DNA of 51,972 nucleotides from Candidatus Polarisedimenticolia bacterium. GTDB taxonomy: Bacteria > Acidobacteriota > Polarisedimenticolia > Gp22-AA2. Position 1 is the stretch's first letter; each line of letters opens with the position of its first letter. The stretch lies in NCBI GenBank assembly GCA_036001465.1, contig DASYUH010000011.1:1-51972 (forward strand), given 5' to 3'. Positions 1-51,972 of the stretch are shown in pieces. The translations under genes and the position numbers were made by a program. The notes under the pieces are model-generated. The model searched no databases. It had not been told where the DNA came from and saw only the letters and a program-made list of their open reading frames with translations.

Positions 1-1
1 C

Positions 2-559
2 GAACCGTGGCCGGATCCTCACGCCGCGCCGTCCATGGTGGCAGCCCGGACGTTTTCCGTCCGCTCCCGCCGCGTGCCGGCCTGGGTCGGCCTCCTGGCG
101 CTCCTCGAGGACTTCGTCCTCACCTGGGACCCGCCGCACCGTATCGCCCGCGCCCCGGCCGGCGCCTCGACAGACGAGCCGACACGCGCTCGGGCCGGCG
201 CCCGGGCCCGAGTGTCGACCGGCGCCCCGAAGCGCCGCGGCGACCCGGTCTATTCCCGCGCTGGTTGGCGCTGCAGCGCCCCCGGCTGCACCTCGCGGAA
301 GAACCTGGACGACCATCACGTCCTCTACCGCTCCCGGCGCGGCGGCAACGGGCTCGACAACCGAGTCTGCGCGTGCCGTTTCCACCACTACCTGGGAGAG
401 CACGGCGAGCTGGCGTCCTGCTGCGGCAAGGCGCCGCTCGGCATCCTGTGGAGGCTCGGGAAGAAGGACCTCGGGGTCTGGTACCGTAACGAGCGGAGGG
501 TTGACGCGCCAACGCCCGGGACTGAGGCCGGATCGCGCTCCGACGCAACGCGATCCTGA
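2..559 (+). CDS. HNH endonuclease, 5'-truncated by window edge
   Basis: C-terminal part of an HNH-type nuclease. The frame is open back to the first bases of the window, so the true start lies outside. The C-terminal half has a Cys/His cluster: RAGWRCSAPGC, then the core LDDHHVLYRSRRGG, then N..V.ACRFHH, which together match the beta-beta-alpha metal-binding HNH fold. It continues into GKAPLGILWRLG, a tail seen in stand-alone bacterial HNH proteins of the type also found next to DUF222. The N-terminal 60 or so visible residues are Arg/Ala/Pro-rich and carry no recognisable domain. It is separated from the tig promoter by an inverted repeat. Its target and biological role cannot be told from this fragment. 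Confidence 0.7.
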   Translation, partial: EPWPDPHAAPSMVAARTFSVRSRRVPAWVGLLALLEDFVLTWDPPHRIARAPAGASTDEPTRARAGARARVSTGAPKRRGDPVYSRAGWRCSAPGCTSRKNLDDHHVLYRSRRGGNGLDNRVCACRFHHYLGEHGELASCCGKAPLGILWRLGKKDLGVWYRNERRVDAPTPGTEAGSRSDATRS

Positions 560-567
560 TCGACGCC

Positions 568-619
568 GGTGACAGGTCCGGGCCAGGTGGCCGGCCCGGG
601 TGGCCGCCGGCCTGTCACC
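568..619 (+). other. Imperfect inverted repeat between HNH gene and tig promoter
   Basis: The arms GGTGACAGG (568-576) and CCTGTCACC (611-619) are perfect complements, with a second nested pair (CCGGGCC 578-584 and GGCCCGG 593-599) between them. No T-tract follows; instead the right arm stops one base before the tig -35 box. It may be a terminator that does not need a U-tract, or a structure or operator acting on tig. Confidence 0.45.
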
Positions 620-620
620 C

Positions 621-649
621 TTGAATCGACCGGGGCATCCTGCTATCAT
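621..649 (+). promoter_or_regulatory. Sigma70-type promoter for tig
   Basis: -35 TTGAAT (621-626), 17-nt spacer, extended -10 TGC-TATCAT (hexamer 644-649). This is one of the best matches in the window. It predicts a 5' leader of about 95 nt before tig and can drive the tig-clpP-clpX-lon series. Confidence 0.7.
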
Positions 650-753
650 CGCCCGCTGTCGAACGAAGACCAACTTCACCGGCTGGGTTCCATCCCCGAG
701 TCGTTCCCCCAACAAACCAAGAGGATGACGCCGAGACGAGGGTATTGAAATTG

Positions 754-2040
754 ATGAAAGTGGTGGTCAACGAGCTGGAAGGCTGCAAGCGCGGTCTCGA
801 GGTCGAGATCCCGGGCGAGCAGGTCTCCGAGGAGCTCGAGAAATCGATCCGGGAGTACTCCCGGCACGCGCGGGTCCCCGGCTTCCGCCAGGGGAAGATC
901 CCGCTCGATGTCGTGCGGCAGCGATTCGGGAAGGACGTCCGGGACGAGGTGGTCGGGCGGATGGTGCGCGAGTACTCGGCCCGGGCCCTCGAGGAGAAGA
1001 AGCTCCTGCCGGTGGACGCTCCGGTCCTCAACGAGGTCCACTACGAGGCGGGGCGGCCCCTGACGTTCAAGGCGACCTTCGAGGTCCGGCCGGTCGTGAC
1101 CGTGGCGGATTATCGCGGCATGGCGATCTCGGTCGCGCGGCGCCAGGTCACCCCCGAGATGGTCGCGGCGTCGCTGGCCGAGCTGGCCGATCGCGCCGCC
1201 AAGCTGGAGGAGATCACCGGCCGCCCGGTGCAGAAGGGCGACTTCGTGGTCGGAACGCTGTCGTGCCGGTTCCTCAAGGGGAAGGGGAAGAACCTGGTCG
1301 ACGAGCCGCTCTTCCTCGAGGCGGGCGCCGAGAACAACCATCCCGACTTCAACGCCGCGATCCTGGGGGCGCAGGCCGGGGATGCGCGCTCGTTCGAGAC
1401 GACCTACCCCGACGAGGAACGGGCCGGCGCGCTGCGCGGATGCAGCGTCTCCTACACCATAAAAATCAAGGAATTAAAGAAGAAAGTGCTGCCGAATATC
1501 GACGACAATCTGGCCAAGGAACTGGGCGATTTTCAGAGTCTCGCCGAGCTCGAAAAGAAGGTGAAAAGCGAGCTGGAAAGACGGGCCAAAGCGTCGGAGG
1601 AGGCGGAGGCCAAGGACAAGATCCTGTCCTACCTGGTGGAACGGCACCCGATCGAGGTGCCGGTGGCCATGATCGATTCGGAAGTCGATCGGCGCCTGGA
1701 ATCGATTGTCCGCGAGATGATCGCGGAGGGAAAGGATCCGTCCAGGGCGCAGGTGGATTGGAACGAGGAGCGGGCGAAGCTGGTCCCGGGGGCCACCAAG
1801 ATGGTCCGGGCGATGCTGATCCTGGAAGCCATTGCCGAGCAGGAGGGGCTCCAGGCGACCGAAGACGACGTAAACGCCTGGCTGAAGGAGGAGGCGCGGC
1901 GGCGTCAGACGACCGTCGGTGCGCTGAAGGATCAACTGTCGCAAAGTGAGCGTCTGTCGGGGCTTAGGCGGCAGATCGTCAGGGAAAAGTCGCTTGACTT
2001 TGCGTTCAATGGTGCTAATATTACGCACGAGGTGAAGTAA
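754..2040 (+). CDS. tig: Trigger factor (ribosome-associated chaperone and PPIase)
   Basis: Binds the ribosome near the exit tunnel and shelters nascent chains; it also has peptidyl-prolyl isomerase activity. The N-terminal ribosome-binding signature GFRQGKIP lies at about residues 43-50. The middle section (about 150-245, including VQKGDFVVGTL) fits the FKBP-like PPIase domain, and the rest is the helical substrate cradle. Length, 428 aa, is normal for the family. An in-frame TTG at 745 would add three residues, but ATG 754 sits 11 nt after the GAGGG at 738-742 and is preferred. It is first in the tig-clpP-clpX-lon order that is common in bacteria, with only 6 nt to clpP. The stretch around 1460-1600 is more A-rich than its surroundings. 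Confidence 0.95.
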   Translation: MKVVVNELEGCKRGLEVEIPGEQVSEELEKSIREYSRHARVPGFRQGKIPLDVVRQRFGKDVRDEVVGRMVREYSARALEEKKLLPVDAPVLNEVHYEAGRPLTFKATFEVRPVVTVADYRGMAISVARRQVTPEMVAASLAELADRAAKLEEITGRPVQKGDFVVGTLSCRFLKGKGKNLVDEPLFLEAGAENNHPDFNAAILGAQAGDARSFETTYPDEERAGALRGCSVSYTIKIKELKKKVLPNIDDNLAKELGDFQSLAELEKKVKSELERRAKASEEAEAKDKILSYLVERHPIEVPVAMIDSEVDRRLESIVREMIAEGKDPSRAQVDWNEERAKLVPGATKMVRAMLILEAIAEQEGLQATEDDVNAWLKEEARRRQTTVGALKDQLSQSERLSGLRRQIVREKSLDFAFNGANITHEVK

Positions 2041-2046
2041 CCCATC

Positions 2047-2631
2047 ATGCCACTCGTACCGATGGTGGTCGAACAGACCAACCGGGGTGAGCGTGCGTAT
2101 GATATCTACTCCCGGCTTCTCAAAGACAACATTGTATTCATCGGGAGCGGGATCGACGACACGCTCAGCAATCTAGTCATTGCGCAGTTGCTGTACCTTG
2201 AGGCCGAAGACCCCGAGAAAGACATTTCCGTCTATATCAACAGCCCGGGTGGTTCCGTTACGGCGGGACTCGCCATCTACGACACGATGCAGTTCATACG
2301 CCCCGATGTCTCCACGATCTGCATCGGGCAGGCCGCCAGCATGGCCGCGGTGCTGCTCGCGGCGGGCTCACCGAAAAAGCGTTTTGCCCTTCCGAATTCT
2401 CGAGTCATTCTGCACCAGCCGATGGGCGATTTTTCCGGACAGGCGACGGACGTCGACATCCACGCCAAGGAGATTCTGAGGATTCGCGAGCGCCTGAACA
2501 GCATTCTGTCCCACCACACGGGGCAGCCGATGGAGAGGATGCAGCGCGACACGGACCGGGACTTCATCATGACGGCGATCGCTTCCAAGGAATACGGCAT
2601 CATCGATCAGGTCATTTCCAAGCGCGAGTAG
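2047..2631 (+). CDS. clpP: ATP-dependent Clp protease proteolytic subunit
   Basis: Serine peptidase subunit that forms the double-heptamer barrel degrading proteins unfolded by ClpX or ClpA. The catalytic triad is visible: Ser98 in GQAASMA, His123 in RVILHQP, and Asp172 in DTDRDF. The handle-region sequence [18 protein letters not shown] is typical. At 194 aa it is full length, with the short N-terminus typical of ClpP; any propeptide removed would be only about 10 residues. It begins 6 nt after the tig stop, so it is probably co-transcribed from the promoter at 621-649. clpX follows after 46 nt. Confidence 0.97.
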
Positions 2632-2677
2632 CAGCGGATCCCAGGCAACATCAGAAGTTCTTTCCAGGAGATAGGTC

Positions 2678-3916
2678 ATGGCCGGCAAGCGTGGTGACGG
2701 CGAATCATTGAGATGCAGTTTCTGCAATAAGGACCAGCGGGACGTCAAGAAGCTGATCGCCGGCCCCACGGTATACATCTGCGACGAGTGCGTCGACATC
2801 TGCCTGGACATCATCGCCGAGGAGCGCGAGCCGGACGAGCCCAAGGCCAAGGTGAAGCTGCCCAAGCCGGTCGAGATCCGCGAGTTCCTCGACGAATACG
2901 TGATCGGCCAGGAAAAGGCCAAGAAGAAGCTCGCGGTCGCGGTGTACAACCACTACAAGCGCAACGAGCTGTCGAAGCGCCGCTCCGAGGTCGAGGTCCA
3001 GAAGAGCAACATCCTGCTCATCGGGCCGACCGGCACCGGCAAGACGCTCCTGGCCCAGACGCTGGCGAAGCTCCTGAGCGTGCCGTTCGCGATCGTCGAC
3101 GCCACGACGCTCACCGAGGCGGGATACGTCGGGGAGGACGTCGAGAACATCCTCCTGAGGCTCCTGCAGGCCGCCGGGAACGACCTGGAGAAGGCCAAGC
3201 GGGGGATCATCTACATCGACGAGGTCGACAAGATCAGCCGCAAGAGCGACTCGCCGTCCATCACCCGCGACGTCTCCGGCGAGGGGGTGCAGCAGGCGCT
3301 CCTCAAGATTCTCGAAGGGACGGTCGCGAACGTGCCGCCGCAGGGCGGGCGCAAGCACCCGCACCAGGACTTCATCCCGATGGACACCACGAACATCCTG
3401 TTCCTGTGCGGCGGGGCGTTCGTCGGGCTCGACGGCATCATCGAGCAGCGCATCGGCAAGAAGGCGATGGGGTTCAAGGCGGAGGTCAAGACCAAGTCGC
3501 AGCGCAACATGCAGGAGATCCTCGACCAGGTGCAGCCCGGCGACCTGATCAAGTACGGCCTGATTCCCGAGTTCGTCGGCCGGCTCCCGGTGATCGGCGT
3601 CCTGGGCGACCTGGACAAGGACGCGCTGGTCAAGATCCTGACCGAGCCGCGCAACGCCCTGATCAAGCAGTACCAGAAGATTTTCGAGTACGAGAACGTC
3701 ACGCTGACCTTCACCAAGGACGCGCTCGAAGCGATCGCCGAGCAGAGCCTGCAGCGCAAGATCGGGGCGCGGGGCCTGAGGCTGATCCTCGAAGACCTCA
3801 TGCTGGACCTCATGTACCAGTTGCCGTCGCGCTCGGACATCACCGAGTGCGTGATCACCCGTGAGGTCGTGGAGAACAAGACGGCCCCCATCATCCTGAT
3901 GGAGAAAGCAGGGTAA
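2678..3916 (+). CDS. clpX: ATP-dependent Clp protease ATP-binding subunit ClpX
   Basis: AAA+ unfoldase that recognises substrates and feeds them to ClpP. The N-terminal C4 zinc finger (Cys13, Cys16, Cys35, Cys38) binds adaptors. Walker A GPTGTGKT is at 116-123, the pore-1 loop GYVG at 149-152, and Walker B ends in DE at 181-182. The ClpX-specific RKH loop is present in [10 protein letters not shown]. At 412 aa it is normal length. CCAGGAG (2664-2670) lies 7 nt before the ATG. The stop codon directly abuts the lon start, so the two are almost certainly translated from one mRNA. Confidence 0.97.
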
Positions 3917-6334
3917 ATGATCAACGCCTTCGAGGATCGGGGCCGGAAAATCGACACGCTGCCGCTCGTTCCGCTTCGGGACGTGGTGGTCTTCCCCTAC
4001 ACGATGATCCCGTTCGTGGTGGGGCGCAAGCCGTCGCTCGTGGCCGTCGAGAAGGCCCTGGCGTCGGACAAGCGGATTTTCCTGGCGACGCAGCGCGACG
4101 CCAAGACCGACGACCCTAAGGCCGACGAGATCAACTACATCGGCACCATCGCCAACATCGTCCAGAGCCTGAAGCTCCCGAACGGCAACATCAAGCTGCT
4201 GGTGGAGGGCGTGTCGCGCGGCAAGGTGTTCGAGATCCGCGAAGAGGAAGGCTACCTGGTCGCGCTGCTCGAGCCGATCGAAGGGAAGGTCGACCTGACT
4301 CCCGAGATCGAAGGCGAGATGGGCAAGGTCGTCTCGCTGTTCGAGAAGTACGTGAAGCTCTCGCCGAACCTGCCCTACGAGACGATGATCTCGACCATCC
4401 GCGTCTCCGAGCCGGGCCGCCTGACCGATACCATCGCGGCCCACGTGCAGGTCGGGATCGAAGAGAAGCAGAACCTGCTGGAGACCTTCGGCCCCGGCGA
4501 GCGGCTGACGATCCTGGCGAACCTGCTGGACGCCGAGATCGAGAAGCTGCGTGTCGATCGGCGCATCCATCAGCGCGTCAAGAAGCAGATGGAGAAGGCC
4601 CAGAAGGAGTACTACCTCAACGAGAAGATGAAGGCGATCCAGCAGGAGCTGGGGCGCAAGGACGACAAGCTCAACGAGATCGAGGAGCTGAAGGAGAAGA
4701 TCGCGGCCGCCCGGATGTCGAAGGAGGGGCTCGAGAAGGCGATGCAGGAGCTGAAGCGCCTCGAGGTCATGCCCCCCGTGAGCGCCGAGGCGACGGTGTC
4801 GCGCAACTATCTCGACTGGCTGATCTCCGTTCCCTGGCACAAGCGGACCAAGGAGATCCGGGACCTCGACTTCGCCGAGAAGGTCCTGAACGAGGACCAC
4901 TACGGCCTCGAGAAGATCAAAGAGCGCATCGTCGAGTTCCTGGCGGTGCGCCGCCTGGTGAACAACAAGAGCATGAAGGGGACGATCCTGTGCTTCGTCG
5001 GGCCGCCGGGCGTCGGCAAGACGTCGCTGGCGCAGTCGATCGCCAAGGCGACGGGGCGCAAGTTCGTGCGCGTCTCCCTGGGCGGCGTGCGCGACGAGGC
5101 GGAGATCCGCGGGCACCGCCGCACCTACATCGGCGCCTTCCCGGGACAGGTCATCCAGATGATGAAGAAGGCCGGGACGAAGAACCCGGTCTTCCTGCTC
5201 GACGAAGTGGACAAGATGAGCATGGATTTCCGGGGCGACCCGTCCTCGGCGCTCCTGGAGGTGCTCGACCCCGAGCAGAACTCCACGTTCCTGGACCACT
5301 ATCTCGACACCGAGTTCGACCTGTCGCAGGTGATGTTCATCTGCACGGCGAACATCACCCACCCGATTCCGCCGGCGCTGCGCGATCGGATGGAGATCCT
5401 GCGGCTGGCGGGCTACACGATGTTCGAGAAGCTGAACATCGCGCAGCGCTTCCTGCTCCCGAAGCAGCTGAAGAACCATGGGCTCGACCCGAAGAAGTTC
5501 CCGTTCGAGGAGGCGACGATCCAGGAGATCATCGAGCGCTACACCCGTGAAGCGGGGGTGAGGAACCTGGAGCGCGAGATCGCCTCCATCTGCCGCAAGC
5601 TGGCCCGCCGGGTCGTGAGAGAGGGGAAGGACTACCAGTACACCGTGAAGCAGGAGCACCTCACCGACCTTCTCGGCGTGCCCCGCTACCGTCCCGCCAC
5701 CAGCGACAAGAAGAGCGAGATCGGCATCGCTACCGGACTGGCCTGGACCGAGACCGGCGGCGAGATCCTGGTGACCGAGGCCACCCTGATGAAGGGGCGC
5801 GGCAAGCTGACGCTGACCGGCAAGCTGGGCGACGTCATGCAGGAATCGGCGCAGGCCGCGCTGTCGTGGATCCGCTCGCGCGGCCAGATGCTCGGCCTGG
5901 ACGAGGATTTCTACCGCAAGTTCGACATCCACATCCACGTCCCCGAGGGGGCCATCCCCAAGGACGGGCCGTCCGCGGGCATCACCATGGCCACCGCCCT
6001 GGCGTCGCTCCTGACCAAGACCCCGGCGCGCGGCGACGTGGCGATGACCGGCGAGATCACCCTGCGCGGGAAGGTCCTGCCGATCGGCGGCGTCAAGGAG
6101 AAGGTCCTGGCGGCCCACCGGCTGGGAATCCGGACCATCATCCTGCCGCGCGATAACGAGAAGGACCTGGCGGATGTCCCGGAAGACATCCAGAAGACCC
6201 TCGAGTTCCGTCTGGTGGACACCATGGACGAGGTCCTCCAGATTGCCCTGGACCGGGGAGAACCGCACGGAGAGGTCGACAAGGAGTATAATAAGGACCT
6301 CGGCAAGGAAACCCCCGGTCCCATCGCTCATTAG
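3917..6334 (+). CDS. lon: ATP-dependent protease La (Lon)
   Basis: Single-chain AAA+ serine protease for damaged and regulatory proteins. The N-terminal LON substrate-binding domain starts at [15 protein letters not shown], followed by a helical/coiled linker (about 190-310). The AAA+ module has Walker A GPPGVGKT and Walker B FLLDEVDK. The C-terminal protease domain carries the Ser-Lys dyad: Ser686 in PKDGPSAG and Lys729 in GGVKEK. At 805 aa it is full length. The ATG begins at the base after the clpX TAA with no gap, implying coupled translation. A TATAAT-like string near 6288 lies inside the 3' end and could seed transcription of engB, but no matching -35 was found. Confidence 0.97.
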
Positions 6335-6352
6335 CACGTCCTGAACGAAGGC

Positions 6353-6380
6353 CCGCGGGAAGGACCGGTCCCGCGGAGTT
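6353..6380 (+). terminator. Possible weak terminator after lon
   Basis: Perfect 8-bp arms CCGCGGGA (6353-6360) and TCCCGCGG (6369-6376) with an 8-nt loop, followed only by AGTTT. The short T run makes it a weak intrinsic terminator at best; it may be an attenuating hairpin between lon and engB. Confidence 0.35.
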
Positions 6381-6458
6381 TCCCCGGCATCCCGGCTTGT
6401 TCGCGCCGCAGGCCGTTTCCGAAGCGATTTGGCCCAAGACCGCTTGGCCCATCCGGAC

Positions 6459-7117
6459 ATGAACATCATCGCCCGCCGCTTCCACATCAGCGCCACCCGG
6501 CCCGAGGACTTTCCCCGGGGGCCGCAGCCGCACATCGCCTTCATGGGGCGCTCGAACGTCGGCAAGTCGAGCCTCCTGAACCAGCTCCTGGGGGCGAAGG
6601 GGCTGGCCCGCACCAGCAAGGACCCGGGGCGCACGCGGGCGCTGAACTTCTTTCTCGTGAACGACCGGTTCTTCTTCGTGGATCTGCCGGGTTTCGGCTA
6701 TGCCCGGGTCTCCGCCCGCGTGCGCGAGCAGTGGAAGGGACTCGTGGAGGCGTACCTGGTCCGGTCCGGGGGTCCGGACCTGGCCCTGCACCTGGTGGAC
6801 GCGCGGCACGATCCGACCGACATGGACGACGAGCTGCGCGAGTGGCTGCAGGAGGCGGGTGTCCGGCACGAAGTGGTTCTCACCAAGATCGACAAGCTGT
6901 CCGGGAGAGACCGGGCGCGATCGCTGCAGCGCGCCGCCCGGTGGCTCGGCCTGCCGGAGGGCACGGGCCCCCTCGCCGTGTCCTCCACGACCGGCCAGGG
7001 CATCCCGGCGCTGTGGCGCGTGATCGGCGACGTCCTTACGAAGCAACAGACATTCCGTCCGGAGCGGGCCGACGGGCCCGCCTCCAGGGCGGCAACCCAA
7101 GGAGGAAGGTCCACCCC

Positions 7118-7121
<4 letters not shown>
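6459..7121 (+). CDS. engB: Ribosome-biogenesis GTP-binding protein EngB (YsxC/YihA)
   Basis: Small GTPase needed for assembly of the large ribosomal subunit. The P-loop [12 protein letters not shown], the G3 motif DLPGFGYA, and a G4-type TKIDKL are all present. ATG 6459 gives 220 aa starting MNIIARRFH, the usual start for the family; a TTG at 6429 would add ten unlikely residues. It follows lon after 124 nt. Its stop overlaps the probable rho start as GTGA, so rho is likely translated by coupling. The last ~20 residues (FRPERADGP...) are a non-conserved tail. Confidence 0.93.
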
Positions 7122-8596
<1,475 letters not shown>

Positions 8597-8691
8597 GCCC
8601 GGTGCGGGGGCCGGGCCGGCGGGGGCCGCGCCATCACCGCACTCGTCCCGGCCGTGGAACGGTGCTAGAATCCATGCCAGGTGCGGTGACT

Positions 8692-9270
8692 ATGAAGGCG
8701 CGGTCGGTTGCATTTCTGCTCTGCGCGGGGCTGGTTCTGGGCGCCGCGGTGTTCGAGGTCGCGGCCGACCCGCGCGGCTCGCACGAACGCGGCTCACGCC
8801 CGCACGGCTCGCGCGTGGATCGACGGTACGCGGGGCGGCTCTACGCAGGGCGGCCTCACCCGGGCCGCCCGGGCTCGGGCCGCTCGCAGCTCCGCTTCGG
8901 TTTCTCCTACGGCTTCCCGATCTACGGCTATTCCTACTATGGCTTCTATCCGGCGTACGCGTATCCGTACTCTCCCTACTACTACGGCTATTATCCCTAC
9001 GGCCCCGGGTATTACAACGACTATGTCCCTGACGCCGGGTTCGTCGATCTCGACGTATGGCCCGAGGAAGCCGAGGTCTGGGTGGGCGACCGGCTTCTCG
9101 GCACCGCGGACGACTTCGACGGCTATCCCGACCTGCTGCCCCTCCGCCCCGGAAGGCGCACCGTCACGCTGCGAAGTCCCGGCTACGAAGATCTGAGGCT
9201 CAGGCTGGAGATCGTGGCGGGCACCAGGATCCGCATCCGCCGCGACATGGTGCCCCTGGAATCCGAGTAG
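8692..9270 (+). CDS. Exported PEGA-domain protein with Tyr/Gly/Pro-rich linker
   Basis: 192 aa. MKARSVAFLLCAGLVLGAAVF is a signal peptide. Residues ~30-70 are rich in Arg, Gly and His. Residues ~75-115 are made of short Tyr-Gly-Pro repeats (YGYSYYGFYP, YSPYYYGYYP). The C-terminal ~65 residues (DLDVWPEEAEVWVGDRLLGT ... VTLRSPGYEDLRLRLEIVAG) match a PEGA domain, a small beta-sandwich common in surface proteins. ATG 8692 is preferred to upstream starts because it begins the signal peptide. An extended -10 (TGC-TAGAAT, 8663-8671) lies just upstream without a clear -35. Likely periplasmic or on the outer surface; exact role unknown. Confidence 0.75.
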   Translation: MKARSVAFLLCAGLVLGAAVFEVAADPRGSHERGSRPHGSRVDRRYAGRLYAGRPHPGRPGSGRSQLRFGFSYGFPIYGYSYYGFYPAYAYPYSPYYYGYYPYGPGYYNDYVPDAGFVDLDVWPEEAEVWVGDRLLGTADDFDGYPDLLPLRPGRRTVTLRSPGYEDLRLRLEIVAGTRIRIRRDMVPLESE

Positions 9271-9434
9271 CGATCGACGGCCTCGGTCCTTCTTCGCGCC
9301 ATCGACCCCGGTGCATCAGTCCACGCTCCCCCGGAAGACCACGGCGGCGACACGCGTCGACAGGCCCGGACTAACGCGAGCCCGCATATCATGGTCTTCG
9401 TTCCGGAACGTCCATTTCCCCGAGGCATGGCTTC

Positions 9435-11708
9435 ATGCAGCGCTATGGCATCCCGCTTGTCGCGATCCTGGCCTCCTGGGGCACCTGCGCCGGGGCGGAG
9501 CCGACACCCGCTGAAGCGTCCGGCGGTCCGATCGCCAGGGCCGTCCGGTGCGAATCGGCCATCCGCGTCGACGGGGTGCTGGACGAACCGTGCTGGCAGG
9601 CGGCGGAGCCGCTCAAGGACTTCGTCCAGCACCTGCCGGCGGAGGGGGCGCCCGCCACCCAGCCCACGGAGGTGCGCCTCCTGTTCGACGCCGAGAACCT
9701 CTATGTCGGAGCCGATCTCGCGGACGCCGAGCCCGGCCGCATCATCGCTCTCGAGATGAAGGAGGACGGTGACCTCAGGAACGACGACCTGTTCGGCATC
9801 ATGCTCGACACGTTCCACGACCGGCGCAACGCCTTCTACTTCGAGGCCAACCCGAACGGCGCGCGCGGCGACGCCTTGGTCTACGACGAAGGGCGCGTGC
9901 AGTCGTTCGACTGGGACGGAGTCTGGCAGGTGCAGAGCCGCATCACCGATCGCGGCTGGACGGTCGAGATGCAGATCCCCTTCAAGACCCTCCACTTCGA
10001 ACCCGGCCGGACGAATCCGTGGGGGCTCCAGCTCTGGCGCTACATCAGGCGCAGCACGGAGGACGTGTTCTGGGGCCGCCTGTCGCGCAACGAGGACCTC
10101 TTCCGCGTCTCGCGGGCGGGGACGCTCACCGGCCTCGAGGACATCCGGCAGGGGAAGAGCCTGGCGCTCAAGCCTTATGCCCTGGGAGGCGCCGACAGAC
10201 AGCCGAGCCTCGGAGCGTCAGGCACCGAGCGCGAGAACGAGATCGGGCTGGACGCGCGCTATGACCTGACCCCGAACCTGGCCGCCGTCCTGACGCTCAA
10301 CACCGATTTCGCCGAGACGGAGGTGGACGACCAGCAGGTCAACACCTCGCGCTTTCCCCTGTTCTTCCCCGAGAAGCGCGAGTTCTTCCTGGAGTCGACC
10401 GGTTTCTTCGATTTCGGCTACAACCGCACGGGCCCCGGGGCGCCGCCCGGGCTGCAGCCGTTCTTCAGCCGGCGGATCGGCCTGTCCGCGTCCGCCCTGC
10501 CGATCCCGATTCTCGGCGGGGCGAAGATGGCGGGGCGCATCGGCCGGACGAACCTGGGCTTCCTGAGCATCCTGGCCGACGACGCCGAGGGGCAGCCGCA
10601 CACGAACTTCAGCGTCCTGCGCCTCAGCCGTGACGTCCTGGCGCGCTCGAATTTCGGGCTCATCGCGATCGGCAAGGAACCGTCCGGCCCGGACGATCCG
10701 GTCGACCCCGCCGATCCGTCGGCCGGGACGCACTCGAATCGCACCTACGGCGTCGATCTGAACCTGTCGGTCCTGCAGAACCTCAAGTTCGGCGGGTCGA
10801 TCCTGCAGACCCGCACGCCCGGGCTCGGCACGAGCCAGGGAGCGGGCCACGCGTACGCCAACTGGAGCGACGACACCTGGGACGTGCAGTTCTCCCATCG
10901 CGACATCGGCCCGGGGTTCAACCCCGAGGTCGGCTTCGTGCAGCGCACCGGAATCGAGGAGTCGGAGGGGTTCCTCGCCTGGTCCTGGCGCTCCCGCACG
11001 GCGCTCGTGCGCCGCGTCGAGCCGCACACGCGGCACATCTATACCTCGTGGCAGGACCACCACCTGGCGACACGGTTCCAGCACTGGGCGCTCTCTCTGG
11101 AGTTCCGCGACGGGTCCGGGATCGAAGTCGGCTACCAGCCGACGTTCGACAGCCTGCGCGAGACGTTCACCCTGGACGCGGGGGACGACGCCGACCCCGC
11201 CGACGACGTGGAGGTCCGTCCGGGCGCCTACCATCCGGCGTACTGGCTGCTGCGCTACGACGGGAACGCGAGCCGCCCGCTCTCCGCCTCGCTGGCGATG
11301 GAGGCGGGAGACTTCTTCGACGGCGAGTACCGCTTCGTCGACCTGGGGGCCACGGCCCGCATCTCGCGGCACGTGCGCTTCGGCACCGGAGTCAGGCGCA
11401 CCGAGATCGACCTGCCGTCCCGCCCCGCCGACGCGACGTCGCCGGCCCTGCCCCCCTCGGAGTTCAACCCGACACTTCTCTACGCGCGGTGGGGTCTCTA
11501 TGCCACGACCCGTCTTCTGGCCGACGTCTTCGTGCAGTACAACTCCGCTCTCGACGACCTCTCGACCAACCTGCGTTTCAACTACAAGTACCGCCCCGGG
11601 TCGGACCTCTACGTCGTGTACACGGAGCGCCGCGACCGCGAGGGGCTGCCGTCCGACGTGGTGGATCGCTCGCTGACTGTGAAGTGGACCTGCCTGTTCT
11701 CGTTCTGA
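9435..11708 (+). CDS. Exported CBM9-like/DUF5916 protein
   Basis: 757 aa. A signal peptide (MQRYGIPLVAILASWGTCAGA) is followed by a family-9 carbohydrate-binding-like domain (about 35-225: AIRVDGVLDEPCWQAAEPL ... LYVGADLAD ... WTVEMQIPFKTL). The rest fits DUF5916, a long beta-rich region that probably forms an outer-membrane barrel. Features include FFPEKREFFLE, the sequence shared by these proteins, and alternating beta strands to the end. The final residue is Phe (CLFSF), as in many outer-membrane barrels. Such proteins occur in Bacteroidota and Acidobacteriota; a link to glycan handling is inferred only from the CBM9 part. It stands alone, 164 nt after the PEGA gene. Confidence 0.8.
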   Translation: MQRYGIPLVAILASWGTCAGAEPTPAEASGGPIARAVRCESAIRVDGVLDEPCWQAAEPLKDFVQHLPAEGAPATQPTEVRLLFDAENLYVGADLADAEPGRIIALEMKEDGDLRNDDLFGIMLDTFHDRRNAFYFEANPNGARGDALVYDEGRVQSFDWDGVWQVQSRITDRGWTVEMQIPFKTLHFEPGRTNPWGLQLWRYIRRSTEDVFWGRLSRNEDLFRVSRAGTLTGLEDIRQGKSLALKPYALGGADRQPSLGASGTERENEIGLDARYDLTPNLAAVLTLNTDFAETEVDDQQVNTSRFPLFFPEKREFFLESTGFFDFGYNRTGPGAPPGLQPFFSRRIGLSASALPIPILGGAKMAGRIGRTNLGFLSILADDAEGQPHTNFSVLRLSRDVLARSNFGLIAIGKEPSGPDDPVDPADPSAGTHSNRTYGVDLNLSVLQNLKFGGSILQTRTPGLGTSQGAGHAYANWSDDTWDVQFSHRDIGPGFNPEVGFVQRTGIEESEGFLAWSWRSRTALVRRVEPHTRHIYTSWQDHHLATRFQHWALSLEFRDGSGIEVGYQPTFDSLRETFTLDAGDDADPADDVEVRPGAYHPAYWLLRYDGNASRPLSASLAMEAGDFFDGEYRFVDLGATARISRHVRFGTGVRRTEIDLPSRPADATSPALPPSEFNPTLLYARWGLYATTRLLADVFVQYNSALDDLSTNLRFNYKYRPGSDLYVVYTERRDREGLPSDVVDRSLTVKWTCLFSF

Positions 11709-11737
11709 GCGTTCCCGCGTCGATCCACGCCGTCCCT

Positions 11738-11766
11738 TTGCAACCGGGGCCGGTTTCTTCTATAAT
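11738..11766 (+). promoter_or_regulatory. Sigma70-type promoter for rpmE
   Basis: -35 TTGCAA (11738-11743), 17-nt spacer, -10 TATAAT (11761-11766), the only perfect -10 with correct spacing that I found. It gives a leader of about 53 nt before rpmE. Confidence 0.7.
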
Positions 11767-11825
11767 GCCCTCTCCCGCCACATCGCGCGGTGCTTCGGGG
11801 CTTCCGCCCCCAGGGGAGTCGTCAC

Positions 11826-12134
11826 ATGAAGACCGGGATCCATCCCGCGTACAAGCAGGTCACCGTCGTCTGCGCCTGCGGGGAGACCTTCGTCACCCGC
11901 TCGACCCGGGACGACCTGCGTCTCGAGATCTGCGCCAAGTGCCACCCCTTCTTCACCGGCAAGCAGAAGCTGATCGACTCGGCCGGCCGCGTGGAGCGCT
12001 TCCAGAAGCGCTACACCAAGACCCAGGACATGGCGGGGAAGGCGGCCGCGACCAAGGCCGCGGCAGGCAAGGTGGCGGCCGGCAAGGCGGCCGCGGCCAA
12101 GGCCGGAGCGGCCTCCGGCAAGTCCGCCTCCTAG
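11826..12134 (+). CDS. rpmE: 50S ribosomal protein bL31, zinc form, with Ala/Lys-rich tail
   Basis: 102 aa. The conserved core ([22 protein letters not shown] ... [15 protein letters not shown]) carries the CxC and CxxC pairs of the zinc-binding form, which bridges the ribosomal subunits. After RFQKRY comes a ~30-residue tail made almost only of Ala, Lys and Gly; the family normally ends around residue 70. An upstream in-frame start at 11790 would add 12 non-conserved residues; ATG 11826 fits the family. prfA follows after 109 nt, the frequent rpmE-prfA-prmC order. Confidence 0.93.
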
Positions 12135-12243
12135 ATCCCGTGTCCCCGGCCCTTCCCAACAGCTAGGATCTGTTTTCTTTCCCACCGTGCGGGTGGCGTC
12201 CGTCCCCGCGCGGTGCTAGATTTTCGTCAAGGAGCGTCGTGAC

Positions 12244-13310
<1,067 letters not shown>

Positions 13311-13314
<4 letters not shown>

Positions 13315-14192
13315 GCAGCCGCAGCGCGTCCTCCCTGGTCGAGGAAGGGAGGACGGCCCTGCAGGCGGCCGGCGTCCCCGAGCCGCTCCGGGACGCCGAG
13401 GTCCTGCTGGCCTTCGTCCTGGGCGTCGAGACATCCGGCCTGCACGCCCGCCCCGACAGGCTGGTGGAGGCCCCGGTCGCATCGCGGTACCGCGATCTGG
13501 TCGCGAGGCGCGCCGCCCGCCAGCCCCTGCAGTACCTGACCGGCGTCCAGGAGTTCTGGTCGCTGGCGTTCAAGGTGACCCCGGCCGTCCTGATCCCGCG
13601 CCCCGAGACCGAGGGGCTCATCGAGGCCTTCCTGCGACTCTGCGAGTCGGCCGACCCGGTCGTCCTGGACATCGGCACCGGCAGTGGCTGTCTCGCGGTG
13701 ACCGTCGCGCGGGAGATCCCCCGGGCGCGCGTCTTCGCGGGGGACCTCTCCGAGGAGGCGCTCGGCGTGGCCCGCGAGAACGCCGCCGCGCATGGAGTCG
13801 CCGCCCGGATCGAGTTCCGCCGCGGCGATCTGTTCGGGCCGTTCCGCGGGTCGGGCCCGGGCCCCGACCTGTCGGCACGCGCCGATTTCATCCTGACGAA
13901 CCCGCCCTACCTCGGCGACGGCGAGTTCCCCGCCCTCATGCCGGAGGTGCGCGACCACGAGCCCCGGGCCGCCCTGTCGGCCGGCCCCGACCCCCTCGCC
14001 GTGCACCGCCGTCTCGCCCGCGAGTGCGGCGACTTCCTGAGGCCGGGCGGGTACCTGATCGCCGAGATGGGGCTCGGCCAGGAGGCGGCCCTGCGGGCCC
14101 TGTACGGCGGGCAGCCTCGCCTCGAGGTCACCGCCGTCCACGCGGACCTCGCCGGCATCCCGCGCGTCCTCGTCGTCCGCGCGCGCGGCTGA
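13311..14192 (+). CDS. prmC: Peptide chain release factor N5-glutamine methyltransferase, probable CTG start
   Basis: Methylates the Gln of the GGQ motif in release factors. Class I SAM fold: motif [14 protein letters not shown], and the catalytic NPPY at residues 197-200 (LTNPPYLGD). The N-terminal helical domain ([14 protein letters not shown] ... [11 protein letters not shown]) is complete only if translation begins near 13311. No ATG, GTG or TTG exists in this frame between the middle of prfA (13002) and the conserved domain, whereas CTG 13311 overlaps the prfA stop and has AAGGAAGAGG (13292-13303 region) about 7 nt upstream. That start gives 293 aa, normal for the family. The next GTG (near 13463) would cut off about 50 conserved residues. 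Confidence 0.9.
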
Positions 14193-14247
14193 CCGACCCG
14201 CTGCCGGCCAACCCCTCCCCGCTGCGGTCTGCCGCCGGGCGCCGCGA

Positions 14248-14253
14248 TATACT
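14248..14253 (+). promoter_or_regulatory. -10-like element directly upstream of moeA
   Basis: TATACT ends 6 nt before the moeA ATG, so a transcript would start at or next to the start codon (leaderless). No recognisable -35 is present, which limits confidence. Confidence 0.35.
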
Positions 14254-14259
14254 TCAGCC

Positions 14260-15492
14260 ATGAGTGAGCCCCTGCTCGTCGACCGGGCGCTGTCGATCGT
14301 CCTGGATGCCGCGCCCGTCCTGCCTTTCGAAGACGTGCCCATGGACGAGTCGCCGGGCCGCTACCTTCAGGAAGAGGTGCGCGCCGACCGCGACTACCCC
14401 GACTTCGACAAGTCGAGGATGGACGGATTCGCCGTCATCGCCGCCGACCTAAAGGACACGCTCCGGCCGCTGCGGATCCTGCAGGAGATCCCCGCCGGAA
14501 TGGACCCGGCGGCCCTGAAGAAGGTGACCCCCGGCAGCGCGTCGCGCATCATGACCGGCGCCCCGGTCCCGCCGGGGGCCGACGCCGTCCTGATCGTGGA
14601 GGAGACCGAGCCGGTGCCGGGCGATCCGAGCACCGTCCGACCAAAGAGCGCCGTCCAGGCCGAGGCCAACCTCGCGCGTCGCGGCACAGACGTCCGCAAG
14701 GGGGAGGTCCTGCTCCGTCCCGGCGAGTTCATAGGGCCCGGCGAGATCGGCGTTTTGGCCTCCTGCGGCCGCACCCGCGTCCGTGTGGGCAGCCTGCCGC
14801 GCCTGGCGATTCTCGCCACCGGCGACGAGTTGGTCGAGCCCGACCGGCCCCCGGCCCCCGGCCGGATCCGAAACAGCAACGGCCCGCTCCTCCACGCGCT
14901 GGCGCGGCGCGCCGGAGTCCCGGCTCGCTACCTCGGCATCGCCCCCGACGACGAGGCCCCGCTCCGGCGGATGATCGAGGACGGTCTCTGCGACAACGTA
15001 CTCGTCCTCTCGGGGGGTGTGTCCATGGGCGTCTACGACCTGGTCGGCAAGACGCTGCGCGCCGCCGGCGTCGAGATCCTCTTCGACAGGGTAGCGATCA
15101 GGCCCGGCAAACCGTTCACCTTCGGCCGTCGCGGCCGCACGCTCGTCTTCGGCTGCCCCGGCAATCCGGTCTCGACCTACGTCATCTTCCAGGTGTTCGC
15201 GCGGCCGGCGCTCCGACGGATGATGGGTTGCCCGGACCCCGTCCGGCCCCCCGTGCGCGGCGTCCTCAAGTCCTCCGTCCGCCAGCGTCCGGGCCGCGCC
15301 GGCTACGTCCAGGCCCGGACGCGGTGGAACGGGACGGCCTATGACGTCGAGGTCATCCCGAGCAGTGGGTCCGCCGATTTCGTCGCCTGCGCCCGCGGCA
15401 ACGCCTTGGCCATCGTGCCCCCCGGCGTCTCCTCCATGGCGCCCGGCGACCCGATCGACGTGGTCCTGCTGGACGACCACGAGGCCCGCTGA
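14260..15492 (+). CDS. moeA: Molybdopterin molybdenumtransferase
   Basis: Inserts molybdate into adenylylated molybdopterin, the last step of molybdenum cofactor synthesis. 410 aa, full length. The N-terminal part contains SRMDGFAV, followed by IMTGAPVPPGADAV. The MoCF-biosynthesis domain has ILATGDELV and LVLSGGVSMGVYD, and FGCPGNPVS is the conserved binding loop. It ends with the small domain IV. No other molybdenum-cofactor gene lies nearby. It follows prmC after 67 nt and seems to have its own -10 element. No Shine-Dalgarno site is visible before the ATG, consistent with leaderless initiation. Confidence 0.93.
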   Translation: MSEPLLVDRALSIVLDAAPVLPFEDVPMDESPGRYLQEEVRADRDYPDFDKSRMDGFAVIAADLKDTLRPLRILQEIPAGMDPAALKKVTPGSASRIMTGAPVPPGADAVLIVEETEPVPGDPSTVRPKSAVQAEANLARRGTDVRKGEVLLRPGEFIGPGEIGVLASCGRTRVRVGSLPRLAILATGDELVEPDRPPAPGRIRNSNGPLLHALARRAGVPARYLGIAPDDEAPLRRMIEDGLCDNVLVLSGGVSMGVYDLVGKTLRAAGVEILFDRVAIRPGKPFTFGRRGRTLVFGCPGNPVSTYVIFQVFARPALRRMMGCPDPVRPPVRGVLKSSVRQRPGRAGYVQARTRWNGTAYDVEVIPSSGSADFVACARGNALAIVPPGVSSMAPGDPIDVVLLDDHEAR

Positions 15493-15610
15493 CCGTCCCG
15501 GTTGCAGCAAGCGCGCACCGCATCGAGTGGCCGAAGCCGTGCAGTACCGAACTTTCGACCGATACTCCCCCGGCGCGGGAAGCTGGGATTGGGGAATCAG
15601 CCTGTCGGAT

Positions 15611-15619
15611 GGATCATCA
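15611..15619 (+). repeat. Left target-site duplication of the insertion sequence
   Basis: GGATCATCA, repeated exactly at 17569-17577 in the same orientation, immediately outside the inverted repeats. Confidence 0.85.
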
Positions 15620-15634
15620 CAGGGGTTCCGCATC
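15620..15634 (+). repeat. Left terminal inverted repeat
   Basis: CAGGGGTTCCGCATC; 13/15 identity to the reverse complement of 17554-17568, including an unbroken 9-bp core TTCCGCATC. Confidence 0.8.
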
Positions 15635-15733
15635 GGGGATAGCTGAACCCGGTCCGCGCCCAGTCGGGCCACGGAGTTAGCCCGGGATTCCCTTCCCGGA
15701 GGAAATTCGCGTTGACGAGAGCGAGGTTTTCGC

Positions 15734-15764
15734 TTGCATGTCTGATATATTAATGATATATCAG
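15734..15764 (+). promoter_or_regulatory. Palindromic operator or hairpin overlapping an IS promoter
   Basis: CTGATATAT (15742-15750) and ATATATCAG (15756-15764) form a perfect 9-bp inverted repeat with a 5-nt centre. It overlaps a possible promoter, TTGCAT (15734-15739) - 17 nt - TATATC (15757-15762), and ends 4 nt before the Shine-Dalgarno site of the DUF6788 gene. A self-regulating operator is the simplest reading; an mRNA hairpin hiding the start is the alternative. Confidence 0.5.
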
Positions 15765-15780
15765 TCACGAGGAGGCCGGC

Positions 15781-16113
15781 ATGCTCCCACGAACCGCCCT
15801 GCCCAAGGACCACCGCGCCCAGTATTCGAGGCTCCGGCTCCTGCTCAGGGAGCCCGGACTGATGCGCGGTACCCTCGTCGAGATGCGCCGCTCGTGTGGC
15901 AAGCCCTCCTGCCGGTGCCGCACCGATCCCGCGGCCCGCCATGGCGCGCTCTATCTGGCCCTCAGCCTCAACGGCAAGCACCGCACCGTCTACATCCCAG
16001 TTGAGTGGGAGACGCGGGTGCGGGAGTGGGTGGCACGTTATGCGGAGGTGCGACAGCTGCTCGAGCAGATCTCCCTGGGGTTTCTCGGGCGGCTGAAGAA
16101 GCGGGAGAGATAG
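15781..16113 (+). CDS. DUF6788 family protein, transposase partner
   Basis: 110 aa, basic. After a helical N-terminus it has GTLVEMRRSCGKPSCRCRTDPAARHGALYLAL, with a CxxxxCxC cluster that could bind zinc, then VYIPVEWETRVREWVARY and a C-terminal helix. This pattern is that of DUF6788 proteins, which typically precede transposase genes. The ATG has GAGGAGG (15769-15775) 5 nt upstream. Its 3' end overlaps the transposase frame by more than 100 nt in the -1 register, so translational coupling or frameshifting between the two is possible. Suggested role, inferred: DNA binding or transposition accessory. Confidence 0.7.
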   Translation: MLPRTALPKDHRAQYSRLRLLLREPGLMRGTLVEMRRSCGKPSCRCRTDPAARHGALYLALSLNGKHRTVYIPVEWETRVREWVARYAEVRQLLEQISLGFLGRLKKRER

Positions 16114-17359
16114 CCCTGCTCCGGCGTTTCGCCGCCTACCTCGAGAGACGCTTCGGCTTTTCCCGTCTCCTGGAGGGACTGCACGACGGTCGGCTGCTGC
16201 CCCAGATCCCGACGCGCGCCGTTTGGCTGGCGGTCCTGGGGATGTATGTGCTGCGCGTGCGCAGCTTCAACGCGTTGGAGCAGGACCTGCGCCGTTCCCG
16301 GCGGTGGGAGGCGTGGGTCGGGGCTCGCAAACCGAGCGCCGACACCCTCGGCCGCGTCGTCGCCAGTATGTCAGCGGAGAAGACGCGCCAGATCCTGTCG
16401 GCCGTCCTGCACCGCGCGTGGCGCAGCAAGGCGATTCATCTCCGGCCGGGCGAGTCGTATCGGGTGGTGGCGGTCGATGGCCACGAGATCGGCGCCTCGC
16501 GGGCCCGCTGCTGCCCGCAATGCCTGGTGCGGGAGATCCCGTGCACCACCGGCACCGTGCGGGAGTACTACCACCGCTTCGTGGCCGCCCAGTGGGTCGG
16601 CGTCCTGCCCCCCGTCCTCCTCGACCTCGAGCTCATCCGTCCCGGCGAGGGCGAAGTCGCGGCGGCACGACGACTCCTTAAGCGCATCCTGCACCAGCAC
16701 GCCCGCCTGATCGACGTGATCTCGGCCGACGCCCTGTATCTCGAGGCCCCCTTCCTCGAACCGATCCTGGACGCCGGCAAGCACGTGGTGATCGTCATGA
16801 AGCAAGAACGGCGGGAGCTGTTTCAGGACGCCGAGCAGCTGAAGTGTCTGGTCGCTCCCCAGGTCCTGGTGGAGGGACCCAAGACCACCCGCCTTTGGGA
16901 CCTCTCCAACCTGTCGACCTTCACGACCCTCCGTCGGACCGTCCGGGTCGTCTGGGCGGAGGAACAGACGCGCCAACGCAAGATGGTCGGCGGGAGCCTC
17001 ACCGACGTCCTGGAGGAGAAGACCTGGGTCTGGGTCACCGATCTCCTCGCCGCCACCGTGCTCCCCACCAAGATCCAACGCTGGGGTCACGACCGCTGGG
17101 TATCGAAGACCGGGGGTTCAACGAGCTCGTCACCCTGTGGCACCTGGACCACTACTTCATCCACGACCCCACCGCGATCGAGGTCCTCCTCCTCACCCTC
17201 GCCATCGCCTTCGCCACCACCTACCTCTTCTATGAACGCAATCTCAAGCCTCCCGTTCGCCGCCACCTCACGCGCCTGGCCCTGGCCGCCCGCATGGCCG
17301 ATGACCTGACACTCCTTGACGGCGCCAGCGCCTGGTCGCGGCTTGAACCCTCGGGCTGA
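16005..17359 (+). pseudogene. DDE transposase, broken by one -1 frameshift near 17100
   Basis: Reading from about 16115 gives IALLRRFAAYLERRFGFSRL, then an all-alpha N-terminal region and the DDE core: first Asp in VVAVDGHEIGAS, second Asp in VISADALYLEAPFLE, and the Glu in GIEDRGFNEL. The frame is lost at the GGG of 17098-17100: one extra G would join ...HDRW to GIEDRGFNELVTLWHLDHYF, which continues in another frame to 17359. All parts are otherwise intact, so the break looks recent, or could be programmed -1 slippage, although no classical slippery heptamer is visible. No clear start codon precedes the conserved part; GTG 16005 is the first in frame. Confidence 0.8.
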
Positions 17360-17553
17360 ACCGGGGCCCGCCCCATCTGCCTGAAGCCCGCGCTCCCGCC
17401 GAGACCGCACCGGCGGCCCCGCGCCCAAACCTCCTTCCTACCCCGCGCGAGAGCGCCAGCCCTCTCCTCGCCCGCACCCCCCGAACTCTCCAAACGCCCT
17501 CCGCCCGAATCTCCATCCCTCCCAAACCCCATCCTGTCAGTCCGCAGCCGCAG

Positions 17554-17568
17554 GATGCGGAATCCTTG
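17554..17568 (+). repeat. Right terminal inverted repeat
   Basis: GATGCGGAATCCTTG, complementary to the left repeat at 13 of 15 positions. The region 17360-17553 between transposase stop and this repeat holds no gene I can support. Confidence 0.8.
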
Positions 17569-17577
17569 GGATCATCA
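17569..17577 (+). repeat. Right target-site duplication of the insertion sequence
   Basis: GGATCATCA, identical to 15611-15619. Nine-base duplications occur with several IS4-like and other elements. Confidence 0.85.
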
Positions 17578-17585
17578 TTGGCTCC

Positions 17586-17614
17586 TTGACACTAGAACTA
17601 AAAGAGCGTAATAA
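17586..17614 (+). promoter_or_regulatory. Promoter for the 17724 repeat protein
   Basis: Perfect -35 TTGACA (17586-17591), 17-nt spacer, -10 TAATAA (17609-17614). It starts 8 bp outside the IS target duplication, giving a leader of about 100 nt in which I see no other gene. Confidence 0.6.
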
Positions 17615-17723
17615 GCCAGCCAAGCTTACTCTCTCGAGGAATCATTGGCCAAGCCACCCGTCGAACCTCCCAGTTCGCTGCGGCGCCCCCGTCTAGTCGA
17701 GCAGGGCAGAGAGGAATCACACA

Positions 17724-20700
17724 ATGCATTCACCAAGATGGATCGCAACGCTCTTGATCCTGAGTTCTCTGAGCTTGGCCAGCACGTTTGCCGCAGACAT
17801 CACGATCGACGCTCGCGCCTTGACTGAAAGGTACTTCAATCTCCAACCTGGTACTGGCTGTCTCGACGCTACGCAAGTGCAACAGCTCACGGTCGTTCCG
17901 GGGACCTATACGTTTGTGGGATGCTACACCGGTGGCGCACTCGATTTCGCTGTAGGTCAAGATGGAAACATCACCTACGATACTTCGTTGCAAGGCAAAA
18001 TGGAGGGGGCGGGAACGCCCGCGCTCGTCGTGAACGGATTCAGTATCACGCTCGATTCCACCCCGTTGAGTGAGCCCGGCTATACATTTTATGGTCTCTC
18101 TCTTTCCTGTGTGACTGGGACGGAACCGCAAACGTGGAATCTCCTTCCTACCACGAGCTATCGCTATAGTTATCAGGTATGCCCCCGTGCGTCAGCAACC
18201 AGTTTTGTCGCGTTCTCTTTTGGAGTCGGGCTCGATGGAAACATTACCTACGATCCCTCTGATTACCTTGAAGGGGTCGGGACGAATAGACTCCTCGTAA
18301 AGGGATTCGAGATCCTAATTGACGCCCGCGCTCTGACGGAGAAACTCTTCGAGCTTTATGGTGTGCTGCAGCCAATGGATGGGAGCAGGGTGCAGCCGCT
18401 GAGGCTACTGCCGTCAACCTACCTCTTTCTCAACAGACCGAGTATCTCCCAATTCTATTTCGGTGTGGATGCGACCACGGGGTTCGTCACCTACGATCCC
18501 TCCTTGGAAGGGGTCGTGCACGGGGAGGGGAGCCGGCTCACCGTGAAAGGTTTCCCTATCACCTTGGATGCCACGAATCTCACGGAACCACGATTCCGGG
18601 TCGCTGGTGTGACCAGCTGTCTGAACGGGTGGCGGCCGCAGACAATGCAGCTACTCCCAGGCGGCACATTCACCTTCGTGGGATGCAGCAGCGGAGCAAG
18701 TTTCTCATTCTCCGTGGGAACGAACGGTCGTGTCGACTATTCTCCCGCGCTGGATCTTGTGGTAAAGGGCAGAGCCGTCGACAAGACCTTGAGAGTCGTC
18801 GGTGCCCACGTCATCGTCGCGCCAGATGTCGGTTTCGATAAGGATGTGTGGACTCCCCTAGACCCACATATCTCGTGTGCCGGGAGGCTCCATTTCACCG
18901 TGCTTCCGGAACAATACTCCGTGTGTGTGTCGGAGGACACATGCTATGCCTTCGTGGTCGCGCAGGATCGCAATCTCACACCCACGGAAATCACCACCCC
19001 CTACGGCAGATTTCAATTGCTCCTCGGACCGGATCCCTCCAAACCCGGCGATTTCTCATATCGACTCAAGTGTGACACAGTCGAACCGGCGTATATCAGC
19101 GGACGGGTGATCGTTGACCTCGACGAGAACTGCCGCGAGAACAGACCGGACGAGGTCGCTGTGGCCGCCGCGAAGGTCCGCATTACCAGCATTCCCAAAC
19201 CAGGACAACCACGACCGACGTGGTACGCCTGGACCGGAGCCAACGGTCAGTACGTGGCACCGCTCCAGAGCGGGGATTACCTGGTTGAACTGGTCCCTAC
19301 GAGCACGATCGGACCGGTGTGCCTGCAGCCCCACGTCGTGAGCGTGTCCCCGGGAGCTCCCTCGTCGGGCAACGACTTCTACGTTCGATATCGGTGCGCA
19401 GCTGTGGCGACCCTCACAGCCACATATGGCAACCCGGCGGTCTGCAACGGAAGACCGATCCAGTCCGCCTGCCCGACGGCTCGACAGCTCTATTGCGCCG
19501 ATTTCAGGAATGCGGGTACCGTGCCTATTCTGGAGGCCGGTCCTCAACATCCCGTAGGACGCCTGACGGTCGATCTGGCTGATACAGCCGAATTCTCTGG
19601 CGAGACGGTCGTGAGCAACACGTGCCCGACGACCACGTCTGATTCACTCACCGCGGCACCGAACCTCTCCTGGGATCTCCAGAGCGCCCTTGCACCCCCG
19701 GGAATCAGCTGCAAGATCTGCGTCGAGTTGGAAGTCGTGGCGTGCGACAACTCATACCAGCCGGCGCGCCTCGTGACAAGGGCAGGCCTCGATGCGTTTT
19801 GCCCGCCCGAACCGCAATCAGGCACCACAAACTTCATAGCAGTTCGGCCGACGACGACATTGGTCGATCCCAGATCGGGCCTGCCCTATGAAGAGTGCAA
19901 ATGCTCGTGCGACCCAAACGACAAAACGGTGCAGCCCTCGGGATGCGGTCCGGAGGGCTTCATTGGTCAGGACGAAGCGCTCACGTACATGATCCGCTTT
20001 CAGAACCTTGGGCTGACGCCCGCCCTCGACGTCGTCGTTCTGGATGCCATCGACCCGAATCTCGATCCCGACACCCTGGAAATCGTCACAACAAGCCATC
20101 CGTACACGTCGATCGCGATCCTTCCGAATAACGTGCTCGAATGGTCCTTCACGGGAATCAATCTACCTCACAGTACGCAAGACGAGCTGGGGAGCCAGGG
20201 GTTTATCATCTTCCGGATCAGGCCGAGAGCGGGGGTCCCGGACGGGACGGAATTCATCAACGGCGCGGCCATCTTCTTCGACCAGAACGCTCCTGAGATC
20301 ACCAACGTGACGCTCAACACAGTCGGCCCGGCACAGATCGCCGATCTGGATGGCGATGGCCTCAGCCCCTGCCAGGGCGACTGCAACGATCTGGACCCCT
20401 CTGTGCATCCCGGTGCGCCGGAAATCTGCGACGGCAAGGACAACGACTGCGACGGTATCGTGGACGGACCGCAGGCCGCACCTGGAGAGGTCACGGGACT
20501 GAGCCTCGGCTCCGACAAGGCGACCGTCGCCTGGGATGCGGGCGCCGCCGCCTACGATGTGGTTCACGGGGCGCTCAACGAGCTGCCCGTGGGAGGCGGC
20601 GCGTCCGAATCCTGCCTGGCCTCGGGAACGGCGGCGACCACAGCTGTCGACAACAGCACCCCGAGCATGGGCAGGGGTTTCTGGTATCTGGTGCGGGCCA

Positions 20701-20774
20701 CGAACGCATGCGGAGTTGGGTCGTATGGGCTGGCGAGTAATGGCTCAGAGAGATCGAGCGCTGCCTGTCCTTGA
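17724..20774 (+). CDS. Exported repeat protein with MopE-type metal-binding and FN3-like C-terminus
   Basis: 1016 aa. Signal peptide 1-23. Residues 24-365 are four tandem repeats of 82-89 residues (consensus: ITLDA.xLTE...Q...LLP.TY.F...FxVG.dGxITYDPSLEG...LxVKGF); a degraded fifth copy may follow. Residues ~455-555 resemble a Cna-B/SD-repeat-type beta-sandwich (ISGRVIVDLDENC). Residues ~730-860 (CDPNDKTVQPSG ... DEALTYMIRFQNLG) match the DUF11/DUF7619 kind of surface repeat. Residues 874-915 form a MopE-like acidic motif (DLDGDGLSPCQGDCNDLD), and 922-1016 an FN3-like module. Cysteines are common, fitting an exported protein. The first ~1.3 kb is clearly less GC-rich than its neighbours, suggesting transfer. 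Binding partner unknown. Confidence 0.75.
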   Translation: MHSPRWIATLLILSSLSLASTFAADITIDARALTERYFNLQPGTGCLDATQVQQLTVVPGTYTFVGCYTGGALDFAVGQDGNITYDTSLQGKMEGAGTPALVVNGFSITLDSTPLSEPGYTFYGLSLSCVTGTEPQTWNLLPTTSYRYSYQVCPRASATSFVAFSFGVGLDGNITYDPSDYLEGVGTNRLLVKGFEILIDARALTEKLFELYGVLQPMDGSRVQPLRLLPSTYLFLNRPSISQFYFGVDATTGFVTYDPSLEGVVHGEGSRLTVKGFPITLDATNLTEPRFRVAGVTSCLNGWRPQTMQLLPGGTFTFVGCSSGASFSFSVGTNGRVDYSPALDLVVKGRAVDKTLRVVGAHVIVAPDVGFDKDVWTPLDPHISCAGRLHFTVLPEQYSVCVSEDTCYAFVVAQDRNLTPTEITTPYGRFQLLLGPDPSKPGDFSYRLKCDTVEPAYISGRVIVDLDENCRENRPDEVAVAAAKVRITSIPKPGQPRPTWYAWTGANGQYVAPLQSGDYLVELVPTSTIGPVCLQPHVVSVSPGAPSSGNDFYVRYRCAAVATLTATYGNPAVCNGRPIQSACPTARQLYCADFRNAGTVPILEAGPQHPVGRLTVDLADTAEFSGETVVSNTCPTTTSDSLTAAPNLSWDLQSALAPPGISCKICVELEVVACDNSYQPARLVTRAGLDAFCPPEPQSGTTNFIAVRPTTTLVDPRSGLPYEECKCSCDPNDKTVQPSGCGPEGFIGQDEALTYMIRFQNLGLTPALDVVVLDAIDPNLDPDTLEIVTTSHPYTSIAILPNNVLEWSFTGINLPHSTQDELGSQGFIIFRIRPRAGVPDGTEFINGAAIFFDQNAPEITNVTLNTVGPAQIADLDGDGLSPCQGDCNDLDPSVHPGAPEICDGKDNDCDGIVDGPQAAPGEVTGLSLGSDKATVAWDAGAAAYDVVHGALNELPVGGGASESCLASGTAATTAVDNSTPSMGRGFWYLVRATNACGVGSYGLASNGSERSSAACP
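17793..18818 (+). repeat. Four tandem ~85-residue protein repeats
   Basis: Protein-level repeats at residues 24-106, 107-195, 196-277 and 278-365. Each opens with I-x-[IL]-D-A/S-x-x-L-[TS]-E, has a central LLP/VVP turn, then VGxDGxITYDPSLEG and closes with LxVxGF. DNA identity between copies is low, so the duplication is old. Confidence 0.75.
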
Positions 20775-20981
20775 AGAGGCGGCGAAGAGTCCGCAATCCT
20801 TGACCCCAGGGCAGATGGATGCGGTGCCGTGCCACGCGGGTCGTGGGCCGCTCGCGTTGACACCCGCCGAATGCGTGTAGTAACGTCCGCGCCCGCGCTG
20901 GCTACGGGCGGCGGGACGGCGTGCCGGACGGTCGATTCAAGAACGGGGAGGCCGCGCCGGGCGACGCCCTGGGAGGAGCGC

Positions 20982-21659
20982 TTGGCGAAAGTCACGGTCC
21001 TGATCGCGGACGATCTCAAGCTGTTCCTCGAAATCGAGAAATCCTACCTTCAACGCGGCGGGTTCGAGGTCCTCACGGCGATGTCCGGAGTGGACGCGGT
21101 GAGCCTCGCTCTGAGCCGGCAGCCGAACCTGATCCTGCTCGACCTGGAGATGCCGAAGATGGACGGCGCCACGGCCTGCGCGGAGATGCGGAAGAACCCG
21201 GCCCTGGCGGCGACCCCGATCATCATCATGAGCGCCACCGGCTCGACCCAGAACCGCGATCGCTGCGTGAGCGCGGGGTGCACCGAGTTCGTCACCAAGC
21301 CGCAGAAGCCGGACGAGCTCCTGGGAATGGTGGCGCGGATCCTGTCGCTGAAGAAACGGGAATCCGAGCGCATCACGGTGGTGTTCAACATCACCGGGAA
21401 GGATGCCACGCGTCAGGTCATCGGCCAGGCGAAGGACCTCAGCGAATCGGGGCTCCTGATGGTGACGCACTCGCCGATCACGGTGGGGGCCGTCCTGCAG
21501 ATCGAGTTCTTCCTGCCGGGCACGCGGTCGCAGATCAAGGTGCAGGGGAAGGTGGTGCGCCAGTCGCCGGGGTCCGATGGGACGCACGAGGTCGCCGTCC
21601 GGTTCACCGACCTGAGCCAGGACGACCGGGCCCTCATCCTGGACTACGCGCCCTCCTGA
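20982..21659 (+). CDS. Response regulator with C-terminal PilZ domain
   Basis: 225 aa. The N-terminal receiver domain has the acidic pair Asp10/Asp11, the phosphoacceptor Asp54 in LILLDLEMPKMDG, and the conserved Lys in FVTKPQKP. A PilZ domain (about 120-225) carries the c-di-GMP contacts RESER (RxxxR) and DLSESG (DxSxxG). It therefore probably joins phosphorelay input to c-di-GMP sensing, controlling motility or surface traits; no partner kinase is nearby. TTG 20982 is chosen because GGAGG (20972-20976) lies 5 nt upstream and the protein then begins at the receiver fold; upstream starts add non-conserved sequence. The last 26 nt overlap the converging gene's 3' end. Confidence 0.85.
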   Translation: MAKVTVLIADDLKLFLEIEKSYLQRGGFEVLTAMSGVDAVSLALSRQPNLILLDLEMPKMDGATACAEMRKNPALAATPIIIMSATGSTQNRDRCVSAGCTEFVTKPQKPDELLGMVARILSLKKRESERITVVFNITGKDATRQVIGQAKDLSESGLLMVTHSPITVGAVLQIEFFLPGTRSQIKVQGKVVRQSPGSDGTHEVAVRFTDLSQDDRALILDYAPS

Positions 21660-24600
21660 TCAGATCGTCCTGGAGCGAGCGCAGCGCCGGGTCGCCGGGG
21701 TGGCGGTCGAGCCCCTGGCGCACGAGGTCGAGCGCCTCCGGCAGCCGGTTCATCTCCGCCTTCGCCAGCGCCATCCCGAGGTACGGCCCGCTCCCCTGAT
21801 CCCCCAGGTCGCGCGCCCGCCGGAACGCGGCCAGCGCCCGCTCCGGCTCCGCCAGCCGGCGATAGACCGATCCCATCTTCATGTACAGGCCGGCTTCAGG
21901 CGCCAGGGTCGAGGCGCGCTCGTACGCCGCCGCGGCCTCGTCCCAGCGACCGAGCTGGGCGTACGCGCCGGCGAGATTGGCCAGAAAGCGCGGATTCTCG
22001 GGATCGAGCTCCTCCGCTCGCCGGAACGACTCCAGGGCCTCCTCGGATCGCCCGGCCCCCGCCAGCAGCACGCCCAGGAGGTTCTGGTACTCGTCGATGC
22101 GCGGATCGCGCGCCAGGGCGCGCCGCACGTAGGGCTCGAGCGCGGCGTGCCTGTCCTGGGGGAGGAGCGCCATCAGCCGCTGGGCCGCCACGACGCGCGC
22201 CGGGTCGGCCTGGAGCGATTTCCAGTAGAGGCCGACGGCCCCCTCCCGGTCGCCGGCGTCCTCGCGAAGGAGTCCCGCGATCGCGTCGTCGAGGCCGGGC
22301 CGCTTCTCCGTGCGCGTGGCCCAGCGTTTCACGGCGTCGAGGGCCGCCGGCCGGCCGCCGTCGCTCGAGAGGCAGACCTGCACGATCCACAGGACCGACT
22401 CGGGATCCATCGAGTCGATCGTGCGCAGCCCCTCTTCGAGGGCGGCGATCGCCTGCCGGGGCTGCCCCATGCCGAGATACGCCTCGGACAGCAGCTGGTA
22501 GTTCTTGGGGAGCTTCTGCCGGTCGTTCGCGAGACGCAGCTGCTTCGCCGCCCCGGCGTAGTCCTTCCGCTTCATGAAATACGTCGCCAGGTTGCGATGG
22601 TAGAAGACCTGCGTGTCCGCTCCCGGCCCCGAAGCGGGAGCGGCGGGGGGGGTGGCGGAGGGCGCGTGCACGCCCGCCACGACGGGCGCGCCGGCCTCCG
22701 GCGGGCCGCCGTCGCGGGGGGCGTTGCCGGCATCGCCGCCGATGTAGCCGAGGGCGCGCAGGTTGTCGAGGAGCTCCTCTTCCGCCTCGCGCACCCCGGG
22801 GCCCGTGGCGACGAGCGTGTCGCGGGGGGCGCCGAAGCGCTCGTAGGAGGGGATGGTGCGCACCGGGAACGAGGCGGCGAACTTCGGGTCGATGGCCTCG
22901 AGCAGGACCCGCCCCGGCATCTCCTCGGAGGCGGGCAGCCCGAGGAGGTACAGGAGCGTCGGCGCGATGTCGAACAGGGTGGCGCGCGGCCCCAGGCGGG
23001 CGCGGCGCGCCCCGGGGCCGCTCAGGATCAGGATGCCGTCTTCGCGATGCCATTCGACCGGCTGCTGGGTCGTGAAGGGGAGCACGTCCAGCGGGCGGTC
23101 CGCTCCGGTCTTGAACCCGTGGTCCGACACGACCATCACGGTCGTCTCCGGTCCGGCGGCGCGCAGGATCGTGCCCAGGAGCTCGTCCTGCCTGACGTAG
23201 AAGCCGGTGACCGCGTCCCGGTAGCGCCGGAAATCCTGCTCGGGGCAGATCGCCATGCGAGGCGGCATGCAGTGCTGGAAACGGTGCCCCATCATGTCGA
23301 TCCCCTCGAAATACACGGCCGTCAGGTCCAGACGGCGGGCGGCGAGGTCCGCCGCGATCGCGGCGTAGTTCTTCGATCCGGCCAGAATCGAGATCGCCAG
23401 CGGCACCGGCTGCTGGGCCATCTTGCGGTTCTCGGACTCGTCGTCGGACGTCCTGGGCTTGAGGACCGTCGCGAGCCCTTCGGCGAATTCGGCCCGGCTG
23501 ATGTGAAGGATCGGGCTGATCTCCTCGAAGGTCAGGTCGGCCGCGGTCCCGAGCGAGGGCCGGATCTCCTCGAAATACTGCTGGGGATAGGTGATCCCGG
23601 CAGGCGCCACCGCGCCGGGGGCCCGGGGCCGGAGCGTCTGGAAGATCACGAGGTTCGAGACCTGCACTCCCCTGACGGCCTCCGCCGGATAGGAGGCCCA
23701 CCACGCCACGAAGGCGCTCGAGCGGGAGGCGTCGCTCAGGATGTTCCACAGCGCCTTGACGCGCCGGAAGCGGCTGGTGATCGGCATGCGCCTTCCGGTC
23801 GCGGGGTCGATCGCCTGGAAATCGGCGACGCCGTGCACGTCCGGCCCGACGCCGGTCACCATGGTCGTCCACAGGAGGGGGGAAATCATCGGGTCGTACG
23901 ACCGCAGCGGGCCGCGCGCCCCGTTCTCGATCAGGCGCGCCAGGTTCGACAGGCGGCCGGCTCGCAGCAGCGGATCGATCGTGCTCCAGTCGGCCCCGTC
24001 GAGGCCGATCAGAAGGACGCGCAGGCCGGTGGCTTCGGGCCGGGGCGCCTCGGACGACACCGCGAACGACGCCGGCGGGCCGATGCGGGCCACGAGGGAT
24101 GCCGGCTCGATTCCGCCGGCGCGCAGCGCGCGCGCGATCGCCTCCGCGGCGGGGCGAGAGAGGGGCGCGTTGGCGGCCCCGATCGCGACCGAGGCGCCGG
24201 CCGCGCTCCCCGAATCGGGGCCGCCGGGATGGGCCGGCAGAAGGGCGGCCACGGGAACCGGCTCGAGCGCCTCGCGCGCGAGCAGGGACGCCATGCCGCG
24301 CAGGCCGGACTCCTGAATCGCGCGCATTCGTTCAGCCGGCGTGGCCGCGGCCTCCGCGAGCCGGTCCGGCGCGAGCTCGTAGGCGAACGACAGGCGGATC
24401 CTGAGGGAGGCCCCCTCGTCGGTCCGGCGCTCCACCTCCACGCCCTCGAGGCGCCCGGCGAGCGGGATGAACGGGACGTGCGCGAACGGCCGCCGCAGGC
24501 GCCAGCCCGCAGGGCGCAGCGCGCCGTGGATGGCGGCGATCGAGCCCTCCGGGACGTGCACGAACAGGGACACGGTCCCCAGCGCCAGCAGGATCGCGAC

Positions 24601-24717
24601 ACCGATCCCGCAGAGAACGATGAGCCGGAGCGAGGACCCGGGGCCGGGATCTCCGCCCGGGGGCCGCGTCGCGGGATGCCGAGGGGCGGGATGCCGGGGA
24701 GGATGCGGCTGGTTCAC
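21634..24717 (-). CDS. Membrane-anchored SPFH-like / alkaline-phosphatase-superfamily phosphodiesterase / TPR fusion
   Basis: 1027 aa. A Pro/His-rich cytoplasmic start (1-29) is followed by one membrane helix (about 30-53). Residues 54-220 look like an SPFH/prohibitin domain (VPEGSIAAIHG ... GWRLRRPF ... VERRTDEGASLRIRLSFAYEL). From 232 comes a type I phosphodiesterase: metal ligands Asp240/Asp243 in LIGLDGADW, nucleophile Thr284 or 285 in LLWTTMVTG, then GIDMMGHRFQH and MVVSDHGFK. From ~710 several TPRs run to the end (QPRQAIAALEEGL, GRWDEAAAAYERA). The catalytic part should lie outside the cytoplasm. GTG start with TATACT just before it. Substrate unknown; nucleotide, phospholipid or glycolipid phosphates are possible. 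Confidence 0.75.
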   Translation of the reverse strand: MNQPHPPRHPAPRHPATRPPGGDPGPGSSLRLIVLCGIGVAILLALGTVSLFVHVPEGSIAAIHGALRPAGWRLRRPFAHVPFIPLAGRLEGVEVERRTDEGASLRIRLSFAYELAPDRLAEAAATPAERMRAIQESGLRGMASLLAREALEPVPVAALLPAHPGGPDSGSAAGASVAIGAANAPLSRPAAEAIARALRAGGIEPASLVARIGPPASFAVSSEAPRPEATGLRVLLIGLDGADWSTIDPLLRAGRLSNLARLIENGARGPLRSYDPMISPLLWTTMVTGVGPDVHGVADFQAIDPATGRRMPITSRFRRVKALWNILSDASRSSAFVAWWASYPAEAVRGVQVSNLVIFQTLRPRAPGAVAPAGITYPQQYFEEIRPSLGTAADLTFEEISPILHISRAEFAEGLATVLKPRTSDDESENRKMAQQPVPLAISILAGSKNYAAIAADLAARRLDLTAVYFEGIDMMGHRFQHCMPPRMAICPEQDFRRYRDAVTGFYVRQDELLGTILRAAGPETTVMVVSDHGFKTGADRPLDVLPFTTQQPVEWHREDGILILSGPGARRARLGPRATLFDIAPTLLYLLGLPASEEMPGRVLLEAIDPKFAASFPVRTIPSYERFGAPRDTLVATGPGVREAEEELLDNLRALGYIGGDAGNAPRDGGPPEAGAPVVAGVHAPSATPPAAPASGPGADTQVFYHRNLATYFMKRKDYAGAAKQLRLANDRQKLPKNYQLLSEAYLGMGQPRQAIAALEEGLRTIDSMDPESVLWIVQVCLSSDGGRPAALDAVKRWATRTEKRPGLDDAIAGLLREDAGDREGAVGLYWKSLQADPARVVAAQRLMALLPQDRHAALEPYVRRALARDPRIDEYQNLLGVLLAGAGRSEEALESFRRAEELDPENPRFLANLAGAYAQLGRWDEAAAAYERASTLAPEAGLYMKMGSVYRRLAEPERALAAFRRARDLGDQGSGPYLGMALAKAEMNRLPEALDLVRQGLDRHPGDPALRSLQDDLIRRARSPG

Positions 24718-24724
24718 GCGGGCG

Positions 24725-24730
24725 AGTATA
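24725..24730 (-). promoter_or_regulatory. -10 element for the phosphodiesterase/TPR gene
   Basis: TATACT on the minus strand (24730 to 24725), 7 nt before the GTG start, so the mRNA would be essentially leaderless. It lies directly after the terminator U-tract of the upstream TonB-receptor gene. Confidence 0.4.
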
Positions 24731-24731
24731 T

Positions 24732-24760
24732 AAAAAAAGCGGCCCCCTTGCGGGGGCCGC
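24732..24760 (-). terminator. Rho-independent terminator of the TonB-receptor gene
   Basis: Minus strand: GCGGCCCCC (24760-24752), loop GCAA, GGGGGCCGC (24747-24739), then seven T. A 9-bp all-GC stem with a U-tract, 33 nt after the TonB-receptor stop codon. Confidence 0.88.
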
Positions 24761-24793
24761 CTGGATCAGGAGGCTGCGAGATGAGGCGCGACT

Positions 24794-27700
24794 CTAGAAG
24801 TCCCACCGGGCCGCCAGGCGCCATTGCCGGGGGGCCTGGTACTGGATCGGCTTCAGGAAGTCCGGGTCGGTGACGCCGGCCGTCAGCTCGATGTTGTCGT
24901 CGAACGCGGTCGGCTCCTGCGTCCTGAAGATGTTGAAGACGTCCAGCATGACGGACAGCTTCGTCTTGCCGATGGTGATCGGGTAGTCGCCGTGCAGGTC
25001 CAGGGTCACCAGGTCCGGCGTCCTGCCGAGATTGCCGCGCTTGACCGCCGTGTAGCTGAACAGGAACGGGTTGCTGGCGGAGTTCGGGTCGGCCAGGGCG
25101 GAGGAGAGGCTGCTCGTCTTTGTCAGCGTCCCCCCCGTGTTCCAGTACGCGTAGACCGGGTTGATTCCGGGAATCTCCCCGCTGTTCTGGTAGATCGGGT
25201 GCGCCAGCATGGAGGTGCGCGGCACGCCCGAGGCCCAGGAGAAGTTGGCCCCGACGCGCAGCTTGTTGCCGAAGCTGTACGACGGGAAGACGTGCAGCAC
25301 GTGGCTGACGTCCGCCGGGAGCGGTCCACGGGCGAACTGCCCGGACATCAGCGGCGAGTTCGGGAAGTCGTAGAGCGACGTGACGTTCGGATCGCTCTGG
25401 CCGTTGTCGTTGCGGAACAGCCCCTCGTAGTTTCCGATCAGGCGCGCGAAGCGATAGTTGGCGATGAGCGACCAGCTGTCGGAGAACCGCTTCGTGAAGA
25501 CCATTTCCAGCGCCTTGTACCGGCGCGACGCGCTGGGGAAGCTGAACAGTCCGCCTGTCGGCACGTTCTTCGTGCCGGGGTTGGCCAGCTCGTAGGCGCC
25601 GAACAGGGCCGCCGGGAACGTCGTGCTCTGCGGCGTTCCGGTGCTCCCGCCGAACGGGTCGTACGGGTAGCCGTACGAGTAGCCGTAGTAGTAGTTCTGG
25701 ATCTGCTCGATGGCGTTGACCTGCACGTCCTCCAGGGCGCGCCCCTGCGTGCGGTAGATGGCGCGCACCTCGAACGAGGTGTTGGGCGACACCTCGAAGG
25801 CGAAGCCGCCCGACAGCTCGTCCTCGAAGGGGAGCTTGGTCCCCTTCACGACGGTCGTCGGCTGGATCCCCTGCACGAAGGTAGGCCCGGACTGGGTCGT
25901 CAGGTCCCGATCGCTGAACTCCGCCCTGCTGATCCCGACCTCGTTGCTGAAGGCGCGGATCGCCAGATCGTTCGGGACCCTCTCGTAGTAGCGGCCCCAG
26001 TTGGCGTACAGGCGGCTCTTGCCGTTGCCGAGCACGTCCCAGGTCACGCCCAGGCGGGGGGCCAGGTTGCCGTCGAAGGTGTAGTCGCTCGGCTTGTAGT
26101 CGGTCGTGACGCCGCCCAGCGTGAGCGAGAACTCGCCGGCGCCGTTGACCGTCTCCTCGGTCAGCCGCACGCCGCCCTTGACCGTCCAGCGCGGGGTGAC
26201 CTGCCAGGTGTCCTGGACGAAGAAGCTCCTCTCCGTCGCGGTCGTGGCGGGGGCCTCGGGCGACAGACGGGCGCGGGTCACGCGGAACACGTTGTTCGTG
26301 TCGTAGGCATCGCTCACGGTTCCCGCCGTGTTTCGGACGTCGACGAGGGCGCCGCCCCGCGTGGGGGTCGCAAATCCCCCGATGTCGACGTTGAACGACG
26401 GGCCGGTGTAGTTGGCGGTGTCCTTGTAGGAGATGTCGTCGTACTGCATCCCGTACTTGATCTCGTGCGTGCCGAGCACGTTGGTGAACTTCATCGAGTA
26501 CTGGGTGTTCGAGTCATCCTGGTTCGAGATGAAGCCGATGCCTCCGCGGCGCGTGTTCACCGGGGACAGCGTGAAGGGGACCGCGCCGGTGCCGGGATCG
26601 TAGGTCGTCGCGCCGCGGAAGAACTCCAGCGTGTTGCGCAGATCCCTGTAGTTGTACTGGTCCAGCGCGGAGGTCTCGCGGAACGTCCCGTCATGGTGCG
26701 CGATCTGGGCTTCCATGAAGAAGCGCGGCCCGAACACGGCGTTCCACTTCAGGGCCTGGTTGTCCGAGCCGAACTTGATATCGCTGTAGCCGCCGCCGAC
26801 GTTGAAGTCGGTGAAGCGGGGGGAGTTGTCCCGCTGCGGCCCGTTCTTGCCGTCGGCCGGGTCGCCGAAGAAGCTCAGCTCCACCTGGTGCTTCGGAGAC
26901 ACCTGCCAGTTGAACTTCAGGGCGTAGTTGTTGGCGGTGCGCTGGCGCTCCAGCTCCCGTCCGGCCGACGGGAAGGCCAGCGCCGACGGGGCGGCGAACG
27001 CGTTCGTCGAAGCCGTCTCGTCGAACACCGTTTCGCACTGGCTGCCGCCCGTGCAGGTGCTGGCGGCGGCGAACTCCGGATTGATCTTGGACTGGGCCTC
27101 CAGCCTTGTCGTGGTGATGACCGGGTTGTAGGCGACGAAGAAGAACACCTTGTCCTTGACGATCGGGCCGCCCAGCGAGAAGGCGAAATCGTTCACGTTC
27201 TGGTTGATGGTGTTGGCGAAGCCGGCGTCGAGGGCGACGAGCGTCCTGGAGGACATCAGGGAGGACGGCGTGGCGAACCACTTGACGCTTCCCTTGAAAT
27301 CGTTGGTCCCCGAGCGGACGATGGTGTTGATGATGCCGCCGAGGGCCTGGCCGTACTCGGCCTCGAACCCGCCGGTCTTGATCTGCACCTCGTCCAGGAA
27401 ATCGCTGGTGACCCCGGTGCCGAGCGAGCCGTAGTTGATGTTGTAGGCGCCGATGCCGCCGTAGCCGGTGTTCGTGACGTTCACGCCGTCGATCAGGTAG
27501 ACGTTTTCCAGCCCCGAGGCTCCGCCGATCGAATAGTTGCCCTGACCGGTGAGCAGCCCGCTCACGACTCCGGGCGCGATCGCGTACGTATCCGTGAACG
27601 AGCGCCCGATTGGCACGGCGTCGGCGAAGTCGCCGTACTTGATGTTGGTGCCGGTGGCGGTCGAGCGGACATCGACGAGCGGCGCGTCGCCGGTGACCGT

Positions 27701-28051
27701 GATCGTCTCGGTCTTGCCGGGCTCCAGGGTGAAGTCGAGGGAGGATCTCTGGTTCAGTCCGATCTGCACGTCGTTGCGGATGACCGTCGTGAACCCGCCC
27801 GGGGCCTCCGCGCGAATCGTGTAGGCGGCCGGACGCATGAACGGCAGGATGTAGCTGCCGTTTGCGTCCGTCTCCGCGGTGCGCGTGCCGAACTGCGACG
27901 TGGCGATGATCACCGCGCCCGCGATTCCCCGGCCGGTCGGGTCCATGACCTTGCCCGCCAGGGTCCCGGTCGTGAGCTCTTGGGCTGACGCCGGGGTTGC
28001 CGTGATCAGCACTGCGAGCAGCAGCACCACCCACGTCATCCCGATCTTCAT
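24794..28051 (-). CDS. TonB-dependent receptor, Oar-like, with carboxypeptidase-regulatory-like N-terminus
   Basis: Outer-membrane barrel for energised uptake. 1085 aa. Signal peptide MKIGMTWVVLLLAVLITATPASA; then a carboxypeptidase-regulatory-like beta-sandwich (GTLAGKVMDPTGRGIAGAVI ... NGSYILPFMRPAAYTI), a plug domain (about 125-255, with VYLIDGVNVTNTG and EAEYGQALGGIINTI), and a long barrel ending in an aromatic Phe (LAARWDF). This domain order is common in Acidobacteriota and Myxococcota. The start at 28051 is supported by the signal peptide and GAGGAG-type Shine-Dalgarno sequence just upstream. It is flanked by its own promoter and terminator, so it is probably transcribed alone. The substrate cannot be inferred. 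Confidence 0.9.
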   Translation of the reverse strand: MKIGMTWVVLLLAVLITATPASAQELTTGTLAGKVMDPTGRGIAGAVIIATSQFGTRTAETDANGSYILPFMRPAAYTIRAEAPGGFTTVIRNDVQIGLNQRSSLDFTLEPGKTETITVTGDAPLVDVRSTATGTNIKYGDFADAVPIGRSFTDTYAIAPGVVSGLLTGQGNYSIGGASGLENVYLIDGVNVTNTGYGGIGAYNINYGSLGTGVTSDFLDEVQIKTGGFEAEYGQALGGIINTIVRSGTNDFKGSVKWFATPSSLMSSRTLVALDAGFANTINQNVNDFAFSLGGPIVKDKVFFFVAYNPVITTTRLEAQSKINPEFAAASTCTGGSQCETVFDETASTNAFAAPSALAFPSAGRELERQRTANNYALKFNWQVSPKHQVELSFFGDPADGKNGPQRDNSPRFTDFNVGGGYSDIKFGSDNQALKWNAVFGPRFFMEAQIAHHDGTFRETSALDQYNYRDLRNTLEFFRGATTYDPGTGAVPFTLSPVNTRRGGIGFISNQDDSNTQYSMKFTNVLGTHEIKYGMQYDDISYKDTANYTGPSFNVDIGGFATPTRGGALVDVRNTAGTVSDAYDTNNVFRVTRARLSPEAPATTATERSFFVQDTWQVTPRWTVKGGVRLTEETVNGAGEFSLTLGGVTTDYKPSDYTFDGNLAPRLGVTWDVLGNGKSRLYANWGRYYERVPNDLAIRAFSNEVGISRAEFSDRDLTTQSGPTFVQGIQPTTVVKGTKLPFEDELSGGFAFEVSPNTSFEVRAIYRTQGRALEDVQVNAIEQIQNYYYGYSYGYPYDPFGGSTGTPQSTTFPAALFGAYELANPGTKNVPTGGLFSFPSASRRYKALEMVFTKRFSDSWSLIANYRFARLIGNYEGLFRNDNGQSDPNVTSLYDFPNSPLMSGQFARGPLPADVSHVLHVFPSYSFGNKLRVGANFSWASGVPRTSMLAHPIYQNSGEIPGINPVYAYWNTGGTLTKTSSLSSALADPNSASNPFLFSYTAVKRGNLGRTPDLVTLDLHGDYPITIGKTKLSVMLDVFNIFRTQEPTAFDDNIELTAGVTDPDFLKPIQYQAPRQWRLAARWDF

Positions 28052-28125
28052 CGCTCCACTCCTCTCGAAGTCAATCAGCGTCGCCCCTCCGGCGCCCGCG
28101 GTCGGATCCAAAATCACGCAATCGC

Positions 28126-28153
28126 AATATAAGGCCCGCACTTCCGAACGCAA
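28126..28153 (-). promoter_or_regulatory. Promoter for the TonB-dependent receptor
   Basis: Minus strand: -35 TTGCGT (28153-28148), 16-nt spacer, -10 TATATT (28131-28126), giving a leader of about 70 nt. Confidence 0.45.
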
Positions 28154-28225
28154 GGGAGGCGGGAAAATTGCCGGCGGGGGATTACGGTTCGGTAATCGGC
28201 CCGCTTGCGGGAGGGGTCCGGGGGC

Positions 28226-29404
28226 TCAGAACTGCAGGAGGGCGCCCAGATCGCGCGCCAGGGAGGCGTCGAGGAGCCTCAGGCGCTCGTATTCGCCGCG
28301 GGCCTGATCGCGGTGCTTTGCGGCGGCAAGGGCCACCGCGAGCTGGTAGCGCGCAGGGGCGTTGTAGGGGTCGATCGACAGGGCCCGCTTGAACGCGTCG
28401 GCCGCCTCCGGGTATCGCCCCGTCGTCCCGAGCGCGACACCGAGGTTGAGGTGGGCCAGGAAAAGGCGCGGGTTCAGGACGGCCGCGCGCGCGAAATCGA
28501 GGATGGCGGCTTCGGTTCGGCCGATGCGGAAGCGCCAGGCCCCGCGCTCCATCAGCAGGACGTCGGAATCGCCGGACAGGCTCACCGCCTCGTCGAGAAG
28601 GGCCAGCACCCGATCGGCCTGGTCGTCGCGGGTCAGGAGCAGGGCCTGCGCCAGGAGCCCGGCGGCGGTGCGCGCCGGCTGGGCCTGGACGAGCGGGGCG
28701 GGCGGCGCCTCGAGAAGGGGACGTCCGGTCCGGGTGGCGGCGGCGTCGAGAGCAGGGCGATCGATCGGCACGGCGCAGGCGAAGAGCCGGTCGCCCCCGG
28801 CCGGAGGGGGGAGCACCGATCCGATCAGCCGGCGCCGGCCGTCCAGAAGAAAGCCCGACCCCGCTCCGCCGCCGTCGGGGACGCGCAGGCGCAGCAGGTC
28901 GGGCCCGCCCCGCACCGGGAGCGAGCGGTCCAGCACGGCGCGGTAGACGCGGCTGCGATAGCCGTCGCGGTTCCGGATGCCGATCAGCGCGTCCCCCGCT
29001 GCGGCGGGCGGCACGGCCGCCGAATCGCCGGCCTCGCACGCGCCCAATCCCGGCGCGCGCAGGAGCATGAGATCGCGGCCGGGATCCTCGAGCAGGATCT
29101 CCGTCACGTCGACCGCGCCGGCGGACGAGGACGCCAGCGCATCGGGAGCGACCACGAGGGTGCGCCAGCGGGCCGCACCGTGCGCCGTGGCGGACAGAGG
29201 CGCCAGCACCAGCCCCGGTCGATCGAGCGCGTAGCCCACCGTCTGCAGGACGGTGTTGCCGGAGGCGTCGCGTCCGGAGACCTCGAGGACGCACGACAGC
29301 GGGCCGGGTCCGGGGATGGCGGAGGGGATCGCCGCATCGGACGCGCGGCTCCCCGGCGAGGACAGGTCCAGCGCCGCCCCGACGGCGAGCGCGCACGCCA
29401 CCAC
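28226..29404 (-). CDS. Exported trypsin-like-fold/TPR protein, catalytically doubtful
   Basis: 392 aa from GTG 29404. The N-terminal ~230 residues look like a chymotrypsin-fold protease (LVLAPLSA, VTEILLEDPGRDLMLLRAPG, a beta-rich second half) but the expected GNSGG is replaced by GGAGSGFLLD, so activity is uncertain. The C-terminal part has TPRs (GRTEAAILDFARAAVLNP, GRYPEAADAFKRALSIDP). The GTG start leaves a signal-like helix without positive charge. An upstream ATT (29419) with GGGGGAGGG (29432-29424) 4 nt before it would give MRSSCVVACALAVGAAL, a proper signal peptide. It shares the minus strand with the TonB receptor (174 nt gap). Likely periplasmic; role unknown. Confidence 0.65.
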   Translation of the reverse strand: MVACALAVGAALDLSSPGSRASDAAIPSAIPGPGPLSCVLEVSGRDASGNTVLQTVGYALDRPGLVLAPLSATAHGAARWRTLVVAPDALASSSAGAVDVTEILLEDPGRDLMLLRAPGLGACEAGDSAAVPPAAAGDALIGIRNRDGYRSRVYRAVLDRSLPVRGGPDLLRLRVPDGGGAGSGFLLDGRRRLIGSVLPPPAGGDRLFACAVPIDRPALDAAATRTGRPLLEAPPAPLVQAQPARTAAGLLAQALLLTRDDQADRVLALLDEAVSLSGDSDVLLMERGAWRFRIGRTEAAILDFARAAVLNPRLFLAHLNLGVALGTTGRYPEAADAFKRALSIDPYNAPARYQLAVALAAAKHRDQARGEYERLRLLDASLARDLGALLQF

Positions 29405-29509
29405 GCAGGAAGACCGAATGGAACCCTCCCCCGGAAGACAACGGGCTCCGCGATGGGGGGCGCGGCCGAACCATTCAACTCAGGCTGTCGGTGCTTGATC
29501 GCGTGGACT

Positions 29510-29538
29510 CATCTACGACACGGCGCGCTCTTCGTCAA
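29510..29538 (-). promoter_or_regulatory. Possible promoter for the protease-like/TPR gene
   Basis: Minus strand: -35 TTGACG (29538-29533), 17-nt spacer, TAGATG (29515-29510). The -35 overlaps the stop of the preceding glycosyltransferase gene. Confidence 0.4.
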
Positions 29539-31046
29539 GGCGTTTTTTCCGCCTGGGTGAGAGGCACGGCGATCGAGGGGCCCGATCGCGGCCGGACGGC
29601 CTGCGCGAGGGCGAGTATCGGGCGTGCAAGGTAGCCCGCCAGGAACATGAGGAATAACGGCAGGGAGGCGAAATGACCTGCGAGGATGGCCCAGGTCGCG
29701 GCCCCCGCAAAATAGATTCCGAAGAGCAGCTCGACGGCCGCCCAGGCGCGTCCGGCGGCCGATCGCTCGATCGGAGGCTGCCAGTCGCCCGAGCGTCCGA
29801 TCAGCCGACGCTTCGGCGTGCGGGCGAAATCCCGGCGGAGACCGAGGAGCGCGGCGCAGACCGCCCGGGCATTGGTCAGGCTCAGGCCGATGCCGACGCA
29901 CATCAGGACCGGAAGATCGGGGAGCGTGCCCGGCCAGTCGTCGCGCACCCGGCGCTGGGCGCCGACGTAGAAGGCCATGACCGAGAGCGTCGTCAGGAGA
30001 AAAAGCGGCAGGTCGAGGGCCAGCATGATGCCCTGACCGGCTCCACTGCGGACCGCGGTGGCCGGGACGATCAGGAGCGCCAGGAGGACCATCAGCGGAT
30101 AGGAGAGGTTTCCGGTCAGGTGAAAGAGCGCCTCGATCCTGACCGGCGCAGGCAGGCGGGCGCGCAGGAGCCGCGGCAGGATCTTCCTCGCGGTCTGGAT
30201 CGATCCCATCGTCCAGCGGTGCTGCTGCGCCTGGAACGAATCGATGTCCGCCGGAAGCTCGGCCGGAACGACGACCTCCGGCACGAAGACGAACTCCCAG
30301 CCCTGGAGCTGGGCCCGATACGACAGATCGAGGTCCTCGGTCAGGGTGTCGGACTGCCACCCACCGGCCGATTCGATGCAGGCGCGCCGCCACAGGCCTG
30401 CCGTGCCGTTGAAATTGAAGAACCGCCCCGCGCGATGGCGGGCGGCGTGCTCGATGACGAAGTGGCCGTCGAGGAAAATCGCCTGGCTGCGCGTCAGGGC
30501 CGAGTAGTCGCGATTGAGGTGCCCCCAGCGCGCCTGCACCATGCCGGTGCGCGGATCGGAGAAGAACGGCGCGAGATCGAGGAGGAACGAGGGCCCGGGC
30601 AGGAAATCGGCGTCGAACACCGCGACCAGCTCCCCCCGGGCCTGGTCGAGCCCCGCCGCCAGGGCCCCGGCCTTGAATCCGTCCCGGAACGGACGCCTGA
30701 GGTGCCTGATGTCGCGACCCTGCCGGCGCATCTCGTCCACGGCGGCGGCGGCGATGGCCGAGGTGTCGTCGGTCGAATCGTCCAGCACCTGGATCTCCAG
30801 CCGTCCGGACGGGTAGTCCAGATCGCAGGCCGCGCGGATGAGGCGATCGACGACCAGGCGCTCGTTGTAGATTGGCAGCTGCACCGTGATCACCGGAAGC
30901 GCGCCGCAGGGGAGGGCCGGTCGCGGCCTCCCTGGCGGGTGGCGGCGATAGAGACGAAGCAGGTGGTAGCGGTGCCAGCCGTAGGCAGCCAGAAGGGCCA
31001 GCGTGGCGTAGTAGGCCGTGACGATCGACGCGCCGAGGATTCCCAC
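29535..31046 (-). CDS. Membrane GT2 glycosyltransferase, cellulose-synthase-like
   Basis: 503 aa. One N-terminal membrane helix, then a GT-A catalytic domain (about 50-290): PIYNERLVVDRLI, LDDSTDDT, DADF (the DxD metal site), TEDLDLSYR (the catalytic TED) and QQHRW, the Q(Q/R)xRW acceptor-site motif of processive enzymes. Four to five membrane helices follow. It fits the cellulose synthase/hyaluronan synthase/glucomannan synthase-like GT2 group; the sugar is unknown. No BcsB or PilZ-domain partner is adjacent, although a PilZ response regulator lies 9 kb away. GTG start; it is divergent from the 31075 gene with only 28 bp between start codons. Confidence 0.85.
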   Translation of the reverse strand: MGILGASIVTAYYATLALLAAYGWHRYHLLRLYRRHPPGRPRPALPCGALPVITVQLPIYNERLVVDRLIRAACDLDYPSGRLEIQVLDDSTDDTSAIAAAAVDEMRRQGRDIRHLRRPFRDGFKAGALAAGLDQARGELVAVFDADFLPGPSFLLDLAPFFSDPRTGMVQARWGHLNRDYSALTRSQAIFLDGHFVIEHAARHRAGRFFNFNGTAGLWRRACIESAGGWQSDTLTEDLDLSYRAQLQGWEFVFVPEVVVPAELPADIDSFQAQQHRWTMGSIQTARKILPRLLRARLPAPVRIEALFHLTGNLSYPLMVLLALLIVPATAVRSGAGQGIMLALDLPLFLLTTLSVMAFYVGAQRRVRDDWPGTLPDLPVLMCVGIGLSLTNARAVCAALLGLRRDFARTPKRRLIGRSGDWQPPIERSAAGRAWAAVELLFGIYFAGAATWAILAGHFASLPLFLMFLAGYLARPILALAQAVRPRSGPSIAVPLTQAEKTP

Positions 31047-31059
31047 GACAGTCCCCCGA

Positions 31060-31074
31060 TGCTAGGCTCCTAGC
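31060..31074 (+). promoter_or_regulatory. Inverted repeat and extended -10 in a 28-bp divergent gap
   Basis: GCTAGG-CT-CCTAGC (31061-31074) is a 6-bp inverted repeat. It includes a plus-strand extended -10 TGC-TAGGCT (31060-31068) ending 6 nt before the GTG of the 31075 gene, and on the other strand TAGCAT (31064-31059) 12 nt before the divergent GTG. Both promoters may be served and regulated by this one site. Confidence 0.4.
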
Positions 31075-32553
31075 GTGCAGCTCAACCGGCCGCCAGCGCT
31101 CGAATCCCTGTCCCGTCTCGCCGTCCTGGGTGCCGCGATCGAGTGCGGTTTCGCCCTGATGCTCCTGAATCCTCCCGGACCGGGGAGGGTCTCCGCCTGG
31201 CTCGTCCTGTTCTTCGCGGTGTTCGCCTGCTATGCGCTGGCGGCACGCGCCGTGCTCCTTGAGCGCCCCGGCGCCTCACGGCCTGTCCTGCGCGTCGTTC
31301 TGGGCTTCGCGATCCTGTTCCGCGTCACCTTCCTGTTCGCCAGTCCGGCCTTGAGCGACGACCTGTACCGCTACCTCTGGGATGGCCGCGCGATCCTGGC
31401 CGGCTCGAATCCGTACTCCGAGGCCCCGGCCGAGTACTCGGACAGGCACCCGGGCGCCGCCGCGACGCAGGACGCCGACTTCGCGCGCCTGGACCATGCG
31501 GACGTGCCGACCGTCTACCCGCCGGCCGCGCAGCTGCTGTTTGCCGCAGGCGCCGCCTTCGGGCGGGGAATCTACGGCATCAAGGCCCTGGTCGTCCTGG
31601 CGGACCTGCTCCTGATCGGCGTCCTCCTGGCGCTCCTGCGGCGGCGGGCGATCCCGGACTCCCGGGTGCTGATCTACGCCTGGAGCCCTCTCGCCGTGAC
31701 CGAAGCGGCGTGGAGCGGCCACATCGAACCCGCGGGAGTCCTGTGCGTGCTGCTGGCCGGCGCCGCGATTATACAAAAGCGGGAGGCGCGGGCCGCGCTC
31801 TCCCTGGCGCTGGGGGGGCTCGTCAAGGTGCTCCCGCTGGTCCTCCTGGCGCCCCTCCTCCGATCGATCCGGGCGCGCTTCGCGGGGCTCGCGCTCCTGG
31901 CCTTCCTTCTCGCCTGGTGGCCGTTCCGCGCCGCCGGCCGGGGCCTCGTCGCCGGGCTGCGCGAGTATGCGGCGCGATGGCTGGGGAACGAATCGTTGTT
32001 CGCGGTCGTCCACGCAGCGCTCGTCTGGATCGACCCGGCCCCGCGCCTGAAGGCCGCCATCGCCTTCGCTCGCCGGCTCGTCCCGCACACCGGCGCGCTC
32101 GATCACCTTTACGGCTGGGTCTACCCGATCGACCTCGCGAAGGGGACCTGCGCCCTGGCGGCCCTGGGCTTCGCCGCCTGGCTCGTGCGCCGCCGCCTCG
32201 AGCCCTTGCGCGGTCTCTACCTCATGACCGGGGCGGTCCTGCTTCTGTCGCCCACGGCCCACCCGTGGTACGTCCTCTGGATCCTGCCGTGGCTCTGCCT
32301 GTTCCCGTCGGCCCCGTGGATTCTCCTGAGCGGCCTGGTCCCCCTGGCGTACGTCAATCTGGGCGCTCCGGGCCGGGAGCTCGAGCCGCATCCCTGGGTC
32401 CGCCTGGTCGAATACGCTCCGTTCTTCGCGCTGCTCGCCCTGGAGCGCCTCCGCAGAGCGCCCCGCGCGGGCGGGGCGCAGGAGCGCGGAAGAGAGGCGG
32501 AGGACCGGGCAGGCGGGACGCCGGCCCCCGTCGCCGGCCCGCCTGCCGGATGA
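31075..32553 (+). CDS. GT-C integral membrane glycosyltransferase (GT87/MptB-like)
   Basis: 492 aa with about ten hydrophobic helices. The first periplasmic loop has the acidic pair in SPALSDDLYRYLWDGRA, then GSNPYSEAP and VPTVYPPAAQLLF, the pattern of polyprenol-phosphate-dependent mannosyltransferases of the GT87/MptA-B/PIG-M kind. Later, HPWYVLWILPW fits the conserved C-terminal helix pair. It should transfer a sugar from a lipid-phosphate donor on the outer face of the membrane. The polar tail after ~465 (APRAGGAQERGREAED) is not conserved. The stop overlaps an ATG of the following ketosynthase (ATGA at 32550), suggesting one operon. Confidence 0.75.
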   Translation: MQLNRPPALESLSRLAVLGAAIECGFALMLLNPPGPGRVSAWLVLFFAVFACYALAARAVLLERPGASRPVLRVVLGFAILFRVTFLFASPALSDDLYRYLWDGRAILAGSNPYSEAPAEYSDRHPGAAATQDADFARLDHADVPTVYPPAAQLLFAAGAAFGRGIYGIKALVVLADLLLIGVLLALLRRRAIPDSRVLIYAWSPLAVTEAAWSGHIEPAGVLCVLLAGAAIIQKREARAALSLALGGLVKVLPLVLLAPLLRSIRARFAGLALLAFLLAWWPFRAAGRGLVAGLREYAARWLGNESLFAVVHAALVWIDPAPRLKAAIAFARRLVPHTGALDHLYGWVYPIDLAKGTCALAALGFAAWLVRRRLEPLRGLYLMTGAVLLLSPTAHPWYVLWILPWLCLFPSAPWILLSGLVPLAYVNLGAPGRELEPHPWVRLVEYAPFFALLALERLRRAPRAGGAQERGREAEDRAGGTPAPVAGPPAG

Positions 32554-32567
32554 TAGACTCGCTGTCG

Positions 32568-33806
32568 ATGTCTGCCGTGGTGACCGGCCTGGGCGTCGTG
32601 TCTCCCTTCGGCGTGGGAGTGGAGGCGTTTCGCGCCGGACTGCGCCGGGGACGGAGCGCGACGCGCCGCATCGGCCTCTTCGATCCCGGCGACCTGCCGT
32701 GCCAGGTCGCGGCCGAGGTCCCCGGCTTCGACGCGCGGGCCTTCCTCGATCCGGACGACCTGACGCGCGTCGGCCGCGTCGTGCCCCTGGCGTTCGCGGC
32801 GGCGCGGGAGGCGATCGAGGACGCGGGCCTGCGCGACGGCCTCTCCGAGGACGGGTACCGGGCGATCGGCGTCGTCCTCGGGACCGGCGCCGGGGCGATC
32901 GATTTCGCGGAGCGTCAGTACGAGGCCTACTACCGCTCCGGGATCCACCGCGTCAATCCGTTCGCCATCTCGTCGTCGGTGGTCGGGATGCTCAGCAGCG
33001 AGATGAGCATCCGCTTCGGCTTCGCCGGTCCGTCGCACGTTCTCAGCAACGGCTGCACCAGCTCCACCGACGCCATCGGCTACGCCATGCACGCCATCCG
33101 CCGCGGCGAGCACGCCGTGCTCCTGACCGGCGGCGCGGAGGCCTGCATCACCCGTGGGATGATGGAGGGGTTCTGCCGCATGCGGGCCGCGGCCGTCGGG
33201 TGGAACGACCGGCCCGAGAAGGCGTCACGACCCTTCAATCTCAACCGCAGCGGCTTCGTCCTGGGGGAGGGGGCCTTCCTGATGGTCCTCGAGGACGAGG
33301 AGCATGCGCGGCGCCGGGGAGCGCGGATCTACGGCGAGGTCGCCGGATACGCCTCGACCTGCGACGCGCATCACCGCGTGCACATGAGCCACGACGGCGC
33401 CGAGTCGACCCGGGCCATGGAGCTGGCGCTGTCCTCGGCCGGTGAGAGCCGGGACTCGATCGACTACATCAGCCTGCACGGCACCTCCACGAAACAGAAC
33501 GACCGGGTCGAGTCCCTGGCGGTCCGGGCGCTCCTGGGCCGCCGCGCGCACTCGGTGCCGGCGTCGTCGATCAAATCGATGATCGGCCACGCCCAGGGAG
33601 CCTGCGGTGCCGCGGCGGTGCTGGCGACCCTCCTCGGCATGCGCGATGGCTTCCTGCCGCCGACCATCAACTACGAAGTCCCGGACCCGGAGTGCGATCT
33701 CGACTACGTGCCGAACGAGGCGCGGCCCGGGGCTCCCCGCCTCGCGCTGGGCAACTGCATCGGGTTCGGCTCGAAGAACTCCGCCCTGGTCCTGCGGGCG
33801 GTATGA
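32568..33806 (+). CDS. Beta-ketoacyl-ACP synthase, FabF-like
   Basis: 412 aa thiolase-fold condensing enzyme. The triad matches FabF numbering closely: Cys163 in SNGCTSS, His304 in SLHGTSTKQND, His341 in MIGHAQGACG, and GFGSKNS near the end. The NGCTSS active-site sequence differs from the usual housekeeping TACAT/TACAS type and is like condensing enzymes of secondary lipid or polyene clusters. ATG 32568 gives MSAVVTGLGVVSPFG, the family start; ATG 32550 overlaps the upstream stop and would add six residues. It overlaps the next gene as ATGA. No ACP gene is in the window, so it must borrow one or act with an unusual carrier. Confidence 0.88.
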   Translation: MSAVVTGLGVVSPFGVGVEAFRAGLRRGRSATRRIGLFDPGDLPCQVAAEVPGFDARAFLDPDDLTRVGRVVPLAFAAAREAIEDAGLRDGLSEDGYRAIGVVLGTGAGAIDFAERQYEAYYRSGIHRVNPFAISSSVVGMLSSEMSIRFGFAGPSHVLSNGCTSSTDAIGYAMHAIRRGEHAVLLTGGAEACITRGMMEGFCRMRAAAVGWNDRPEKASRPFNLNRSGFVLGEGAFLMVLEDEEHARRRGARIYGEVAGYASTCDAHHRVHMSHDGAESTRAMELALSSAGESRDSIDYISLHGTSTKQNDRVESLAVRALLGRRAHSVPASSIKSMIGHAQGACGAAAVLATLLGMRDGFLPPTINYEVPDPECDLDYVPNEARPGAPRLALGNCIGFGSKNSALVLRAV

Positions 33807-35005
33807 GCGGCGGCCCGGTCCTGGACGCCGTGGTGGTGGGAGGCGGCCCCGCGGGATCGACGATGGCCACGCTCCTGCGCCGCGCCGGCGCCGCCGTGGC
33901 CCTGTGCGACGCGGCGCGCTTCCCGCGCCACAAGATCTGCGGCGAGTACGTGCCGCCCGCGGCGATCGAGACGTTCGCCCGCCTGGGGGTGCTGACGCAG
34001 GTGGAGGCCGCCTCCCCGCTCCGGCACGTCGGGATGGCGGTCATCTCCCCGGGCGGCACGAAGGTTCTGGGCCGCTATGGCGGAGAGTCGCGCGGATTCG
34101 CGCTGCGCCGCTACGACCTCGACCGCGTCCTCCTGGACGGCGCGCGCCGCGCCGGCGCCACCGTCCTGGAGGAGACGCGCGTCACGGACCTTTCGCGCGA
34201 GGCCGACGGTGTTCTCGCGGTGCGGCTCCAGGCCGGCGGCACCCTCCGCGCCCGCGCGGTCGTCGGGGCCGACGGCCGCAACTCGGTCGTGGCGCGCCGG
34301 CTGGATCTGCGGCGACGGGAGCCGCGGCATCGCAAATGGGCGGTCATGGGCCACTTTCGCGACGTCGAGACTCCGGGTGACCACGGCGAGATGATCGTGA
34401 CTCCGTACGGCTACTGCGGCATCAACCCGCTGCCGCAAGGGCTGGCGAACGTCTGCATCGTGGTCGACCGCGCCGATCTCCGCGCGTCCGCCCCGGGCCG
34501 CGAGCGGCTGGCGGCGTTCTTCAGTCGGCGCATCGCCGCGCATCCCCTGACCCGGAGGCGGATGGCGCGCGCCTCCCTCGCGGCGGGGCTCTGGGCCACC
34601 GGGCCCATGGCGTGCAGGGCGTCGGCCTGCATCGCCGACGGGGTCCTCCTGGTCGGGGACGCCGCGGGGTTCTACGATCCGTTCACGGGGGAGGGGATCG
34701 GCATGGCCCTGCGCGGCGCGGAGCTGGCGGCCGGCGTGCTCGTCCGGGCCCTCGAGCGGGGGGACGTGACGCGCCGGACCCTCGCGCCGTACGCGGCCGC
34801 GAGACGGGCGGCGTTCCGGGATCGACTCCGCCTCGACCGCGTCCTTCAATCCGTGCTCAGGCGTCCGCGCCTCGCCGACTGGGCGGCGCGCCGGCTCGAT
34901 CGGGATCGGGATCTCGCGGATCTCCTGGCGCGCGTGGCGGGCGACACCGTCGAGGCCCGGGCGGTGCTCGGTCCGGGCTTCGTGACAAGGCTGCTCCTGG
35001 CCTGA
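33803..35005 (+). CDS. FAD-dependent oxidoreductase, geranylgeranyl-reductase family
   Basis: 400 aa. The FAD-binding Rossmann start VVVGGGPAGSTMATLLRRAG is followed by RFPRHKICGEYVPP, characteristic of the geranylgeranyl reductase/halogenase-like group. The second FAD motif GDAAGFYDPFTGEGIGMALRGAELAAG lies near 280. Members reduce isoprenoid double bonds or oxidise/halogenate polyketide-like substrates. The ATG overlaps the ketosynthase stop (ATGA 33803-33806), so the two are translationally coupled and likely act in one pathway. The C-terminal ~60 residues are helical, as in the family. Confidence 0.85.
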   Translation: MSGGPVLDAVVVGGGPAGSTMATLLRRAGAAVALCDAARFPRHKICGEYVPPAAIETFARLGVLTQVEAASPLRHVGMAVISPGGTKVLGRYGGESRGFALRRYDLDRVLLDGARRAGATVLEETRVTDLSREADGVLAVRLQAGGTLRARAVVGADGRNSVVARRLDLRRREPRHRKWAVMGHFRDVETPGDHGEMIVTPYGYCGINPLPQGLANVCIVVDRADLRASAPGRERLAAFFSRRIAAHPLTRRRMARASLAAGLWATGPMACRASACIADGVLLVGDAAGFYDPFTGEGIGMALRGAELAAGVLVRALERGDVTRRTLAPYAAARRAAFRDRLRLDRVLQSVLRRPRLADWAARRLDRDRDLADLLARVAGDTVEARAVLGPGFVTRLLLA

Positions 35006-35027
35006 GGGCTCCCAGGTGGAAACCGGG

Positions 35028-35591
35028 ATGGATCGGGCCTCTGCGCTCTACATCGCCTTCGTGGCGGCCGCCGCGCTTCTGGCCGCCGGCGAGCGCCTGT
35101 GGGCGCGGCGCAACGAGATCCGCCTCCTGCGAGACGGCGCGGAGGAGCTGGCGCCGGGACTGTTCCGGCTCATGGCGCCCGCCTACGCGCTCGTCTTTCC
35201 CGCGGCGATCGCCGAGCGCCTCCTGGCCGGCCGGCGGCCCGCCGCCTGGCTCGCGGCGTCGATGGTCGTCCTGTTCGCGGCCGCCAAGGGTCTGAAGCTC
35301 TGGGCCGTGAAGTCCCTCGGCGATCAGTGGACCATGCGCGTCATCCTGCCGCGTGCCTTTCGCGTGGCGACCGGCGGGCCGTACCGCTTCATCCGGCATC
35401 CCAACTACCTCGCGGTGATCGGCGAGCACCTGGCGCTGCCCCTGGCGGGCGGGGCCTGGATGACGGCGATCGGCTTCGCCGTCCTGTTCGGCGCCATCCT
35501 CAGGGTGCGCCTCGTCACCGAGGAGGCGGCGCTCCTGGCGCGTCCCGGGTATGCGGCCGCCATGGCCGGCAAGAGGCGTTTCCTCCCGTGA
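35028..35591 (+). CDS. Isoprenylcysteine carboxyl methyltransferase-like membrane methyltransferase
   Basis: 187 aa with about four membrane helices. The C-terminal SAM-binding core TGGPYRFIRHPNYLAVIGEHLALPL followed by a helix and a conserved Glu (VTEEAALL) is the ICMT/PEMT-type motif. In bacteria such enzymes next to polyketide synthases methylate lipid-like products rather than prenylated proteins. It begins 22 nt after the flavoprotein gene; ATG 35028 has AGGTGG about 9 nt upstream, and GTG 35016 is an alternative. Together with the ketosynthase and the flavoprotein it forms a likely three-enzyme set. Confidence 0.8.
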   Translation: MDRASALYIAFVAAAALLAAGERLWARRNEIRLLRDGAEELAPGLFRLMAPAYALVFPAAIAERLLAGRRPAAWLAASMVVLFAAAKGLKLWAVKSLGDQWTMRVILPRAFRVATGGPYRFIRHPNYLAVIGEHLALPLAGGAWMTAIGFAVLFGAILRVRLVTEEAALLARPGYAAAMAGKRRFLP

Positions 35592-35690
35592 CGCTCCCCG
35601 CGCCGGTCTCCTGGTCCCTGCGTCGATCCGGTATGATAACGGGATCCTGCGGCCGCACGGTGAAGGCGGGGCGCCCGCGCGAGGGAGCGG

Positions 35691-37229
35691 ATGATGGTGC
35701 ACGTCCGGGAACGGCACTGGGCCGATGAGATCGCCGACGAGATCCTGAAGCTGGGCCCGGGACCCCACGAGATCTCCACCGGCATCTCGCCGTCCGGCGA
35801 GATCCACATCGGCAACCTGCGCGAGGTGATCACCGCGGACGTCGTCTACCGCGTCTTGAAGGAACGCGGCGTCGAGGTGACCCTCGACTACGTCGCCGAC
35901 AACTTCGATCCGCTGCGCAAGGTCTACCCGTTTCTCGACGCGTCCGTCTACTCGAACCACATCGGCAAGCCGCTGTCGGAGTTCCCCTGTCCCTGCGGAC
36001 GGCATCCCTCGTATGCGGCGCACTTCGTCGAGCCGTTCCTGGCCTCGCTCGAGCGGCTGAGGATCGGGGTCAAGGTGATCTACGCCGACCAGATGTACAA
36101 GTCGGGGCTCCTGGTGCCGCAGATCCTCCAGGCGCTCAAGGGGCGCGACGCCATCGCCCGCATCCTGCACGAGTGCACCGGGCGCAACATGGAGCCCGAG
36201 TGGAGCCCCTTCAATCCCATCTGCGGGACCTGCTTCCGGATGACCGACACCCTGGTCACGGGCTTTTCCGAGAAGGAGGAGACGGTCGACTACACCTGCG
36301 CCTGCGGAGGACGCGGGACGGTGTCGATGCGCGGGGGCGGCAAGCTGACCTGGCGGGTCGACTGGCCGGCCCGCTGGGCCCGCATCCCGGTCACCATCGA
36401 GCCGTTCGGCAAGGACCACGCCACGCGCGGCGGCTCGTACGACACCGGCGCGCTCATCTGCCGGGAGATCTTCAAGTCGCCTCCGCCGTTTCCCGTGACC
36501 TACGAGTGGATCTCCTTCAAGGGGAAGGGGGAGCTCAAGAAGAGCAAGGGGAACGTCCTGTCGGTGCACCGGATGCTCGAGGTCCTGCCTCCCGAGGTGC
36601 TGCGCTACCTCGTGGTGAAGACGCGCCCGATGCGCTCGATCGCATTCGATCCCGGGCTGCCGCTCCTGTCGCTCATCGACGAGTTCGACGACGCCGCGTC
36701 CCGCGGCCGCGACCCGCGCGCCCTGCAGCTCGCGGGGGCCGACCAGTTCACGCCGGTCAGCGTGCCGTTCCGCCACCTGGTGAACGTCGTGCAGATGGCC
36801 GATTTCGATCTCGACCAGGCGGTCGTCATCCTGAAGCGCAACAACTACCCGGTCGCCGATCCGGCCGCCCTCAAGGAGCGCGCCGGCTACGCCATCCGCT
36901 GGCTCAAGGAGTTCGCGCCGCCCGAGGTGAAATTCTCGATCGAGCGCTCCCTGCCGGCCGTCGCCGCCCGGCTGGACGAGCGGCAGCGGGCCTTCCTGTC
37001 GCGGCTCGCCGCGGGGCTGCGCCCCGGTCTGGACGGCGAGGCGATCCACGCGCTGGTGTACGACCTGGCGAAGGAGGTCGGGCTCGAACCGGCGACGGCC
37101 GCCTTCGAGGCGATCTACCTTGCGGTTCTCGGCCAGGCGAAAGGGCCGAGGGCCGGCTGGTTCCTGGCGTTCCTCGATCGGGAGTTCGTGATCTCCCGCC
37201 TGCGCGAGGCGGGGCGTGCGGCGGCATGA
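35691..37229 (+). CDS. lysS: Lysyl-tRNA synthetase, class I (archaeal type)
   Basis: 512 aa. Charges tRNA-Lys by the class I route. The HIGH-type motif is PSGEIHIGNL (39-41 = HIG) and the KMSKS-type loop is KKSKG at 283-287. Cys pairs (PICGTCF, CACGG) form the zinc-binding insertion seen in LysRS1. The C-terminal half is the helical anticodon-binding cage. This form is typical of archaea and occurs in some alphaproteobacteria, spirochaetes and other phyla; most bacteria use the class II enzyme. A second ATG follows directly (35694), and GAGGGAGCGG stands before both. A possible -10 (TATGAT, 35632-35637) lacks a good -35. The stop overlaps the next gene (ATGA). Confidence 0.95.
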   Translation: MMVHVRERHWADEIADEILKLGPGPHEISTGISPSGEIHIGNLREVITADVVYRVLKERGVEVTLDYVADNFDPLRKVYPFLDASVYSNHIGKPLSEFPCPCGRHPSYAAHFVEPFLASLERLRIGVKVIYADQMYKSGLLVPQILQALKGRDAIARILHECTGRNMEPEWSPFNPICGTCFRMTDTLVTGFSEKEETVDYTCACGGRGTVSMRGGGKLTWRVDWPARWARIPVTIEPFGKDHATRGGSYDTGALICREIFKSPPPFPVTYEWISFKGKGELKKSKGNVLSVHRMLEVLPPEVLRYLVVKTRPMRSIAFDPGLPLLSLIDEFDDAASRGRDPRALQLAGADQFTPVSVPFRHLVNVVQMADFDLDQAVVILKRNNYPVADPAALKERAGYAIRWLKEFAPPEVKFSIERSLPAVAARLDERQRAFLSRLAAGLRPGLDGEAIHALVYDLAKEVGLEPATAAFEAIYLAVLGQAKGPRAGWFLAFLDREFVISRLREAGRAAA

Positions 37230-37801
37230 TGCGGCGGACGCCCGGGGTCCCGCTCGCCTGCGCGTCTGCCCTGGTCGCGGCCGGCCTGCTCCTCCTGGCC
37301 GCGCCGGCGGCGGCCGAATCGCCGACGCCGCTCAAGGACGCGTACCTCAAACGCTTCCTCGGCAAGCCCGCGCCGCCGTTCTCGCTCAAGGACATGGCCG
37401 GGCGGACCACCAGCCTCTCGGGCTACCGCGGCAAGGTCGTCCTGCTGAATTTCTGGTACTCCGCGTGCTTCCCGTGCCGGCAGGAGACCCCCGACCTGAT
37501 CGCCCTCTACAACGCCCGGAAGGACCGCGGGCTCGTCATCCTGGGAATCAACACCGACACCATCCTGATGCCGGGCGATCCGGGCGCCATGCTGCGGAAG
37601 TTCGTCGAGACCTATCAGATCCCGTACCCGGTGTTGATCGCCGATCGCCAGATGTACGACGACTACGGCAGGATCCCGATCGCCCCGGTGACGCTCCTCA
37701 TCGACCGCGCGGGGACGATCGCCCAGATCTTCTGGGGCGCCTTCCCCGGCTCCGTCTACGAGAGCGCTTCCGGGCCCTACCTCGAAGCCGCCCGGCCGTA
37801 G
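37226..37801 (+). CDS. Exported TlpA/ResA-type thiol-disulfide oxidoreductase
   Basis: 191 aa. A signal peptide (MMRRTPGVPLACASALVAAGLLLLAAPAAA) precedes a thioredoxin fold of the AhpC/TSA-Redoxin kind: GKPAPPFSLKDMAGRTTSLSGYRGKVVLLNFWYSACFPCRQE, active-site CFPC at residues 81-84, and the cis-proline in RIPIAPVTLLID. The central LGINTDTILMPGDPGAM insertion is usual for periplasmic redoxins. The ATG overlaps the lysS stop, so it is translated by coupling, though no functional link is evident. Its last 25 nt overlap the convergent FGGY kinase gene. Confidence 0.88.
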   Translation: MMRRTPGVPLACASALVAAGLLLLAAPAAAESPTPLKDAYLKRFLGKPAPPFSLKDMAGRTTSLSGYRGKVVLLNFWYSACFPCRQETPDLIALYNARKDRGLVILGINTDTILMPGDPGAMLRKFVETYQIPYPVLIADRQMYDDYGRIPIAPVTLLIDRAGTIAQIFWGAFPGSVYESASGPYLEAARP

Positions 37802-39312
37802 ACCGCCCTCTCCCACGCCACGTAGCGCTCCTCCGCCTCGGCCCTCGAGAGGCGCGGCCGGACGATCACATCCCCCGGACGTCGCCTCGGGGAGCCGGTC
37901 CCGCGCGCGCCTGGCCACCACGAGGACGGGGAGCGGGTGAGAAGCGCCGCCCCGAGGCAGCCGGCGTCCGGAGACTCGCGGACGATGACGGGCCGCTGCA
38001 GCAGATCGGCCTGCGCCTGCAGAAGCGTGCGGCAGCGGGTGAGACCTCCCGCGGCCAGCACCGGTCCCTTGCCCTGATGCCGCGGCGCGGCCCGGACGAT
38101 CTCGGCGCAGCGGCAGGCGATCGATTCGACCACCGCGCGCAGCAGGTCGCGCGTCGAGGCGCGCTTCACGTCTCCGGCGAAGCGCGGCCGTGCGGCCGGG
38201 TCCCAGCGCGGCGCCCCGAGCCCGGAGACCGCGGGCAGGAAATGGACCGTGCGCTCCCGGCCCGGGTCCTTCCCCAGCTGGCGGTCCAGGTCGGAGGCGC
38301 GCAGGCGCAGCCGCAACCGGGCGGCCGCCCAGTCGATCGCAGTCCCCGCCGCGTTCACGGTCCCCTCGACCGCGTAGCGCGCCTCGCTTCGTGATCCCGC
38401 CGCCGCCGTCCCCCGCCAGGAGGCGACCATCGTCGTCAGGAGGCCGGGGACCCGCGCGAGCCGTGCGCCCGTGCCGATCAGGACGAAGGCCCCGGAGCCG
38501 TAGTTGATCGCGATGGATCCGTCGTCCCGGCACCCCAGGCCGATGAGCGCCCCCTGCTGGTCCCCGGTCATCGCCCCGAGGCGGACGGGACGACCGGCCG
38601 CCTCGAGGCGCGCGCCATTCGCGAAGGACGTCGGCACGAGCGCCGGGAGCGCCGGGGCGTCCAGGAGCGGAGCCAGGCCGAACGTTTCGAACAGCCCCGG
38701 CTCCCAGGCCTGGGACGCGAGATCGAACAGGAGGGTGCGCTGCGCGTTGGCGTGATCGATGGCGTAGACCGCGCCGCCGCTCATCCGCCAGGCCAGGAAG
38801 GTGCCGAGCGTGCCCCACAGGGCCCTGCCCGCGGCCACCCTGCGACCCAGGCCGCGGACGTGCCGGAGCGCCCACGCCAGCTTCGCGGCCGCGTAGTGCG
38901 GGCTCAGGCGGAGGCCCGTGCGCTCGCGGACGGCCTCCTCGAGAGCGCCGCGGCCCGGACCGGCCGGGCCGCGGCGGGAGGCTCCCCGCAGCCGGTCGCA
39001 CAACGCCGCGCCGCGCAGGTCCTGCCAGGAGTAGGCGGGAGTCAGCGGGCGCCCCGAGTCCCGGTCCCAGAAAAGAACGGTCGAGCGCTGCGTGGCGATC
39101 CCGAGGGTCTCCGGCTCGCCGCCGCGCCCGGGGAGGACCGCGTGCAGCGACGCCATGGCCGCGGCCAGGACCTCCTCGGCATCGTGCTCGACCCGTCCGC
39201 CCGGCCGTCGGCGTGTCGCGATGCCGCGGCGCGCCGCCCTGCCGTCGCGTCCGTCGCGCCGCACCAGGATGGCCTTGATGCTCGACGATCCGAGATCGAG
39301 CCCCGCCGGCAT
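37777..39312 (-). CDS. FGGY-family carbohydrate kinase
   Basis: 511 aa ATP-dependent sugar or polyol kinase. The first actin-like domain opens with AGLDLGSSSIKAILV (phosphate-binding loop). LGIATQRSTVLFWDRDSGRPLTPAYSWQD is the conserved FGGY region. LGAMTGDQQGALIGLG and INYGSGAFVLIGTG lie at the interdomain hinge, and GPVLAAGGLTRCRTLLQ is the C-terminal FGGY signature region. Glycerol-, xylulo- or gluconokinase-like; the substrate cannot be told from sequence alone. The start at 39312 is preferred; ATG 39321 is possible, but a TACAAT -10-like string overlaps it. No sugar transporter or regulator is adjacent. Confidence 0.85.
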   Translation of the reverse strand: MPAGLDLGSSSIKAILVRRDGRDGRAARRGIATRRRPGGRVEHDAEEVLAAAMASLHAVLPGRGGEPETLGIATQRSTVLFWDRDSGRPLTPAYSWQDLRGAALCDRLRGASRRGPAGPGRGALEEAVRERTGLRLSPHYAAAKLAWALRHVRGLGRRVAAGRALWGTLGTFLAWRMSGGAVYAIDHANAQRTLLFDLASQAWEPGLFETFGLAPLLDAPALPALVPTSFANGARLEAAGRPVRLGAMTGDQQGALIGLGCRDDGSIAINYGSGAFVLIGTGARLARVPGLLTTMVASWRGTAAAGSRSEARYAVEGTVNAAGTAIDWAAARLRLRLRASDLDRQLGKDPGRERTVHFLPAVSGLGAPRWDPAARPRFAGDVKRASTRDLLRAVVESIACRCAEIVRAAPRHQGKGPVLAAGGLTRCRTLLQAQADLLQRPVIVRESPDAGCLGAALLTRSPSSWWPGARGTGSPRRRPGDVIVRPRLSRAEAEERYVAWERAVYGRAASR

Positions 39313-39335
39313 GAAGCGCATTGTAACGCGCCGCG

Positions 39336-39365
39336 TTGACCGAGGGGCTGCGGGCGTGCGATTCT
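39336..39365 (+). promoter_or_regulatory. Possible promoter for the polysaccharide deacetylase gene
   Basis: -35 TTGACC (39336-39341), 18-nt spacer, extended -10 TGC-GATTCT (hexamer 39360-39365), ending 8 nt before the ATG, implying a leaderless or near-leaderless mRNA. It lies in the 61-bp gap with the divergent kinase. Confidence 0.4.
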
Positions 39366-39373
39366 GCGGCACC

Positions 39374-40306
39374 ATGCCGGGCCTCGCGAATGTCCTGACG
39401 GTCGACCTGGAGGAGTGGTTCCACATTGACGAGGCGCTGATTCCCGCCGGGGACTGGGACCGGCTGCCGAGCCGCGTCGAGGAGAACACCCGGGCGCTGC
39501 TCGCTCTCCTCGACGAGTGCCGGGTGCGCGCGACCTTCTTCACCGTCGGCTGGACGGCGGCGAGGCACCAGGGTCTCATCCACGAGATCCACGAGCGCGG
39601 GCACGAGATCGCGACGCACGGCTACCTGCACGCTTCGGTCGCGGCGATGTCGGAGGAGGAATTCGCCGCCGATCTGAAGGCGGCCCGCGCGGCCGTCGAA
39701 GGCTGCACCGGGGGGCCGGTCGTGGGATACCGCGCGCCACGCTGGACCCTCGGGGGCGTTCCCGGCGCGGGACGGAGAGGCAAGGCGTCGGGCATGGTCG
39801 CGCCGGCCGTGGACGCCCTCATCCGCGAGGGATTCCAGTACGACTCCAGCCTGGCGCCGATCGTCCATATCGGCGACCCGGACTGGCCACGCCACCCCTA
39901 CCGTATCGATCGACCCGGCGGGTCGCTCGTGGAGCTGCCGCCCCTGGTCGGGAGGCGCTTCGGCGTCCGGCTCCTGTTCGCCGGGGGATGGGCGCTCCGG
40001 AGCGTGCCGAACCGGCTGCTCCTGCGGGAGATCGAGGCGCGCAATCGGGAGGGGGTCCCGGCCGTCATCGACGTGCACACCTGGGAGCTCGATCCGGACC
40101 CGCCCCGCGTCCGCCTGCCGTATCTGTACCGTCTCGCGCACTACGGCGGCCTGCGCGGCTTCCGGGCCAAGCTGAAGGACCTGCTCCGGAGCGCGACCTG
40201 GTCCCCGGCGCGCGACTACGTCGTCGGCCGGGGCCGGGGCGAGGAGGGCGGCCGTCCCTCGGGAGGAACCTCGGGACGGCCGCGGCGCCTCGGGTTGGCG
40301 CCATGA
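39374..40306 (+). CDS. Polysaccharide deacetylase, NodB-like with DUF3473-type C-terminus
   Basis: 310 aa. NodB-fold metal-dependent deacetylase: TVDLEEWFHIDE (first Asp), RVRATFFTVGWTA, GHEIATHGYLH (the HxxxH-type metal site), and GYRAPRWTL. The C-terminal part (ALRSVPNRLLLREIEARNREG ... DVHTWELDPDPPRV) matches the DUF3473 segment found in deacetylases of exopolysaccharide/exosortase loci. No signal peptide is seen, consistent with that subgroup. A long basic tail follows ~295. No exosortase or PEP-CTERM protein is in the window. ATG 39374 begins at the conserved domain; longer in-frame starts run into the divergent kinase gene and are rejected. Confidence 0.88.
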   Translation: MPGLANVLTVDLEEWFHIDEALIPAGDWDRLPSRVEENTRALLALLDECRVRATFFTVGWTAARHQGLIHEIHERGHEIATHGYLHASVAAMSEEEFAADLKAARAAVEGCTGGPVVGYRAPRWTLGGVPGAGRRGKASGMVAPAVDALIREGFQYDSSLAPIVHIGDPDWPRHPYRIDRPGGSLVELPPLVGRRFGVRLLFAGGWALRSVPNRLLLREIEARNREGVPAVIDVHTWELDPDPPRVRLPYLYRLAHYGGLRGFRAKLKDLLRSATWSPARDYVVGRGRGEEGGRPSGGTSGRPRRLGLAP

Positions 40307-40322
40307 CGAGAACGGCAGGCTT

Positions 40323-40526
40323 CTAGGAGGATTTCGGGGCGGCGGCGCGAGCCGCCGCCCCCTGGAAGGAACGACCCGAAGCTCCCGGAACGCCCGCCCC
40401 CAGGCGCTGCCGCGTTTCCGGATCGTCCCCCCAGATGACGCATCTCAGGATCTGGCCCATCCGCTCCGTCCTTTCCGTCGCATGGCGATCGAGTTCGATC
40501 GGCAGCAATGGCAATCCGGGTGCCAT
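40323..40526 (-). CDS. Doubtful small ORF, 67 aa
   Basis: The N-terminal part reads LPLLPIELDRHATERTERMGQILRC, with ordinary-looking codons and mixed residue types, unlike the Arg/Pro/Ala-rich shadows nearby. The C-terminal part (QGAAARAAAPKSS) is encoded by the hairpin. No convincing Shine-Dalgarno sequence precedes the ATG, and I recognise no family. An in-frame stop lies about 40 nt upstream. It could be a genuine small protein or a chance frame. Confidence 0.25.
   Translation of the reverse strand: MAPGLPLLPIELDRHATERTERMGQILRCVIWGDDPETRQRLGAGVPGASGRSFQGAAARAAAPKSS
40336..40361 (+). terminator. Perfect 11-bp GC hairpin with GCGA tetraloop
   Basis: GGGGCGGCGGC (40336-40346), loop GCGA, GCCGCCGCCCC (40351-40361). 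It starts 30 nt after the deacetylase stop. No T-tract follows on either strand, so it may be a Rho-independent site lacking a U-tract, or an mRNA 3'-end stabiliser. GCGA is a GNRA loop, which stabilises RNA hairpins. Confidence 0.45.
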
Positions 40527-40684
40527 CGGCCCGCGCGGCGCGGCCCCGTCCGGGCGGTCTCACGCAACTGCGCCAGGCACGATGGTTCGGCGGTCAGGGC
40601 GGAAGAGAGGCCCGGCGGTTCGAACGATCCGATGCCGCGCGCGGCGTCCGCCTCCGAACACGCGCGACCGCCGCCGCTCGGGGT

Positions 40685-40714
40685 TTGACAGGTCCGGAGC
40701 CCGCGTGCTACAGA
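40685..40714 (+). promoter_or_regulatory. Promoter for the methyltransferase/glycan operon
   Basis: Perfect -35 TTGACA (40685-40690), 18-nt spacer, extended -10 TGC-TACAGA (hexamer 40709-40714), ending 7 nt before the ATG at 40722, again predicting a leaderless transcript. Confidence 0.5.
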
Positions 40715-40721
40715 GTTCCTG

Positions 40722-41480
40722 ATGATCGCCAAGGTCGCCCGGAGCATCCGCAAGCGTGCCGGCCGGCTGCTGGGCGCGCCTTTGAAGCCCGAGGAGCTCC
40801 TGCGCCGCAAGACAATCGCCCGCGTCTTTCTGCGCGGCGAAGGGATCGAAATCGGGGCCCTGCACAATCCGCTGAAGGTGCCGCCGGCGGCGCGCGTCCG
40901 GTACGTCGACCGGATGGGCCTGGACGGCCTGCACCGGGAGTACCCGGAGCTGGCGGGCAAGAGGCTCGTCCCCGTCGACATCGAGGACGACGGGGAGACC
41001 CTGCGGACGCTGAAGGACGGCTCCCAGGATTTCGTCATCGCGAACCACTTCGTCGAGCATTGCGAGGATCCGATCCGCGCCCTGGGCAACATGCTGCGGG
41101 TCCTCCGGCCCGGCGGCATCCTGTACGTGGCGATACCGGACAAGCGCTACACCTTCGACCGGGACCGCCCGGTCACGCCGATCGAGCACCTGCTGCGCGA
41201 CTATCGGGAGGGCCCGGCCTGGTCGCGGCGGCAGCACTTCGAGGAATGGACGCGGCTGGTGAGCAAGATCAGCGATGCCTCGAAGGCGGCGCGCGAGGCG
41301 GACGAGCTGATGACCAAGGGGGCGCCGATCCATTTCCACGTCTGGACCCAGGCGGAGATGCTCGAGATGCTGGCGGCGCTGCGGGCGATCCGGGCGTTCG
41401 ACATCGAGCTCATGTTCCGCAGGGACAACGAGGTGATCTTCGTCCTGAGGATGGAGCCGGTGGAGAGGGCCGATGCCTGA
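40722..41480 (+). CDS. Class I SAM-dependent methyltransferase of the glycan locus
   Basis: 252 aa. After a basic N-terminal helix, motif I reads GEGIEIGALHNPLKV. ANHFVEHCEDPIRALGNMLRVLRPGGILYVAIPDKRYTF is the methyltransferase-11 core with motifs II-III. A C-terminal segment WTQAEMLEMLAALRA follows. This subtype occurs in O-antigen and exopolysaccharide clusters, where it may methylate sugars, but the acceptor is unknown. No Shine-Dalgarno site is seen before ATG 40722, in keeping with leaderless initiation. It overlaps the next gene by 8 nt. Confidence 0.8.
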   Translation: MIAKVARSIRKRAGRLLGAPLKPEELLRRKTIARVFLRGEGIEIGALHNPLKVPPAARVRYVDRMGLDGLHREYPELAGKRLVPVDIEDDGETLRTLKDGSQDFVIANHFVEHCEDPIRALGNMLRVLRPGGILYVAIPDKRYTFDRDRPVTPIEHLLRDYREGPAWSRRQHFEEWTRLVSKISDASKAAREADELMTKGAPIHFHVWTQAEMLEMLAALRAIRAFDIELMFRRDNEVIFVLRMEPVERADA

Positions 41481-42771
41481 GGCACGCACGCTCGTTCTCG
41501 GCGGCGGCATGACCGGCCTGGCGGCCGGGATCGCCTCCGGCTTCCCGGTCCTGGAGGCCACGGAGGAGCCGGGAGGCATCTGCTCGTCCTACTACGTCCG
41601 TCCCCAGACCTCGAAGCGCCTGCCGCGCGTCCCGGACGACGGCCGCGCCTATCGCTTCGAGCTTGGCGGCGGGCACTGGATCTTCGGCGGCGACCCGGCG
41701 GTCCTGCGGTTCATCCGGTCGCTGGCCGAGGTGCGCACGTACGAGCGAGTGTCGTCGGTCTACTTTCCGGACACCCGGCTGTACGTGCCGTACCCGCTGC
41801 AGAACCACCTCGGGCATCTCGAGCGGAATCTGGCCATGAAGGCGCTGGCCGAGATGGCGGCCCCGCAGCGTCCCTGCCGGACCATGGAAGAGTGGCTGGT
41901 GAACAGTTTCGGGGAATCGCTGTGCGAGCGGTTCTTCTTCCCGTTCCACGAGCTGTACACCGCGGGGCTGTATACGGACATCGCCCCCCAGGATCCCTAC
42001 AAGTCGCCGAGCGGCTTCGCCGCGGCCATCAAGGGGGCGTTCGAGAAGGCGCAGCCCGTCGGCTACAACATCACCTACGTCTATCCGATCGAGGGACTGA
42101 ACAGCCTGGCGCAGCGGATGGCGGCGCGCGGCGAGGTCCGCTACGGAAAAAAGGTGACCGGCATCGACGTGAAGCGAAAGGCCGTCGCCTGCGAGGACGG
42201 CAGCGAGGCGCGGTACGAGCGCCTGATCTCGACGCTGCCGCTCAACGTCATGATCGAGCTGTGCGGGATGACCCTGGACGAGCGGCCCGACCCGTACACC
42301 TCGGTGCTGGCCCTGAACCTCGGGGCGGCGCGCGGGGCGCGCTGCCCGGACGATCACTGGCTCTACGTGCCGCGCTCGCGCTCCGGCTTCCACCGCGTCG
42401 GCATCTACAGCAACGTCGATCGCTCCTTCCTGCCGGAGCCGTCGCGGGCGAGCGGGGACCGCGTGAGCCTCTACATCGAGCGGGCCTACGCGCGTCGCCG
42501 GCCGCCGGCGGATGAAGTGGAGACCTACGCGCGCTCGACCGTGGAGGAGCTCCGCGACTGGGGCTTCATCAAGGAGGCCGAGGTCATCGACCCGACCTGG
42601 ATCGAGGTCGCCCGCACCTGGTCCTGGCCGGGGTCGCGCTGGCGGTCGAAGGCGCTGCAGGCGCTCGCCGACCAGGAGATCTACCAGGTCGGCCGCAACG
42701 GCCGCTGGATCTTTCAGGGCATCGCCGACTCGATACGCGACGGCTTCTACGTGGGGCAGGCGCTGCGCTGA
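41473..42771 (+). CDS. FAD-dependent amine-oxidase/UDP-galactopyranose-mutase-like protein
   Basis: 432 aa. Dinucleotide-binding start TLVLGGGMTGLAAGIASG, then the short E-A-T-EEPGG segment that binds the FAD ribose. RFELGGGHWIFGG and YVPYPLQNHLGHL are found in the protoporphyrinogen-oxidase/UGM-like flavoproteins of surface-polysaccharide clusters. FFFPFHELYTAGLY and YPIEGLNSLAQRM lie in the substrate domain, and the C-terminus (GRNGRWIFQGIADSIRDG) completes the FAD site. It may convert a nucleotide sugar or act as an oxidase; true UGM residues cannot be confirmed by eye. It overlaps the upstream methyltransferase gene by 8 nt. Confidence 0.78.
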   Translation: MPEARTLVLGGGMTGLAAGIASGFPVLEATEEPGGICSSYYVRPQTSKRLPRVPDDGRAYRFELGGGHWIFGGDPAVLRFIRSLAEVRTYERVSSVYFPDTRLYVPYPLQNHLGHLERNLAMKALAEMAAPQRPCRTMEEWLVNSFGESLCERFFFPFHELYTAGLYTDIAPQDPYKSPSGFAAAIKGAFEKAQPVGYNITYVYPIEGLNSLAQRMAARGEVRYGKKVTGIDVKRKAVACEDGSEARYERLISTLPLNVMIELCGMTLDERPDPYTSVLALNLGAARGARCPDDHWLYVPRSRSGFHRVGIYSNVDRSFLPEPSRASGDRVSLYIERAYARRRPPADEVETYARSTVEELRDWGFIKEAEVIDPTWIEVARTWSWPGSRWRSKALQALADQEIYQVGRNGRWIFQGIADSIRDGFYVGQALR

Positions 42772-42806
42772 GGGGCGCGCCCGACCGCGTCGGGTGGAGG
42801 AGACGG

Positions 42807-42980
42807 GTGCGCATCAACGATGTCCTCCCGGCCGTCCACCTGACCGGCGGGGTGCGGGTCATCGTCGAGATGGCCGAGGGGCCCGCCCGGTGCGGACATC
42901 AGGTGACCCTGACCGCGTTCGGCAGAGACGGCGATCTCGGCTTCGTCCTGAGGAAAGCGATCCCACGGGAGGACGCCTGA
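42807..42980 (+). pseudogene. N-terminal remnant of a GT4-type glycosyltransferase (57 codons)
   Basis: GTG 42807 preceded by GGAGGAGA (42794-42801). The product begins MRINDVLPAVHLTGGVRVIV, followed by EMAEGPARCGHQVTLTAFGRDGD: the first beta-alpha-beta unit of a GT-B glycosyltransferase with its glycine-rich loop and RGHxVTL strand. A full enzyme would be about 350-400 aa, but it stops at TGA 42978-42980, directly before asnB. The join at about 42950 looks like the edge of an inserted or swapped segment. It might still be translated and couple asnB to the upstream genes. Confidence 0.7.
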
Positions 42981-44831
42981 ATGTGTGGAATCGCGGGGGT
43001 GGTCTGGAGCGATCCGCATCGCCCCGCGGACGGCGATTTGCTGGAGCGCATGTGCGCCCGGATCCACCACCGCGGTCCGGACGATTCCGGGACTCTGGTC
43101 CACGGCCCAGCCGCGCTCGGCGTGAAGCGTCTTTCGATCATCGACGTAGCGGGCGGGCACCAGCCGATATGGAACGAGGACCGAACCCGGGCGATCGTGT
43201 TCAACGGCGAGATCTACAACTACCGGGAGCTGCGGCCAGGGCTCGTCGCACGCGGTCATCGGTTCACGACCGAGTCCGACACCGAAGTGATCTTGCACCT
43301 CTACGAAGAAGAAGGGGCGGCCTGTGTCGAGCGCCTCAGGGGCATGTTCGCCTTCGCCATCTATGATCGGGAGACGCGTTCCATCCTGCTGGCGCGCGAT
43401 CAGGTCGGCATCAAGCCGCTGTATTACATCGTCGAGCCTGACCGGCTGCTGTTCGCCTCGGAGGTCAAGGCGCTGCTCGCGGCCGGCATCGATCGCGCGA
43501 TCGATCCGCTTGCGCTGGACCTCTTCCTCTGCTACCGCTACATCCCCGGAGAACGCACAATCTTTTCGACGGTGCACAAGCTGCCCCCCGGCCACGTGGC
43601 CCACTACCGCGGCGGATCCCTGGAGACGCGGAGATACTGGCGCCTTGAAATCGATGGCGGCGTGCAGGTCAGCGACCCGGCGGAGGCGACGCACCGGTTG
43701 CTGGATCAATCGGTCCGCCTGCACCTGCGATCGGACGTCCCGGTCGGTGCCTTTCTCAGCGGCGGCATCGACTCGAGCGCGCTGGTGGCGCTCATGATGA
43801 GGTACCGGCCTCAGGGCGAACCGGTCAGGACATTCAGCGTCGGCTTCGAAGACCCGAAGTTCCAGGAGTTCGAGTACTCTCGTGAGGTTGCCAGGGCGCT
43901 CGGCACGGAGCACACCGAGCTGCTGCTGACGGATGATGATTACGCCGCGGCCCTGGACGATTTCATCTGGTTCGTCGACCAGCCGATGGCGGACCCTGCC
44001 TCGCTGCCGGTCATGCTGTTGTCGCGTAAGGCGAAGGAGTCGGTGACCGTTGTCCTGTCGGGCGAAGGCGGGGACGAGGTCTTCCTGGGTTACTCGCAAT
44101 ACGCCAGGGCGCTCCAGGCCCTGGAATCGCGCGGCCAGGAGGCCGCGATCGACGCCTTCATTGCAGGCAGCCGATACTTCGGTGCCGTCAACAGGACGCT
44201 GCTACGAGGCGACCTGCAAGAGGATCTCCGGAAGCACGACCCGTTGCGGAGGATTCGCGACGCCCTGGGCGCCACGGAAGGGACACTCCTGAGACGGATG
44301 CTGCGAGCCGATCTCGAAACCTGGATGCCGGACAATCTTCTGGTGAAGGCGGACACGATGAGCATGGCCGCGTCGATCGAGACGCGGGTGCCCTATCTGG
44401 ACATCGATCTCGTCGGCTTCACCCTGGCGCTGCCCGACCGGGTGCAGACGCCCCGAACCGCGCGCAGTCTGTTCCACCGCCCCCGCCTCCTGACCAAGCC
44501 GCTTTTGCGAGCGATCGCGAAGGGCCTCGTACCGCGTCGGATCCTGGGGCGCGAGAAGGTGGGGTTCCCGGTCCCCTTTGCCCGAATCCTCGCGGGCCCG
44601 CTACGCGGACGCGCCGAAGAAACCTTCGCGAGCGGGGCCTTTGCCGAGCGCGGCCTCTTCGACCCGGAGGCGGTGCGGGAGCGTTTCCGTCGCCTGCTGG
44701 CCGGCGACCGGAAGGAGGCCTTTCCGGTCTGGATGGCGTTTTGCTTCGAGCGCTTCTGCACGGCATTCGTGGACGAGTCGCATGAGGAGCGCGGCTCGGC
44801 TATGGCAGGACATCTCAGTCCGCTGGCCTGA
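42981..44831 (+). CDS. asnB: Asparagine synthase (glutamine-hydrolysing), surface-glycan type
   Basis: 616 aa. N-terminal glutaminase with catalytic Cys2 (MCGIAGVVW), IHHRGPDDSG, RLSIIDVAGGHQP and FNGEIYNYREL. The C-terminal synthetase domain has the PP-loop LSGGIDSS (259-266), SGEGGDEVFLGY, and KADTMSMAASIETRVPYLD. Paralogs inside glycan loci amidate uronic acids or other carboxylates rather than aspartate. The position between glycosyltransferases favours such a role here, but sequence alone does not decide. Its ATG follows the remnant's stop immediately. The stop overlaps the next ATG by one base. Base composition is slightly less GC-rich than the flanking genes. Confidence 0.93.
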   Translation: MCGIAGVVWSDPHRPADGDLLERMCARIHHRGPDDSGTLVHGPAALGVKRLSIIDVAGGHQPIWNEDRTRAIVFNGEIYNYRELRPGLVARGHRFTTESDTEVILHLYEEEGAACVERLRGMFAFAIYDRETRSILLARDQVGIKPLYYIVEPDRLLFASEVKALLAAGIDRAIDPLALDLFLCYRYIPGERTIFSTVHKLPPGHVAHYRGGSLETRRYWRLEIDGGVQVSDPAEATHRLLDQSVRLHLRSDVPVGAFLSGGIDSSALVALMMRYRPQGEPVRTFSVGFEDPKFQEFEYSREVARALGTEHTELLLTDDDYAAALDDFIWFVDQPMADPASLPVMLLSRKAKESVTVVLSGEGGDEVFLGYSQYARALQALESRGQEAAIDAFIAGSRYFGAVNRTLLRGDLQEDLRKHDPLRRIRDALGATEGTLLRRMLRADLETWMPDNLLVKADTMSMAASIETRVPYLDIDLVGFTLALPDRVQTPRTARSLFHRPRLLTKPLLRAIAKGLVPRRILGREKVGFPVPFARILAGPLRGRAEETFASGAFAERGLFDPEAVRERFRRLLAGDRKEAFPVWMAFCFERFCTAFVDESHEERGSAMAGHLSPLA

Positions 44832-45955
44832 TGCGCCTCAAGATCCTGAATTACGCCTGGCACATCGGTCATCAGTACGAGCTGCATCGCCTGCCGCATG
44901 ATTTCTTTCTTCTGACCGGTGAAGGATTCCGCCGATGGAACTTCAAGTCGAGGCCGCTCCGGCCCAACGTCAAGTTCGTTCCGGTCGGAGGGCTGAGAGA
45001 TGGACATGGCTTCGACCTTGCGATCCTGCATTTCGACGAGGACATCCTCGAGCCGTCGCCCTCCCTGCCTTATCCGTTCCGGACGCTTCTCGAATGCCTC
45101 CGAATCCCGATCATCGCCATCTGCCACGGGCCGGCGCCCTTCAGGCCGGGCGCCGAGGGGGACGCGGGCGCAGCGGTGACTGTCGACGAGTCAAAACGAC
45201 GCGCCGTCATCGAGCTCATAGGGGAGAGGGCGCTGGTCATCACGAATTCCCACCAGGCCGCCCGGGAGTGGCGGTTTCCCCGCTCACGCACCATCTGGCA
45301 TGGGCTGGATCCGGACGAATACCCCCGGACCACCTACGAGCGGAAGGTTCTGACCATCATCAACTCCCTGGCACGGAAGCCCCTGTACCAGGGCCACGAC
45401 CTCTACAGGCAGGCGATGACCGCTCTGCCGTGCGATTACCTGGGGAAGGACCCTGGAAGGGAATTTCGACGGCTGCCGCCCCCGCGGCCAAGCTGGAGCC
45501 CCTGGCGAATGCTTTGGAACGCGGCAGACTTCCTGGGCGGCAAGAGCGATGAGGCCCGCAGCGCCCGCGGGTGGCGGCGATGGATCTCCGACGGCTACTC
45601 GCGGGCTTACTTCGGCGCCTACCGCGGCCTAATCGCACGATACTCGATCTATTTGAATCCCACCCTTCGCAGCCCGATGCCGCGCAGCCGCCTGGAGGCT
45701 CTATTCTGCGGGCTGGCCCTCGTGACCACGCGTCACCACGACGTGGACCTGTGGCTGGAGGACGGTGTGACCGGGTTCTGCGCCGACGATGCCCCCACGC
45801 TCCGCGACCGCCTGCGGATCTTGTGCGACGATCCGGCCCTCTGTCGTAAATTGGGGCGTGCCGGGCGGGAGATGGCCCAGGAACGGTTCCACATCAGCCA
45901 CTTTCTCGCGAAATGGCAGGACACGATCGAAGAGGTGCAGGGCTCGCGACGATGA
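44831..45955 (+). CDS. GT-B glycosyltransferase (GT4-like)
   Basis: 374 aa. MRLKILNYAWHIGHQYELHRLPHDFFLLTG resembles the start of a group of glycosyltransferases from cell-wall polymer loci. ITNSHQAAREW and IWHGLDPDEYP close the first domain. Toward the end, RSPMPRSRLEALFCGLALVTTRHHDVDLWLEDGVTGF is the donor-site region of GT4 enzymes, containing the E of the EX7E motif in altered form (SRLEALFCGLALV). The C-terminal helix KLGRAGREMAQERF is usual. Coupled to asnB by a TGATG overlap and to the next small ORF by ATGA. Confidence 0.82.
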   Translation: MRLKILNYAWHIGHQYELHRLPHDFFLLTGEGFRRWNFKSRPLRPNVKFVPVGGLRDGHGFDLAILHFDEDILEPSPSLPYPFRTLLECLRIPIIAICHGPAPFRPGAEGDAGAAVTVDESKRRAVIELIGERALVITNSHQAAREWRFPRSRTIWHGLDPDEYPRTTYERKVLTIINSLARKPLYQGHDLYRQAMTALPCDYLGKDPGREFRRLPPPRPSWSPWRMLWNAADFLGGKSDEARSARGWRRWISDGYSRAYFGAYRGLIARYSIYLNPTLRSPMPRSRLEALFCGLALVTTRHHDVDLWLEDGVTGFCADDAPTLRDRLRILCDDPALCRKLGRAGREMAQERFHISHFLAKWQDTIEEVQGSRR

Positions 45956-46173
45956 CGACGGAAACGCGCGGACGATTCGAGCCGCATGCGTACAAGAACC
46001 ATTATCTCAGCAGGCACTCGGGCGCAAGCATCCTCAGCGCCACCCGGTTCTCGCAGGAGCGCCGGCGTCGGCCTCTTCGCCGGTTGAAGCACCCGGTGCG
46101 CCGGCTGTTCGCCAGGGCTCGCGCACCTGGTCGCACTCCCCATCTTATTATCTACATCGGCCGCAGGCGCTGA
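45952..46173 (+). CDS. Small basic protein of unknown function (73 aa)
   Basis: Begins MTTETRGRFEPHAYKNHYLS and ends PHLIIYIGRRR. About 20 of 73 residues are Arg. It overlaps the upstream glycosyltransferase by ATGA, and its stop is immediately followed by the ATG of the GT2 gene, so it sits tightly in the operon and is probably translated. I recognise no domain. It could be the C-terminal remnant of a longer enzyme (the PHLIIYIGRR ending looks like a buried strand and exit tail) or a small RNA- or lipid-binding protein. The codon use is less GC-extreme than in the next gene. Confidence 0.5.
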   Translation: MTTETRGRFEPHAYKNHYLSRHSGASILSATRFSQERRRRPLRRLKHPVRRLFARARAPGRTPHLIIYIGRRR

Positions 46174-47058
46174 ATGGAACGCGTGGACCTCTCGGTGCTC
46201 GTGGTCTCCTGGAACACGCGCGATCTCCTGCACGGCTGCCTGCGGGCGACGCTTGAAGCGGCGTCGGGGCTGTCCTTCGAGATCATCGTCGTGGACAACG
46301 CCTCCGGCGACGACAGCGCCGCGATGGTGCGGCGGGAGTTCGCGGCGGAGCCGCGCGTGCGGCTCATCGCGAACGCCCGCAACGAGAACTTCGCGCGCGG
46401 CAACAACCAGGCGTACGCCGCCTCGCGCGGCTCATGCGTCCTGGTCATGAACCCGGACGTCGTCCTGAACGGCGCCGCGCTCAGGGGGATGATCGACCAC
46501 CTGCGCGCCCGCCCCCAGGCGGGGATCGTGTCGTGCAACCTGGTCGGGACGGACGGCGTGCCGCAGTCGCTGCATCGGGCCTTCCCGACGCTGCCGATCG
46601 TGTTCGCCGTCTGGACGCGGATCGGCCGGTCTCTCGACCGCTGGCTGCTCTTCGGCCTGAACGGGCGGCGGTACCGGCTGCGATCGCGGCTGCGCTGGGG
46701 ACTCGCGGTCATCGACCAGGCGGCCGCCGCCTGCCTCCTGATCCGCCGGTCGACGGTCGAGGCCATCGGCGGGCTGTTCGACGAGCGGTTTCCGCTGTTC
46801 TTCAACGACGTCGATCTGTCGCGGCGGGTGCGCGACGCCGGCTTCGAAGTGCACGTGCGTTACGATCTCTCGGTCATCCACCACGGCCGGGCGAGCATCA
46901 GGCAGCTTCCCGAGGGGGCGCGCCGGCTCGAGCTGTACGAGGGGCTCGCCCGGTACTACGAAATCCACCGGCCGGGCTGGAGGGCGCGCCTCGTCCGCCT
47001 CATGGTCTCGGGGAACCGCCGCCGGGCGGCGCGCGCCGCCGCGTCGGCCAACGTCTGA
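46174..47058 (+). CDS. GT2 family glycosyltransferase, rhamnosyltransferase-like
   Basis: 294 aa. GT-A fold: DLSVLVVSWNTRDLLHGCL, then IIVVDNASGDDSAAMV, NENFARGNNQAY, VLVMNPDVVL (the DxD equivalent), and the acceptor region LFDERFPLFFNDVDLSRRVRDAGF. This is the WbbL/RfbF-like subgroup that adds rhamnose or similar sugars in O-antigen or wall polysaccharides. No membrane helices. Starts at the base after the small ORF. It is the last plus-strand gene of the glycan block and converges with the Omp85 gene with 16 bp between stops. Confidence 0.88.
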   Translation: MERVDLSVLVVSWNTRDLLHGCLRATLEAASGLSFEIIVVDNASGDDSAAMVRREFAAEPRVRLIANARNENFARGNNQAYAASRGSCVLVMNPDVVLNGAALRGMIDHLRARPQAGIVSCNLVGTDGVPQSLHRAFPTLPIVFAVWTRIGRSLDRWLLFGLNGRRYRLRSRLRWGLAVIDQAAAACLLIRRSTVEAIGGLFDERFPLFFNDVDLSRRVRDAGFEVHVRYDLSVIHHGRASIRQLPEGARRLELYEGLARYYEIHRPGWRARLVRLMVSGNRRRAARAAASANV

Positions 47059-47074
47059 TGGACCCCGTGGCTCC

Positions 47075-48778
47075 TCAGAACGCCTGCCCCGCGGTGAACG
47101 ACAGCACCCCTCGCGGGTTCTCTTCCTGTCCGACGCGGCTGACGGGATAGGCGTAGTCGAGGCGGATGACCGTCCCGCTCCCGCCGCGGGTCACGTCGAA
47201 CCGGAGGCCGATCCCGACGTCCCCCACGACGTCCCCCAGGTCCTCCCCCTTGCCGGCGCGCCAGACGAACCCGGCGTCGGAAAAACCGGCGAGGGCGATC
47301 GAGACCAGGTGCAGCCAGTCGTAGACCAGGTAGACCCGGTCCTCGACATTGAGCAGGAGGCGCTTGTTGCCGTCGAAGCGCCGGTTGTCGTACCCGCGCA
47401 ACCCCGACTCTCCCCCCAGCAGGAACTGCTTCTCGCCGTCCAGGTTGTGGCCCCAGGTCTGCTCGGCGTGGACGACGAGCGTCTGGCGCGGCAGGCCGAG
47501 GTAATAATGCCGGAGGTCGATCTGGGACACGAGGTTCTGCCCCGTCCCTGCCGCGACCCGGCCGGACGCGCCCGCTTCCAGGCGCGAGAAGGTGCTCGGA
47601 GACAGGTGGAGCCAGCGGCTGAACTGTCCGGAGAAGAACAGGCGGGTCCGATCGTCCCCCAGGAAGGTCGGGGACACGCCGAGCGAGACCGACCACTCGT
47701 TCCCCAGGTTCACGTCCTGGAAGCGATCGAACCGATCGAGATGGCTGGCCCGTTCGAAGCGCACGTCGCTGCTCTGGTACTCCGCCTCCAGGACACGAAA
47801 GCGGTGGTCCTCCGGAAGCGCGGGATAATCCGACCCGCCGATCGGCGGCTTGAGGACAAGCGGCCCTTCTCCTGGCTCGAGGTCGAATAGGTCGTCCTCG
47901 AACCTGAATCGGTAGATGAGCCGGCGCACCGTGTCGTACCCCGTGCGCAGGGCCCGGCCGTACCGCACGGTCAGGTCGCTGTGACGCTGGCGGAACCCGG
48001 GGGCGTCCTCGCCGTCCAGCTGCAGGGTGGTGATCTGCGAGAAATGGGATCCTCCGCCTCCGCCCGCCTGCGTGGTCAGAAGGGAGTAGAACGGCCGCCC
48101 GGCATCCGCCGAGTAGAGCATGCCGTCCGAACGATCGAAATAGTTCGCGGCAAACGTCCAGCGCGTCCCCAGGAGCCTCGAATCGGAGTACTCGACTCCG
48201 CCCGAATCGCGGTCCAGGTCCCGGCGGTACGACGCCCCGAGCCGTTTGCCGAGCCCCATGACATTGTCCTCGATGAAGGAGAAGCGGCCGGTCGTCTGGT
48301 TCCCCTCGCGCCTCAGGGACACGCTCGGCCGGGTCGTCCAGACGTCGCGCGTGCGCACCACGACGTCCACCCGGCCGTCGTCGCGCGGCAGCGTCACGAT
48401 GCGCGTGTTGTCGTGCAGGAAGCTCAGCCGCCTCAGATTGCGCTCCGATTCGTAGAGCACGGCCGGGTCGGCCGGGTCCCCCTCGGCGAACAGGAGCTCC
48501 CTCCGGATGATGCGCTCGCGCGTCTCGACGTGCAGCTTGTTGGCCAGGATGTAGGGGGCGTGGCGCTCGTCCGGGTCGTCCAGGTTGAAGACGTCGGTCC
48601 GCTCGATCTTGATCGAGGCGATCGCGGGGAAGGACCGTCCGGATGCTGCCGGGATGGAGGTCCTATCTTCGCCCGACGCCTGGGCCAGGGCGGCGGAGCA
48701 TGAAAAAAGGACGGGGAGCAGAAGGGGGACCGGGAGTCCCGAGAGAGATGCCGGTCGCAATCTTTTCCGTCCACCCAT
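47075..48778 (-). CDS. Omp85/BamA-TamA-like outer-membrane protein
   Basis: 567 aa. Signal peptide (LSGLPVPLLLPVLFSCSAALAQ). Residues ~50-150 hold one POTRA-like unit (RERIIRRELLFAEGDPADPAVLYESERNLRRLSFLHD), which is too few for a full BamA. The remainder is a barrel with the lid-loop motif GGESGLRGYDNRRFDGNK, where LRGY corresponds to the VRGF/Y signature of the family, and it ends in Phe (FTAGQAF), the outer-membrane insertion signal. The size fits small Omp85 or surface-antigen-type (D15) members such as TamA- or patatin-associated barrels. AAGGAG precedes the ATG. It is divergent from the cytochrome gene. Passenger or partner unknown. Confidence 0.85.
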   Translation of the reverse strand: MGGRKRLRPASLSGLPVPLLLPVLFSCSAALAQASGEDRTSIPAASGRSFPAIASIKIERTDVFNLDDPDERHAPYILANKLHVETRERIIRRELLFAEGDPADPAVLYESERNLRRLSFLHDNTRIVTLPRDDGRVDVVVRTRDVWTTRPSVSLRREGNQTTGRFSFIEDNVMGLGKRLGASYRRDLDRDSGGVEYSDSRLLGTRWTFAANYFDRSDGMLYSADAGRPFYSLLTTQAGGGGGSHFSQITTLQLDGEDAPGFRQRHSDLTVRYGRALRTGYDTVRRLIYRFRFEDDLFDLEPGEGPLVLKPPIGGSDYPALPEDHRFRVLEAEYQSSDVRFERASHLDRFDRFQDVNLGNEWSVSLGVSPTFLGDDRTRLFFSGQFSRWLHLSPSTFSRLEAGASGRVAAGTGQNLVSQIDLRHYYLGLPRQTLVVHAEQTWGHNLDGEKQFLLGGESGLRGYDNRRFDGNKRLLLNVEDRVYLVYDWLHLVSIALAGFSDAGFVWRAGKGEDLGDVVGDVGIGLRFDVTRGGSGTVIRLDYAYPVSRVGQEENPRGVLSFTAGQAF

Positions 48779-48977
48779 CGCGTCAACAACTCCTTGCTGA
48801 ATCGATTGATCCGTCGTAATTTCCCGCCAGCCATCTTATTATGCGCGGGCCGGCAGAACGGCGCAGGGGCAATCGGACGGCCGGCTCGATCGGACAGTCT
48901 TTCAGGCGCATCCCGCGTCCGTGCAGCAATTTAGATGCCGGACACGCGGACCGCAACCACGACGGGGTGGCGTATCC

Positions 48978-51972
48978 ATGCGAACCATAGCGTTCGGAGC
49001 GGGGATCCTTCTGCTGGGGCTGGCGTTCCCGGGCGAGGCCGGGGCGCAGTACGTCAATTTCGAGTCGTCGCAGGTCCATCCGATCGCGCTAACCCCTTCC
49101 GGGGGAAGGCTCCTGGTCGTCAACACCCCCGGAGCGCTCCTGGAGGTGTTCACGGTCCTGCCCGGAGGGGACCTTACCCCCCTGGCCCAGATTCCGGTCG
49201 GTCTCGAGCCGATCACGGTCGTCCCCCGCACCGAGTCGGAGGCCTGGGTGGTCAATCACCTGTCCGACACAATCAGCATCGTCGACCTGGGCCTGGGGAC
49301 CGTGGTGCGGACGCTGCCGGTCGGCGACGAGCCGACCGACGTCGTGTTCGCCTCGGGCCGCGCCTTCGTCGCGGTGTCCCAGGAAGATGCGGTCAAGGCC
49401 TTCAACCTCGCGGATCTCTCGCTCCCGCCGGCCCGGATCGACATGTTCGGCAGCGACACGCGCGCCCTGGCCGTCTCCCGGGACGCCACCCGGGTGTACG
49501 CGATTGTCCTCAACTCCGGCAATCAGACGACCGGAATCAACGCCAACGTCATCTTCGGGAACAATTCGGGGCTCAATCAGACCCGCCTGACGGCCCTCGG
49601 CCTGAACCCAATCGAATGCAGCGCGCCGCATCCACCGTATCCGCCGCTGCCGGCCGGCATCGCGCGCAACACGCTCCTGCCCGATCCTCCGAACGGCGGC
49701 GTGCCCCCCGTCGGCCTCATCGTCGGGTGGGACCAGGGGACCCAGAGCTGGCGTGACGACGCCGGCCAGGACTGGAGCATGTGCCTGCCGGTCAGGCTGC
49801 CGGACCACGACCTGTTCATCATCGACGCGACCACGCTCGGCGTCACGACCGTGGATCACCTAGGGACGACCTTGTTCGAGGTCTCGGTGAATCCGGCGAA
49901 CGGCCGGATCTACGTGCCGAACACCGAGGCCCGCAACCGCGTGCGCTTCGAGCATCCCCTGGGGGTGGGGGGACACGTCGTGGACAACCGGCTGACGATC
50001 GTCGATCCCGCCCAGGGGAACGCCGTGCGCATCGTCGACCTCAATGCCCACATCGACCGTCTGAGCGACCCGGCGACCAACCTGTCGGAGCGGCAGGCCA
50101 GCATCTCCCAGCCGGGGATGATGATCTGGAACCGGGCCGGGACGGCCGGCTACCTGACCGCCATCGGCTCGCGCCGGCTGTTCCGCGTCAGCCAGGGCTG
50201 CCTGGACGGTCCCGGGAACTACCCGGCCTGCGTCTTCGGACCATCGCGCGCCGCCCCGGATGCGGTCGAAGTGGGGGAGGGACCGACCGGCGTCGCCCTG
50301 AGGGAAGACCTGAACCGCCTCTACGTTCTCAATCGCTTCACGAACTCCATCGCGCTGGTCGACGCGCTGACCCTGTCCAAGGTCGGAGAGCTCGCGCTTC
50401 ACGACCCCTCCTCGCCGACGATCCGGAACGGCCGGCGCTTCCTGTACGACGGCATCGACACGTCGGGCCATGGCGACAACTCCTGCGCCTCCTGCCACAT
50501 CTCGGGGAACATGGACGAGCTGGGCTGGGACCTGGGGAACCCCGAAGGGAGTTTCGTGGCATACGGGACGCCCGGCGACAATATCCGGTTCATCGTGCCG
50601 CAGAACAACCAGCCGACGACGGTGCCGGCGCAGCCGCCGTTCTCGGCGCACACCGGGTTCGACCCGCAGAAGGGGCCGATGACGACACAGACCCTGCGCG
50701 GCATGCTCGAGCCCCTGCACTGGCGCGGCGACCGCGGCACGCTCAACGCCTTCAACAAGGCGTTCGTCGGGCTCCTGGGCTCGCGCGACATCGGCCCGAT
50801 CAACGGCGAGCCGGCCGGCCTGAGCGCCGCCCAGATGGAGCTGTTCCGCCAGTTCTCTCTCGGCATCGCCTTCCCGCCGAACCCGTTCCGGAACGTGGAC
50901 GACACGCTCCCGAACGCCCCGGTGACGATCCCCAACAACCCGTTCACCGGCAATCCGACCGAGGGGCTGAGGCTCTTCACGTCCGGCAGCACCGACGCGG
51001 GGCAGTCGTGCTCGGCCTGCCACGCCCTGCCGTTCGGAGCGGCCGGCGGCAAGCTCGGAGGATTGAGCCCGGGCGACCCGGATACCGCCAAGGCGGGACT
51101 GTTCAACGGCAACCTCGACGGCAGCCCGCACAGCGACCTGAAGGTGCCGCACAATCGCAACATGTACGAGAAGCTCGGCCCGCGGTTCGGTCCGCCGGGG
51201 ACCGCCATGCCGCCCGAATCCAAGGGGGGCTTCGGGTTCACGCATGACGGGTCGATACCCGACCTGGGAACTTTCCTGTCGGCGGGGGTGTTCAACCTCA
51301 CGGCCCAGGAGGCGCGCGACCTCACCGTGTTCCTGATGCACTTCCCGACCGGCATCCGGCCGTCCGTCGGGAAGAACCTGACGGTCCCGGCGGGCGCCCC
51401 GCCGACCGGGACGCCGCCGCAGGAGCAGCTGCTCTCGACTCTCCTGCTTCTCGGGAACCTCGCCGACGCCTCTCGCCACTGCGAGCTGGTGGCCTATGCG
51501 AGAGGCGCGTCCGGCCGCCTGCGGAGCTATTACCTGAACGGCGGGATCGGGTCGGGAGGGCTCTGGACAACCGACGTCGCCGGGGAGGCGCAGGTGAGCA
51601 CTCTGAACCTGCGCCAGGGCGCCACCGGGCCGGTGAGCTTCCTGTGCGCGACCCTCGGTTCGGGGTTGAGGCTCGGGGCCGATCGGGACCTGGACGGCCA
51701 CCTGAACGGCGAGGACTGCTCCCCCGGCGACGCGGCGGCTCCGTACCTGACGCCCGTCGAGGTGACCGGCCTCGCAGTCGGCGCGGCCTCCCCCGCGCAC
51801 CTGACCTGGGACGCCAACCAGCCGGCGGGGGCCGGCCCCGGAGTGACCTACGAGATCGCGGGCGGCGGCCTCCTGGCCCTCGGCGCTTCGGGCCTCGGGT
51901 CGGCGACCTCGTGCCTCGCCTCCGGTCTCGTGACGACGGCCTACGACGACACGCGCGTCTCGCCCTCCGCGG
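48978..51972 (+). CDS. Exported di-haem cytochrome c with beta-propeller and FN3-like tail, 3' end outside window
   Basis: At least 998 aa; the frame is open to the window end. Signal peptide MRTIAFGAGILLLGLAFPGEAGA. Residues ~30-470 contain YVTN-type propeller blades (VNHLSDTISIVDLGLGTVVRTLPVGDEPTDVVF; VALREDLNRLYVLNRFTNSIALVD). Two c-type haem sites follow: CASCH at 503-507 and CSACH at 678-682, set in a cytochrome-c-peroxidase-like/DUF1924-like region with GMLEPLHWRGDRGTL. Near 905 is an acidic metal-binding stretch (DRDLDGHLNGEDC), then from 928 an FN3-like module shared with the 17724 protein. Probably an extracellular or periplasmic redox or binding protein; the electron partner is unknown. 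Confidence 0.85.
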   Translation, partial: MRTIAFGAGILLLGLAFPGEAGAQYVNFESSQVHPIALTPSGGRLLVVNTPGALLEVFTVLPGGDLTPLAQIPVGLEPITVVPRTESEAWVVNHLSDTISIVDLGLGTVVRTLPVGDEPTDVVFASGRAFVAVSQEDAVKAFNLADLSLPPARIDMFGSDTRALAVSRDATRVYAIVLNSGNQTTGINANVIFGNNSGLNQTRLTALGLNPIECSAPHPPYPPLPAGIARNTLLPDPPNGGVPPVGLIVGWDQGTQSWRDDAGQDWSMCLPVRLPDHDLFIIDATTLGVTTVDHLGTTLFEVSVNPANGRIYVPNTEARNRVRFEHPLGVGGHVVDNRLTIVDPAQGNAVRIVDLNAHIDRLSDPATNLSERQASISQPGMMIWNRAGTAGYLTAIGSRRLFRVSQGCLDGPGNYPACVFGPSRAAPDAVEVGEGPTGVALREDLNRLYVLNRFTNSIALVDALTLSKVGELALHDPSSPTIRNGRRFLYDGIDTSGHGDNSCASCHISGNMDELGWDLGNPEGSFVAYGTPGDNIRFIVPQNNQPTTVPAQPPFSAHTGFDPQKGPMTTQTLRGMLEPLHWRGDRGTLNAFNKAFVGLLGSRDIGPINGEPAGLSAAQMELFRQFSLGIAFPPNPFRNVDDTLPNAPVTIPNNPFTGNPTEGLRLFTSGSTDAGQSCSACHALPFGAAGGKLGGLSPGDPDTAKAGLFNGNLDGSPHSDLKVPHNRNMYEKLGPRFGPPGTAMPPESKGGFGFTHDGSIPDLGTFLSAGVFNLTAQEARDLTVFLMHFPTGIRPSVGKNLTVPAGAPPTGTPPQEQLLSTLLLLGNLADASRHCELVAYARGASGRLRSYYLNGGIGSGGLWTTDVAGEAQVSTLNLRQGATGPVSFLCATLGSGLRLGADRDLDGHLNGEDCSPGDAAAPYLTPVEVTGLAVGAASPAHLTWDANQPAGAGPGVTYEIAGGGLLALGASGLGSATSCLASGLVTTAYDDTRVSPSA

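Follow-up and report, generated by a model that had tools for sequence, protein, structure and literature searches.

The window, a 51,972-nt stretch from a Candidatus Polarisedimenticolia bacterium (contig DASYUH010000011.1; source genome 4.58 Mb, 100% complete), carries on its forward strand a compact run of genes in which a ketosynthase (KS; ATG at 32550 to TGA at 33806) is followed by a flavoprotein (ATG at 33803, to 35005) and an ICMT-family methyltransferase (ATG at 35028, to 35591), the first two joined by an ATGA overlap and the last set off by a 22-nt gap. These coordinates and junctions, and the NGCTSS active site, which reads SNGCTSS in the window KS, are as the initial annotation gave them, and profile searches bore out its three domain calls, matching the KS to the ketoacyl-synt N and C domains, the geranylgeranyl reductase (GGR)-like flavoprotein to FAD_binding_3 and TIGR02032, and the ICMT-like protein to PF04140. 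A GT-C glycosyltransferase had also been described as coupled upstream, and this gene (31075..32553, + strand) does overlap the KS start with its own stop codon (32553) through an ATGA; its product is a GT87-like membrane protein that scores 24.9 bits against PF09594, for which the cut-off is 25. Divergent to it lies a family 2 glycosyltransferase (29535..31046, - strand; PF13641) that is kept in family f1 and is a candidate for a link to the operon. Just 3' of the operon is a lysyl-tRNA synthetase of the archaeal-type class I (35691..37229, + strand; TIGR00467, 501 bits), a flank likewise kept in family f1, which we place outside the pathway.

The source genome has nine KS matches, and its housekeeping FabF is a different gene, located on contig 7 in a fab cluster whose members, judged by their order and the starts of their sequences, we read as PlsX, FabH, FabD, FabG and ACP; this copy scored 634 bits against the FabF equivalog TIGR03150, and the window KS scored 436 bits, below the curated cut-off of 493.75. 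We therefore rejected the window KS as the sole copy or housekeeping FabF. In careful trees, the placement that the initial annotation had proposed as a check, the window KS fell in a clade of its own (100/100 support) outside FabF, KSalpha (itself separate at 100/100) and CLF. The nearest large group was KSalpha, with a sisterhood supported at 74/98, and AU tests retained the alternatives (p 0.36 and 0.19), so we do not claim a firm relationship to the type II PKS KSalpha. Named relatives with the closest KS were almost all Acidobacteria, on which basis we take the phylum sampled below to be Acidobacteriota, and the best structural matches were FabF enzymes (Z 63). No adjacent chain-length factor appeared in the gene lists of the window and its relatives, no ACP was found beside the KS, and the housekeeping fab cluster, with its ACP, sits on a different contig from the operon. 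The initial annotation had named as its refutation a KS that grouped with housekeeping FabF as the only copy in an unconserved neighbourhood; what we found is a housekeeping FabF elsewhere in the genome, a KS clade apart from it and a gene order that is kept, as described below. The same genome holds two further type II clusters, on contig 8 (L106:6355-10103) and contig 71 (L107:7368-13594), with a short ACP-like ORF, a FabZ-like dehydratase and pairs of KS and KSbeta-like genes, which resemble polyene-type systems.

An alignment of the KS clade showed the Cys-His-His triad, the decarboxylation lysine Lys335 and the gating Phe400 to be invariant in 50/50 rows, the residues looked for in the elongating KS superfamily. 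The gate loops are altered: Gly402 (published numbering) is replaced by Ser in 50/50 rows and loop 2 is rewritten. The roles of these loops, and the Asn265 of the processive actinorhodin KS, have been described (PMC7138838). At this position in gate loop 2 the clade has Asp or Glu, so that the residue gives no pointer to an iterative non-reducing enzyme, and, together with Phe400 and Asn404, it belongs to the FAS-type gate residues that the clade keeps; its retention argues against a processive KS of the actinorhodin type.

The flavoprotein (33803..35005, + strand) scored 169.4 bits against the GG-red-SF model TIGR02032 (cut-off 158.8), which upholds the superfamily behind its earlier description as geranylgeranyl-reductase-like; the reductase function that this name implies fared less well. 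Geranylgeranyl reductases carry the substrate motif YxWxFP and flavin-dependent halogenases the motif WxWxIP. The former is absent from the window flavoprotein, which has GYCGINP at that place, and the latter is absent as well, the tryptophans having no match in that stretch, though the fold is similar (Z 46). A structure model (pLDDT 92) was closest to flavin halogenases (Z 44-46), ahead of a GGR-like reductase (Z 39) and aromatic hydroxylases (Z ~37). The missing reductase motif and a predicted fold nearest to that of flavin halogenases make oxidation a likelier role than reduction, and we infer that the protein is more likely an oxygenase, probably a monooxygenase, than a reductase.

The final gene (35028..35591, + strand) encodes an ICMT/SrsB-like membrane protein, a predicted O-methyltransferase, that scored 71.2 bits against the ICMT superfamily PF04140 (gathering cut-off 24) and 33.6 bits against the protein-S-isoprenylcysteine O-methyltransferase equivalog NF040696, below the cut-off of 160; a PDB search with it returned chance matches only. 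SrsB is reportedly, by the title of a 2012 paper of Nakano, an O-methyltransferase in phenolic lipid synthesis. In an alignment the window ICMT shares an HPNY motif with ICMTs linked to type III PKS (T3PKS), and the KS-linked ICMTs look separate from these (210-256 bits vs 122-146), on a profile that was made from the KS-linked ones. Additional candidate modifying enzymes accompany some loci. Several KS-flavoprotein-ICMT loci have, divergent to the KS, a membrane protein on the DUF1295/ICMT borderline (L174:7776-8465) that is possibly a second methyltransferase or a reductase, and in G064 (L164:5130-8457) a radical SAM/B12-binding protein, a possible C-methyltransferase, lies between the flavoprotein and the ICMT.

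The initial annotation suggested searching for the three-gene order in other genomes, and this order was found in the window's family and in six others. Within the family, the order GT-KS-flavoprotein-ICMT followed by the class I lysyl-tRNA synthetase is whole in G004 and interrupted by extra genes before the ICMT in G001, while in G003, G005 and G007 the locus lies at a contig end and only part of the order can be seen; gene order is thus repeated in five further genomes, with the ICMT found in four, and such repetition is not expected by chance. Orthologues of the GT87-like gene (60-65% identity) lie upstream of the KS in G001, G003, G004 and G007, and the gene is linked to the KS only in this family. 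In G003 the flavoprotein gene (L100:8502-9752) is split over two frames with ~50 residues unmatched, and no ICMT is seen before the contig end.

Across the phylum the KS clade is present in 87 of 396 sampled genomes (89 matched at E 1e-105, minus two with 43-44% identity that we classed as FabF). The conserved neighbourhood was also confirmed at this scale: of the 87 genomes, 63 have a same-family flavoprotein gene no more than 3 kb from the KS, and 60 have it no more than 1 kb away; 26 of 89 KS genes have no flavoprotein nearby; Terriglobales-type genomes have the KS alone. Two architectures recur, KS-flavoprotein-ICMT (13 loci examined, in the six other families) and KS-class I methyltransferase-flavoprotein (18 loci). 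In L165-L174 a class I methyltransferase gene 2-3 kb ahead of the KS resembled a cluster member but is probably an unrelated neighbour, and G017 was rejected as a methyltransferase-flavoprotein-ICMT arrangement, its last gene being merely PEMT-like and slightly below the cut-off. In G355 (L175:9977-11302) the KS of the operon is split by a frame break, either a real pseudogene or an assembly error, and for this reason the locus is missing from our KS search list.

The initial annotation held that related trios, usually with a type III PKS, exist and that here the KS takes the synthase position, and both statements agree with what we found. The window's own class has T3PKS-ICMT-flavoprotein operons in two families, f4 and f6 (L217-219 and L221-223), with the same gene content as srsABC, and in family f47 T3PKS-methyltransferase-flavoprotein loci (L161-163) contain the same tailoring gene families and no KS; the f47 flavoproteins are the closest relatives outside the window's family (48-51% identity). 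In the flavoprotein tree a T3PKS-linked clade (99/92) is nested among KS-linked ones (97/88). The same profiles also matched a Streptomyces T3PKS-ICMT-flavoprotein locus, and records from Stenotrophomonas, Azospirillum and Lysinibacillus contain annotated T3PKS-ICMT pairs. One T3PKS operon of the window's class has an AMP-binding ligase between the ICMT and the flavoprotein (L218:7706-9448), which suggests fatty-acyl activation. T3PKS was found in 127 of the 396 genomes and, with the KS clade in 87, the two occur together in one (G091) vs ~27.9 expected; the Fisher value of 6e-16 for this exclusion ignores shared ancestry and MAG gaps and is descriptive only. Both kinds of genome exist within nine families and within two genera (g109, and g69 with G091 itself). 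G091 holds a KS-methyltransferase-flavoprotein operon and a separate T3PKS-ICMT pair (L235, L236). The window's own genome, 100% complete, has no Chal_sti_synt match above cut-off. We rejected an in-place replacement of T3PKS by the KS, as shared flanking genes were not found outside the window's family. Gene context gives good support to the view that the KS occupies the T3PKS position in a phenolic-lipid-type operon. Most of the interpretation in the initial annotation is upheld, with glycosylation as a possible addition confined to the window's family.

We consider it roughly an even chance that the operon encodes a phenolic-lipid-type (SrsABC/HidABC-like) pathway with a FabF-type KS in place of the type III PKS, and we infer all of the chemistry of this KS-flavoprotein-ICMT pathway as follows. 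The KS would load a long-chain acyl group from the acyl-ACP of the housekeeping FAS onto its cysteine and condense it with malonyl-ACP, without reduction, in one or more rounds, and the beta-keto product would cyclise or be released, giving a long-chain polyketide lipid of the alkylpyrone, resorcinol or a similar type. An oxygen would then be methylated by the ICMT-family enzyme (in other lineages, by the class I methyltransferase), the flavoprotein would hydroxylate the head group or oxidise it, possibly as far as a quinone, and in the window's family the GT-C enzyme may add a sugar. By analogy, given the phenolic-lipid O-methylation reported for SrsB and the alkylresorcinols made by Planctomycetota and hierridin operons, the likeliest class of product is a long-chain polyketide lipid that has been methylated and oxidised. 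More tentatively, and with the balance somewhat against it, a lone FabF-type KS without a chain-length factor may make an unreduced long-chain head group (a pyrone, resorcinol or quinone precursor), in which case T3PKS and elongating KS would have replaced one another several times within a single lipid pathway across the phylum. If the phenolic-lipid-type reading is true, one lipid pathway swapped its core synthase and kept its tailoring genes, a FabF-like enzyme has unusual chemistry, and polyketide lipids that are methylated and oxidised (membrane quinones, perhaps) are predicted in roughly one in five of the genomes sampled from the phylum, made by operons that escape genome-mining rules keyed to type III PKS. 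We found no description of this KS operon in the open-licence papers searched.

A less likely alternative is that the KS carries out just one specialised condensation step on intermediates of the FAS, whose reductases then finish the chain of what would be an unusual fatty acyl or beta-keto lipid, and that the flavoprotein and ICMT modify this fatty lipid and not a polyketide ring. The FAS-type gate residues Phe400, Asn404 and Asp/Glu265, the FabF enzymes at the top of the structural matches (Z 63) and the complete fab cluster with its ACP are all in keeping with it, but the KS falls below the FabF equivalog cut-off that the housekeeping copy exceeds (436 and 634 bits vs 493.75), its partners are those of T3PKS operons, and KS and T3PKS nearly exclude each other.

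We think it improbable that the locus modifies isoprenoid lipids, with the flavoprotein as a true prenyl reductase, the ICMT methylating a prenyl-lipid head group and the KS supplying an acyl part. GYCGINP in place of the reductase motif, a fold nearer to halogenases than to the reductase, an ICMT far below its equivalog cut-off and the pairing of the same flavoprotein family with T3PKS all count against this, although the flavoprotein exceeds the TIGR02032 superfamily cut-off and the ICMT matches PF04140. More improbable still is that the three genes are conserved neighbours with no common pathway: the KS does stand alone in several lineages, and in G001 the flavoprotein and the ICMT are separated by other genes, but the adjacency is repeated in many families in two architectures, and the genes have start-stop overlaps.

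The window KS resembles FabF in fold, in its Cys-His-His triad and in sequence (~40% identity), but differs in its separate clade, altered gate loops, GCTSS active site, sub-cut-off equivalog score and tailoring neighbours. To the type II PKS KSalpha/CLF it is ~43% identical, with shared GCTS and Asp features past the cysteine and a weak sisterhood in trees; unlike these it has no adjacent CLF or ACP, lies outside the KSalpha clade and has D/E, not N, at 265. As for srsABC/hidABC-type operons, profiles and alignments place an ICMT or class I methyltransferase and a FAD enzyme of the same families at these loci, and the type III PKS of such operons is missing from the complete genome of the window. 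In Streptomyces griseus srsABC, SrsB is of the ICMT family and SrsC a monooxygenase (PMC6669644); this compact operon has a methyltransferase and FAD enzyme of families related to those of the window, and its T3PKS form is found in the window's class, but its synthase is a type III PKS, whereas the window has a FabF-type KS in the order KS-flavoprotein-ICMT. The hierridin (hidABC) and Planctomycetota operons, which make alkylresorcinols (PMC10896814), also use a type III PKS, and differ from the window in that the latter has an ICMT; they share with it a methyltransferase and FAD oxidoreductase adjoining a lipid polyketide synthase, and their layout is that of the KS-methyltransferase-flavoprotein form of other members of the phylum.
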